From Xenopus tropicalis (taxonomy: Eukaryota > Chordata > Amphibia > Anura > Pipidae), in assembly GCF_000004195.4 (NCBI RefSeq), contig NC_030683.2, forward strand, positions 71,767,764 through 71,831,763: a stretch of DNA of 64,000 nucleotides, in the 5' to 3' direction. Shown here one piece after another: positions 1-64,000 of this stretch. The notes under the pieces were generated by a model. The model made no database searches and was not told where the DNA came from. It worked only from the letters and a program-made list of their open reading frames with translations. Each line of letters starts with the position of its first letter. The first letter of the stretch is position 1. A program made the translations under genes and the position numbers.

Positions 1-1577
1 GCTGATAATCTTAGAATTTCCTGGAATATATACAAAGACTATTATGATTATTCAACATGAAAGAGAGGCAGAGATGGCAGTGATCTGAATATTGATAGTA
101 GTAATGTTTGCCTTATAAATGTGTAAGTTGCACTAAAAATGAAAGTATTAAAACTAAAAAAAAAATCTGCTGATTAAAGGCACCAAAAACAAAAGGCCTA
201 TACTTTTTAAAAGGAACAAATAGGAAAGAAGTAGTAAAATACAGTTTTTTTTACTTCCTCCTACATATTACATCTATAGCACCCAATTAAAAAGCTTTGA
301 AATGCATACTTGCAGTTCTGGTGTGTCTCATAATGAGGCACCTACTACCTTGAAATATATTTCAAAGGAATTCATTCTTTTCATTTGCACTTAAGACAAG
401 TATCATTAGTATTATCTGTATGTGATGCTACAAGGGTCAAAGTCTAAGAATCACACCGAGTAACAAAAGGCAAAGTGATAAGCCAAATATTTGGTAGTGA
501 TACACATGTTGGTATTTGCTAATCACTTAACGGAGATGTAAATGTTAAAAAAAACTAATCATATATTTAGCCTTAGACTACTATTCTCTACACTTTACAC
601 TACTTTAATTTTTAATACAAGACTACCTTAATCCACCGTGTCCAGCACTTCCCCCTGGTGTTTTGCAGTCACATGTGCCATGTTTGAAAGTCTTCAGAAG
701 GAGCAGAAGCCCCCACCCTCCTGGGAAAAAAAGCCTGCTCATACACAGGCTGGCTCCTGCTGCCTCCAGGCATGCGTAGAAGGACTCTCCACTTGTACAG
801 TCTTGTCGGAGTAGTGAGAGACCTGAACAGGAAGTGGGGGCAGAGCTTCATGCTGAACAAGGAAGGAGAGGACTCCAGTAGCTTGTAACTCAGCAAACTG
901 GTCAGAAAGAACAGAGGGACAAAGGTAGGCAATCTGGGAAGCTGTTTAGAGTAATTTTAATAACAGAAAAAAAAGTTTTACTTAAGCACTGTTGGAGCTG
1001 CTCCATGTGTGTGTCTCCCATCTTTACCCCATTTCCTCCATTCACTGAGTGCATAACAGCTAAGAAGAAATGGAATGACACAAATCCTATTGACAAAAAA
1101 AGGAATAGCAAGGATAAAACATTTTACTACCTCAAGAAAGATGGGTTTATGGCTTAAAATGTGTGTTACCAGCTGGTCTGTATCTCACTGCTCCTTGCAA
1201 CAGCTAACATCAATATCAATATGCCTTAACAGATGTGAAGTGACTTTCATTGTGGCACACACTGTACTGATTTATTTACTATACATTTGTATATTTATTA
1301 TGAACTTGTACCTTCATCTGGCCATATTTTCAGTGCCATTTCTTTTCCCAGGTGCAGTATACTAGACTCAATATGGGAAACATTTATAGATGTGTGTTTT
1401 GACACTCTGGATTTAGATTGCTCACTGCAGTGAAATCATTTGCTAAGCTGAATATAAAAAAAAAATAAGCCGGTATAAAACTCAAATAATATCTGTTATT
1501 CTTTAGTGTCATATATTGGGCTCTCTGTTTCCCTATTGACCTATAGTCATTGATTCCATTTGACCACAGATTACATG
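1..1577. other. No recognised feature
   Basis: AT-rich single-copy-looking sequence. The short open frames here have no recognisable motif, signal peptide or splice context, so I call no gene. Confidence 0.5.
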
Positions 1578-1585
1578 ATGTAGAG

Positions 1586-1772
1586 CAGAGCTGTTCAACT
1601 GTCTCCATGTGGTGGGCCAATTAGTTGGGAACCTAAATGTTTGTGGGCCAAATGATATTGAATTGATGATGTCATACACTGCAGTCTATGGAGCTAATAG
1701 ACAGGCAGGGGGACCATAAAAATACCTTGAAGGGCCACATCTAGCCCATGGGCTGCCAGTTGGACAGCCCTG
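1586..1772. mobile_element. hAT-type miniature element (187 bp)
   Basis: The left end reads CAGAGCTGTTCAACTG and the right end is its near inverted complement (CAGTTGGACAGCCCTG). Eight-base flanks are ATGTAGAG at 1578-1585 and ATGTAGGG at 1773-1780, one mismatch, which is the target duplication size of hAT transposons. The interior has no coding potential. The terminal motif resembles the right end at 19401-19417, so the two are probably related families. It would have been moved by a transposase supplied elsewhere. Confidence 0.8.
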
Positions 1773-2296
1773 ATGTAGGGTAAACGTGATGGGAGTAAAT
1801 CAGTCAAAGTAGGACCCAATGGGGAGCTGAAGCAAAAATGAATACCATAATGATAACATTTAATTTGTCAATTAAGAATAAAATCGGTACATACTCATTG
1901 TGCCTCACTGTGAGAGGTTTCTCGAACAAGTATATAATGCTCAATTCAGAGGACAACAGCGGTTTCAGCTTGTAAACTCCAAATCAAATCACAAACACTC
2001 GTAACTTCTGGGTCTGCTGAACTGCATCCATAGATTTAGCTCAATGTAACTTAATATTCTATGCCTGGCTACACAAAGCTACATAGATTCAAAACAAGGT
2101 AGAGCAGTGATGCCCAGGATAATAATAATATTGGCAACAAATGGCTAGCGAGTTCATGCAGAAGTCAATGGGAGTTGAATAACAATCAAAGAAGCACCAC
2201 CTCAATTAGCACTTCTTAGGGCTCTGGCACACAGGGAGATTAGTCGCCCGCGACTTAAGAAAGCACAAGGTGTCTACCACTCGAAATACATTAGAT
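1773..2296. other. Mostly unassigned, with a Harbinger-like end fragment
   Basis: From about 2219 the sequence GGGCTCTGGCACACAGGGAG followed by ATTAGTCGC resembles the left terminus of the Harbinger-like family complete at 63264-63502. Only this end can be recognised. The remainder holds nothing I can name. Confidence 0.4.
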
Positions 2297-3953
2297 CAAA
2301 GAAAAGCAATTAATTTAGTGCTTTATCTTGAAACTTAACTTTTAATACCAAATTCATAATGTTTAAATCACACATCCATGTGAGACCCAAATTAGGTAAC
2401 CATACATCAATAAATAAGTTAAAAACAAACGTATGTAAGGATCCATAGGGTTAACTAGTCCCTATGGCTTTAAACCCTGCAGCTTCCTTGTTTTGTGCTG
2501 TTACTGGGCAAAGACCCATGTATCAGTTTTGAGTTGCATATGTGTGTTCATTGGTTAATATGGAGACCACTCCCTGGGCACTCAGATATAGTGTTTAGCA
2601 GGGGGGTGGGTCTATCTCTTTGGCTGCCTTTGCTCACAGGGGAAGGAGCACTGAGCCTGGGAGCAGGACATAGGCCCCAGTAAGCCGTGTGCCCCAGAGT
2701 GTTGTCATCCACTCTGGTGAAGTCGGGGACAGGGACCCTGTGAATGAGTACCAGTTAGATAGCAAGTTTTGTTGAGCACTTTCTAGGAAAGTGAGATAGT
2801 GAGGGAAGGAAGCAAGAGCAGTTTGGCTCAGAGGAAAGTAGCTTTGGGAGAACCGCTCCAGACAGGCACTGTTGCCTTAGCGTAGGGCCACGGTTTAGAC
2901 ATAGGAGGCGGGTAGTGTGTGAACCCTGATCCAGAGTTGCCGTGGGGCCTGAGGGCTAGAGGTGTTCAACCTGAGGAGTGTGGTAGCCAAGCTGACTGTT
3001 CCAAGAGGTGGGCAGCTGAACCGGTGGCACCGATCCTGCCCAGGCTCAAGAGGAATTGGGAGGAGCTATGCTAACCGATGTGTTTGAGTATATTGCAAAA
3101 CCCTGAATATTGATTGTCTCCGACAATAAACCAGTTCAACTGTTCAACTGCAAGAACCTTCTGGCGCCCATTTATTATTCTGCACTGCACACAGCTACAG
3201 TGGGTTGTAGTTGCACTACACCATAGCTCCATTTGGTTACTTCCACATAGCGAAGGCCCATCCTGAAGGACTGAGTCGCGTGTACCCCATGTTCTAGACC
3301 TATCTAGCCATGCTGTTGGCTTGGTTACAGCCAAGAAAGGGTTACACTTAATTAAATTAAAGCCAGATACTATTTGTTCTCAATTTATCACCTTATTGTA
3401 ATTAGATTAGTTTAACCATGAACATGATCTGGTATAGAGTACAGAGGAGCCAATTTAAATTATTTACACATTATATACAGAGTGGGTTATCTATTTGCTT
3501 TATCACTGAAGCAGAGGGAGGGTGGGGTTGGGAAGATCACAAAATGAATAAGTAATACCAACATATAGTGCACAGCCTGCTCCCTAGCAACCCATTCGCT
3601 GCCCCACAGCTTTCCTGCCCACCCAACAGACTGCAAATGAGCGCTAGGTACTACCTCTAGTTAGTAATTCAGTACTAAAGCAAATAGATAACCCGCTCTG
3701 TATATAGTCTGTAAATAAATGAAATTGGCTCCTCTGTACACTATACTGGATCATGTTCGTGGTTAAACTAATCTTATTACAAAAAGGTGATGAATTGAAA
3801 ATGAATAGTATCCGGCATTAACTTAATTAAGTTTGTTTTTAATTTATTAATTGATGTATGGTTAACTAATTTGGGTCTCACATGGATGTGTGATTTTAAC
3901 ATTATTTTAACAGTTTTAAGATAAAGCACTAAATGAATTCCTTTTCTTTAGCC
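2297..3953. mobile_element. Large foldback element, split by a solo LTR
   Basis: The left arm is 2297-2430 plus 3351-3512 and the right arm is 3668-3953; read as reverse complements the arms align almost end to end with scattered mismatches. The ~155-bp loop is 3513-3667. No transposase is present, so this is a non-autonomous foldback element. The left arm is broken at one point by the 913-bp LTR at 2434-3346, while the right arm preserves the uninterrupted sequence and so gives the empty-site state. The outer termini are not precisely defined. Confidence 0.75.
2434..3346 (+). mobile_element. Solo LTR (913 bp), family A
   Basis: It begins TGTAAGG and ends GGGTTACA, the TG...CA inverted ends of an LTR. 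Flanks are CGTA (2430-2433) and CTTA (3347-3350); the intact opposite arm of the host foldback element shows the original site was CTTA, so this is a 4-bp duplication with one later change. A polyadenylation signal AATAAA lies at 3125-3130, followed by the block CTGGCGCCCATTTATT at 3161-3176 that recurs at the same relative place in the LTR at 13190. No internal region remains, so recombination between two LTRs is the likely origin. Endogenous retrovirus or Gypsy origin cannot be settled from the LTR alone. Confidence 0.85.
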
Positions 3954-4772
3954 AATGGGAGTTGTTCTTGCAAAATTCAAGTGACTTTTGCAATTCGAGT
4001 TTTCCTTATAGTTAGTAGACTCTTTACAAATAATGCGATTGTTCTACATTTTTTTCCACGTTTTTAAGTGATCAAGATTTTGAGATTCAATATTTAAATT
4101 ATTCAAATTTAAATATTCAAATTGAATAAATAATTAATTTTGATAAATTAGCCTCTTAATCTTGAATATAATTTTGTTTTCATATATATTAACTTATAGT
4201 ATATTGTTTTAATGTACTTTTCTGCATAAACAAATATTTCAACTATACTTGTCCATGCAGCCATACAAATAAAAACATACTTATATTATCAGTACCTGTC
4301 AAAGTATAATGAAATCTGCCTCCAGAATTTGCTGCTAAGGGGCAGGAGAAAATACATGGATGCATTATGGGGAAAACTGGTTTCTATGCCTTTATAAGTA
4401 AGGCCCTTTTGAGTTCACACTAGATTATAGCTTGCACCTGTCTTTTTGTAATAAAAGTGAAATTAATTTGTAGAGATAAACCCATTGTCATGGACTGTTT
4501 ATGGCTTGGCACACAATCTATATTCTAACTAATTATAAAGAAAACCATTAGTGTCTTAAAGATGAAGCCCACATGATGTTCTTATTCATACAGTCATAAT
4601 TAGTCACCCACTGAGTACTTAATGTATAGAATTTTTTAAATCAGGCAATCAGTTTTGCTATTTGTTTCTTGCTTCAATATCTTTTATTAAGTCATTCACT
4701 GCCTAACTTATTATTTTAAGACCAGTTGCAACAAGAAAACATTTTGTTACATTTCACGACAGTACAGACTAA
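3954..4772. other. AT-rich, no recognised feature
   Basis: Very AT-rich sequence with no convincing open frame, terminal repeat or tandem repeat. Confidence 0.5.
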
Positions 4773-5291
4773 GGTGCACATTTACTAACCCATGAATCCG
4801 AATCGAAATTGGAAAAATTCCGATTGGAAAACGAACATTTTGCGACTTTTTTTCGGCGCCTTTACGACTTTTCGGAAATTGTCGCGACTTTTTCGTTACC
4901 AATACGATTTGCGCGAAAAACCGTGAGTTTTTCGTAGCCATTGCGATGCGCTCGTATCTTGTCGCGACTTTTTCATATTGAGCGCTCGTAAGCGGCGGGC
5001 GAAACTTTCAGCCTTAGCATGATTTTGGAAGCCTCCCATAGGACTCAATGGCACCCTGCAGCTCCAACCTGGCCCAAGAAAAGTCACCATACTGAAGCTT
5101 GAATGAATCCGAATCTTTCGTACTAGGCGCGAAGTCTACGAAAAAGTCGCGACTTTTCGCGCAAGTAGTAACGCTACGAAAAAATCGCCAGATTTTGCGC
5201 AACATTCGGTATGGCAACGAAAAAGTCGTGACAATTTTCCGAAAAATCGCCAAATACAGATCATTACGAAAAAAACGCAATCGGACGCATT
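4773..5291. mobile_element. Foldback miniature element, right end missing
   Basis: It starts like the copies at 9935 and 12113 (GTGCACATTTACTAACCC after TAA) and carries the same TTTTTCG/CGAAAAA-rich inverted arms. The right arm stops at the GGACGCATT segment, about 30 bp short of the terminus seen at 12502. A central unrelated stretch lies at about 4960-5100. The several 60-90 codon frames here are low-complexity shadows of the inverted repeat. Confidence 0.7.
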
Positions 5292-5316
5292 TTAATAAAA
5301 TATGTAATGTATCTCT

Positions 5317-5611
5317 TTAAGAAAATGTCTACAGTTTTAGAGACAATTACCTCTGAAAATAGTGTTTGTTTGCTTTTCTGCCTGGCTGACAGTACACCGC
5401 TCTATGTGCGTGCACTAGAAGCAATGGCAACAGCCCGAATGTGCACACACAGAGCAGTGTGGATCGGTGGTCGGCCTGGAAAACAGTCGCTTTGCCATAG
5501 CTTCTAGTGCACACACACAGAGTGGTGTACTGAAGTGGATCCGCTTCTCTCAGGGAAACGTAATCTATTATTATTTGGGTAAGAGTAAGAAAAGGTGGAC
5601 AACCCCTTTAA
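5317..5611. mobile_element. T2-like foldback element with TTAA ends
   Basis: TTAA occurs at 5317-5320 and 5608-5611; the right end reads inward TTAAAGGGGTTGTCCACC, matching the TTAAAGGRR terminus of the Xenopus T2 group. Inside, an arm at about 5389-5434 is the imperfect reverse complement of 5489-5532 (around GTGCACTAGAAGC). There is no coding sequence. Confidence 0.65.
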
Positions 5612-6401
5612 TATCTGTATGAATACCAGTTAAATATAAGTAGAAGCTGCTCAAACATTTGGATCACCATATCCACTGATCAGGCCAATAAGTGAGAGAG
5701 TGGATCAGAGCATATAGGCTCATTAATTGTTATGAGCAAATCTGTCCCGTTTTGCTTAGCCAAAAAATGCAGAAATGCGGAATTTCACAGCAAATCCATG
5801 CCTGGCAAAAAAAATTGCTGATCAACCAAGGGACACACAACTGGTTTTACAGTTCAGTTGTCCAAACTCTATTATAAATCAACGGACATGAACAGAAACA
5901 GGTTAATATCCTGGAAATTATTCACAAAATAATGTCAGTTAGGCATAACAGGGCAAGTTTTATTAATATCACTTTCTCATAAGAATTGCACAAGGTAGAT
6001 ATAAAACCACAGGGGCAGATATTTGAAATATTGAATTAGGCAATACATATAGACTCATGGCATTGAATTACTTTGCCAGGTAAGTTTAAACGGACATATT
6101 TATACGTGCATATGTGTTTGCTTTTAAAGGGCAAATTAACATGCAATTTTTTAAAATAATGCTCACTTACAGACTGTATGTAAATTTATTTATGTATCCA
6201 ATTGCCAAATTGGCACTTGGTGTAGCTCTCTTCTGCATCTGTATAGAGTAAGGGTTAGTATTCAAAACCAGTTTTAAAGGAACTACAGTATGTCCAATAA
6301 GGTACATATAATTTTGACAATGTACTCTGCTCCTGGTGATTTATTGAGATGTGGCTGTAATGATGTGGGCTTGGCATTGACAATTGGCATTCATAGAACA
6401 T
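5612..6401. other. Unassigned, with one miniature-element fragment
   Basis: About 5728-5835 resembles the CAAATCTGTCCCRTTTTGC segment also seen at 23236, a fragment of a miniature element. Elsewhere nothing is recognised. Confidence 0.4.
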
Positions 6402-6404
6402 ATA

Positions 6405-7074
6405 GGGGCCGATTCACTAAAGGTCGATAAGCGTTATCACATGTTTTTTTGCATTAAAATTGACGCAATAAATAACGACCGATTCGTCAAAGTAATTTTG
6501 CATGGATTAAATTGCGCGCTACTTCAATGCGTTAATTTTAACGCATTGCATTAATTCGCACGTCGAAATAATACTGCCACATGATTCACAAACACATATG
6601 AAGTGTTAAACGCACTAAATATCACATTAGTCTGTGCGAAGATTAACACCTACTTGGTGCAGGCGGTACTTAAAGAAAATTGTTATTGGTGAGCTTTTGG
6701 CAACACAACATGGACTTTTTTTGGACAGGGATTTTTTCAAGTATGTGTTGGCCCTAGAGTGATGCATCCTCCAGTTTTCAGGGAAATGGTCATTTTCAGA
6801 AAAGTAGTTTTACGAACATAATGGTTACGTACGTTAAATTGTGCGCTAATATAGCAAGCGGTGAAATATATCGCACGCAGCGGGAATTAACGCACACATG
6901 GAAAATAACGCAAGGAAACCTCTCATCACAACTTAACGCAAACAACATCACGTCTAAATTAACGCAAGTATCCTTTTAGTGAATTGTTCGTTAAGTCGTG
7001 AAAAATAAGAAGCGTTAAAATTAATGCATGCTATAATTAGCGCTCGTTCTAACTACCTTTAGTGAATCAGCCCC
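6405..7074. mobile_element. Harbinger-like miniature element (670 bp)
   Basis: The left end GGGGCCGATTCACTAAAGG and the inverted right end GGGGCTGATTCACTAAAGG match at all but one position. The flanking triplets are ATA (6402-6404 and 7075-7077), a 3-bp duplication. The interior is rich in TTAACGCA-type motifs and their complements, with no transposase. The copy at 11900-12909 belongs to the same family. Confidence 0.75.
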
Positions 7075-7077
7075 ATA

Positions 7078-8017
7078 GGGTTCTATTTATCAAGCTACAT
7101 TTTGTAAAAGATTTTACTCTAGTAAAGTGGTAGAAAATGGAAAATATATTTATTAAACTGTGTATTACTGCTTATACATGACTTTTATACCATTCATCAG
7201 GATTAGCCGACAGAATACATTGCAAAGTTCAAAACAGCATATTCATAAACGAGTGCATTTAATTTTACGCCTTCCAAATTCCTAAATTTATGCCATTATT
7301 TTCTACCACCTTAGACTTCAAGTAACCCATTCAAGTCAATCGTACAAGTTCAGCAAAAAAGAAATTTGAATATCAAAGAAATAAAGTGTAAAAAAAAGCT
7401 ATATAAAAAGAGGTTGTGCTCAGATCCATTTTTATACTACCCTTTCAAGTCCACGCATTTTTTTAAACCAGAATCTTACACTCCAAAACACATACAGCAA
7501 GATCTGTAACCAACTTTGTAAATATTTTGCACAACTTTGGCAGGAGTTAAGATGGCATTATGCACAACTTTATAAAGAGGCTTCTTAATCTAAACCATGT
7601 ACATCAATATAAATAACCTGAAATGAACAAGCAGAAATGAAACTTTACTGAGAACAATTAAATGTACTGGCTCATAGAGAACATACAAATGTCACAGGTT
7701 CCATGGGACTAGATCATTTCACATTTAGTTCTGTTCAAAAGTGAATGGCTGCTTGCAAGTGCCACGGAAAATTATTTCATCAAACTGACAAAAATAGCAC
7801 ACTCCATTTCTTTAAAGCTAGTAAAAATCTGACACACACACATATAAATTACTTCTACAGCAATTTTTGACATGTATTTCACGTCTGAGATCAAAAGCAG
7901 ATTTCAAAATTTTTTCCATTCCAACACCTTGCCATTTCTCTGCTGTGGTTTAATTTGAATCACAATACATACAGCATACATATCCACTATTACTGTTTTT
8001 TGTCCATGAACAACATG
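7078..8017. other. No recognised feature
   Basis: AT-rich sequence. A short inverted pair (GTGGTAGAAAAT near 7129, ATTTTCTACCAC near 7300) is too short to define an element. Confidence 0.4.
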
Positions 8018-8492
8018 TTAAAGGGGAACTGCCAACATAATAAAATAATCCAATATATAATAATTATACATTTAATTAGCATGCCTCCGTTCTGCCTCAT
8101 CAAAGGCCAAGCAAAAGTACTACAGTACCCTTATAAACAATAACAAATTCAATCCACAAACCTGTTTTCTATAATCAATAACCTTCAGCATCCCTCATCA
8201 ACAGAGTCACTCCAGCTTTCACACTTGTCTCAGGACTTTTGATTTCTTTAAAAACAAAGTAGAGTCCATCTTCAATCAGATTCCCACCTTTACTAACACA
8301 AACCAGTTCCACCTTCCTAAGCCCTCTTCCTCATGCCTTAATTCTTTACATCCTGTAACAGCCTCCAAAGTCTTCCAGCTTCTCTTGTCAATTAGGTTTG
8401 GACATGTTTATTTAATGTATTTTCTCAAAAAGATTTATTAAACATCCAGTACAGTTAAGAAGATTGTAATAATAGCTACAGTTCCCCTTTAA
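8018..8492. mobile_element. T2-type miniature element (475 bp)
   Basis: TTAA flanks at 8018-8021 and 8489-8492. Termini are TTAAAGGGGAACTG and, inverted on the right, TTAAAGGGGAACTG, a perfect 14-bp terminal repeat with the TTAAAGGRR consensus known for Xenopus T2 miniature elements. A TTAA target duplication is the hallmark of piggyBac-like and Kolobok-like transposition. No open reading frame of note. Confidence 0.85.
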
Positions 8493-9931
8493 AAAGTTGT
8501 AGCGCATAATCTCTGTAATGTTAACTACACAGTTTTATAGATTTATAAGCTACACAATTTGCCTTCTTGAACATTTATAGACATGACATGTATAGGGTTT
8601 TGCAATCAAATGAGCCCACACAATACTCATGTCCCCCTTTTTACTGAAAGTAGCTGCCTACACCAATTCATCTTTTTGTTCAACCCCTCATGATACTTTC
8701 AACTAAGAACTAAGTTTCTTAAAAAACTGGAGGCAAATTGCAAGAGAACCGTCAATAAGAGCTGCATTAATCTTTTTGGAAAAAGACAGTTTCTCATCTA
8801 TGCATGTTTTTTAAATGCCATCAAAGACATGTTTTAGGTTTCAAAATAGTTTCCTCTCATTCGATAATGAGGATTCTTTCCAGGCAGATTCACTTTGTGG
8901 AGGATGCTATATTCTTTCAAGGAGTGTTTTATATTTACACTTAAAAGAAAAGCTTTAACCTCAAGCAGTGGGTAGAAAAGATACCGTTCTGCAAGAACAA
9001 AGGGATTCATATTTGAATAGAATAGTCTGAAAATATTATTTTCTACAGTAAACGCATCATTACTACTTGCAGTGAATAGAGCTTGACTCTTAACTATTCA
9101 GTGCCTGATTGGTCTAAAAAGGAATGTGTAATGCCATAGTTGCTATGACTTTTATAACAAAGGCAGTGCAATTTCAAATAGAATAATGTAATTATGCTTG
9201 ATTTGTAATATAATTTGTTTATCATTTAAGGCTTTTCAAAATGTGCCAAACCTTCCAAATGCTAAGATTCTTACTTTCAGTGATTTTTCTTTGTTGTTGT
9301 CAGGTGAAGCCCATAAAGTTTTTAATTATAAGGACTGAAAAACAGTAAGATAACAATGTTATAAGCTGGAATGTGTTGCAAGTCTCATTAGTTCGGGCAT
9401 AAATATATCCTAGTAAGCAAAAATGTAATTATGTGTGGGCACTGATTAGAAGTTTTTTTGTTGATGCATATTTGTCTCCCATATGTACAACTGTTTAGAT
9501 CAGTTTGCAATTAGATGAAAGAATAATAGCATGTTGAGAGCAGCAGAACCCAAATTAAGTAGCAAGCATTGTATTTCAAGTATTTTATAGCTGCCAAAAT
9601 AAGACAAATTGAAAAGGGAACAAAATAACAGTGGTATACAGTGTAAAGTAGGCATGTTGGATATACAGTGAGAAAATTTAGGAATAGGGTCTGCGTGATT
9701 AACGTGGTGCTTTTTCCCTGTGCAGTCATTTTCCTAAAAAAGAATGTTACATACACAAAAAAAAGAATAAAAAAATGTACTATATATACAGATGCATTTT
9801 TTACTTAATTTAACTGTATATTTAGATATCATATGCATATATACACTTCTAACACTCTTATAATCCTATAAATGCTTAATTTAACAGATGTATATCACAT
9901 ATTAATTGTTAATTGAAGTCACAGCAGAGAC
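8493..9931. other. No recognised feature
   Basis: AT-rich, no terminal repeats, tandem repeats or protein motifs recognised. The 81-codon frame on the minus strand at 9511-9756 shows no family motif. Confidence 0.5.
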
Positions 9932-9934
9932 TTA

Positions 9935-10393
9935 GGGCCTGATTTACTTACCCACGAACGGGTCGAATGGAGTCCGATTGCGTTTTTTTCGTAATGATCG
10001 GTACTTTGCGATTTTTTCGTATGTTTTGCGTTTTTTTCGGATTCTTTACGAATTTTTCGGATCCAATACGATTTTTGCGTAAAAACGCGAGTTTTCCTAT
10101 CCATTACGAAAGTTGCGTAAAAAGTTGCGCATTTTGCGTAGCGTTAAAACTTACGCGAAAAATGCGCAACTTTTCGCGTAAGTTTTAACGCTACGCAAAA
10201 TGCGCAACTTTTTACACAACTTTCGTAATGGATACGAAAAACTCGCGTTTTTACGCAAAAATCGTATTGGATCCGAAAAATTCGTACAGAATCCGAAAAA
10301 ATCGCAAAACATACGAAAAAGTCGCAAAATATTCGTTTTCAAGTCGGAACTTTTCCAATTCGGGTCGGATTCGTGGGTTAGTAAATCAGCCCC
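9935..10393. mobile_element. Hairpin miniature element with TTA duplication (459 bp)
   Basis: TTA occurs at 9932-9934 and 10394-10396 and the ends are GGGCCTGATTTACT and the inverse of AGTAAATCAGCCCC. The two halves are reverse complements almost throughout, with only about 9 bp of loop near 10162-10170, so the transcript would fold into one long hairpin. The short frames on both strands are mirror images created by the palindrome. The 3-bp T-W-A duplication suggests a PIF/Harbinger transposase as the mover. Confidence 0.8.
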
Positions 10394-10396
10394 TTA

Positions 10397-10931
10397 GTAT
10401 AAGCTTAATATCTAAATTGTAAGAATGCATTTCTGACTGAATTTGCTTATATAGACTTTATTATACATTATGTATACTGTATTATACAGAAAATTCATTT
10501 TCTTATGGCAGTTTTCTATATGAATATATTTGTGGGTCAAGATGACCAGATGCACTAGTCAGCACAGCTGGCCACCTCACCCCCACCCCCAACAGCCATG
10601 TGAATTTGTTTATTCATGAACATTTGTTTGTGTGCTTGCGCTATTGTGTTTGCATGCGTGCGCTTGTCTTTTTGCAATGGGTGGATGATTGAGCATGCAA
10701 ACAAGAGCAGCCACAAGACCCTAGACTAGGGGTAGGCATCAGAAGAGGTATGAGCCTATCACTCCCAATCCATTGTGCCCTGGTCTCCTGTCTATCCTTA
10801 GTTCCAGCTCTGGTTAAAACATCTATATGGATATAAATGTGGTTTGACATTTGTCAGTTCTACTAGGGCCAGACCAATCATTTGTTAACAAATGGCACAG
10901 TGATGGACTTGACTAGGTCTGCTGTGTGTTT
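10397..10931. other. No recognised feature
   Basis: Short C-rich and GT-rich patches but no repeat or coding signature that I can name. Confidence 0.4.
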
Positions 10932-11299
10932 TAGTGATGAGTGAATATTTTCGCCAGGCATGGATTCGCAGCAAATGTCCGCATTGCGCCATTGGCGAAT
11001 TGTTTCACGAAACTTCCATGAAAATTTGGTGCGAAAAATTCGTCACGCTGAAATTTTTTTATCACGGGTAAAAATTGGGCGCGGTCGCATAAAAAAGGGC
11101 ATGTTGCGTCGAAAAAGGATACGGTCACGTCAAAAAGGGCGTGGTCATTTCGGAAAAGGCAGAAGTCTTGTGAAATCGGGTCAAAAAGTGCGGGCGACAA
11201 AAAAAATATATGTGGGCGAGAAAAAATAGGCGACAAAAAAGATGCGGGCGCCAAAACAGATCACGTGACAAATGTGTTTCGTGATTTTTTTCATCACTA
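10932..11299. mobile_element. Miniature element with TAGTGATGA ends
   Basis: Left TAGTGATGAGTGAA and right TTTTTTTCATCACTA form an imperfect terminal inverted repeat. The middle is a run of degenerate ~20-bp modules of the form GTCRNRTCAAAAAGGGCG, which explains the two overlapping open frames on opposite strands (89 and 107 codons). Related degraded copies lie at 23209-23437 and 38520-38752. Confidence 0.65.
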
Positions 11300-11896
11300 G
11301 TGTGTTAGTGTATACAGACATGAGATGAGTAGGATGGACACAAAACCATACAAAAGAAACTACACTGACACTTATAAAGAGCTGGAAGTTAAAGGCCACA
11401 GCTTTTATTAAATTAATCCAGATAAACTTTTAACCAAAAACAAAAATGTTATAGTGAGTAAATCTAATTCACAATGTTAATCAGAGGAACAAAGTCTTGC
11501 TTAAAGTAAACACTTTCTGCTGCCTTATCTGCCAGGACCCTAACCTTTCTTTCAATATTTAGAATTAAATTAACAAAAAGCATTTTCCTTCAAAGCCAAA
11601 TCTGGTATCTCCTAATCCAGATTTGACAACCCTCTACTTCATGATGGCTGTTTCCTGTGCATTCTGCCATCCTACATTAAGAAAATCATATCCTATGTTG
11701 GATAAATTAACTCTATCTTTACTGTAAAGGACTTTACCCCCAGCTCGAAATCCATGTGTTTATATGACAACATTCCAATTTGCCTACAAAATTTTGAAAT
11801 TGCAATGTTCACCTTTCGTCAAACCCTCTCAAAAGGTCTGCAATCTTTGTCTACCAGCAATATGAGCTTTGGTACTATTTCAGACCATAAGAAGAT
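11300..11896. other. No recognised feature
   Basis: No terminal repeat or coding signature seen between two miniature elements. Confidence 0.4.
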
Positions 11897-11899
11897 ACT

Positions 11900-12909
11900 A
11901 GGGTTGATTCACTAAAGTGCAATAACGCTTATCACATGCTTTTTTGCATTAAAATTGACGCGAAAAAAACATGCGATTCACTAAAGTATTATCTCATGTG
12001 TTAAGTCGGATATCACGTGCGTTAAATAGTGCACAAGCGAATGCGTTAATTTTACCACATTGCATTAATTCTCGCGCAGAAATAATACTAACGCATGATT
12101 CACAAACACTTAGGGGCTGATTTACTAAGACACGATTTCGAATCCGAATTGGAAAAATTCCGATTGGAAACGAACATTTTGCGACTTTTTTGTATTTTTT
12201 GCGATTTTTTTCGGCGTCTTTACGATTTTTGCGTAAAAACGCAAGTTTTTCGTAGCGTTAACACTTGCGCGCAAAGTCGCGCCTTTTTCGTAGCGTTAAA
12301 ACTTAAAAGGCGCGACGTTTCGCGCAAGTTTTAACGCTACGAAAAAATCGCGACTTTGCGCAACTTTCGTAAAGACGCCGAAAAACTCGCGTTTTTATGC
12401 AAAAATCGTAAAGACGCCGAAAAAATCGCAAAATTACCGATCATTACGAAAAAAACGCAATCGGACGCATTCGGCCCGTTCGAGGGTTAGTAAATGTGCC
12501 CCTTAGACACGCTAAATATCACATTAGAAAATTACCACCTACTTGGGGCAGGTGGTAATTATAGAAAAGTACAGTTCATGAGCTTTTGGCAACACAATAA
12601 GGACTTTGCAGTGTGATTTATTCAAGTATGTGTTGGCCCTAGAGTGATGCAGCCTCCAGTTTGCAGGGAAATGGTCATTTTCAAAAAAAGTAGTTTTACG
12701 AACGTAATGCTGTGTATGGCTAATATGGCATACGCACAAAAAGTAGCGCAGGTGCGTTAATTAGCACGCGCGACAATTAGCGCGTCTAAATTAACGCAAA
12801 TATCCTTTTAGTGAATCGTGCGTTAAGACGCTAAAAATAAGACGCAATAAAAATTTTAACGCGTGCTATAAATAGCGCTCGTTTTAACGCACCTTAGTGA
12901 ATCAACCCT
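11900..12909. mobile_element. Harbinger-like miniature element carrying a nested insertion
   Basis: Ends AGGGTTGATTCACTAAAG and CTTAGTGAATCAACCCT are inverted repeats; ACT flanks both sides (11897-11899, 12910-12912). It is homologous to the element at 6405-7074 but is interrupted at 12113-12502 by another element. Removing that insertion and one TTA restores alignment with the 6405 copy. Confidence 0.8.
12113..12502. mobile_element. Nested hairpin miniature element (390 bp)
   Basis: TTA at 12110-12112 and 12503-12505 flanks an element starting GGGGCTGATTTACTAA and ending TTAGTAAATGTGCCCC. It is of the same family as 9935-10393 and 4773-5291. The interior is an imperfect palindrome centred near 12305. 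The host element sequence resumes directly after the duplication, so this is a clean later insertion. Confidence 0.85.
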
Positions 12910-12912
12910 ACT

Positions 12913-13185
12913 GTTCTTAAAGTTACTGCTTAGTTGATAAATCCAGTTTAATATTACAGATTAACTGAACAGTGTTAACTTTTCCTATGTCATTTCCACC
13001 ATGGTGAATAATAATAATGTCAGGTATACCAAAAGACTAGTTGATAAAATATTGTATTAACACCTGACCACCTTGATCCCCAAACTACTAACTATCTTAT
13101 AATAAGCTATATCTAGAATAAATAAATCTAAAACAACTGGACTTGTTAAGTAATCATTGAATATAATAATTATAATAAGCTGTTT
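12913..13185. other. No recognised feature
   Basis: AT-rich interval between a miniature element and a solo LTR. Confidence 0.4.
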
Positions 13186-13189
13186 CTGG

Positions 13190-13969
13190 TGTAGGGTACT
13201 GGTAAATTGTACCTTTTCTAACTCTGTGGTCCCCTAGTATTTGGACAGCTATAAAGGGTCCTTAATGTAATGGGAAGTAAGTCCCTTGTTCCTGGGTCAT
13301 AGCATGACCCCTTGTGCAGTTCCACAGTTTCACTGGAACTGCACCTGGTTCACAGTCCACCAGTGTGGTATAAAAGGCTGAGCAGCTATGAGGCTGGAAG
13401 CCATTTTGTAAAGCTCTCTGCCTGAGCAAGCAGGCAGAAAGATAGTGGTAGGTTTAGAAAGAATAGTCAGCTCTTGTTATAGGTCACACTAGGTGTGATA
13501 GACAGGCAGGGCTATTTAGTGAGCAGCATTTTAGCTCCAACCAGGAATTGTAGAGGGATTATAATCCCGGGTATAATACTGCCCAGAATAGGGTTAACAG
13601 TGTACAGACCTAGGGTTAGATAGTGATCACCCAGGTTCCATTGAAAGCATATACCTGAAAGCTGGGAGTTAACCCATTGTGCCCTGCAGCTAAATGGTTA
13701 TTGTGACTATCTCTTGTAAGTACTGCCTATGCTGTGAGATGCAATACCTACCTATTCTATGCTGTAATTACTCCTAAGTGGCTGTGTAAATAAACAGTTC
13801 ATGACTTCAAGGATAAGAACCACTGGCGCCCATTTATTGAGAAATACAACACATTCATGCCTGGCCTACATACCAAGCTAGGGCTCACCCCTGAAGGATA
13901 CAGCCTCTTCCGGGATAAAATACTGTGTAGCTTGTGGTAATTGAAGGGCTAATTTACTATATGCTTACA
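13190..13969 (+). mobile_element. Solo LTR (780 bp), family A
   Basis: Starts TGTAGGG and ends GCTTACA, flanked by a perfect 4-bp duplication CTGG (13186-13189, 13970-13973). A TATA box TATAAAAG is at 13369-13376 and a polyadenylation signal AATAAA at 13789-13794, in the order expected for U3-R-U5 on the plus strand. The block CTGGCGCCCATTTATT (13823-13838) and a following CCTGAAGGA are shared with the LTR at 2434-3346. No gag-pol internal region adjoins it. It ends about 110 bp before the LINE, but the two are separate insertions. Confidence 0.88.
13369..13376 (+). promoter_or_regulatory. TATA box of the solo LTR
   Basis: TATAAAAG lies about 180 bp inside the LTR and about 415 bp before its AATAAA signal. 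It could still start transcription towards the neighbouring LINE. The motif is seen; activity is unknown. Confidence 0.55.
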
Positions 13970-14069
13970 CTGGTCAAATCCTAAATTCTCTTTATAAGGT
14001 CTTTTCTGTGCCCTCTTCAAGGCCCAAAAGACATATGAGGTTTTTTACTAAGAACCAGACCGATCACTA

Positions 14070-15060
14070 AAATCCAAGATGGCGGAGGTCAAGCTAAAAC
14101 AGATGATGCAGTGACTCTCACGGAGCAAACTATCACCAGGCAGCAGAGTGAAAATGTGGATCCTGAAAACTTCTCTGATGGTGAGTCCACTGCTACTAAT
14201 CCATTAACAGAAAAAACAATGCGTCTTTTACTTGCTGAACTTAAATCAACTATACAGTTAAATATTACAAATGCTTTACAAAAAATGTCTCTGTAAGTTT
14301 CTTAACTGGGTAAAAGAGTGCTAGAAACTACAACTGATGAAATTACAAATACACAATCTGTTCTTTCAGAGACAGTGAAAACACAGGCTGAGCAAATTCA
14401 TTTGTTAAAAAGCAAATTGGCAGATCTGGAGGATCGATTGCGCAGAAACAATATTAGGATCAGAGGCATACCTGAAGAGATTAAACAAGACCAATTGCAA
14501 GATTACATGCAAGCCTTAATGCAATCCCTACTACCACAGGCTTCCACAATACAAAAATCAAGCACCTGAGGTACCTAGAGATACCATTGCAAAAATACAC
14601 TTCTATACCACCAAGGATCTTTTATTGCAAACATTTTGAGCAGGTACTAACATTCCGAAACAATACACCAATATTCGTATTTTTCCTGATCTCTCAGCAT
14701 ATACCATGGCTTGAAGGAGAGAAATTCTCAAAGTTACAGAAATTTGGAGGAAGCATGCTATACCATATCACTGGGGCTTCCTGGTTCGCCTAATAATCCA
14801 TAGGAATGGTTCATATAAATCATTTCAAAAGCCTGAGGAAGCTGCACTTGCTTCACGGGATTGGATCTTGCTTAATGAAAGTATGGACACTACCACTACT
14901 AAGGCTCCTAAAAAACGACCTTTAGATTGGTCAAATGTGTCCCCCAGAAAGGATAAATTTCCTTCACGGTCTATGCCTACACAACATACTCTGCAATACA
15001 GTTTGGGAGTTAAGATGCCTTCCTCTGGTAGAGAGTGATAACTCGCAAAGCCTGTTTTTC
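14070..15060 (+). pseudogene. LINE ORF1 remnant (L1/Tx1 type)
   Basis: An ORF1-like nucleic-acid-binding protein of an L1/Tx1-group LINE, broken by nonsense and frame changes. After an AAGATGGCGGAGG leader-like motif at about 14076, the first frame (14111-14296) stops, and the same frame resumes at 14318-14569 with a leucine/glutamine-rich coiled coil followed by LEDRLRRNNIRIRGIPE, the conserved entry to the ORF1 RRM-like domain. The rest continues in another frame from about 14570 with RDTIAKIHFYTT, RREILKVTEIW and WGFLVRLIIHRNG, the C-terminal domain, to a stop near 15038. The two early in-frame TAA codons are consistent with C-to-T decay of CAA. ORF1 proteins coat LINE RNA in the ribonucleoprotein. 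The start codon is not preserved clearly. Confidence 0.8.
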
Positions 15061-15534
15061 CTGTTTATTACTAAGTTAATATCTGAGAAAATGTATATAA
15101 AAGTGTGATGTTATTATGTCTGTTTAAAGATTTAGGCTGTCTTAAGTTTTATATGAAGGGTAAAGGATCCCCAGTCAGGGTTTTCTGACAATTTATTTTC
15201 CCCTTTTTATAGATCGACTAGTACACTTTTCTTTTGTTTTCCTTTCCTGTTAAATACAGGATAGTTAGTTCACCCTCCATGGGCTGATTAGTGCAGCCGT
15301 TAGGAACAGTCCCAAATTGGGTGCATACTGTTCCGAGTGTCCTGACAAGCCCTTAGTGCTGTCCACTGGTTCTTCTTAGCTTTCTCAGCTTTTCTTCCTT
15401 CCTCCTTCTCTTGCCTCTCTTTCCTTTCCTCTCCTCTTTTTTTTTTTTCGGGTATTATAACTTTAAATTTTAGACTTACGCCTGGCAACTCGCCTTGAAA
15501 TTAAAGAATTAATAATAGTACGATCTGAAATATC

Positions 15535-17820
15535 ATGAAACTTCATATTGCCTCATTAAATGTAGAAGGGCTTAACAGCCCACAGAAAAGGAGGTTACTA
15601 CTACAACAAACACATCTAGCAGGCAAGGGCCATCCTAAACTTTTCTCCAAAATATATCCAGAAATTATATATGCAAATGCATCGATTAAAAAAAATGGTG
15701 TAGCAATTTTGTTTAAAAAAAATCAAGGAGGTTACAACTGACTGTAAAGGGAGATACCTGATTGTAAATTTAGAATTACATTCACAGACTTATACTTTGG
15801 TTAATTTATATGCACCAAACACACACCAGATTAGTTTTATTAACAAAGTGCTAAAGAAAATCAAGCCTGAATCTAGAGACAACGTTTTAGTCTTGGGAGA
15901 CTTCAATTTAGCTCCAGACTCTTATGAAGATAAATCTCCAGTTCCACAAGGTAACACATTACGGGTTACACAACAATTAGCAAAAGCATTTACAAGTACT
16001 CTGAAAAGTAGTGAGTTGTATGATGTATGGAGATCCTGGCACCCTTCAGAACGTGATTACTCCTTCTCTGCAGCCCATTCCTCTTATTCTAGAATTGATC
16101 TAATTCTTTCTGATGTGAATTTATTAAACCAAATGACCAAGTCCTATATAGGAGTGTCCACTTGGTCAGACCATGCCCCAGTTGGATGTTATCTTGACCT
16201 TAAACATGTACCTTCTTCATCTCCTTATGGAAGTTAAATAATTCCATGTTATCAAATAAGTCTATTGTAGATAAAATTACTGATTGTACAATGGATTATC
16301 TAACAACTAATGAACGACCAGAAATTAACCCGGACTTAGTATGGTGTTCATATAAAGCTTTCATTCGAGGACACTTCATCTCTATAGCATCAAGGGAGAA
16401 AAAATGTAAGGCGGCTACTTTGTTAGACTTAAATCTTAAATTGCTAGAAGCAACAAATCAACATAAACTAAATCCAACTGGTGTGCTGGCCCAAAAAGTG
16501 GGCACCCAAAAAAGGAAATTAATATGCTTAATATGGAAAAGCTTGCTTATCAGATTCTTATGTCAAAACAGTTATACTATGCAGAGGATAATAGGGCGGG
16601 CAGACTGTTGGCTGGCAAACTAAAGGAAACAAGAACAGCTAACAGAATTCTTTCTATCAAAACCCAAGAAGGAGATAATCTAACCAATCCAAATCACATA
16701 GTACAAAAATTTACTAAATACTATTCAGAATTGTACAACAACAAAATCTAATCACTCCTCAGCCAGATCGAACGCTCATTTCGCAATTTTTAGACACCAT
16801 CAATGTGCTCACTTTATTAGAAATCCAATTGGAAACACTTAATTCTCCCATTACTTCTGAGAAGGTCTCCACCACAATCAAACTCCTTAAAAATAATAAA
16901 GCACCGGGACCTGATGGATTTTCTAATAATTTTTGTAAAATATTTGCAAAGACCCTATCTCCGATAGTAGCTAAATTGTTTGACTCATTATGTTCAGATC
17001 AGCTCCCTAGGCAAGAATTGTTTCAAGCAATAATCACAACAATTCCTAAACCAAATAAAGACCCATCTCTAGTCCAGAATTATCGGCCAATCTCCTTATT
17101 AAATTCTGACATAAAATTATATGCAAAAATATTAGCGAACCGATTGAACCCTATCCTGAGACACTTAGTCCATAATGATCAAATAGGCTTTGTACCAACC
17201 AGACAAGCTCCAGACAACACCAGGAAAATCATTAATGCAGCAACTTATGCCAATAATACAAAATCTCCCTGCTTACTATTATCCCTAGATGCGTAAAAGG
17301 CATCTTGGCTGGTCTCTTGGCTGTACTTAGAAATGGCTCTTCAAAAGTTTGGTTTCAAAGGTTCCTTTTAAGAAAAGGTTTTGACTCTCTATAAAACCCC
17401 TTCTGCATGTATCAGAGCTAATGGCCAATTCTCAATATTTTTACCCGTCAAGGATGTCCGTTATCCCTATTGATTTTCATCTTGTTAATGGAACCCCTAG
17501 CTGAATCAATTAGACAAAACTTACAAATCCATGGCTACTCAGTAGGTTCATACACTTGTAAAGTTTCTCTATTTGCACACAATATTATTTTAACTATCAC
17601 AGACCCCCTTACATCATTACCGGCCTTACTCCAATTATTAGATTAATTCTCTAAAGTATCATATTATAAAATTAATAGATTAAAGACTGAAGCCCTACCA
17701 AACTGGATTCCGAGTGATATTTTAAACAATTTAAAGTCCTCCTATGAGTTTGCCTGGCAACAGTCTGTCATCTCTTATCTGGGAATTAAAGTTGGTTTCT
17801 GTATTAAAACTTTGTACAAA
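15535..17820 (+). pseudogene. LINE ORF2 remnant: endonuclease and reverse transcriptase
   Basis: Pieces of an L1/Tx1-type ORF2 in at least three frames (15535-15741, 15797-16237, 16246-16623, 16524-16751, 16805-17296 and on to about 17820). Endonuclease landmarks: SLNVEGLN, NLYAPN, LGDFNLAPDS, SRIDLILSD and SDHAPV. The catalytic glutamate segment (QET in the family) is absent: the sequence jumps to QQTHLAGKG, suggesting a deletion. Reverse transcriptase landmarks: KAPGPDGFS, NYRPISLLN and QIGFVPTRQ. Motif A is cut by a stop after SLDA, and the expected F/Y-A-D-D motif C reads FAHN. It is therefore dead on several counts. The thumb and C-terminal region are largely missing after about 17820. 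Confidence 0.88.
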
Positions 17821-17829
17821 GTGTTAGTG

Positions 17830-18411
17830 TAAATGTTTTTAGATAAATGTCTTTAGATAATGGTATTCCAAATTTTTCAGCAACTAAAATAAGTATTTTG
17901 TAGTAAAGCACATGCATTAGGTTTATATGGACCAATGAATAAGAAATCATCCAAATAGAGTATCAACAATTAGAACTAGTAATGAATAAGATTAACCATT
18001 CAATAAATGAAGAAAAAGCTTCAAGATAATGACCATCTTTTTTGAAACATGTGTATGAAACTGAATATAGTTCTGGGTCTATCCCATCATTAACTGAACT
18101 GCCTTTGGGGAAAGAGAGATTATGAACCCCCTTCTGTGTGGCCCCCCACCTGTTTGGTTGCTTTGATGGCTTAGATACTTTGTATAAGCTTTAAATTGTA
18201 TCAGTACTAAGATTAACTGCCCCCCTGCATGGTTCTTACCTCAGATTCAGGCTGTAATCCCCCTGTATTGTTTAAAAATGTAATCCCCTGTGTTGTTCAC
18301 ACTTTTTAATCTCTGCATTGTTCACCCCCTGCAGTTTTCACACCTCAGGCTCAGGCTGTAATCACCCACATTGTTCTCCTGTTCACACCTCAGACATTGT
18401 ATGTACTGCCT
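17830..18411. repeat. Unassigned sequence, then degenerate CAGGCTGTAATC repeats
   Basis: 17830-18100 is AT-rich and unassigned; it may include more LINE tail. From about 18206 to 18400 phrases such as CAGGCTGTAATC, TTGTTCAC and CACACCTCAG recur irregularly, a degenerate tandem array leading into the 34-bp minisatellite. Confidence 0.45.
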
Positions 18412-19047
18412 GGCCTATGCTGCCTGTGTGTACACACATAGGCAGCATAGGGCAGGGAGGGTATGGCACACACAGGTAGGGCAGGCAGAGTATGGCACAC
18501 AGGCATGGTAGGGCAGGCAGAGTATGGTACACACAGGCAGCATAGGGCAGGCAGAGTATGGCACACACAGGCAGCATAGGGCGGGCAGAGTATGGCACAC
18601 ACAGGCAGCATAGGCCAGGCAGAGTATGGCACACACAGGCAGCATAGGGCAGATAGAGTATGGCACACACAGGCATGGTAGGGCAGGCAGAGTATGGCAC
18701 ACACAGGCAGCATAGGGCAGGTAGAGTATGGCACACACAGGCATGGTAGGGCAGGCAGAGTATGGTACACACAGGCAGCATAGGGCAGGCAGAATATAGT
18801 ACTTACAGGCAGCATAGGGCAGGCAGAGTGCTGCCTGTGTGTGCCATACTCTGCCTGCCCTATGCTGCCTGTGTGCGTCATACTCTGCCTGCCCTATGCT
18901 ACCTGTGTGTGCCATACTCTGCCCGCCCTATGCTGCCTGTGTGTGCCATACTCTGCCTGCCCTCTGCTGCCTGTGTGTGCCATACTCTGCCTGCCCTATG
19001 CTGCCTGTGTGTGCCATACTCTGCCTGCCCTGTGCTGCCTGTGGGGG
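18412..19047. repeat. 34-bp minisatellite with orientation switches
   Basis: The unit is about 34 bp, built from GCATAGGGCAGGCAGAG and TATGGCACACACAGGCA. About 12 units run 18432-18830, then the array flips at about 18830/18831 and 6 more units run in reverse complement to 19047. A second flip lies at about 18431, where a partial reverse unit forms a hairpin around TGTGTGTACACACA. All the 70-166 codon cysteine/proline-rich frames across this array on both strands are translations of the repeat and not genes. Confidence 0.9.
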
Positions 19048-19417
19048 AGGTGAACCTGACAGGGGTTTGTTCTGGGAGTTTGTTAGTAGTTAGAAATAGC
19101 CAATAAATGGTCCCTAAGGTGTGTAATCATGTGCTGGGGGTTGCTGTGCTATCCACAGGTGAGGAGGGCATATGGATTTAAGGGTGTGTCTTATGACATA
19201 ATATAATTTATATATGAATAACGGTTGATATCCGCACAGTGAGGACTAAGCATTTGGGTTTTTTGCTGCACTACCACCATTGTGATAAAATGGGTGTGGT
19301 TTGAAGTGGGTGTGGTTTAAAAGGGGGCGTGGTCAAAACTGGCTTCCATTAGCGGCCCTCCACCACTTATGCTAGAGAAATTCCGGCCCTCGGCACCGCA
19401 GAAGTTGGACAGCACTG
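19048..19417. mobile_element. Right part of a hAT-like element
   Basis: The sequence ends at 19417 in GTTGGACAGCACTG, similar to the hAT terminus at 1757-1772. Preceding it are several copies of GGGTGTGGTTT. No matching left end was found, so the boundaries and the relation to the adjoining minisatellite (probably internal to the element) are inferred. Confidence 0.5.
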
Positions 19418-19433
19418 GCATAGTGGATTCTGC

Positions 19434-19580
19434 ATCTCTTTGGATTGCCATGTCGCCGTATTTGAAGTGACCGGATGCAATGTTTTACAATGTATTTTCT
19501 AATAAAGAATTCTGAATAATAAATGCTGGGATAGGATAGGGCAATTATTGGAACAGGGTAGAATAGATGTTTTCCTTTAA
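19434..19580. mobile_element. T2-type element, right half only
   Basis: Homologous to the right half of the element at 48685-49095 (shared GACCGGA, AATAATAAATG, AGGATAGGGCAATT and AGAATAGAT motifs), ending inward from TTAA at 19577-19580. The left half is missing, replaced by the hAT-like end. Confidence 0.7.
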
Positions 19581-20043
19581 GGAATGCCATTGCAAATTGC
19601 AAAATAATTGAGAAACAATGAAAGTAAGCAAATAACTTTAAAAATTAATTTAAAAAAAAATGTTATATGAAGGATCCTAAACTAATATTTGGAACCATGC
19701 TCTTAATAAACCTAATAAAATATAATATGAATAAAGTGACACATGAGATAAAAAATATGAATGTCACTCTGTCATTGCTATTTTAGAGCCACTTAGAATA
19801 CATTACAAGTTAAACCACTTGCATTAAAGAATTTATTTATTTAGTAGAGCTTTACTATGGCTAAGTCTGTGTAGCTGGAGAAAATATTGTAAACATATAA
19901 AAAAGAGAGGGGGATTGATTAATGCACATTCCCTGGTCCCCTGTTTCATAAGTAAATTATCTATGCTAGCGCATGTATTAACAAAAAACAGGGGTTTTTA
20001 GTTACAAAATTATGATCATGAGATTAGTAAGCCACCATACCAT
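19581..20043. other. No recognised feature
   Basis: AT-rich, no repeat termini or coding motifs recognised. Confidence 0.4.
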
Positions 20044-20048
20044 ACGTC

Positions 20049-20404
20049 TGTTAGGGTTTACACAGAGCCCGGTTGCAGGAATGAGCACCGGAGTGTGGAA
20101 GCCTGAGTTGGCTGTCTAATTAGCGCGGAAACGCCGCGGTTAATAGCCAAGCACCGCCGCGTGAAATAGCCGAGTGCGACGCGTGAAATAGCCCAGCGGG
20201 AGCCGAACAGAGGGAAGGAATCGGGGTAACTGGCAATGGAGTAACAGTTACTTTCTAACAGGAGCCAAACAACATGCAGCAACTTGTAACTACAAGTAAC
20301 GAATTGCACTGGCAACTTGCCAATGAGTGGGAGGGCTACATACTGTATATACATATATATATATATCCTCTCCTCCTCAGTGCTGGACAGAAAGGTGCCT
20401 AACA
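20049..20404. mobile_element. Possible short solo LTR (356 bp)
   Basis: TGTTAGG at the left and CCTAACA at the right are perfect 7-bp inverted ends of TG...CA form. Flanks ACGTC (20044-20048) and ACTTC (20405-20409) would be a 5-bp duplication with one mismatch. The interior is GC-rich with CpG sites, unlike its surroundings, and carries a TATATATA tract near 20350-20366. The 117-codon frame on the minus strand has no family motif. Evidence rests on the ends alone. Confidence 0.5.
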
Positions 20405-20409
20405 ACTTC

Positions 20410-21610
20410 AAGGTAAATATTTATTGTAGATGTAGCACTCATCAACTGATACTAATGGTAGGATTGCATTTATTCTGACATTTGTTTCAAAACATTAGTT
20501 TATCAACTACTCTGGGTGTAAATTAAATATTTTGATAACAAGCATATACAGTAAAACAATATAATCGACTGAAGCATATTCTATTATTTAATAGAGCATT
20601 TTCAAACAGCAGTTTTAGAGCTTTCAATCTCAGATGCGTACCTATTGTCCAGTGTTTGAAATTTATCTCTCAAGCCTGACAGTAAAGGAAACATTTCAGA
20701 TATTTTCCATTATAAAATGTAAAGTGCATATTTAAAAATAGAAGCTGAAATAGATTGTACTGTATTTATAATACTGATAGCATTTAGGCTTCCAAAAGTG
20801 CACTGCACTTGCCCACTTAGGCTGCAGAATCTCTGCCCCTGAGATTGTGTTACCACTTATTCCCTTCTTCTGTCACCACTGTTTACCCTAATTTGTATAA
20901 ATAACTAATGTAACTTGACACAATAAGGACACAACTGTGAGAAGCAGAAGACACTCTTCAAATATTAATAGGATAAATGTACCACAGGCCGTAACCTGTT
21001 CCTTTTATTTTATTAAGCATGAATAATGGACTCTAGTGCCCCATGACTGCTGGAATGCATAATAAATTCTTGTTCATGTGGCCTTTAAAATACCAGTCCT
21101 TTTGCTAATGGAAATTGATTCAGAAATATATTCATATTTAACAATGTTTAATTAACTTTTCTTGTATGTTAAAGCTACAAAGTTCATTATTCCATTATAA
21201 ATTTGATTTTTTGTATGGTACATAAAGTGCCATGGGTAAAAAATTAGGCTGACCAGGTGTAAGAAAAGAATAAGTTATTATGGAATTAATATTATACAAT
21301 AGTATAGTTTTTATAATAAAGGTATACCATTAGTTATGATTTAACGAAGTAAGCACTGTGTGTAAATTACCCTGATATAAAATAAGCATGAATAAATATA
21401 TTATATGAAGGTTATGAAAGAAAAAATAACCATATTAAAACAGATTATTTCCCAGTAATATCTACAGTAATATAAACCAATACATAAATAGGTTAAATAA
21501 TTATTTAATTACTATTAATTAAAAAAGAGACTGAATGTTACATTACAAGCATAAACATTTATGAATTAAAGATCCTCAGTACATAGTCCTCAGGACAGAT
21601 AAGGTTAAGA
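20410..21610. other. No recognised feature
   Basis: AT-rich sequence without recognised repeats or coding signal. Confidence 0.45.
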
Positions 21611-21618
21611 CAGGTAAG

Positions 21619-22792
21619 TAGAGATGTAGCGAACTGTTCGCCGGCGAACTAATTCGCGTGAACATCGGGTGTTCGCAAGTTCGCAAGTTCGCAAACTTTT
21701 AGCGATGTTCGCAATTTTGGGTTTGCCTTAGCTGGAGCCAAATTTTGACCTCTCACCCCAGAGCCAGCAGATACATGGCAGCCAATCAGGCAGCTCTCCC
21801 TCCTGGACCAACCCCGGACCACTCCCTTCCATATATAAACCGAAGCCCAGCAGCCATTTTACATTCTGTCTGTGTGTGCTTGATGAGTTAGCATAGGGAG
21901 AGAGCTGTGCAGGGGTTTGAGGGACAGTTTAGGTAGCTTTGCTGACTAGTAATCTACTTTCTACTGCTCTGTATGTAGCTGCTGGGGACAGCTGTCCTGC
22001 TGATCTCATCTGCTGTAACCCAATAGTCCTTGTAAGGACTGCTTTTATTTCCTGATTACTGTTACTCTTCTTTTCATTGTGTACTGCAGCTCCGTCTGTG
22101 CGTGCTGGTCATAGTAGTGCACCAGCACCAACATTCACATCATTTCTTTTTATTTGTGTTTTTTTACTTTGCTACTGTAATTTATAGAGCCGAGTGCTAT
22201 TAGTCTAGCTGTGTTGGGGACTGGTGTGCTGCTCGTAGTAGTTTACCCCCAGCACCAACCAGAGATCACTTTTTTTTTATTATTAATTTTTTTTTTTTAA
22301 TTTAACTTACTGTTCTTTAACGTGTCCAGTGCTGTGTAGTAGTAGTGACATTGCATTGCAATAAAATCACCTGAGCGATGTTTTTCCACCAGCAATAATA
22401 TATTCCTTATCCACTACTGCGGCGTTTTGTCTTTGTGTGTGAACCGGCTGTAACCTTTACACGACTTGATTGGCATGTAGACGTCGGACGTTTTAGAGCA
22501 GTTTATTACACAAGTTTAGAAATGTAGTGTGATTTCTGCCCTTTACAGCACAAAACGCAACGCTGTGTCAACAAAGTATTTTTCAGAGAAATTTTTGCAC
22601 TTGATCCCCCTCCGGCATGCCACTGTCCAGGTCGTGGCACCCTTTAAACAACTTTAAAATCAGTTTTCTGGCCAGAAATGGCTTTTCTAGGTTTTAAAGT
22701 TCGCCTTGTCATTGAAGTCTATGGGGTTACTTTTTGGCAGAAGTTCGCGAACGGGTTCGCAAACTTTTTTTGTGAGGTTCGCTACATCTCTA
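21619..22792. mobile_element. hAT-type non-autonomous element (1174 bp)
   Basis: Left terminus TAGAGATGTAGCGAAC and right terminus GTTCGCTACATCTCTA are perfect inverted repeats. The flanks are an exact 8-bp duplication CAGGTAAG (21611-21618, 22793-22800), diagnostic of hAT. Subterminal regions are rich in TTCGCAA/TTCGCGAA motifs, likely transposase binding sites. The middle is not coding, but carries a TATA-like CATATATAAACC near 21831 and an AATAAA near 22361, as though it had captured a transcription unit. No transposase domain could be recognised. Confidence 0.88.
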
Positions 22793-22800
22793 CAGGTAAG

Positions 22801-23208
22801 CAATGGCAGAGGAAACAAGAAAAAAGGGAGGCAGTAGGGCTACCTAGGGCATTAAAAGTGCATTGAATATAGAGGGATTTGACAGAGGGGTTGATGGAAT
22901 GGCTGACATAAGTAAATAACCCTTCACAGTTGCACATAAACAGTTGCTCAGTTATGTATAAATAAACTAGCTATCACTTATCAATCTAGAGATGAACAGG
23001 AATGCTAAATACTACCTAGTAAGCACATCCAAGATGGATGTACAAGGTGCTGCAGCTGGTCCATTTTTGAACAGGGCATCCTAATGGGTATCCTGAAAAT
23101 GTTAGGAGTGCATCAAATCCAAAATAATTTTTGGATCTAGCCAAATTCACAAAGTAGCTAGCCAAATACGAAACTTAAACCTAAGCCACATGACTTTAAG
23201 GAATTGCC
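22801..23208. other. No recognised feature
   Basis: No repeat termini or coding motifs recognised. Confidence 0.4.
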
Positions 23209-23437
23209 CTTTGTTAAGATGAAGAGTAGTGATCAGCAAATCTGTCCCATTTTGCTGTGCCTAAAAATCTGCAAAACTGAGAAAAATCCGCAAAACGCAG
23301 GGGCCTCACATTTTTTTTTTGCACGCACACCTTTTTTTGATGTGTCACCTTGTTTTTGCCATGACTGCATCTATTTTGACATGACTACGCCCTTTTTTGA
23401 TGCAACTGTGTCTTTTTTGACACTTGTCTGGTGATAT
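23209..23437. mobile_element. Degraded TAGTGATGA-type miniature element
   Basis: Begins AGTAGTGATCAGCAAATC and carries T-rich modules (CTTTTTTTGATG, CATGACTACGCCC) that are degenerate reverse complements of the modules in the element at 10932. The right end is near CTGGTGATATCA. The 76-codon frame is a product of the T-rich modules. Confidence 0.5.
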
Positions 23438-23789
23438 CATAACTCACCACCATGCAGTTTTAAAACTGGTATGGATGTACAACACACCAGATTTCGTTAC
23501 AATGCATGCTAAAGTGCACAAAAGAAGATGAGTCCAGAGACTGTAAAAGCACGCCAGCGCTCTGGGGGACCCCAGAGGCCCAGATGTCATCCCTGCAGAG
23601 GGCTCCACTGATCCTCCAGTATTCCTCTCTCAACACACTGCAGGTAAGTTTAATTTATACGCGTTTGGGGAAGGAAGACAAACAGGTGGGGGGGGCCCTG
23701 TGGGGAGGTGTGTGAAGGCCACTGCGGGGGCCATTGGGGGGTTCAGGAGCTCCTGAGGCAGAAGCCCCGGTGGGCCCCGCACCCCCCAG
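23438..23789. other. Unassigned, probably edge of the Gypsy remnant
   Basis: C/G-rich around 23570-23780 with no clear motif. It lies just downstream, in the sense of the minus-strand Gypsy frame, of the protease region and could be decayed pol or another insertion. Confidence 0.35.
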
Positions 23790-24390
23790 TCAGACCCTAG
23801 ATCAATGGTAGGGCCTGTGAGGAGGAAGAGTCTCAGCGTTCTTCTTCTCAAATACACTAGAAAATTTGTGTAGCATTTAGGCAGAAAAGAAGAATCTTGA
23901 GTAATAGATGAGACAAGCACATACTCGAGTGAAGGAATGACAGAAGGAGCTCCAAGCCTTGAGTTGACTGGAACCCAATCAATAGCAGGATTATATTGAT
24001 TTAGCCAAGGTAAACTGAGAATGACTGGAGTGGCAGGACACTTGATGATCAAGAAGGAAATTTCTTCGGAGTGTAATCATTCCAATTGGAACAGCAATTG
24101 CACAGTGGCAGAGGTTAAGAGACCAGAAGATACTGGCCTATCGTCAGCAGCTTGGGAGAGTGGTATCTTGAGAGAGACTGAAGGAAACCCACAGACCTTA
24201 GCAAAAAAAAAAAATTTAATTTCCTGCTGTTCCAGAATCCAGAAATGCCTGACATGGAAAGGACACTGTGGCCTGAACAGACATTTTTGTTTTTCTGGCA
24301 TTGAAACTAAGGGAGACTCCCTACTCCTTGGCAGAAGTGTTTACCTGGCGTTTAGGTCTCACAGCGAGGTGACTACTCTACCCACATTAT
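23790..24390 (-). pseudogene. Gypsy retrotransposon zinc knuckle and protease remnant
   Basis: On the minus strand, around 24340-24390, one frame reads CL-stop-CG-stop-SSHLAV, a decayed CCHC zinc knuckle. The next segment (24301 to 24077) and the frame 24052 to 23630 continue into the aspartic protease/reverse transcriptase linker, recognised by LSLPWLNQYNPAIDW, a signature of Ty3/Gypsy pol. Frames change at least twice. The reverse transcriptase core itself is not found in the window, so the element is truncated at this end. Gag cleavage and RNA packaging were the family roles of these parts. Confidence 0.75.
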
Positions 24391-25332
24391 AAGCAAAGAC
24401 TGGAGGCCTTCCTGCCATTGTTTTCTCCAGAGACAGACTGGTGGCTCCTAACTGCCTGGGCTTATCAGTCTGAGTACATGGAATCGAGGGAGGCTCAGAC
24501 ACAGAGGAAAAAGGAACTACAAGCTTGTGGGTGCGGGACCTCTGTGACTGTCTCTCCTTTAATCTGGTGTCTATGTGGATGACTAGGGATACAAGTTCTT
24601 CAACCCAGAATGGCAGATCTCTAGTGGGCAGCTCATCTTTGATATCATCATTTAAACCTTGCCAGAATGCAACAACCAGGGCATCATTGTTCCAGGTCCT
24701 TGGCAGCCAGAGTATGAAAATCCATGGTGTAATCTGCAGCAGACAATGAACCCTGGGAAATCTTCATGAGGCAAACAGAAGCATTATAATCACCTATAAT
24801 ATCATGGAATCAATAATCACACAGAATGTGGTGATGAAAGCCAATGAATCATGCACAAGAGGGTTGACTCGTTCCTGCAGTGGTGATGCCCAGGCAAGAG
24901 CTTTAACATAAAGCAAGGTAATAAAATAAGCCACCTTACACTTCTCTGTGGAAAACTTCTGAGGTGAATAAGACACTCGTTCAGGAATCCTGGACAAACC
25001 TCAGGATCGCCAACATAACGGATATGCACAGGAATCATTGGCTCCAAAGACTGTGCTAGATCACAGAAGGTAATAAAATAAGCCACCTTATACTTCTCTG
25101 TGGGAAACTTCTGAGGTGAATAAGACACTGGTTCAGGAATCCTGGACAAACCTCAGGATCGCCAACACAATGGATATGTACAGGAAACATTGGCTCTGTG
25201 CCAGAGCAGGAGGAACGACCAGAGGCAGACATGGAGGTGATGGTACAGCACCAGCATGAGTACCTTGAAGGTCATCCAGGCATGAGGAAACAGCTGAAGG
25301 GTCTGACACAAATGGGCTTGCTGGATCTCATG
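24391..25332 (-). pseudogene. Gypsy gag (capsid) remnant
   Basis: Minus-strand frames carry GSLSAADYTMDFHTLAA near 24740-24695, continuing after a frame change into a degraded VAFWQGLNDDI-like segment, and upstream SPQKFSTEKCKVAYF with KALAWASPL (24960 to 24880). These are landmarks of the capsid region of Ty3/Gypsy elements of the sushi-like vertebrate type. A 152-bp tandem duplication (24915-25066, 25067-25194) repeats the FSTEKCKVAYF segment and shifts the frame. The product cannot be translated as one protein. Confidence 0.78.
24915..25194. repeat. 152-bp tandem duplication inside gag
   Basis: The segment starting AAGGTAATAAAATAAGCC at 24915 recurs at 25067 with a few differences; the second copy is slightly shorter. 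The offset is not a multiple of three, so the duplication disrupts the gag frame. Confidence 0.9.
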
Positions 25333-25922
25333 TTACATAGTTACATAGGGTTGAAAAAAGACCAGTGTCCATCAAGTTCAACCCATCCAAGTAAACCCAG
25401 CACACCCAACCCACACCTACCAATCTATACACTCACATACATAAACTATAAATACAACCACTAGTACTAACTGTAGATATTAGTATCACAATAGCCTTGG
25501 ATATTCTGATTGATCAAGAACTCATCAAGGCCCCTCTTAAAGGCATTAACAGAATCTGCCATTACCACATCACTAGGAAGGGCATTCCACAACCTCACTG
25601 CCCTCACCGTGAAAAACCACCTACGCTGCTTCAAATGGAAGCTCCTTTCCTCTAATCTAAAGGGGTGACCTCTGGTGCGTTGATTGTTTTTATGGGAAAA
25701 AAGAACATCCCCCAACTGCCTATAATCCCCTCTAATGTACTTGTACAGAGTAATCATGTCCCCTCGCAAGCGCCTCTTTTCCAGAGAAAACAACCCCAAC
25801 CTCGACAGTCTAACCTCATAGTTTAAATCTTCCATCCCCTTAACCAGTTTAGTTGCACGTCTTTGCACTTTCTCCAGCTCATTAATATCCTTCTTAAGGA
25901 CTGGAGCCCAAAACTGCACTGT
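25333..25922 (-). mobile_element. CR1-type LINE 3' end, inserted in the Gypsy element
   Basis: A 150-codon frame (25919 to 25467, minus) encodes the C-terminal end of CR1-type reverse transcriptase: [61 protein letters not shown] and FKRGLDEFL. It is intact over this stretch, so it is a fairly young, 5'-truncated copy. The 3' end lies at about 25336, in the short repeat GTTACATAGTTACATAG. Gypsy sequence appears on both sides. Confidence 0.88.
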
Positions 25923-26140
25923 TTTGTTGCTTGAGAAATGCTTCTAGAACCCACAGCAGAGGCAGCCTGAGAGACCTCCATGCTGACCCAAGCTAAACTG
26001 TTATGAACTGTAGTATAAGGAAGCTTGTAGACTGTTAGTACCAAACTTTACGGTGTAATGGTAGAGCCCTGGCTACTCTGGTTTTCACCAACAACCCTTT
26101 TGGGGCCCCAGGCTTTCTGCTGCAGAGAAGACAGGTGTCC
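25923..26140 (-). other. Gypsy leader region fragment
   Basis: Sequence between the CR1 insertion and the hAT insertion; it continues, after the hAT element, at 32265. I assign it to the 5' leader of the minus-strand Gypsy element from its position only. Confidence 0.4.
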
Positions 26141-26259
26141 TATACAAGCATGGGCGTCCACAGAAGGGGGCAAGAGGGGGCACTTGCCCCCCCCTGGAAA
26201 AGCGCATATTAAAGGGACAAAAAATTTTTTTAAATTTTTTTTTTAGTTTTAATTTACAC

Positions 26260-26583
26260 CACTGCCGCTCCCCTCTGGCATGATTAATTCTCTTTACATG
26301 TCCCAGCAGCAGGAACCGAGCGGCGCGCACCTTCCCACCCTTCCCTATACTGGCGCTTACCTCCGTGCGCCTGTATGACACGCATGCGTATTGGGCACGC
26401 CCCCCCTACGCATGCGTGTCATTGAAACACAAGGCGTCAGAAGGCGCAGAAGGCGCTTGGGTGCGGCAGCGGCAGCGGTCGGTTCGGTTGTACTGTGGCC
26501 TGTGCCTGGGCTGGCTAAGTGAGCAGGACTGCTGGCCTTGCCTGACTGGGACCTGGGATTTCGAGACACTGCTGCTGACACAG
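26260..26583 (+). promoter_or_regulatory. CpG-rich putative transposase promoter and first exon
   Basis: This part is much richer in CpG than its surroundings. Two copies of ACGCATGCGT, arranged as a 16-bp perfect inverted repeat (26375-26390, 26407-26422), resemble NRF-1 sites (consensus YGCGCAYGCGCR). At 26581 CAG followed by GTACAG is a plausible splice donor, which would join to the acceptor before the transposase ATG. Promoter function is inferred from composition and position. Confidence 0.45.
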
Positions 26584-26589
26584 GTACAG

Positions 26590-28020
26590 ATGCTGGGGGG
26601 GCAATATGAGGGGGGCTTAGCTGCTGGCACAGTACAGATAGGGGGCAATATGAGGGGGGCTTGGCTGCTGGCACAGTACAGATAGGGGGCAATATGAGGG
26701 GGGCTTGGCTGCTGGCACAGTACAGATGGGGGGCAATATGAGGGGGGCTTGGCTGCTGGCACAGGTACAGATAGGGGGCAATATGAGGGGGGCTTGGCTG
26801 CTGGCACAGGTACAGATAGGGGGCAATATGAGGGGGGCTTGGCTGCTGGCACAGTACAGATAGGGGGCAATATGAGGGGGGCTTGGCTGCTGGCACAGTA
26901 CAGATAGGGGGCAATATGAGGGGGGCTTAGCTGCTGGCACAGTACAGATAGGGGGCAATATGAGTGGGGCTTAGCTGCTGGCACAGTACAGATGGGGGGC
27001 AATATGAGGGGGGCTTGGCTGCTGGCACAGGTACAGATAGGGGGCAATATGAGGGGGGCTTGGCTGCTGGCACAGGTACAGATAGGGGGCAATATGAGGG
27101 GGGCTTAGCTGCTGGCACAGTACAGATAGGGGGCAATATGAGGGGGGCTTAGCTGCTGGCACAGTACAGATGGGGGGCAATATGAGGGGGGCTTGGCTGC
27201 TGGCACAGGTACAGATAGGGGGCAATATGAGGGGGGCTTGGCTGCTGGCACAGTACAGATAGGGGCAATATGAGGGGGGCTTGGCTGCTGGCACAGTACA
27301 GATAGGGGGCAATATGAGGGGGGCTTGGCTGCTGGCACAGTACAGATAGGGGGCAATATGAGGGGGGCTTGGCTGCTGGCACAGTACAGATAGGGGGCAA
27401 TATGAGGGGGGCTTAGCTGCTGGCACAGTACAGATAGGGGGCAATATGAGGGGGGCTTGGCTGCTGGCACAGGTACAGATGCTGGGGCCTGGGGGCGCAA
27501 TATAAGGGGGGCTTGGCTGCTGGCACAATACAGATGCTGGGGCCTGGGGGCGCAATATGAGGGGGGCTTGGCTGCTGGCACAATACAGATGCTGGGGCCT
27601 GGGGGCGCAATATGAGGGGGGCTTGGCTGCTGGCACAATACAGATGCTGGGGCCTGGGGGCGCAATATGAGGGGGGCTTGGCTGCTGGCACAATACAGAT
27701 GCTGGGGCCTGGGGGCGCAATATGAGGGGGGCTTGGCTGCTGGCACAATACAGATGCTGGGGCCTGGGGGCGCAATATGAGGGGGGCTTGGCTGCTGGCA
27801 CAGGTACAGATAGGGGGCAATATGAGGGGGGCTTGGCTGCTGGCACAGTACAGATAGGGGGCAATATGAGGGGGGCTTGGCTGCTGGCACAGGTACAGAT
27901 GCTGGGGCCTGGGGGCACAATATAAGGGGGGCTTGGCTGCTGGCACAGACAGTACAGATGCTGGGGCCTGGCTGGGGGCGCAATATGAGGGGGGCTTGGC
28001 TGCTGGCACAGTACAGATGG
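26590..28020. repeat. G-rich minisatellite within the hAT element
   Basis: About 30 tandem units of 44-46 bp (GGGGGGCTTGGCTGCTGGCA, then CAGTACAGATAGGGGGCAATATGA), changing to a 55-bp variant with GCTGGGGCCTGGGGGC between about 27475 and 27790. Each unit carries CAGGTACAG or CAGTACAG, close to the splice-donor motif just upstream. Partial units continue to about 28100. The long minus-strand open frames (up to 397 codons) encode only the repeat PSYCPLSVLCQQPSPPHIAP-like peptide and lack any gene context. Confidence 0.92.
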
Positions 28021-28795
28021 GGGGCAATATGTTGGGTGCTGGCACAAATACATGGGGGCAATATGATGGCTGTTGGCACTGGTACATGGGGGCAATTGGG
28101 GGCTTTTTTTATGTGGCATGATAATGGCAGCTACCCATTTTTTAGTTCTATCTACTTGGGCCATGGCTGGGCTTCGGGTGGGGCAATGTGACTGTGCTGT
28201 GACTGGGGGGGGGGGTTGCTGCTGTGCTGGAACTGATTAGGGTTATGTGTGCTGTGACTAGGGGGTAGGGGCTTTTGTTTTAGCACTGATAAGGGTTATG
28301 CATGCTGTGACTAGGGGTGGGGTGGTGTTTCATATGTGCTGTGATTATTTTGTTTTAAGTTTGGGCTGATGTGCTGCCTGGGCTGGGCTAGGCTTCAGAT
28401 CTCACTGTTTTGTTGCTTATCAATATGATGTTTGTGCCTTTATAATGTTGATGATGCCTCGTGGCTCTGGGTATCATTTTTATGCCTGTCCTGCTCTGTG
28501 TTGTGTCTACCATTCTGTGATGTAGATAGTGACAATTTGCAGTTGGTCTTGATTTTTTTTGTGATTTTTTCAATTATGTAAAATATCTGTATTATAGGAG
28601 CTTGATCAGGGCATTACTAATCTGCTTTAGCATTTAAATGGGCTTGCCCATGTGACAGTTCGGTACCTATGGCTATTGGTTTATGCAACATGGATTCCTG
28701 CATTATTACATCGCATCACATTACGCTGTTCAGAAAACCCCTTTCCTAAATACATTCTAATACTAATATAATACTAATACAATATACTGTATACA
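28021..28795. other. Interior of the hAT element, non-coding
   Basis: GT-rich, with loose repeats of GTGCTGTGACTAGGGG around 28180-28340, then AT-rich. Probably intronic with respect to the transposase transcript. Confidence 0.5.
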
Positions 28796-28977
28796 CAGGG
28801 GTGTAACTACAGAGGAAGCAGACTCTGCAGCTGTAGGGGGGCCCAGGGGGTATAGGGGCCCCATGAGGGCCTAATTCATATAAATTTCAATAAATATTGG
28901 TAATACTGTTCAACCTCTAGACATTTTGGTGGCCTGAAAAATAATTTGCTGTGGTGCTCTATCTAGCTATGCCCCTG
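28796..28977. mobile_element. Nested hAT miniature element (182 bp)
   Basis: Ends CAGGGGTGTAACTA and TAGCTATGCCCCTG are imperfect inverted repeats. An exact 8-bp duplication TGTATACA flanks it (28788-28795, 28978-28985). It lies in the larger hAT element, upstream of the transposase frame, so it inserted later. Confidence 0.9.
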
Positions 28978-29159
28978 TGTATACACATCCGAACATCCTT
29001 CCAGTCCAGGTATATCTGGAAAGCCACAGGTATAAACTCAACCTCCCTTTATACAGCCACTCTAGCCGCAGCCCAAATGCCAGAGTACAGCAATTTTGAT
29101 CTCATGGCATATCATACATCTCTGTATTGGGTACAGATATAATATCAATAAAAACATTT

Positions 29160-29174
29160 TTCATCTTTTGAGGA
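29160..29174 (+). promoter_or_regulatory. Putative splice acceptor and start context of transposase
   Basis: TTTTTCATCTTTTGAG ends at 29172, a pyrimidine-rich tract plus AG directly before GAATGG. It may be the 3' end of an intron of about 2.6 kb starting at 26584. The ATG at 29175 has G at +4. Both are inferred from motif only. Confidence 0.4.
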
Positions 29175-31649
29175 ATGGATATCCGACATTTCTTTAAAAA
29201 ACAGAAGCTTCAGGAATCAGAGGGAACTTCAGCAGCTTCATGTCAGGAAGCAGCAGCAGCAAAATGTTCATCTCAACAAAAAGCGGTGGCAATTGAAGTT
29301 CAGCAACAAGAATCGTTGGTACTTTCACGCCAACAACAAGCAGCAAATGTACTTCCCCTTGAACTACAAGCTGAAGTTCTTCAAGTTCCACAAACAAAAG
29401 AACTATTTCAACAAACAACTGGATCATGTCCACCTCAGTTTCCATCATCTTCACATGAGGAATCACCAAGGTCACTTGAAGGTTCAGATACCCATGAAAG
29501 TGCTGATGTTAATGACATTGGGTTATATGTTCAGTTGACATCACAACTTGCAGATGAGAGAAAACATGAGCTGTTAATGAGGGTTTTCACTCCCTCTGAG
29601 GCCTATGATTTTAAGAAGGATGCCAAAGGGCCACGCTGTTTCCGCCATGTGTGGTTAAAGCAGTATAGATGGATTTGTTATTCGCCACACCTAAAAGGAG
29701 CATTACGCAAATATTGTGTAATTTTTCCCCAGCCTGTCCATCGTGGCTTTCAAGGTGCCTTTATAACTGCTCCTTTCTTGAAGTATAGAGACTTTCACAA
29801 CAGTGCTAGAAAACACTCTTTAACTATGTGGCACAAACAAGCATATGCCGATGCAACTAATTTCATAAATGTGAGAAGTCACCCAGAACAGAGCATTGTG
29901 TGTCAAGTTAACAGTGCAGTTAAACATCAGGTTGAAGAAAACAGAAAAAAACTGTATTCAGTTCTATCAACTATAGTTTTTTGTGGAACTCATGACATTG
30001 CTCTACGAGGGAAAACAAGCACATCAGGCAATGTACAAGCCCTCTATGATTTTCGTATTGAATCAGGAGATGAGATCCTAAAAAATCATTTGAAAAATGC
30101 ACCTGTTAATGCACGTTATACATCTGTTCGTGTAGAAAATTAACTGATAGTACTCTGCGAAGACATTTTACGGGAGAGAATAATTTCTGCTGCAAACAAC
30201 TCTGTAGGTTTCTCAGTTATTGCAGATGAAAGTGCTGATATATCTGGGCATGAGCAGTTATCTCTTGGTGTAAGATTTGTAGATCTAACTATTACCCCAG
30301 TTAAAATCAGGGAAGAATTCCTTGGGTTTGCTACATTAAAGGCATTTGATGCCACATCCATTGCTAATGTCATTATGGAACAATGTATAAAGTTTGGTCT
30401 AAATATTGACAAACTATATGGTCAAGGCTATGATGGTTGCTCTACAATGGCTGGCAAGGAAGGTGGAGTACAAGCAAAAATCAAAGAAAAATACCCAAGA
30501 GCAATTTTTGTTCACTGTGCTAGTCATAAGCTGAACTTAGTAGTGAACAATCTTAATGCTGTTCCTGAGATAAGAAATGCTATTGGTAGTGTGAAGGCCA
30601 TTATCAAATTTTTCCGGGAAAGCCCAAAACGTAGATCTCTGATTCCTAATGTGCCATTACTTTGTGAAACACGTTGGACTGCAAAATATAAAAGCATCAG
30701 GGTTTTTTCAGAAAACTTTGACAGAATTTTTCAGCAACTGCGGGATCTAGTTTCTACAGCTTCTGGTAAGATATCCCAAGAAGCACATCAACTACTATGC
30801 TGCTCGAGTACTTCCACGTTTCTTTTCTGTCTTGTTATTATGGCTACTTATTCAGCAAGACTTGAGCCTTTAACTCAAGCTCTGCAGGCTGTTGAGATGG
30901 ATATAGCAAAAGCACATAGCCATGTTCAAGAGCTCATACAAATGTTTCTTAACCACAGACAACAGGCAGAAGAACATTTCAAAGACATTCTTGTAAATGT
31001 TCAAAATATTGCAGAGAGAACTGATATTGAGCTATCACTTCCAAGACGATGTGGCAGACAGAAGCATCACTCAAATGTTCCAGGCTCAACTGTTGAGGAA
31101 TACTATCGTCGTGCCATCTATGTGCCATACCTAGACTCTGTCATCGCATCACTAAAAACCCGGTTTGATTGCCACAACATAACCAATTTTAACCTTTTCT
31201 CTCTTCACCCACACCAAATGGCAAAAATAAAACAGCAAGAATTCAAAGAAAAGATCAAACAAATTACCAGCATATATAACATTGATAACTTGGATGCTGA
31301 AGCATTGACCTGGTTTGATTTGTGGTCAGGGAAAGAAAAACAAGACTTTCAAAATGGCCTTTTGGATTTATTACCATACACAGATCTAATTCCAGCTGTT
31401 CGACAAGCAATTCTGATTGCACTTACGTTACCAGTCACTACTTGCACTGTGGAAAGATCCTTCAGCTCAATGAGAAGGGTGAAAACATGGCTCAGGTCAA
31501 CAATGACTGTGAATCGTTTGTCTGGACTCTGCATGATGAGTCTTCATCGTGATATAGTGAATGAAAACAGGCCACAGTTCATACATGAAGTTGTTGACAA
31601 ATTTGCCCAAGATCACAGACGACTACAATTCCTTTTTCGTGCTAACTGA
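29175..31649 (+). pseudogene. hAT transposase, one in-frame stop codon
   Basis: A continuous 824-codon frame broken only by TAA at 30141-30143 (codon 323). Residues 1-90 are glutamine- and alanine-rich; about 155-245 resembles the TTF-type zinc finger/DUF4371 entry (FRHVWLKQYRWICYSP, ALRKYCVIF). The catalytic domain has D351 (VIADESAD), D420 (GQGYDGCSTMAG), the C448..H451 motif (HCASHKLN) and E760 (VTTCTVERSFSSM) in the C-terminal dimerisation region, so the expected acidic triad is complete. The length and lack of introns in the body fit the P52rIPK/ZMYM-like group of animal hAT transposases, which cut and paste DNA bounded by short inverted repeats. It lies 0.6 kb inside the right end of its own element. 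The stop could be a recent mutation, a sequencing error or suppressed; as read, it separates the zinc finger from the catalytic core. A start at codon 401 (M401) would lack D351. Confidence 0.9.
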
Positions 31650-31954
31650 TTATACAGTTTTTGTTCAGTAGGATTCAAGCTAAACAATCCTACTTCCATT
31701 GCAGGACTTCTTCTTCAATCCATAAGTTAACGGGTATATGTCATTTACTGTTCTACAAGTTCCCTGTCTCAGGTTTTGTGACATTTGCACTTGGTTTTGC
31801 GACATTTGCACTTTAGTTGTGATTTCAGATTCTTCAGTAATTTAATTTAATACTGATTATTTTCTCTTTTTTGCTGTTTAGAGCAAACCTGTTTTGTGCC
31901 ATGTTTAAACAGAGCACTGGCTACTATTTTATGTTATCAAGATTTATTTTTACA

Positions 31955-31960
31955 AATAAA
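31955..31960 (+). other. Polyadenylation signal of the transposase
   Basis: AATAAA about 305 bp after the stop codon, within the element and followed by T/G-rich sequence; the natural 3' end signal of the transcript. Confidence 0.6.
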
Positions 31961-32119
31961 TTATTATTTTGATCCATCTACTGTGTGTTTCTGAGTACTG
32001 AATTATGTGAATAGTAGGTAGCTGAGTAGAGCAGAGTAGTTGTAAAAGGCACTAACAGTTGTAAATGTATTCATTAATTAAAATATATTTAATTACAATT
32101 GTATATTTTTACATACAGA

Positions 32120-32147
32120 CACACGTAAGCTAGTATCATCCTGCAAA

Positions 32148-32187
<40 letters not shown>

Positions 32188-32222
32188 TATTTGTCTGTTG
32201 CAGGATGATGCTAGCTTACTTG
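32120..32222. repeat. Subterminal hairpin with poly-A and TA loop
   Basis: GTAAGCTAGTATCATCCTGCA at about 32127 is the near reverse complement of TGCAGGATGATGCTAGCTTA at about 32200. The loop is a run of A (32144-32164) followed by (TA)n (32165-32190). It sits 40 bp inside the right end, where hAT transposases often bind. Confidence 0.75.
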
Positions 32223-32264
32223 CCCCCCCTTGGAAAATTTTCTGCGGACGCCCATGTATACAAG

Positions 32265-32754
32265 GTAGATACAAGGAAAGTGGTACAAAGGCGACGGGCA
32301 TATGCAACATCAGAGTCAGGCAAGGACAGACCGGATCAATTAGAAACAGAACATGCTTAACCGAGGCATACTATTGGTAGGTACTAGTGCTTAGAGAAAC
32401 AGGGTAAGGAAACCAGCAATACATTATGTTTGGTTGGGTGTGTTTGAGATAATGTACTCACAGTACATTCTGATAGGACTCCGGCCCTATTGTTTTATAC
32501 TGAGTTTCTTTAGTGGGTGCATGGTGCATTAGTCAATCAGAAAGTAAGAGGATTTGCTCATTTGAGCCACCAGCCTGAGAAAATGGAACAAAGCTAATTT
32601 GATATCACATGTATGGCCAGATCATGTAATATCAGTCCAGGGCTGTACTTCAATCAGCTTTGTACCTTGCAGGTCAGTAGTGTATGGTCACTTTCAAACA
32701 ATCACCTGAAAAACTCCCAAACATTCTATATGATTAACTAAAATGCCCTATTTT
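32265..32754 (-). other. Continuation of the Gypsy element beyond the hAT insertion
   Basis: The sequence resumes after the second TATACAAG. In the sense of the Gypsy gag, this is upstream (leader or LTR), but no LTR boundary could be fixed. It carries no recognised motif. Confidence 0.35.
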
Positions 32755-34600
32755 AAACGTGCCAGTATGCCAGTATGCCAGTATAAGGGCATCTCTGCAA
32801 TGTGTCAACTGGGAAAGGCTTTTCATAGGGTTAGACACAGAAGGAAAATTGAACATTTTTAAAACATTGCTTTGCAGGTATACGCAACAGTATATTCCCC
32901 TTGTAAGCAAGGAGAGGCATCGCAAAGCAAAACCTTTATGGCTGAATAAAAGTGTTAGTGTCGAGGTTGGTTAGAACAAATGTGCTTTTAAAGCATTCAA
33001 GTTAGCTGGGACAGCAGAAACTTTCATCAGGTACAAGGAAGCAAATAAAGCATGCAAAAAAGCTATCAGGCAAGCTAAAATAGAGATAGAAAGGGGTATT
33101 GCAGCTAGGAGTAAAAAGAAACCAAAATTATTTTTTAATTATGTAAATAGTAAAAAAATGAAGCAAGAGGGGGTGAAGTTGGTTGATGAGAACGGGGAAA
33201 AAGCAAAAAATTTTAATTCTTATTTTATTCTGTGTATACATCTGAGGAGCCAGCTAATGAAGGCTTCCCTTTTAATATGCCCAGTTCTAGTTATTTAGCT
33301 ACTGACGCATGGGTCACTCGGGAGGAAATTAAAAAGAGACTTGAACATGTAATGGTAAACAAAGATCCAGGACTGGATGGGATTCATCCCAGGGTATTAA
33401 ATGAGCTTATCGCTGTGATTGCCGTTCCCCGTTCTCAACCTGAAAACTATAGGCCTGTTAGTCTGACATCAGTTGTAGGAAAGCTTTAGGAAGGGGTAAT
33501 AAGGGATAGGGTACTTGAATACATTGCAGTTCAGAATACTATAAGTTTGTGCCAGCATGGTTTTATGCGTAACAGATCTTGCCAGACTAATTTAGTCGCC
33601 TTTTATGAGGAGGTGAGCAGGAACCGCAATGCTGAAATGGCAGTTGATGTCATCTACTTGGACTTTGCTAAAGCGTTTGATACAGTACCTCACAGAAGGT
33701 TAATGATCAAATTGAGGAATATTGGCCTAGAACATAATATTTGAATTGGATAGAGAACTGGCTGAAGGATAGATTACAAAGAGTGGTGGTAAATGGAACA
33801 TTTTCTAATTGGACCAGTGTGGTTAGTGGAGTATCGCAGGGATCAGTCCTTGGTCCTTTGCTTTTTAACTTGTTTATTAATGACCTGGAGATGGGCATAG
33901 AGAGTACTGTTTCTATTTTTGCTGACGACACTAAATTGGCCAAAACTATAAGTTCCATGCAGGATGCTGCCGCTTTTGCCTCATTATAGGTCCCTGGTAA
34001 GGCCTCACCTTGAGTATGCAGTTCAGTTTTGGGCTCCAGTCCTTAAGAAGGATATTAATGAGCTGGAGAGAGTGCAAAGACATGCAACTAAACTGGTAAA
34101 GGGGATGGAAGATTTAAGCTATGAGGTTAGACTTACGAGGTTGGGGTTGTTTTCTGGAAAAGAGGTGCTTGCGAGGGGACATGATTACTCTGTACAAGTA
34201 CATTAGAGGCAGATTGGCGGTGTTGTATTTTCCCATAAAAGCAATCAACGCACCAGAGACCACTTCTTTAGATTAGAGGAACAGAGCTTCTATTTGAAGC
34301 AGCGTAGATGGTTTTTCACGGTGAGGGCAGTGAGGTTGGGGAATGCCCTTTCTAGTGATGTGGTAATGGCAGATTCTGTTAATGCCTTTAAGAGTTCTTG
34401 AACAAGCATAGTATCCAAGGCTATTGTGATACTAATGTCTACAGTTAGTATTAGTGGTTGTATATATAGTTTATGTATGTGATAGTATAGATTGGTAAGT
34501 ATAGGTTGTGTGTGCTGGGTTTGCTTGGAAGGGTTGAGCTTGATGGAATCTGGTCTTTTTTCAACCCTACGTAACTATGTAACTATGATAGATGTCGCAC
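32755..34600 (+). pseudogene. CR1-type LINE copy, internally deleted
   Basis: Pieces of a CR1-type reverse transcriptase in changing frames. A pre-RT segment (32764-32970, LNIFKTLLCRYTQQYIPLVS), then a linker (RYKEANKACKKAIRQAKIE, near 33030), then [73 protein letters not shown] and [11 protein letters not shown]. The catalytic motif FADD is intact. After SMQDAA at about 33970 the reading jumps to [16 protein letters not shown], so part of the thumb is deleted. The C-terminal portion matches the CR1 fragment at 25336-25922. Stops at 33487 and about 33743 also break it. The 3' end is near 34600, with GTAACTATGTAACTATG repeats. Family function: target-primed reverse transcription; here non-functional. 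Confidence 0.85.
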
Positions 34601-37600
34601 TTGGAGCAAAAAGCACTATTTTCTTCTTTATATGACATCCTCAGTGCATGCTGACAGCTGTAGATAGCTGTAAAATATTTTTTTCAGATTGTAAATTTAG
34701 CAGAGGCAAATTAATGTATCTATATTGCTTTAAGCTACTTTATACTATAGATATCTGTATCACACCATGATTTTTCACATAAGTACACCTTGTTCAAACA
34801 CTGAAGTTCCTGTCAAGTACAGGATTGCAATAAAGTAATTTCGCAAGAGCAACATACAAGTCAAGGTTTGTTTCCTGAATTTGTCTTCCAGGTTATGTAT
34901 TATCTAAACTAAATGTCTCAGCCTGAGAACTGAAAGTGAGACTGGAAGGTAATCTAAAATGTAGACACCTTAATGGCTTTCTGCTTGCACAGCTGGAGGT
35001 AATAAACTTAGTACTGGTTTGCTGACTCTCTGAGGATCCAGCAGATGAAATTTATATCATCACAGTTTACATCAGATATCTGTAGTTTAGAAGAAAAAGT
35101 CACATCAAAACACAACAATTATATTTAGATAAATTGCAGATGGACTATACACTATTTTAAGAAAACTCATAACATTTCAAAATACTGGAATTTAATAGGC
35201 AATCTAACAAGCAAATGAATAGCAAAAATAATAATAATAAGGAAAATAGCAGAGGTGCCCTGAATTCAGCATTTAGTTTGAGATATTGTAGATTTTGTAG
35301 GAAGATATTACATTGACAAAACCTTTTCTTTGTCTTTTCCTCATCCATATTCCTGTTTGTTTTTTTGATCGGATTCAATTGCAAAGAACATTTTCGAGGG
35401 GGGGTTAGCTCCAGGGTTTCCCTGCATTAATAGGCATACTTACTTGCACCTGATTTTTGTACAAATAGATGGGAACTCAGCGCAACTATGAAGAACTGCA
35501 AGGAGTGGCTTTAGAAACCAGAACCTGTAATGAATGACATTTTTCTGCACAACTATGGTAAACTGTCTGCTACTGTAACTGCACTGAGCAAATAAAAATG
35601 GTAAATGAGCCTTTTATTATCTATCTATATATTAAACAAAAGCAAAGTGGTTCATTAGTGGGAGCAACAATTGTGTAGGCAACCCCAGAGATTACGATTG
35701 CTTACCTTATCCTTTTGCAAAAAGGGGACTATTCTTGTGAGCACTGCAACACCATCTTTTTCCTGCCCCAATGAGTCATGCCTCACCTGTGTATAAGCAT
35801 AATAGAGCAAAACTGGCTTTTTGCATCTAAGTTTAGATTTTACTTATTTGCACAGCCCAGATCTGCTGCAATGGATCCCTGGAACACACAAAAATATGGC
35901 AGTGCAGTGCTAACTAGAATAGTACTATCATCTACTACTACACGATGAACAACATTTTTATGTAATAAAAGTTAAACAATAAATACTATTGCAACTTACT
36001 TTCATTATCCTTTATTACGCTATGGTCCCTAAAGCCACTGGTTTGTCCCTGCTCACAAACATATCTGTTGCACTGGATGGTGTGGGGTGGGGGGGGCTTG
36101 AGGCAGAGGGACAAAGACAGAGAGCCTTTAGTTTTCCAGCAATGAAAAAGAAAGCATTAAAATGATACCAATGATGTAATGAATAAATCTGTCCTGACAC
36201 AAAAATTCAATGGGCATTTTTGTCCTTGCGCCAAATATGCATTGGAGTCAATGGGCTTTCTTGTGCAAAATACATTGGAGTCAAAAGGCATTTCTTCTTG
36301 TGCCAAAAATGCATTGGAGTGAATGGGTGTTTTTTCTTGCACATTGGAATTGATTCATGCCGGGTGAAAATTTGTATTCATTACTAAAGTTTAGTTTTCC
36401 TTTAGTAATGAATAATGGTTTGTTCATATTCTATTTTGAACTTTTTATAATTCTTGCCTCTCCTGTTTATATATTCAAAGCCTGTAGTGTAGATTATTCC
36501 CTAGGCTAATAAGCTGCTAAACATGTGACAACTTAAAACAATTAAACATTTGTTTGTTTTATTTTACCTCATCAGATACTTCTAAAAAATACAAAACAGA
36601 GTGGATGTTATTTGCAGACTTGGGAGGGGGAAATGGGAAAAGGGGAGATTGCTTGCCATTCACATGAGGAGCAGACAAGTCTACGGGCTGCATAATCAGT
36701 ACACCTGTTCTGACAGACGTAACCTCCTGCTTTGTAATGCACATGTTTTATTCAAGGACCTGATTTCTAATAATTTGTCAGCGTATAATGTTTTCATTGA
36801 AAGGGATTCTTCATGAAACATTTTGGCATTTTTTCAGGCAATATAAAATTATGTTAGATTTACATCCATTTACAGCATGTAGCATTTGGAACTGAATGAA
36901 TACAGACATCAGAAGTGAATAGATAATAAAAGGTTTTATTTAAATACAGGTACCACTTTCCTCCCGTTTATGTCTGTTAAAATAAATACAAATGAGCAAT
37001 CATACCAGGCATCTGAATTTATAATGATACTTACATAACACTATCATTTTGCATGGATCTCGAGTGATTATATAGTTCAGAATTTTCCAACTTAACCAGA
37101 TGTTCCACAGCTACAACTGCCACATCTCCCTGACAGCTGAAATATGGCCACAGGTTAATGTACCTGATTTAAGGAAATTTGATTTGTATTAAAAGAGATT
37201 TCATTATGATTTTTATGGTGTACTCTTTATTTCTAATTTACAGAGTTAGCATTGCTGATAATTCAATATACTTTTGTTATATACTTTTGGTTTATACTTG
37301 AACCAACAAATGTATATTTTTTAGGTAGTAGTATTGATGTGTAGGCAGCCACCTCAAATTTCAAAATTAAATATAAAAAAAAATGATCTTTTAAAAAATG
37401 GATATCAGTGCAGGATTCTGCTGGAGCAGCAATATTAACTGATGCATTTTGCATTTTTTTACAGTATTGCTTTAATAAACAAAGGTTATTAATATTTGTC
37501 TAGTCACTTGCTTCTAGAAAACATTATTTTATTTTTGCTGCCTTTATAGGTCTCATAAAGTAATTACTGGAGATAGGGTTATAAAAGGATTCAAAGTTCC

Positions 37601-37748
37601 TGTGTTCTGTGGCATAAAAATAAAGGGTAGCGCAATCCACAGGTGCACAGGGTTGGGAGCAGTAAGTTTTACAGAAAGAAACGAAGGCTATTGTGCAACT
37701 GTTTTGCGAACACAATCCAGGCATGGGTAGAGTTTCCAACAAGCATCT
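34601..37748. other. Mostly no recognised feature
   Basis: AT-rich. Around 36205-36355 the phrase GCATTGGAGTCAATGGG recurs four times in degenerate form, about 35-40 bp apart. No coding motif found; the 60-75 codon frames carry none. Confidence 0.5.
36205..36355. repeat. Short degenerate tandem repeat
   Basis: Four imperfect units containing CATTGGAGTSAATGGG preceded by CTTGYGCMAAA. It may be the inner module of a decayed miniature element. Confidence 0.55.
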
Positions 37749-38247
37749 TTAAAGGAGAACTAAAGCCTAACTAAAAACGTAGGCTAGAAATGTAGTAAAT
37801 TATGTTTTGTGCTTTTGTACCAGCCCAAGGCAACCCCAGCGCTTTAGCAATGAAGATCTGTGCTCACAAAGATGCCCCAGTAGCTTCCCATCAACACAGA
37901 TGATTACTGCATGGCAGCTCTGAAACCAGTGCTATTAGCATCAGACTTTAATCATAAGCCCATTAGGATCAGTTTATATGACAGACAAACATCATTTTAT
38001 TTGCTTGATAATTTCCGACGACCAGTCATCTTTGCTTCTCAACAGCTGCTCAGAGCGCACTGAGCATGTGAGTGTCGCAGACACTTCTAACAGAAGTGTC
38101 CAGTATGGTCACCCCCTGTGACAACTTTAAAGGACTGGATTATTACTACTATAAAGATGTTGAACCTTTAGGCTGGTTCAATATGTTCATTATATAAAAT
38201 ATGGCATGTCTAGCCATATTCATTTTTAGGGTTTAGTTCTCCTTTAA
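37749..38247. mobile_element. T2-type miniature element (499 bp)
   Basis: TTAA at 37749-37752 and 38244-38247. Left TTAAAGGAGAACTAAAGCC and right (inverted) TTAAAGGAGAACTAAACCC share 18 of 19 positions, followed by further inverted homology (TAAAAA). No coding region. Confidence 0.88.
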
Positions 38248-39080
38248 TAAGGGAAACTTTCCTGAACAGCTGCTTGTCTTATTTGTAATCTCTGTAGTAA
38301 TCTTTAATACAAAGCAGGGGTTAAGTCCCATTCAAATTCAGCTTCAATAGTATATGTTTAGTAATTGGACACCCTGTTCTTGGGGTATCTGATATCTGAT
38401 TTATTTGGTATGTCCATCACCCAATAGTTTTATTTGGATTCAATACTACCTTTACCCCCTCAACATCAGCTGAATGAATAGAGCTTTTGCTGAACACACT
38501 TTTTGCCAATTGCTTTAATCACTAAAAATCTAGGATTTTGGGTTTTTTTTTTGCACTGTACAGAACGCAATCTGAAAGTGAACCAAAGTCACATTCTTCT
38601 TTCTGATTCAAATGAGCACGCAACAATACGTTTGATGTGCATTAATACGTTTGCCGCTCGCTACTATTTTTTTGACACTTGCGTCAATTTTTGGACGTGC
38701 AGCGAATCCATTCCTGGCAAATTTTTTCGCCTATCACTATTAGTTTCAATTTAGGGTGCAATATTCAGACATAAAGAAGAAGACTGGGTATTCAGCTCAG
38801 CATCTTCATAGGCGGAGAGTGAATTTTTTGTTTGGGGAGGCTAAAGATGGACCATACATACACTGACCTAAAGCTAATGTGAGACTTAGTGGATTCGCTG
38901 CTGGTGTAAAAAATGAACCTCCCAACTACCTCTTGCGGTTCCCACTGACTTCCAGACATACTGCGCAAAAGTGCGGACGGGAGTTCTTTTTTTTACCCTA
39001 AAATACTTAGGATGTAAAAGTATCCATCAGTGCACTTCTGTGAAGGGTTCTCCATCCATTTGTGTTTGTGATCAGTTAGC
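38248..39080. mobile_element. Unassigned, containing a TAGTGATAGGCGA miniature element remnant
   Basis: Between about 38520 and 38752 the sequence ends in TTTTTTCGCCTATCACTA with GCAGCGAATCCATTCCTGGC before it, the inverse of the terminus of the family at 10932. The left end is lost. The rest of the interval shows nothing I can name. Confidence 0.45.
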
Positions 39081-39532
39081 TTAAAGGGGTAGTTCAACTT
39101 TAAATTAACTTTTGATATGATGTAGACATAGATATTATGAGACTTTGAAGTTGGTCCTCTTTTATTTTTAATGGTTTTTCAGTTATTTAGCTTGTTCAGC
39201 AGCTATCTGGTTGCTAGGGTCTTATTTACCCCAGCAACCAGATAGTGGTTTAAACAAGAGATAGAAATATGAATAGTTAAGGGGCCTGCATGGAAAAATA
39301 AGTAATAAATAATTACAATAATAATAATAAAACTGTAGCCTCACAAAGCAATACTTTTTGGTTGCCGGGGTCAGTGACCCCCATTTGAAAGCTGGAAAGA
39401 GGCAGAAGAGAAAGGCTAATTATTCAAGAACTATAAAAAAATTTAATTAGGGAGACCAATTGCAAAGTTGCTAGGAATAGGACATTCTATAACATACTAA
39501 AAGTTAACTTAAAAGTGAAAAACAATCTTTAA
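39081..39532. mobile_element. T2-type miniature element (452 bp)
   Basis: TTAA at 39081-39084 and 39529-39532. Left TTAAAGGGGTAGTTCAAC and right (inverted) TTAAAGATTGTTTTTCAC are followed by the shared TTTTAARTTAACTTTTA block. The interior (GGTTGCTAGGGTC, GCTGGAAAGAGGC) is homologous to the truncated copy ending at 61312. Confidence 0.82.
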
Positions 39533-39963
39533 ATGTGTTTAAGTTAGTTTTATAGCGAGAGATGCAGCAGGTACTGACACCCCAGGCACATTATATACAG
39601 TGAGATGCAGTCTGTATTTACAAAACCAGCGCATTATATGCTGTGAGAGACAGTGGGTACTGATGGCAGATATTCAGGCCCTGGAACTATAACACTGGCA
39701 CTGATACACAACATTGGCCTCACTGTAACTAACTAGAAATGAACAAAACAATGACAGAAGTAAAAAAAAAAAAAATATTAAGTGCAAAAAACAACAACAA
39801 CAAGTATATAAAAGCACAATTAGTTTTTCAGGGGGAAAGAGTTAACTTACCATCCATCTGTTAGGATAGGTGATATTATAAACTGCGGCCATTCTTTAAA
39901 TATTAATACTAAGGTCTCCAAACTTTGCAGAGCTAGTTACCTGGTAACTGCGGTTCAGATTTA
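39533..39963. other. No recognised feature
   Basis: Short A-rich tracts and AAC repeats near 39765-39800; otherwise unassigned. Confidence 0.4.
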
Positions 39964-40985
39964 GAAAAAGTGGGTGGAGCCAACAACAGCCAATCAGTTT
40001 TTACCTATTGATTTTCAATGGGAAATGCAACCTGCTGCCATTCTCACAGTATTAACACCAGGGTCACTAGGGAACTGCTTTTTAGGTTTTAAAAAGTGGG
40101 TGGAGCCACCAACAGCCAATCAGACTTCACCTATTGAATTTTTTTGGTTTATATTTAAAATGTTGCTTTGCTCACACTATTTATGTCAGGGTTCCCAAAC
40201 AAGTGGGAGGAGCCACCAACAGCCAATCCATTTCCACCCATTAGATTTCATTGGTTTATATTTAAACTGATGCCATTATTTAAATATTAATTCCAAGGTT
40301 GTTAAAGTTTCCAGAGTTAGTCACTGGGTATTTGCCATTCAAAGTTAAAAAAAAGTGGGCAGAGCCACCAACAGCCAATAACATTTCACCTATTTACTTT
40401 CAATGGTGAAGAGTAAAATGCTGTCAGCCTCACAATGAATGCCCACAATGAGTCCCCAAAATTTGCAAAGTTGGTCACTGGGGGACTGCAGTTCAAAAAT
40501 AGGAAAAGTAGGTTGGGTCACTAACAGCCAATCAGATTTCATCCATTGAATTTTATTGGTTTACATTTAAAATGCTGTCATTCTCAAACTATTTATGCCA
40601 GGGTGCCCACTGTTTGTCACTGGGTGACTTCGACTCAAGGTTAGAAAAAGTGGCCGGAACCACCAATCACAATTCACCTATTGACTTTTATTGGTTTAAA
40701 TTTTAATTGCTGCCGTTCTTTAACTATTAATCCTAGGGTCCCTAAACTTCGCAGAGTTAGTCACTGGGTAACTGCAGTTCCAGGTTAGAAAAAGGGGGTG
40801 GAGCCACCAACCGCCAATCAGATGTCGTTGACTTTCAGTGGGGAAATTTAAGTTGCTGCCATTCAGACACTATTAAAACCAGGGTCCCCAAACTTTGCAC
40901 AGTGGTTTTTACTATAAAACTGTGGTCCAAGGTTAGAGAAAGTGGGCAGAGCCCATTCAGTGACTTCATGTTTTTCAACCCACCA
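39964..40985. repeat. Degenerate satellite, units of ~110-150 bp
   Basis: Eight copies of AAAAAGTGGGTGGAGCCACC in variant forms start near 39964, 40091, 40201, 40351, 40501, 40645, 40790 and 40936. Each is followed by AACAGCCAATCAG and CACCTATTGA, and most by CTTTGCAGAGTTAGTCACTG. Later units are about 145 bp apart, earlier ones shorter. The 98-codon frame at 39974-40270 is a translation of the repeat. Confidence 0.88.
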
Positions 40986-43817
40986 TGAAGTTTGTTCTCA
41001 AACTTCCCTTTCTAGTTATTACTACAGCTTTGCTATTTTGAATACATCTCAGCCCCACCCACTTTCCAAGTTTATTTTACCATGGGTTTATTCTATCCTG
41101 TAATAAGGATTTTAGACATGAGCACCCTGTGATCTACTCTTGCCACCTGATCTCCATCTTGAGATACATCACAGTTAAAATAGTGCAACGTCTATCATTT
41201 GGAGTAATAAGCAAAAAAAGTATCAATCAATGTTTAACAAATACACATAGCAATATATAAATGTAGTGCCAAATTCACATTTAATGCCCACATAACATTA
41301 TTCAAGTGCCAACTTCAAGTTTATTGTGAAAGGATTGTAGTAGTTTTTACTTCCCTTCTTCATGGCCCACTTTGTAGTCTGACACAGAAACATATATAAA
41401 GTGGGAACAAATATATATAGGGGCCAAACTTCTATACTGGGATGAAACTACAAACTCGGATAGTTTGAGCAGCCGCACTCAAAACCTCCAGTATGCTGGA
41501 CTGGGAAAAAGAAGTGGCAGGATGTCATCCCACTGCATTCCACCTTAAGGTCTACCAGAAACTTTAAAGTGATCTACTGGTAGACCGCACTCCACCTTTT
41601 GGGCACCCCTGGTATAGAGGGGCATAGACATAGAGGTGATCAGGTAGGGATTAGTGAGTAAGGCCCTTTGTTCCACCCTCTGGGTGCCCAGTAAGAGACA
41701 CACTTGCGTCTCCTGCTCCCTTATCTGCTACCGGAGGGCCAGAACTAAGGTTAGAAGTGGTACATGTGCAGAGTCCCCTGGCCCAGGCACATACCTCCTC
41801 TGTCTATCCCTAGTCCTGGCAGTGGCAAGCAGGATTACAGAGTGTTAGAGAGAGCTGAGTGGGAGGGGGGCAGGGAAGAATCGGAGGAGGACCAGGAATG
41901 ACATGACAGGGGATTAAAAAGTTTTGACCAAGTACATTGCTGATAAATTTGTAATACCAGAAATATCCTTGGCTAGTATTTTACCAGCTAGGCCTATAAA
42001 ATTCTAACAATTATAAATTTTGCAACATTTTACTGCTTTGTTAAAGTACCACAATTATTTAACATTGTCCTGCTGTACTTTAGCACAGGTTTCTACAGCA
42101 GTACAGTGGATTTAGTAAATGGAAGAACACTACATGGAAAAAAATAAATACACCAAATAATGCCAACTTAACTCCAGGATAAGCTACTACTTTTAACACA
42201 ACATTTTTCAGGCCAGAAATGTTTACCCACCTGAATTTGGCACTTTAATGTTAATGTTGCATCTGCTTTAGTCTTACAATTAAAGCTCCAACCATTGTGT
42301 TGGCTGTACTTATTACACTGGCTAAAGTAGAAGTAACACATAAACACCTTCTTATTTACACATATAAGTATTATGTCAGATGAAAAGTAAAATGAGGAAA
42401 ACAACAATGAAGAGGAAAATGAAAACAAAAGGAAATTATAATAGTTATCATACACCTTGGCTATACAATTTAAATACAAAGTAGAATTAGTTATCAAAAA
42501 TGTCCAGCTACAAACCCATTGTGCTAATTTTCCTCTGTCCCTCATCAGAGGGAACAAAACTCATTATATGTTTTTTTCATTTTTTTGTCTTGTAAGTCTT
42601 CTGGGGTTATTTATCAAAATCAACCAGCTGCAAATCATAACAAAATTGGTATAAAAATATGCTGTGTCGTATTTATCATGGAAATGTAATACAATAAAAG
42701 GTATTGTTTTAGCTGAGAATAGCTTTCCGTTGTAAATGCAGTTTTGTAAGAGTTTTCCCACTTTCCTGCGGGAAGACTTTAAATAATTTGATCCCTGTGG
42801 CTCATGTAATGTATAAATCTGACATTGTTTTCAGTGCTGTGAGTTCCTGCTGGAAATGCCATGGATACAATGAAGGCATATTGTTTCCTGTGCTGTATGT
42901 TGCTGCCGAAAATTTGACTGATGCTTTCAGCACAATTTCCTTAATCCATAAAAGACTTTGCAAGTGAAAAAAATTTCATTGCCACTCTTTAGAGTCTGCA
43001 GCGATCATGGTGCTTTTTTTTGACAGAGCTGGCAAAGATTTCTACACATTGCTTCCCAGCCTTTTTGGACACGCTGTGGTTCTAAAAAGCTGCTTCCTTT
43101 GGCACAAGGAATGCAACTGCCAATCTGCCAGGAAACCCACTGAGCCCATCTGCTCCCACTGCTTAAAGTTCCTTTTCTAATTGTATCTCTAGGATACAGG
43201 CAGGAGGATTTGAAGCCCCAAGAGTAGCATGGAAAGGAAGGAAAAAGCAATTGCAGATTTTATAACCTATTTGTTCCTCTTAACTAGTTTTCCCTATGTT
43301 CTGCAAGAGAAATTTCTCAGCATGTTATGTTGCATCTGACTGACTTGCTTTGCTGATGAGACTTTAACACCTCTATATCTGCCTTTGTTCTTAGCTTTTT
43401 ATTATCATTGAAAACCAAACGTCAGAAGAGTATTTCAGGGGTTTATCTAGTTTTGGACAATACTTTCCTTAGATGTGTTTGGTCTGTTAGATATTCATTA
43501 TCTTTTTATAGATATTCTCAATGGGGAATAGAAACACTAGGGGCCCAAGGGCTATTTAATATCATCTGCCAATTGAGTGGCTTAGAAGGAAAGAAAAAAT
43601 GAAAGTGACTTATTGAAAAGTACTGTATAATCAAAGAATGCTTGGGCAACTTTCATATTTAATTTCTCAAAAATTGGAAAAGTTCTTTCATCCACAGGTT
43701 ATATCTCAGGCTACAGCACCAATCTTGTTACTGCACAGTTAAATACTACTTGATTTTAAAAAATAGACTTTACAGCTTGTAATGTAAATAGATTTGGTAT
43801 CATTTCAAGGGTAGTGT
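40986..43817. other. Mostly no recognised feature
   Basis: Around 41555-41612 the phrase GATCTACTGGTAGACCGC, with GGGCACCCCTGG at its end, resembles the right terminus of a hAT family, but no left partner was found. No coding motif in the 60-130 codon frames of 41650-43600. Confidence 0.45.
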
Positions 43818-44270
43818 CCCATGGAGAGATAAGTCGCCCACAATAGATCTCTGCTACCGCGGGCAACTAGTCTCTTCGAAATACCTTTCAAATGGCAACA
43901 AAGGGAATTGCAGATGAAGAGGCCTACGCATCACTTTGGTTTTTTGAAGTCCCAAAAGTTTCCTCCTGCAGGCAACTTAATGCGACTTTGGAAAACCGAA
44001 GCAATGCGTATGCCTTTCCATCAGTGATTTGTTTTGTTGCCATTGGAAAGGCATTTCGAAGAGAAACACAGTAAAGACACACAGAGCTACTTAGTAGCAG
44101 CTACTTGTCATGACTACTAAACGCCAGAAAATACCCTGCAATTAACAATACTGAGAATTGTCTCTGCTAAAACACATAGAGACAATTATCATTAAATACT
44201 CAGCATTGTCTGTTTTTGTATTCAGGACAAGTAGCTGCTACTAGTAGCTCCATGTGCCTTCACTGTTACG
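43818..44270. mobile_element. Harbinger-like remnant with an inner inverted-repeat element
   Basis: 43830-44070 carries GAGATAAGTCGCCC and GCGACTTTGG motifs of the family complete at 63264. It is followed by an inverted pair AGTAGCAGCTACTTGTC (about 44093) and GACAAGTAGCTGCTACT (about 44224) bounding a small AT-rich core. Ends and duplications were not resolved. Confidence 0.5.
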
Positions 44271-46129
44271 GTTCCAGTGGTTCTTCTTTTATTTCTATAG
44301 TGCTAATAACTGATCATATATAGAAAAAAATCTGATCATATATAGAAAAAAATGGACACAAAATTCTATCCTTCAAATCAATATTCTTGAAAACGCTTTG
44401 CCCTATGTTTGCTCGTGTAAAGTGCCATTTGGCAGTATGCTGATTCGGCCTGCTTTAATTAATATGGCACACCTAGCCCTGGACTTAACACCATTTTTTC
44501 TTGCAACAGCTGAATTGCTGGCTTTATTGAGGTGGCACATTTAAAGACTACCACTGAATGCACATCTGGGAGAGGCTGCAGTGCATGCAAATTATAAAGC
44601 AAGCGCATTTATGTTGCGATATTCTGAAAAAATTACAAATAGTGATGATTTTTTGGGAATTAAACATATTTGATGGTACGAGAAAGGGTAAAGCTGGGAC
44701 TATAAAGACTACTCTGACTGTTAGTGCCAGTGTTCCCTGTGTTGGGCTATTTTCTATGTACCCTATCATAGTACTGAAGGTAAAGAAGGGTTTAAGAAGG
44801 AAAGCCATCAGGATATTGTTTCCTTCAATTTTTTGGGGGGAGGTTTAGTATATTGTCCATCACAGTTTGAAAAAGACACACACCAAACACCGGAATTGAT
44901 GCCAGACAGACATATTTGTCACAGCTACACCCGATTTGTGATGAAGTGCAATCAGACGCAACCATGCTAGGCGCAATGAAAATGCATCAAGGGAATTGCC
45001 CCTTTCTGTCTGCAATGATGCAGAAATTTTGGGAAAAAAATGCAGCAGGAGAAAAACATGGCGACTACTGATGGGTTATCCATCCATGGATGTTTTATCT
45101 TCTGAATGGTCACTTATCCTTTATACATTTTGTAAAGGTTTTTACAAAAAATGCTTTCCTGATATATCCAAAATAGAAGTACAGAGTGTATTATTGAAAA
45201 AGTACCACACTTGTATTCATAAAACAGATAGCACATAAGTAAGTAAAAAAAAATACCACTTAATTTAAACGAAATGACAACTGTGATATATTTTAACAAG
45301 TTTTAATTAACAAAGCTCAAAAGAAGAGAGGGTATTTTGCAAAATCTAACATGGGTTGAAAAAAAAAAGTACATGTCAGTCGACTTCAGAGCTTTTAATT
45401 TGGGCCTGAGAGGACACTGCTGTGCTTAGACAGCATAGAGTAACTCCAGATGGAAAATAGCAAATATGTTTTACATACTGTAGCTATTTATGTTACCCTA
45501 AAACAAATTTGCTCCATGGAAACCGCTAATTAGCTTGGCCAGGCATAAGGCAATATGCCCAAGTGTAAATTGATTTATTTTAAGTTCTATATGGGAAGAA
45601 GATGTGTCATATTTAGCACAAAGCAAATTACTTTAAACACAATGTAAATGCTATTAAACCTGAAGCAAACTCACTCAGGTAGATTGATCACTTACGATAG
45701 GAGTTAAACTGGGTTATTGGTTGTCCCCGTTTGACAAACTGATTATTTATGGTGGCATTAACAGAACCTAGTAGACCTCCCTTAGTAAATTGTTACAAAG
45801 CACTAATAACCAGTAACAATAACATATACCCTGGATTGGGAAGTATATAAACTCCTAAATAAGTCTATCAAGTAAATATGACATTGTCTGATGATAGCAT
45901 CAATATTCTAAAAAGCAATCATTTCATAGCTATTGGGGTTTTATTACACATAGACCAATGTGATCTCCATTCTTAATCAGTTTTTTAGCTGAACTTGAAT
46001 TTCTACATCAGGCCAACCTTGCTGAAATGTATCTCTCGAGTGGTCAGTACTTCCCCCTACAAATAAATGCATCTAACAAACTAGACGGTTGTTGAAAAAC
46101 AGTTTATATTGTATATTTTTATATATATA
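44271..46129. other. No recognised feature
   Basis: AT-rich. A direct repeat CTGATCATATATAGAAAAAAAT occurs twice, about 23 bp apart, at about 44310 and 44331. No gene signature. Confidence 0.45.
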
Positions 46130-46277
46130 TATATATATAGCAAGACAATGAGCCGCACACGCAGGGACTTTTTTAGAAAACAAAAAATTTCTTTAATGAA
46201 AACGATCGTTTTCATTAAAGAAAATTTTTTGTTTTCTAAAAAAGTCCCTGCGTGTGCGGCTCATTGTCTTGCTATAT
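46130..46277. repeat. Near-perfect 148-bp palindrome flanked by TA repeats
   Basis: Centred at 46205/46206 (AACGATCGTT). The two arms, from TATAGCAAGACAATGAGCC inward, are reverse complements with a single 1-bp length difference. (TA)n lies immediately to the left, and a non-palindromic ~60-bp segment then (TA)n (46340-46361) to the right. This architecture is like that of 56034-56374. The 66-codon frame at 46109-46309 is a by-product. Confidence 0.9.
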
Positions 46278-46400
46278 ACATGGTTTTTGCAAGCACCTGG
46301 GGCATTTGATTACTATTAGGGTGTGCTCTGTTCTTTTCTATATATATATATATATATATATTTGAACTTTCACTCAAATATATTTGAGTGTTAATGGTTA
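46278..46400. other. Non-palindromic part of the insertion and TA repeat
   Basis: About 60 bp (with CAAGCACCTGGGGCATTTG) between the palindrome and a second (TA)n tract. If the whole is one insertion into a TA repeat, the TA tracts on both sides are the target. Confidence 0.45.
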
Positions 46401-46413
46401 GTTGATGTTTCTC

Positions 46414-46843
46414 TTCAACTAACCAGTGTTGATATTTGTTTTAGGGTGTTATTTATTATTTGTAAAAATAGTCTGAATTTGAACAGCTCCTGTGAACAAA
46501 AACATTTTTGTAAAGCATCTTATTATATCATATTTTTTCAAATGTGTAGTTTTGAAGATACAGACAAGGATCAGCCTTGCTAAGCTCTCATTGATCTCTT
46601 CTGCTTCATGTGCAAGATGTACCATTGCGTGACACGATTCAGGTAATCTGAGCAACGAAATGCAAATGAAGGAGAGGGAAGGCCTGCACAGTAACCAATG
46701 CAGTGTCAACTTCCTGTTTTGGGTAGAATGCAAACTGGGGTTGGTGATCCCTTCAGAAGACAGAGGAGAGAGCAAGGGAGGGAGCTTGTCAGCAGAACTG
46801 ATCCTGGTCTGGAGCTGCAAAATATCAACACTGGTTAGTTGAA
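46414..46843. mobile_element. Element bounded by 24-bp perfect inverted repeats
   Basis: 46414-46437 (TTCAACTAACCAGTGTTGAT followed by ATTT) is the exact reverse complement of 46820-46843. The interior has no transposase or clear frame. No target duplication could be defined, so the class is unknown; the inverted repeats could be internal to a larger element. Confidence 0.65.
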
Positions 46844-47129
46844 GTGTAGTTTAAAGAATTGGGCTATTGGGTTTAAAACAAAAACAAGATGTTCTATGCA
46901 TTAGGAGAAGGAAACTCAAAATCCCTGGGTGATACCAAAAGTTATGAACCCCCTAGTGATTACTATCATTTATCTGATACCCCTGGTTGGTTCTACTATT
47001 AGCAGAAAACTGCATCGGCTCAGGCTCTTTCAGGTAGCACCACAAGTGATCTTTTTCTTTTTGCTTCGTTTTTCTTCACTATCCTGGGGAGGACACATAA
47101 GCAGTACAGTGAACAAGCCAGTTTTTTTG

Positions 47130-47459
47130 TTAAAGGACATGTAAAACCTGCATTCTCCTACAATGTATATACATTGGGTGCATCTCTCCCACCTAAATGG
47201 CATAATTTGTACTGCATATATGAAAAGTTAGGAGAAAACAATAGGAGCAGACACCTAGAGCAGAGTAGACCGGAGGATGTGTTCCTGAGGGAGGGCACCT
47301 TGTGGGTTTAAGGAGAATAGGTAATCCAAGTGATTAAGGGGATGCTGCAGCTTTACTAGTAACCTTTGAACAACTAGGGGGCAGGTATTTAGAGATTTCA
47401 AAGAGACTGTTGACTGATTAAATTTGTGTGTGTGTGGGGGGGGGTTTATGTCCTTTTAA
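47130..47459. mobile_element. T2-type miniature element (330 bp)
   Basis: TTAA at 47130-47133 and 47456-47459; ends TTAAAGGACATGTAAAACC and, inverted, TTAAAAGGACATAAACCC. A GT-rich then G-rich tract lies before the right end. The element at 59282-59653 is a paralogous copy. Confidence 0.82.
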
Positions 47460-47627
47460 GTTCAGCTTTTCACTTTACTTTGCATGCATACCCACACGAA
47501 TAAAGAAGGAACAGGAAGAGAATCACTCCATGGTGCAGTTTTCTGCTAACATGAGCAGCGGTCTGGAGTATCAGGTAAGTGAATACAATCACCTAGTGAT
47601 TGTGACTTTTCTTCTCCTTTAAGCTAA

Positions 47628-48524
47628 TGTAACCCTATCCTCACCGCTTCTGGCTCTTTTGACAGTGTTACACTCCAAGTGTGGTGCTTACCTGATGGCA
47701 CAGGACAAACTTGAATCACTCCGCAGTGGTATTGGGAGAGACTGGGTACCTGGTACTTATTAGCGCAGTGCCTCCACCTAGTGGGATCCGGGAGTGCACC
47801 TACGGGTGGCCCCATTAGGAACAATAATAATGCACACACAGTACTTGATAACCGAAATAACTTTTAGCTGAAATAAAGGGGAAACTAATACACATAACAC
47901 TCCTATCAAAGTGGCAATAAGGGCCTTACTAACTATCTTTGCCAGCAAAAAATATCTCACTAACTATGTAAAGTCCTTTAGCTCAGTCCAAAGGAAACAG
48001 TCTATATACTGTAAATCTTTGAGCGCTCCTTTATTACTGTCACTTTAATTATACTCACTCCAGGGATCTCTGTGGATGCTTCACACAGAACCTTCAGGTG
48101 AGTCCAGCACCTACAGACCTGCAGTGCGACTACTAGCCCCTTTAGGTACTCAGATGGGATTCCCCTGCAGGTGTTTGTTCCTCCAGTCAGGACTCCTCAC
48201 AGGATCTCTGTCTCTCCAGGTACAGGATCTGCCTTCCCTGTACCAGCCTGTTCCAAAAGACAGCTTCTTATTGTGCTGCTCCTCTCTTTGAACCCACGTG
48301 CAGCTTCTGGAGCTCTGGAACTTTCTTTCTCCTCCTCCTGACTTCCTCTGCCAGGCTTTCCAGCTTCCTTTCCTTTTTGTGGCTCCCAGGCTGCTTTGCA
48401 ACTTCCTGCAGTTATGAGATTGCTGTTCAGGTTGTTGCACAGACACAGTCTCAGTGCCTGCTCCCCTACAGGGAACAGCAGCAGGAGGGGGGTAGGTGCA
48501 GGGACCCAGCACTACCTCCCTACA
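47628..48524 (-). mobile_element. Solo LTR (897 bp), probably minus orientation
   Basis: Ends TGTAACCC and CCTACA with perfect 4-bp flanks CTAA (47624-47627, 48525-48528). Read on the minus strand it begins TGTAGGG and ends GGGTTACA, matching the terminal sequences of the family A LTRs, so the minus orientation is favoured. The purine-rich interior (minus) and an AATAAA on the minus strand near 48030 fit. The CTGGCGCCC block of family A was not found, so it may be a related family. The 120-codon minus frame at 48150-48512 is not recognisable. Confidence 0.75.
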
Positions 48525-48684
48525 CTAATAAAAAATGCCCAATCATTTGGGAGTTTTAACCATGAAAGCAAAAAACATATAGTTGTGGAAAACATATAAT
48601 GAAGCAATAGAATTCTTAATAAATCAGATAAAATTGAATGTAGGACAGGCCAGACCAGGGATGAATAATATGTAGTTGGTAAAC

Positions 48685-49095
48685 TTAAAGGAAAAGTAAC
48701 ACAAATTTTTTTTAAGTACAAAATCTATTCTACCCTGTCCCAATAATTGCCCTATCCTGCAAACCATTTATTATTTTGAATGCTGTAGTACAAAATACCT
48801 GTTAAAAGTTGGCTTCCGGTCATTTGAAGGAAGGCGATATCGAGCCTAGCCTGACTCCTTCCTATACAGAAGGAAGGCTAGGCTCGATCAATCGATCGCT
48901 GCATAGTGGACGCTTCCCCTAATACTTCATCTGCAACGCTGTATCGCCTTTCTTCAAATGACCGGAAGCCAACTTTTAACAGGTATTTTGTACTGCAGAA
49001 TTCAAAATAATAAATGGTTTGCAGGATAGGGCAATTTTGGGGGCAGGATAGAATAGATTTTTTACTTAAAAATGTTTGTGTTACTTTTCCTTTAA
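48685..49095. mobile_element. T2-type miniature element with long inverted arms (411 bp)
   Basis: TTAA at 48685-48688 and 49092-49095; outer TTAAAGGAAAAGTAACAC is perfectly inverted at the right end. The inverted homology extends about 170 bp, through GGGCAATT, GTACAAAATACCTGTTAAAA and GACCGGAAGCCAAC. Inner second hairpin at 48848-48892 around AGCCTAGCC/GGCTAGGCT. A half copy lies at 19434-19580. Confidence 0.9.
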
Positions 49096-49136
49096 ATATA
49101 TTGCAATATATGTACAAACAAATGCTGTTTTGTTTA

Positions 49137-49330
49137 AAGGGGAGGGCAGCCATGTCGTGACACTCGCATGTGTATAATGAACGAGTGCCACAACTCATTA
49201 TGAACATGTGTGTGATGTAGGATGGTAAATCATATTTACTACTCCTACAACAGACACATGCGCATAATGAGCAAGCAGGGGTAGACTCGCTCATTATGTG
49301 CATGTGCTATAAACAGCATGGCCGCCCACA
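49137..49330. mobile_element. Imperfect foldback miniature element
   Basis: GGGCAGCCATG and CATGGCCGCCC, then GCATGTGTATAATGAACGAGTG and its near reverse complement around 49275-49305, form imperfect inverted arms. The target duplication was not identified. Confidence 0.55.
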
Positions 49331-52300
49331 CCAGGAGCTCCCTCCTGGTCTGGGCAGCCTAGCAATGGCAGTGCTGTATTTTTAAACAAAACTATTGCTT
49401 CCCCCAACCGGCTCTATTAGCCTGCACCTCTGGTGGGGGAAACAATTAGAGGGTGATAATGCACAGAATGTGTTAATATGCTATATATTGATAATGAGTG
49501 AGTGCAGATAACCTTTTGTTTTTATCTGTATGAATTTTATAGTCACAGCCTCACTACACCCCCACCTAACGGTTTAAATTTAGTGGTGAGAACAACTTTT
49601 CCTTTTGCCAGTGTGTTTAAGCACATATTTTTCACATAATTTGTGTGTTTTTTTATTAGGTAAAAAAAAATTGTTTTAAATTCCTACATCTTTAGAAGCA
49701 GTAGTGTAGCTAAATGTGTAATTTCGAGCAGAAATGAAAATATAAAGTCAGTAACAGAATCAACAATTATAGTGACAGGTAGACAAAAACTATAATGGGG
49801 ACATTGTTACAAAAGTGCAGAGAATCTAGAGGGAGTATTGTAAGATTAGAGCAGTTTTTACCAACCATTCATCTCTTACGTCTTGATGTTGCAATATGGC
49901 ACTCTGCCGGGATTGTTCATGGAAATAAAACTGCAGTAAATCTTTGTGATGCTTGGCTGATCTGCAGTTATTGCTAGAAAACAAAAATTAATCAAACTGC
50001 CCTATTTTTGCAGTGCCGGGAGCAAGGAGGATGCCAGAGTTCAACTGAACTATTTCTGCTTATTAAATATGAACTGAGGCGACAAGAGCTTATAGATATC
50101 AAATTAGGCATGTGGCGTCCACAAAAATAGTGTGAGCCATAAAATTTTTATATATCTATAAACTGCCTTGCCAAGAAAAGACACTAGAGGAGTCTACAAA
50201 GCTTACCCCTAGGTTAGAAGACAGACTGATAGTGCAGTAAACATTAGTCACCCAGCTTTGGTACAGAGCACAAGATGAAAGGATGGTGAATAGATAAAAT
50301 AAATATGTCAATACCCACCGCAGAAACACGGAATGAAATAAAAAATGTCTAAAATTGTCTTTTGTCTATTTAACTCACAAAGAAAAGATATATTTTCATA
50401 TCTCGTTGCATAACTGCACTATATGAGTATAACAATGGGTGTATTTTATCAGTTATATGATCTCTTTTTTAGCATAGGCGAAGTCATTTTGTTGTTGTTG
50501 TGTTTGTGTTTATTCATTTTTAATGTGGCCAGCAATTCTAACCTTGTGTTAATGATCATGGTACGAAAGCTGACAAGTACAAACAATGTCATAAAGGTCA
50601 GGACTCCATGTAGCGTGTTTATCGGTAGCTAGACTGTAACATTTATTCTTATTTTCATTTTGGCTTATATAAATGCATTTTTGTACCTGAAACAGTGGTT
50701 CTGTTTATTTCTCACGGAATTTAGCAAATTAAATGGTTCATGAGAAAATTAAGGTTATTGCTGATATATTTTGAAGACACCTGCTCTGTCGGATTCAGGT
50801 ACATTACACAAAACCTGTTCAGATTACATCAGAAGATCAGTAGTGGCAAACTAATTAAGCCCTTGAATTCAGAGGCAGAACAAAAAGTATACAATCAAAA
50901 ATAATAGAACTCTTGGGCTCTAACCTACTCTAACTAAAAGACTAACAGACCAATTTCTGTCTCAACCTTCTCTGAAGTGACCCTCAAGCTGGGCTTTCTT
51001 TCTGGTGTTGGTTTGCTAAGACCTCACTGCACTGCTGCTCCTTCTTAAGCTTAAGCCTCTAGCAGTGGCCAGGATCCTCTTAACATCATTTTAGGCTGTA
51101 TCTTCTTATTTATTCCTGGAATAAATCAGCTGAGCTTATTAAACTACACACAATATACTAGGTAGAAAGTAAGGTAGAAAATACTAGGCAGAAACTGAGG
51201 AGTTATGCTGGTTCCAGTCTAGAGAGCTGCTGAACAAAAACCTAAATAATTAAAATAATAAAAAATGAAGGTTGCAATTGCAAATTGACTCAAAATATCT
51301 CTACATCATACTAAAACTAATGGGCATTAACCCATGGCAATCAGTGGTTAGTTTTGCCCAGTCTTTATAGATGAGCCCCACTGTCTCTAAACCTGCTCCC
51401 TTTCCTAAAGTAGGTGGTTTCTGATACAGTGTCTGTACCCAGAATGTATTAAGCATAAGGAGGGTATTGCTGCTATACCCTGTTGTTCATTGCTTGTACC
51501 CTTACCTATGGCACCAAAGATTTTTGCTGTGGGAAAAGCTGTTAGGTGAAAAAGAAGTGAACTTTGCACATCTCTCTTTCCTCTACTTAATTTTCCATTT
51601 ACTGGTACTTGTCATTAATTATGAAAAGCACATCTTGTCTATTTCGGTTCATAACCTGTATACTTAGAAATGATGAAAGTCTCACTCTGCAAAATGAAAT
51701 CCTACCAAAATTTCTAAACTAATGTACAGTATTAAAATGAAAATAACTATAGGTTTCTTGTGTCTTGTTTGAGATTCCTGTGAAATGCTCCTGGCATTTT
51801 TTTCATCTGTCACAAAGGAGTGCCAGATCTGCTAACATGGCAGACATTAATTGGCTTGATGTGTTCTTCGGTTCACAAAATGCCAGGATACAGATTTACT
51901 TCCATCTTTTGTCTGCATAACAAGCTTCAAAAACTTTGTAATACTTGTTAGAAGAATTCTTCCTGTCACAAGCAGAAACACTATTAATATTTTACTATTC
52001 TATAAATCTGTGGGCTTGTCATCACCACCTCTACATGTAGTCAGAATCACTGCACATTTTCAGGTACTCTATAAAAAAAATGAGATTTTTACAGAAGAGA
52101 GAAAAAGAGCTCAAAAATTTTACTCTGTAAGTCAGAAAAGTTTATTTAGCACATGTATATAAATGGGTGTTTGTATGAATGTGACTCTTCAAAAGTCAAT
52201 CTCACTTCCCTCCCCCAGAACATTTAAACCCAAAGTGCCAAAGATCATTCTATGCTGTGACTTGGCTATTGTTTGCATTGCCACAACTGCTTGATGTGTT

Positions 52301-53587
52301 ACCAGTGTTCCAATGTGCCTTCATACTGGTCTAGGTAACTAAGCCAGCATGCTGAAGCTTGTCAGAAGACTGGTGAAGCAATACATGGAGAATCTATTAA
52401 TGAACACAACCATCTACCCATATTACCAACCACCCATCTTGCTATTAGATGCTACTGACTTCTCCATTACTAAAGGTTATTGCAGCAACTACTTCCACCC
52501 TCCTTTTGCCTTTTGTCATGACTTTGTCCAGTTTTAATTAGCTTTGTTTTGCTCTATAAATGAAGATATTCTCTTTAAAAGATTTTGTGGAATACCAGTA
52601 AAGCCTAGACCTCATTTAAATAACACAGTGTAGAGTAGATAATGATCACCACTGATGGAGGCAGAAGGGATCTATAATCTAGGGATGATAACCAGCAGAA
52701 TAGACACCAAATGGCATCAACACAAAGTTTGCCCAGATGCAATAACCTGTAGAAACCAACAAGATGTTTGCTTTTAAAAAGGTGACTAGTAAATTCTACT
52801 AGTAAACTTGGTTGCTATAGGTTGCTTTGCACCTTTCATTACATAAATCCCATTGTTTCCTGTTACTAAAAATATTACCCATAGTAATATATATATATAT
52901 ATATATATATATAGTATATATATATTTTTTCCCCCCCTCCTTCATTCAAAATAACTACCTGTAATAAACTATGTAAAGATGTTTACCAATAAAGACACAT
53001 AGACCCAGATTTCCAAAAAATCAGTAACTGCAATGAAGCTTGTATTCCCGAAACTACAGATTTGATCAGATCTACAGTAAGTTCCATTGTGCCTTGATTT
53101 ATCAGCAACCTTCTGTATATCACCAAACTTACTGTAACATTTAATTAACCTTTTCACATACTTGTATAACTTCACTCACAAAACTGGGATTCTGTATTTA
53201 TAAGACTTTGTGGTTCTCCAAGCCAGTTAAGGGTAATTTTTGGGAACAGTGACCTGTGGCTAGCCCCTAGTATAGAGCACTAACTGTATTAGTCAGCTTT
53301 CTGTCCAAGAGGTGTGGGTTGGGAAGGCAAGTAGGCACATGCCCTATAGCAAAAGGACAGGGATATTCTTTACCTCCTGATGATGTGGCCTGCTCTTATC
53401 ACAAGATTTCCATTCCTAGGGATGCAGAAGCTTGTTAAATGAGCACTCTTGTGTTCCACTGTGTTCTGCCACTCGTGCTCTGAGGGAGTAAATGGCCCCT
53501 TTTTGTCTGTGAAATAGAAAGATATGTCAGTAGCAAAATACTGAATTTTTCATTACTGATACTCCTTCTTTTCATATTGCTGTAGCA
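49331..53587. other. No recognised feature apart from a TA microsatellite
   Basis: Long AT-rich interval. (TA)n lies at about 52885-52930. None of the 60-70 codon frames has a recognised motif; 50423-50632 has a hydrophobic stretch but no splice or family context. Confidence 0.5.
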
Positions 53588-53592
53588 ACAGT

Positions 53593-54172
53593 TGTTCTGT
53601 CCTCACCATGTGTTACCCTGATGTAGTATGTAACTTGACATACAGCTAAAACTTCCCAAACTCCAATAAAGAGATAAAGAGACCAAGGGTGAAATCTGTA
53701 GAACTTTACAGGGTGATTGTGGAAAATAAGTGGTGAAACTGTAAAAAATGAAATAAACACAATGATGAGTATATGGCAAATATACTAACACATATAACAG
53801 CTGCAACTTATACATTAATGCTGGATCAAGTTATATGCCACAGTGTCTCTGAAGTGCTGGCAGCTTTTTAATGGTGGCTCAGTCCAGTTTTTATGACCAT
53901 AGTGCTTACTAGCGATGCTACCATGGGGGAGAAGATGGATATTGTGTGCTTCTTCCACAGCATGGGCTACAAAATGGAGTCTGGACTCCCTCAATGCACA
54001 GCAATTAGTCCCATGTCAGGAGTATGGTGGTTCCAGAGGGTCAGAGGCTCCACAGAAAATGAATACCTGCATTTACAGCAAACAGCAAGCAGAGGGAGTC
54101 TGTATAACAGTATTCACTGTTAATGAGCAACAATAAACAACAAATGATGGAAACTATGCTGGAGACATGACA
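53593..54172 (-). mobile_element. BEL/Pao LTR (580 bp, minus strand)
   Basis: On the minus strand it begins TGTCATGTCTCC (54172) and ends GACAGAACA (53593). The first ~48 bp recur at 54575-54623. The 5-bp sequence ACAGT flanks the whole derivative at 53588-53592 and 54624-54628. This is the 3' LTR, directly after the integrase remnant. The three open frames on both strands in this stretch have no motif. Confidence 0.82.
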
Positions 54173-54574
54173 CTCCCCATCTGGTATCTATGGATGCCAC
54201 CACTTTATTCCTCAGGAGATAACAACAGGGTCAGTTCAGATACTGGTCTGAGGAATAATTTGGTTTCTCCTTGTTTGGAGATTTTAACTTCAACTTTGCG
54301 GACTCTTCTGTCCTCGCTAAGAAATGTTTTGGCAACAAGACCTAAAGGCCATTCATTTCTTTGTGACTGGCAGTCTTTCACAAGAATAATGTCACCAGGC
54401 TTAAGGTTGGGTTTGGCGGTTTGTCATTTGTTTGATGGCTGCAGAGTAGAAATGTATTGCTTTCTCCATCTATCCCAAAGGGTGTTTGCAAGACACTGTA
54501 CTTGTCTCCACTGACGCTTGTACAAGTCTTTGTTAGTAAATTCCCCGGAAGGAGCACTCACTGTCACAGTTTTT
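54173..54574 (-). pseudogene. BEL/Pao integrase C-terminal remnant
   Basis: The minus strand encodes LYKRQWRQVQCLANTLWDRW, RKQYISTLQ, LKPGDIILVKD, QRNEWPLGLVAK and LFLRPVSEL, the C-terminal domain (DUF5641 type) that follows integrase in BEL/Pao retrotransposons. A stop after LQPSNK interrupts it. The rest of pol, gag and most of the 5' LTR are deleted, as the LTR start abuts the integrase directly. The family job is cDNA insertion; this piece lacks the catalytic core. Confidence 0.85.
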
Positions 54575-54623
54575 TGAGCAAAAATAAACAACAAATGATG
54601 GAAGCAATACTGGAGACATGACA
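54575..54623 (-). mobile_element. Truncated 5' LTR of the BEL/Pao derivative
   Basis: First 48-49 bp of the LTR (minus strand), homologous to 54125-54172, carrying AATAAACAACAAATGATGG on the plus strand. It is followed outward by the target duplication ACAGT. Confidence 0.82.
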
Positions 54624-54628
54624 ACAGT

Positions 54629-56016
54629 GCTAACAGGGTTGCCCTGAACTGCCCCTATGACTACTAAACAGTAGAACACATGTTACAATAAAACTCTTGG
54701 ATGAAGATTGTTTTCTTCTTCAAGAAGCTGGTCCCTTTGATGTTTAAAAAAAAAAAAAGTTTTCACTATAACCTTACCCCATAGGCTCTTAATTTTTAGC
54801 CATTTTCTTCCAATGTAATAAAAAGGAGAGCATAAATCTACTGCATCCTTATATAATACTAGAAATGTCAACTGATTCTGTCATATGAGACACCTCGGCA
54901 CTCACATGCAATTATGTACCCCTACTAGTAAAACAATCAACCAGCCAGGTAGTACAGGGGACATGTGCCTGGTAAGGCTATTAACCTTGCCATAATGCAA
55001 ACTGATTTCTTATGAGATCAAACTCTGCAGATTGCAATATTATAGCAATAAATATGCATCATTTCAATTTTTGCCTGCATTACACATCCACTCATGACTA
55101 GACCCGCCCTAATCCACTCACATCTACCCTAATCTTGCACCTTTCTGATAAATCCCAATCCATTTTTGTTGCAGAATTGAAAAGTGTTAATAGGAAAATG
55201 ACATCTGACAAATATGGTAATTAGTGCTGCAGCGTGTGTAGGTATTTGGCAGCTCTTAGTTCACTTTACCCTTGGAAATTGCTAACTTGAACATCAAGTT
55301 ATGGCTCTTTGGAGCTCACTAATAGAACTTGTTAGTTGACACTGTTGACACTCAGTATTGTAGATAAATAATGTGAAATTTTTGCTTCTGTTAGTTTTGA
55401 GATTGTCTCAAATCAAAACAAAACAGTTATTCAGTCCATTTTCAGTTAGCACCTGGTAACATTTCTCCCATTATGTGACAACGTTGTTATACTACTCGAC
55501 CCAAAACTTCCAGTTTCTGATTTGAGCTATATCAAATCTTGGTGGCAAGATGACAGATTTCAGGTTAATTTATTACTTCAACTAATTTAAACTCAACTTC
55601 TCTTATTTTCTTCTGGCATCTTGCCCTTTGCAGCCTACAACCTGTAATTGTATGATATTATTTCCAGAGATTAATGTGCATTGCTTATTAGGACATAAAG
55701 ATTATTTTCTGTGAACCCAAAACATTTAGCACTGTATAAAACCACAGAGATCAAGACATGTAAGGATAACCAATATCTAAATATGCATTAAATAAAAACT
55801 AGTGGTGCCCTGAATACATGCAAAAATAAAAATAAAATAGAATTACATTTCTAATGAGAGAATAATGGACAGCTAATGTACTGATGCAAAACCTGGGGAT
55901 ATGTTGTCTGCTTGAGTACAGGAAATGAAACCCCCATAAATGGGAAGGGAGAAATATCTTAGGTAATATAAGTATGCTGATTTAATTTCCTTTAATTTGT
56001 TTGTAAAATAAGAGGC
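54629..56016. other. No recognised feature
   Basis: AT-rich, short poly-A; no repeat or coding signal named. Confidence 0.45.
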
Positions 56017-56391
56017 CTATTACTAAGATACCAATAGCAGTATTGGGGAGCTCAACCCTCTGTTAACTTACCCAAACGGGTATCAGGTGCAAATACTTGA
56101 AGAACCTCACCTTGCATGGGGGTCAATATCCAACAGCAAAAAAATCCAGTAGCACACTGAAGATGCAAGCCGTAAAAAAATTGTATTTTATTTGCCCAAG
56201 TACATATAAACAAGCAAAGAGCAACGTTTCGGGACCCTCTGGACCCTTTCTCAAGCTTGAGAAAGGGTCCGGAGGGTCCCGAAACGTTGCTCTTTGCTTG
56301 TTTATATGTACTTGGGCAAATAAAATACAATTTTTTTACGGCTTGCATCTTCAGTGTGCTACTGGATTTTTTTGCTATTACTAAGATACCA
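56017..56391. mobile_element. Palindromic insertion with 17-bp direct repeats
   Basis: CTATTACTAAGATACCA occurs at 56017-56033 and again at 56375-56391, a 17-bp target duplication. Between them is a ~100-bp unique segment and a 242-bp palindrome (56135-56376). Variable-length duplications of this size are typical of target-primed reverse transcription. The inverted arrangement and the GAAACGTTGC motif fit Penelope-like elements, but no coding sequence is present, so the family is inferred. Confidence 0.75.
56135..56376. repeat. 242-bp palindrome, one mismatch, no spacer
   Basis: Centred at 56255/56256 in TCAAGCTTGA. The arms are 121 bp each and differ at one position (CTCT versus CTCC near 56239/56272). 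Each arm contains GGGTCCC-GAAACGTTGC and AAATACAATTTTTTTACGG. The 95- and 118-codon frames on the two strands are the same peptide read from either arm and not genes. Confidence 0.95.
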
Positions 56392-56967
56392 GTCACAGGT
56401 AAGTCCACCTTCCCTTAATGCACTCCTACACAGCCATTCCTCAATAAAAATTGGTCCCTTATTATCTCTTCCTGGTGCGATGCTATGCTGGTGCTCTTTC
56501 TAGTGTCTTCCCAATGGGGGCTTATTCTCTAGGCTGGTGTACCACACATCTTCTCTTTGATTAGCTCAGCAGATTCTACTTCCTTACTGAATTCTGAAGC
56601 AAAATCTTTGTTGGAAAATAGCTAGGGGTTCATTAAAGTCTCTGGTAGTACCCCATTTCCTGCAAGGCCACCAATTCCAAACTCTTTGAGGTACTTTCTG
56701 AAGCAGAGATATGTGTGGAAAAATCTTGAGAAAACCAAAGCTGTTGTATGGGGTAACTACCCTAAGTGGTGCTGTAATGAGCAAGACCTATGTTGTCAAT
56801 TTGCCAGTGGAACAGGCTGTTCTGGTTAATAGACAAAAACTGTGATTTGCTGTTACTTTTGCCATCTTGGAGTCTACACTGATAAAAGATTGATAAGAGA
56901 TACCGGCTCTGCACTTCAGGCAGGCACTATGTTCTGTTTTATACTTTCGCACCTAGAAAGTTTGAAA

Positions 56968-57122
56968 CCGGTGGGATGGCATATGCCACGGCGCGGTTTC
57001 CCTGAAATTGTGGAAGTTGCCTTGAGAGGAAACTTCCACGATTTCAGGGATATTACGCCGCTGCGTATGCCACCCCACTGGCGATTTACGTTTTCGCCGG
57101 GTGGGATGGCATTTCAGGGAGA
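56968..57122. mobile_element. Harbinger-like fragment
   Basis: GGTGGGATGGCATATGCC, AGTTGCCTTGAGAGG and GCGTATGCCACCCCACTGGC match the interior of the complete element at 63264-63502. It includes an inverted pair GAAATTGTGGAAGTT and AACTTCCACGATTTC. Termini are missing. Confidence 0.65.
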
Positions 57123-57234
57123 TTAAAGGAGCGAGAGGACCATGAGCTATCCATCACAATTCTGACATGCTGAGAGACGAATACCAGAGCTGTAGTGCAG
57201 ATCGCTGCCTTAACCCCTTACCTAACAAGAAGCC

Positions 57235-57945
57235 GGAGAGACATGATTGAGTTAGAGAGGGTCCAGAGAAGGACAACTAACAAGGTGGTAAAGGGTATGG
57301 AAAGTCTCAGTTATGAAGAAAGTTGGGTCTGTTTACACTGGAGAAGAGGCGCTTAAGAGGTGACATGATAACTATGTATAAATATATAAGAGGATCATAT
57401 AATAACCTTTCTAATGTTTTATTTACCAGTAGGTCCTTCCAACAGACAAGAGGGCACCCACTCCGTTTAGAAGAAGGGATGTTCCATTTAAATATTCGGA
57501 AAGGATTTTTTACTGTGAGAGCTGTGAAGTTGTGGAATTCCCTCCCCGAATCAGTTGTGCTGGCTGATACATTATATAACTTTAAGAAGGGGCTGGATGG
57601 CTTCTTAGCAAGTGAGGGAATACAGGGTTATGGGAGATAGCTCTCAGTACAAGTGAGGGAATACAGGGTTATGGGAGATAGCTCTCAGTACAAGTGAGGG
57701 AATACAGGGTTATGGGAGATAGCTCTTAGTACAAGCTAATCCAGGGACTGGTCCGATTGCCATCTTGGAGTCACAAAGAAATTTTTTCCCCTCTGCGGCA
57801 AATTAGAGAGGTTTCAGATGGGGTTTTTTGCCTTCCTCTGGATCAACTAGAAGTTAGGCAGGTTATATATAGGCATTATGGTTGAACGTGATGGACGTAT
57901 GTCTTTTTCCAGCCCAACTTACTATGTTACTATGTTACTATAAGA
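57235..57945 (+). mobile_element. CR1-type LINE 3' end
   Basis: After ELERVQRRTTN (frame-shifted) a 105-codon frame at 57323-57640 reads LFTLEKRRLRGDMITMYKYI, TRGHPLRLEE, FFTVRAVKLWNSLPE and FKKGLDGFL, the C-terminal end of a CR1-type ORF2. The 3' UTR follows, with a 41-bp triplication (57612-57734), GATTGCCATCTTGGAGTC near 57758, and a terminal TACTATGTTACTATG. The copy is 5'-truncated. Confidence 0.85.
57612..57734. repeat. 41-bp triplication
   Basis: GTGAGGGAATACAGGGTTAT, followed by GGGAGATAGCTCTCAGTACAA, occurs at 57612, 57653 and 57694. The units are almost identical, so the expansion is recent. It begins in the last codons of the LINE frame and runs into the 3' UTR. Confidence 0.9.
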
Positions 57946-59281
57946 GCACCACATCACAGGAAATGGTGCAGGCACAGTGAAGGATATGAGAAGGGGAACG
58001 GGTGGGGCTGACAGCAGATCTCTTGTTCTTCCTCTGTGTCCTGAGATACCAATGGTTGCTAGGGGGATGGTTTTCTGAGGTGGTGATTCCCAAATGTAGC
58101 CAATGAGAAAGCACATTACTTGACAGGCGTTTTCTTTGCTCAATGAGGTTTGTTACCAGACTGGGAGCCGCCTGTCAGTACACAGGGACTTTTAAACTTT
58201 ATTTCAGCTGCTGGGGACGGTCCACGGGGCAATTTTTACCAGGGGAGGTGAAAGACAGGAGGTCTTGAAACAGGGCCTGTCCTCGTGGGATGGGGACAAA
58301 TGGTAAGCATAGGTTCATCTCTAATGTCCTTTTGTACAATGGTCCTGAGTCTGTTCATGCTCCTGGGAAGTATCACCTGGGGAATTATTAGCAGGTTAGA
58401 GCTGCAAGCAGCCCTTCAGAGAAAGGATGATCTACACACTGAAAGAGTTGCGATCTGTGTGGAAAAGCTTGGAGTGCTGCTGGTTTTCCAAACATAAAGG
58501 TACTGTGACTCTGTGGAGTAGTACTTTTGTGTTCAGTAGGGGAACTGGTATTAGACAGAGAACGTGTTAGAGCCCAAGTGTGGAAAGGGTTTTATTTTCT
58601 TTAGTTGTTAGTTTTATGCTCTTGTGGCAACAGTGTCTGGAACTGTAAATAATTGTACTTTTTCTTGCTAAATAGCTGGCTGTTGATCTGATCCTGCTCA
58701 CAATATATACATACATTTTTAATTTAATTGTTCTTTGTTTTCAGATTTCAAATGTAAAAGGGGGTGGGGGGTACAGAATTTAGATTTTAAGAAGGATATC
58801 CATGGATCCCAGATCTTCTAGGTTTTTCTGGCAACCCTTTTCTATTTTTCTGCATGCTTATAATTGCTGTATTGCATGTGAATTCTGAGCACTGCATTTG
58901 GGTCATACTACAGCTATTACTAGACTCAATGCATGTGAATTCTTTCTTTGTATGTAATATTGCTTCAAACTGCTTTTTAGCCTCTAGTATTCTTTTGACT
59001 GATGTGCCTTAATAAACAAGGGCTTAAAAGCTTCCCTTGCTAAAGCTCCTGAGCAAATGGTAGGCAATCATGGTTTTCCAGCACAGCTACACATTAGTAC
59101 ATACGATTGCTGGATGAGACAGTGAAAGACTAACACTTACTCAGGGTTTTTTTTTTGGCAAAACGCAAACTGGATGTTTCTACTATTCTAAGAATCCCCT
59201 CTGGCATGAAAAGCAAGGCAGATGTATCCTGTTAAAATATTACCCACAGTGTTTTCTTTTTATTCCAATATATTGCTTTAT
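57946..59281. other. No recognised feature
   Basis: No repeat termini or coding motifs recognised; frames of 60-73 codons carry none. Confidence 0.4.
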
Positions 59282-59653
59282 TTAAGGGACATGTAAACCC
59301 TACATTTTCCTATCATGCATTTAAGTTGGGCACATCTCCCCCACCCAAACCACACCATTTGTACTGCATAAATCCCCTTCATCCACTTCATCACGTTTTC
59401 CTAAAAATGTGTTTGGTAACCTGAGTTGAGAAGAACTGAGCATGCTTAATTAGCCAAGAGCCAAAGTCAATTCCTGAGGGAGGGGGCCGAGTGGGTTAGA
59501 GGACAAGAAGGAATCCTAAGTGATTAGGGGGATGCTGCAGCCTTACTATTAACCTTTAAACAACAGTAGAGGCAGGTATTTAAAGATTTCAGAAAGGCTG
59601 TTCAATGATTACATTTTTGTGTGTGTGGGGGGGTTCTTATACATGTTCTTTTA
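59282..59653. mobile_element. T2-type miniature element, right TTAA mutated
   Basis: TTAA at 59282-59285; left GGGACATGTAAACCC and interior (GTACTGCATAAATCC, GGGGGATGCTGCAGC, GTGTGTGGGGGGG) match 47130-47459. The right end reads CATGTTCTTTTAC, where TTAA has become TTAC. Confidence 0.75.
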
Positions 59654-59929
59654 CAGTGTTTCTGATCCAGTATTTTTATTAACCTTTTAATACAGCTTGT
59701 CATTTATATATAACATTTTGCTAGCTTTCTGTTGCAATCCATATATAACATATACAAAACACTGAAAAGGGGTAAAAACACTTTATATTCTGTCATTTTT
59801 GGAATATATAAGAAATACAAAGAGTGTCATTTGTTTAATAGTATTTTACTTTTAGCAGGCATAATAACACCCAAAGGCTGGCGCTGATTGGTCAATTCAA
59901 TTGGTAATTTTAATTTGTTTAATTCTTTA

Positions 59930-60180
59930 AGAAGGATATTAAAGTGCTGGAGAGAGTGCAGAGACGTGCAACTAAACTGGTAAAGGTGATAGAAGATTTA
60001 AACTATTAGGTTGGCTGTCAAATTTGGGGTTGTTCTCAGTACATTAGATGGCATTATAGACAGATAGGGGGTGTTCTTTTTTCCCATAAAAATAATCAAT
60101 ATACCCAAGGCCAATCCTTTAGATTAGAGGAAAAAACTTACATTTGAACCAGCGTAGGTGTTTTTTTTACAGAAAAAAGG
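59930..60180 (+). mobile_element. Degraded CR1-type fragment
   Basis: AAGAAGGATATTAAAGTGCTGGAGAGAGTGC starts a frame reading KKDIKVLERVQRRATKLVK, the same segment as in the CR1 copies at 25336 and 32755. Stop codons and deletions follow. Written here in part only; no intact product. Confidence 0.7.
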
Positions 60181-60687
60181 TAACTGTTATTATAAAAACT
60201 CCTTTTGAAAACTGGTGGCCTGAAACAACTGTGTTGTGTACTGGTGTGCCAAGAATTATTAAAGTATTGGAATAGAAATAGACTCCCTGCAGCAAGAAAT
60301 ACTTTGATATAGGAAAAGATACTTTAGTGAGAGGAAAGAGTTTTATTCATCAGTACATCACTTGCCCCTCTTACAACTTTACCAATGCATTTTTTCACCA
60401 ATAGTAATTTCACAAAGTCCAGGATGTAGAGCTACACCATATGCCCCATGCTAAAATCCCACATAACACTACCACATCATTGCTTTATGGCTTGAATTTG
60501 CCAGAGTATTTTCCCTAGTACAAATGTATAGGAAAATACACTGGTGCAATTACCCAACATTAGGCATATTATATGCAATGTTGCCACATACATAGGCCTG
60601 ACAAACTGATGCAAACTTTTCCTTTAGACAGGAAAAAAAAATCACACTTTAGTAAATATGACCCTATGTTTGGTTAAAGGGTTTGTG
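60181..60687. other. No recognised feature
   Basis: AT-rich interval with no named feature. Confidence 0.4.
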
Positions 60688-60695
60688 ATGTAAAG

Positions 60696-60971
60696 CAGGG
60701 GTCCCCAACCGCCAGGCCGTGGACCAGTTCCAGGCAGTGGACGGCATGGCAGTGGGCCGCATCAGTTCCCGTGAACAAAAACCACGCAATGCACACCTAA
60801 AGGAGCCTGCAGTTTGCACCGAGCACACCCTCCCTCCCCCCCCCCAGCGCGTCGTATGTATAACGGGCCTGAAGTTCGCGCCGCACCGCGCCACCCCCTC
60901 TGCCCCCGATCCGTGGAAAAATTTTTTTGCCTCCATCAGGCCCGTGGCGCTAAAAAGGTTGGGGACCCCTG
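60696..60971. mobile_element. hAT (Charlie-like) miniature element (276 bp)
   Basis: Ends CAGGGGTCCCCAACC and GGTTGGGGACCCCTG are perfect 15-bp inverted repeats, typical of hAT elements. The flanks are an exact 8-bp duplication ATGTAAAG (60688-60695, 60972-60979). Interior GC-rich, CpG-rich, without transposase. The 134- and 139-codon frames run across its ends and are not genes. Confidence 0.93.
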
Positions 60972-60979
60972 ATGTAAAG

Positions 60980-61312
60980 AGTATTATTCTGAGACTCCAG
61001 TTTGGAGTTTTAGCACCTATCTGGTTGCTAAGGTCCATATTAAATTTGCAACCAGGGAGTGGTTTCAATGAGAGACTGGTATATGAGAGAGACCTGAATA
61101 CAAAAATAAGAAAAGTAACAATAACAATAAAACAGTAGTTTTCTGGCTGCTGGGGTCAGTCACTCCCATTTGAAAGCTGCAAGGAGCTAAAAGAAGATGG
61201 CAAAAAATAAAAAAACTAGAACAAATGAATAATGAAGACCAATTTAAATTGCTTAGAATTGCCCATTCTATCACATGTTGAAAGTTAACTTAAAGATTAA
61301 CTATTCCTTTAA
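60980..61312. mobile_element. T2-type element, right part
   Basis: Homologous to the right two thirds of 39081-39532 (GGTTGCTAAGGTC, ACAATAACAATAAAACAG, GCTGGGGTCAGTCACTCC, AAAGTTAACTTAAAG), ending at TTAA 61309-61312. The left terminus is missing. The adjacent hAT element ends just before it. Confidence 0.72.
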
Positions 61313-62736
61313 TGGTTTCTCTATGGTTATATCTTTAAAACCTTGTAAATTCTGGTAATGAGCTCTTGCTATTGAGATTGCCTTTTTGGGTACCTGCTTT
61401 TCTACATCACTGGTTTATCTGCACTACATTAAATGATATATCCTATGTGCTTTTTTTTTTATTTAAAAATGATTTTTGAAACATGGCAGACATGCATTAG
61501 GAAAGTTGCAGTTGAATCCTGCAATACAGATATTTTCCAAATATACTCTGGATGTAATTTGGTATACTTGTTTTACTGGTGATGACTATTCTGAGAAGTA
61601 TTTCCTTTGCAGATCACTGTTGATTGCTAATAACTGAATTGTGTATGCTTATGCTAAGTTGCTGGCAGATTCATTTTTTTTATCACAGGTTCCTGCAGGG
61701 TTTTACAGTGTGTAAGCGGTTATGCAAAACTTTTTCCAAAAGACCTTTAAGTTTGTTATAACTTCCAAATACTCCCCTGAACTACATCAAAGCTTCCCAG
61801 TGACCCTTTCAAAATTCTCACTTCACCTTCTAGAATACCCAACAGTATATCATAGGGGCTAGTACCACACCTTATCCCTTAGGAGGCTCTATGTACAGTA
61901 TAGTCTTTAGATTGTTTCTCCCTAGAAGAAATAAACAACATACTGAAGATGCCAACACACTATTTCACATGGTAGGTGCCTAGTGAATACAGATGGTAGG
62001 GCTTATAATTGTATGATCTACATAATATTAGAAAACGAACATTTCCATGTAAATGCTATGCATTCTTTCATCATAGTTCTGTAGCTTTGGCTTTGTGGAA
62101 TATTACTTTGTTTCTGTGGAATATTACATGGAATATTACTGGAGCTGGATGTAGCAACCAGGAAAACCAGTGTGAGCATTTAAACTAAGGGGCTGTGCCA
62201 GCAATTTGGTGTCCTGCAAGAACACTTTAAATGCATTGATTATTTTCACTCTCTAAACAAATACATTCATCTTATAAAGAGTAACTTGTGTCCAAAGCAA
62301 AGAGGGCCATGACAATTTAAAAGGAGTTTACTGGGAACATTTTTAGGTTGGCAGTAAATAACGGACTGAATCATCCTGATAAGAAGCATTGTGAATAGAA
62401 TCCCTCTGTATTTTTAGAAGGTTTTCAACAAGTAATGAGCCGCAAATTCCATTAAATTCCATTGAATACCTTCCCTGTAGTGCCCTCTGGTGTCATTTCT
62501 ATAAATACCAACCGACAATGTGATAGTAAATGCTTTTCTTTTGCATTTTGTTCATGAACATTAAACATTGCCTATGGGTGCTAGTCTAGCACTGTGCACA
62601 GTGCAATATAGATCAAATGGAGTATATACTCCTTAAAGCCACCTTGAAATAACTTTAGTATGTTTAAACTAATAAAATATGGTACATAGACATTTTAAAG
62701 GAAAATAGTGGTTCCTAGATATTAGCAACATAAAAG
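61313..62736. other. No recognised feature
   Basis: AT-rich, no named repeat or gene signature. Confidence 0.4.
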
Positions 62737-63064
62737 GGCAGATTTGCTAAAACTCCATAATTTCTCATTTTTCTAAATTTTCTAATTCAACTAAACTTGT
62801 TTTCCTGAATTTCTAATATTTACTAAAAAAAGGAAAAGTCACTGGGAAAAAAGTCATAAAAAAAAGTTGTGATTTTCGAACAAAAACCAGCAAAATCTCT
62901 AAAGTTTCAAGACAAAAGAAAGAACTTCAAGGAAAGGGACATCTGCCATCGACTTCTACATGAACTCGCCAAGTTTAATCTGGCGAATTGTCGAATTCAG
63001 ATTTTTAGCCGTTTAGACTATTTAAAAAAAGATTTGAATCGAGTTTAAAATTAAATGAGCCCCA
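62737..63064. mobile_element. Degraded foldback miniature element
   Basis: The left end GGGCAGATTTGCTAAA and right end TTAAATGAGCCCC resemble the GGGGCTGATTTACTAA termini of the elements at 9935 and 12113. The interior has weak inverted similarity only. Confidence 0.5.
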
Positions 63065-63260
63065 GAGCTCAGACATTATGAACTTGCATCTGATTTAAAG
63101 TGAACATTGTGGATATGCCATTGTAATTATCCAAGCACTTCTGATTTACACAATTGCATGCCACACTGTAGTGGGAAAACATAGATTAAGGGAGTCAAAA
63201 TTAGAAACATGGTTCATTAAAAATCTATAGCCACACTATCCCCAGGCTTGTCACAACTCC
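63065..63260. other. No recognised feature
   Basis: Short unassigned interval. Confidence 0.4.
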
Positions 63261-63263
63261 TAA

Positions 63264-63502
63264 GGGCTGTGACAGATGGGGAGATTAGTTGCAGGCGACT
63301 AATCTCCCCGAAATGCCATTCTTGCCGGTGGGATGGTATATGTGGTGCGGTGATTTACCGAAATCATAGAAGTTGCCTTGAGAGTTGCGCCCGATTTTGG
63401 TGCCGCGTATGCCATCCCACCGGCGATTTATATTTTAGCCGGTGGGATGGCATTTGGGGAGATTTGTTGCGTGGCGACTACTCTCCCCGTCTGTCACAGC
63501 CC
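63264..63502. mobile_element. Harbinger-like miniature element (239 bp)
   Basis: TAA flanks both sides (63261-63263, 63503-63505), a 3-bp TWA duplication. Left GGGCTGTGACAGATGGGGAG and the inverted right end GGGCTGTGACAGACGGGGAG differ at one position, and both continue ATTAGT/AGTAGT. The interior holds GCCGGTGGGATGGCAT modules in both orientations. The 82-85 codon frames are incidental. Confidence 0.9.
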
Positions 63503-63505
63503 TAA

Positions 63506-64000
63506 AGAAGAAGGAAAGTCAACAATCACGGGAAAGGAAGGTGAGGGGGAGTTAGGTTTTCTGCAGTGTTTCTTTTCACTGAGTACAGCAGCTGTACTGA
63601 AAGTTTTTATGGCTGTATATACATAGATCTTTCTGATAAAGCATATCTTAAACTAATGTTTAAAGAGGATGTAAAGGCATAAAAAATATTGCATGAACTG
63701 CTTGTAAACCATACCATTTCTTTAAAGTAACCAATTCTGTGCAGCTGAATTCACTGTTTCATTTCTTCTCTCTCCTGAAGCTGTGCACACAAATCCTTTC
63801 CCGGCCAGCCAGAGTAGTAAGAAAACAATCAGCGCTGCTCTTCATTCTGAAGGGCAGGGAAGCAGAGCGGGTTTGTTTAATTTTTTTTATTTATCTTTGA
63901 GACTAATCTCAGTGGGAAACAATCTCTCTGCTTCGCTGCATTGCAAATATGCAAGACCAAATACTGTAGAAAATAAATGTGAATACAACTTTTCATTATA
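63506..64000. mobile_element. Possible T2-type element start, cut by the window edge
   Basis: From 63659 TTAAAGAGGATGTAAAGGC matches the TTAAAGG-type terminus. The remainder runs to the window end, so no right end can be checked. 63506-63658 holds nothing I recognise. Confidence 0.45.

Follow-up and report, generated by a model that had tools for sequence, protein, structure and literature searches.

Two leader copies joined head to head in Xenopus tropicalis: a Penelope-like family with two fixed ends and a probable origin by priming from both target strands

In this study, we followed a long palindrome in one stretch of the Xenopus tropicalis genome (the window, 64,000 nt, G000:C7:71767764-71831763; genome 1,451,301,209 bases in 167 contigs) and found that it belongs to a short, leader-only copy of a Penelope-like retrotransposon, in which two copies of the leader lie head to head. 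Inserts of this kind probably arise when both nicked strands of the target prime cDNA, one at each of two fixed sites (A and B), with a single RNA or two RNAs from the same locus as template, and the two cDNAs meet at the RNA 5′ end. This reading is supported by the genomic family, by its two ends, its target duplications and target motif, by the markers that the two arms share, and by the linkage of the leader to reverse transcriptase (RT) and endonuclease frames. The insertion mode of Penelope-like elements (PLEs) is still open, and their inverted leaders ("pLTRs") have so far been explained by conjecture.

RESULTS

The insert in the window

The palindrome has no spacer and spans 242 bp (56135-56376). 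Its arms (56135-56255 and 56256-56376) pair at 120 of 121 positions, with a single mismatch between 56240 T and 56271 G, and are still 98% complementary when extended to 124 nt; the runner-up among spacerless palindromes in the window has 24-bp arms (one mismatch allowed). As the first-pass annotation had claimed, it is part of an insertion within 17-bp direct repeats: CTATTACTAAGATACCA stands at 56017-56033 and again at 56375-56391, identical at 17 of 17 positions, and encloses an insert proper of 341 bp (56034-56374). The halves of the insert are unequal. On the left, the A arm (56034-56255, minus strand from the centre) is leader unit 1-222, with tail end A at 56034 adjoining the left duplication; on the right, the B arm (56256-56374, plus strand) is leader unit 1-119, with tail end B adjoining the right duplication. 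Here and below, the unit is the reverse complement of 56034-56255, numbered from the centre. Since both units reach the duplication, the inverted join was in place at integration. The two heads meet at the centre, CTCAAGCTTGAG (56250-56261), where the presumed RNA 5′ ends would overlap by AGCT. Read inward, the flanks are AGGC on the left (56013-56016, plus strand, adjoining the duplication) and TGAC on the right (GTCA at 56392-56395, read on the minus strand), both of which fit the family motif WGNC.

The window also holds other repeats. LINE-type frames (Exo_endo_phos_2 and RVT_1) are found, fragmented, at 15704-17296, and two adjacent frames at 29172-31649, the second of which matches hAT transposase models (Dimer_Tnp_hAT, DUF4371). 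A 34-bp satellite array (18433-19043) stands opposite an inverted array of the same 34-bp unit at 18829, a G-rich tandem array of 44- and 55-bp units with long open frames throughout occupies 26597-28019, and about three repeats of a 41-bp unit, with 98% matches, lie at 57609-57735. The hairpin at 10002-10331 has 94-bp arms that are 96% complementary and a spacer of 142 nt; no surrounding duplication longer than 7 bp was found.

A family with variable target duplications

A genome search with one arm gave 58 matches at 94-100% identity (40 scored of 397 candidates), and a 23-base pattern, GGGTCCCGAAACGTTGCTCTTTG, occurs at 175 genome sites with at most one mismatch, compared to 0 for the reversed-pattern control. 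The search for further copies that had been proposed at the outset returned 175 sites; the loci sampled among them include one-tailed as well as inverted copies, with variable duplications. Our locus sample consists of 97 stretches, which reduce to 75 loci, with 100 of the 175 pattern sites listed. Both duplications were placed in 61 of the 75 loci; 13 have no duplication of at least 12 bp inside the stretch, and one locus (L037) was left out because its target is a tandem repeat. Duplication lengths in the 61 inserts run from 12 to 17 bp (12 bp in 4, 14 in 2, 15 in 19, 16 in 24 and 17 in 12), so that 55 fall at 15-17 bp, and the four 12-bp duplications (L019, L024, L033 and L094) may be partly due to chance. 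No head-to-tail pair of units is present among the matches listed (stretches of 0.9-9.5 kb). A repeated GGGTCC head block is, by rule, full in 61 of the 75 loci, absent in 4 and neither in 10, the copies that lack it including L041, L068 and L089. At L026 (890-1624) the unit lies in two pieces, 190-222 and 1-193, about 0.5 kb apart, perhaps through a later insertion.

Beyond this genome, viral contigs gave no match to exact pieces of the unit or to a hammerhead-plus-AATAAA pattern; one pattern matched a single Flavobacteriaceae contig among other genome contigs, with only 18 bp in common; and neither a phage search nor a protein search with the open frame that spans the palindrome gave a match.

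These copies bear on two readings of the palindrome. A fold-back read does yield a perfect inverted duplication, and an artefact of assembly or of such reads could in that respect look like the window insert; we find this barely credible given the unequal tails, the flanking duplications and the 61 inserts at distinct places, each with its own duplication. A cut-and-paste or fold-back DNA transposon would likewise place an inverted structure within a duplication. Such elements have terminal inverted repeats and a short fixed duplication, like the element at 60696-60971 of the window, whose inverted ends (CAGGGGTCCCCAACC) measure 15 bp and whose duplication (ATGTAAAG) measures 8 bp, in appearance a non-autonomous hAT-type element. 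In the family studied here the duplications vary between 12 and 17 bp and the two ends are unlike, so the chance of a DNA transposon is close to nil. The first-pass annotation had held that cut-and-paste elements do not give duplications like this one and had named fixed short duplications with symmetric ends as what would overturn its view; the copies show neither.

Two fixed ends, often paired and never doubled in the sample

Tails end at two places. End A is unit position 222 plus up to TGCTAT, and end B is unit position ~119-126, TTTTTTTGCTGTTG; by inspection, both start zones have TGCTRTTG in common. Classified by rule, the 61 inserts comprise 38 with A and B, 17 with A only, 6 with B only, and none with two A or two B ends, a pairing that rests on the 75-locus sample and not on all 175 sites. 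By eye, three of the A-only inserts (L026, L046 and L048) start at B too, which brings A+B to 41. If ends were drawn independently, 38 mixed pairs out of 38 would have, even at the best-case frequency, a probability of 0.5^38. An AA insert would be a long perfect palindrome, and such inserts could have been lost to instability or in assembly. The absence of BB is hardly explained in this way, because a BB palindrome would not exceed the observed one in length.

In ten of the 14 remaining A-only inserts (L010, L016, L019, L023, L024, L045, L073, L074, L078 and L097) the head is joined to the duplication directly or with a few extra bases between them, two (L017 and L033) have longer bodies, and in two (L029 and L065) A is combined with an inverted start near unit positions 30 and 61, not at B. 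The head is likewise joined to the duplication in five B-only inserts (L036, L043, L070, L080 and L089), the sixth, L068, having a longer body; since B-only inserts exist, B can serve as a start site on its own. Three inserts start at B and break off after a short run: L040 and L081 jump to the head after ~8-11 nt, and L067 jumps into the arm after ~11 nt. An aborted second cDNA or a deletion would leave such a trace.

A symmetric target

The duplication lies between two facing WGNC motifs, the consensus being WGNC, then N15-17, then GNCW. In the 57 inserts with a duplication of at least 14 bp, G stands at -3 in 39 and 38 of the 57 flanks on the two sides and C at -1 in 38 and 42, compared to a background of ~0.20 for each. 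Judged from these flanks, the pattern suggests a single enzyme that cuts each strand alike, 15-17 bp apart.

The head of the unit and its centre

The exact centre, TCTCAAGCTTGAGA, is present in 12 of the 61 resolved inserts, the window copy included, which speaks against a local assembly fold-back. The remaining centres vary from insert to insert, which implies that the junction is made anew in each. This matters for the idea of a palindromic master copy, in which the whole 341-bp palindrome would be transcribed and inserted as a unit. The shared exact centre would fit it, as would the lengths of the A+B inserts, which cluster near 340. Against it stand the junctions that differ between inserts, heads truncated at various positions (at 39 in L003, 142 in L013, 180 in L022 and 128 in L072) and the existence of A-only and B-only copies, and we regard it as very unlikely.

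Longer copies extend above unit position 1 with CTTTATAACTTGCACACTAAATAGTGCAC...TTAG followed by CTTGAG, and TATAA lies 32 nt above position 1 in all 12 occurrences listed, out of 14. Head-to-target junctions begin with CTTGAG, GCTTGAG or AGCTTGAG in L023, L010, L097 and L043, and with other bases in L019, L074 and L089. From this we infer that the element RNA starts with AGCTTGAG, ~30 nt below a TATA box.

The heads of both arms carry a hammerhead-like stretch (56256-56288, plus strand, in the B arm; its mirror image at 56223-56255, minus strand, in the A arm). An intact hammerhead was rejected, as Rfam lists none here; the microRNA matches in Rfam fall below their gathering scores. The core CUGANGA of minimal type I hammerheads is near the motif at one site in the 75 loci, and canonical type I hammerheads in tandem units, the retrozyme arrangement, appear neither in Rfam results nor among the matches listed. 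A strict descriptor, whose tolerance was chosen after viewing the sequence, asks for a hairpin and then GAAACGTT, below a core that is two edits from CUGANGA; within the window it fits the two arms and nothing else, and it fits 1 of 300 simulated windows. A loose descriptor gave 12 matches in the window, two of them the arms; since 40 simulated windows averaged 5.25 matches and reached 11 at most, this proves little. Folding of the head and of two unit pieces is no better than that of shuffles (z of 0.71, 0.72 and 0.12). We call the stretch a degenerate remnant.

One source for both arms

In the 34 inserts with comparable overlapping arms, the arms differ at 46 of 3365 positions. At the subfamily marker sites 49, 71, 86 and 87, discordance between the arms is 1 of 34, 1 of 33, 0 of 33 and 0 of 34, whereas shuffled arms give 13.5-15.5 (~15.5 at site 87) and 0 of 10,000 shuffles were as low; the two disagreements, one site each, are in L061 and L021. 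Of 13 arm differences whose alleles are found in other loci, 10 fall at unit sites 16, 25 and 31. All three sites belong to CpG pairs in the unit, which makes recurrent mutation the likely explanation; site 16 is also where the window copy has its one mismatch. Both arms of an insert derive from one source sequence. The shared subfamily markers rule out that the two arms come from RNAs of different loci.

A single source is also what self-priming would produce, that is, a first cDNA from one target strand that folds back and copies itself to the other target end, a proposal made, on an antisense template, for inverted pLTRs in the accessible part of PMC3846280. It accounts for the common markers of both arms and for the head-to-head join. 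It offers no explanation for the narrow B end in 38 of the 61 inserts, for B-only inserts or for very short B arms. When a strand folds back, some bases are usually left as a small loop, and the 12 of 61 exact centres would require the loop to be self-complementary. We therefore hold self-priming to be unlikely, although it deserves more weight than the other alternatives considered here.

Coding relatives

Two overlapping stretches, L034 and L075, cover one insert of ~4.1 kb with duplication ACATAATGTTACATAG (boundaries by eye), whose B end lies left and A end right. Along its B arm the order is RT, endonuclease region and, further down, the unit. The RT frame (L034:6183-6974, minus strand), in the same insert as a unit, matches PF00078 with E 6.4e-9 and 36.3 bits (cut-off 29.6), and in the opposite arm a GIY-YIG frame (L034:7566-8000, plus strand) matches PF01541 with E 1.6e-4 and 22.4 bits, just under the cut-off of 22.6. 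The endonuclease copy of the RT arm (L034:5419-6237, minus strand) matches no Pfam family at 0.01; the endonuclease copies of the two arms are 99% identical over 210 amino acids. With the RT piece, a PDB search gave no match, and NCBIfam only weak matches to bacterial RT models, below cut-offs. L071, an insert of 2598 bp that has both ends, and L068 also carry an endonuclease region upstream of a unit and oriented like it; in L042 the two are oppositely oriented.

RT plus GIY-YIG is the canonical Penelope-like arrangement, as set out in the accessible part of PMC11167929. The place of the unit, downstream of RT and GIY-YIG frames in relatives, identifies it as the leader, or pLTR, of a GIY-YIG type PLE, and the family combines an RT frame, GIY-YIG downstream of RT, inverted pLTRs with a tail, and variable duplications. 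A Penelope-like retroelement inserted by target-primed reverse transcription, one of the first-pass suggestions, is supported by these frames. The label "non-autonomous" fits the window copy, which yet belongs to a coding family: longer relatives have protein frames.

The same frames weigh on a last alternative, in which a LINE would have mobilised a SINE or another non-autonomous element, with a template switch or twin priming. LINE-1 duplications usually have a range that includes the 12-17 bp seen here. The window copy has no poly(A) at either outer end, the target is WGNC and not T-rich, the arms overlap, and the longer family members bear RT plus GIY-YIG frames of their own, which makes a LINE-moved element highly improbable. 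Twin priming yields non-overlapping halves. Since the arms here copy the same 121 bases and the second tail starts at a fixed site, the earlier suggestion of a template switch or twin priming, if taken as the LINE-1 process on one RNA, is the less supported part of what had been proposed.

DISCUSSION

How the palindrome may form

Taken together, we favor priming by both nicked target strands, in the following steps. An element protein, probably a dimer, would nick both strands after WGNC, ~15-17 bp apart. Each 3′-OH would then prime reverse transcription at A or at B of one RNA, or of two RNAs from one locus, and both cDNAs would extend to the presumed RNA 5′ end. The cDNA ends, AGCT, are self-complementary and could anneal and be filled in; the product would be a palindrome that has no spacer and two unequal tails, and one-tailed inserts may result when the second priming fails or stops early. 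Counting against this course of events are the starts off B in L029 and L065 and the marker disagreements in L061 and L021.

The data fit a single RNA as well as two RNAs from the same locus. The one-RNA version would have to copy unit positions 1-121 twice, which needs strand displacement. We give an even chance to the more specific idea that a single RNA serves both strands, with the halves of the dimer each holding one TGCTRTTG start, primed from the symmetric WGNC nicks, so that two-tailed inserts are A+B and never AA or BB; if it is true, this would be paired target-primed reverse transcription with the palindrome as its normal product. More generally, if both strands do prime, a puzzling structural oddity would become the normal product of a reaction. 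A family with 175 sites, near-identical arms, two fixed starts and a symmetric motif makes priming of this kind testable in the tube.

Comparison with known systems

Inverted pLTRs of Penelope with palindromic junctions, tails and target duplications are described in the accessible parts of PMC3846280 and PMC8969392, so the word "novel" in the first-pass annotation holds only in part. The A/B pairing, the shared arm markers and the WGNC target were not found in the literature searched, outside which lie Repbase, Dfam and most subscription papers, and the family itself may well be catalogued already. Literature searches on the motif sequences brought up nothing of evident relevance.

With metazoan retrozymes, as far as PMC7229834 and PMC7761336 are accessible, the family shares a short unit (170-400 nt published, 222 here) and a hammerhead-like motif, and PLE machinery has been suggested as their helper. 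Most retrozymes are arranged in tandem and have canonical type I hammerheads, whereas here no tandem pair is listed and Rfam gives no hammerhead. Minimal type I hammerheads have been reported in PLE leaders as well (PMC7761336, accessible part).

The Penelope of the rotifer Adineta vaga, in the accessible part of PMC3846280, is alike in that the adjacent inverted pLTR is shorter than the direct one, that one inverted pLTR has an optional tail, and that a palindromic inverted junction and head-to-head order go with target duplications. It differs in the lengths: duplications there are 8-10 bp, with one copy lacking any, compared to 12-17 bp, mostly 15-17, here, and its tail is 31 bp, whereas A and B are ~100 bp apart. 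Set against the same account, the symmetric WGNC target is a feature of the family described here.

The closest parallel in biochemistry is PAc, a Poseidon-type PLE of Anolis carolinensis, described in the accessible part of PMC11167929. PAc has a preference for ATT targets and for an AC-rich stem loop, whereas the family studied here has WGNC targets and TGCTRTTG at both start zones, and its hammerhead is conserved, whereas ours is a degenerate hammerhead-like stretch. The Anolis protein, predicted to be dimeric, shows in vitro no strand difference in where it starts, a point against our model, with no pairing per event reported in that part of the paper. The two systems are alike in having RT plus GIY-YIG, in that the PAc protein cuts and extends both strands, and in that it starts internally at two adjacent sites, which match genomic tail ends.
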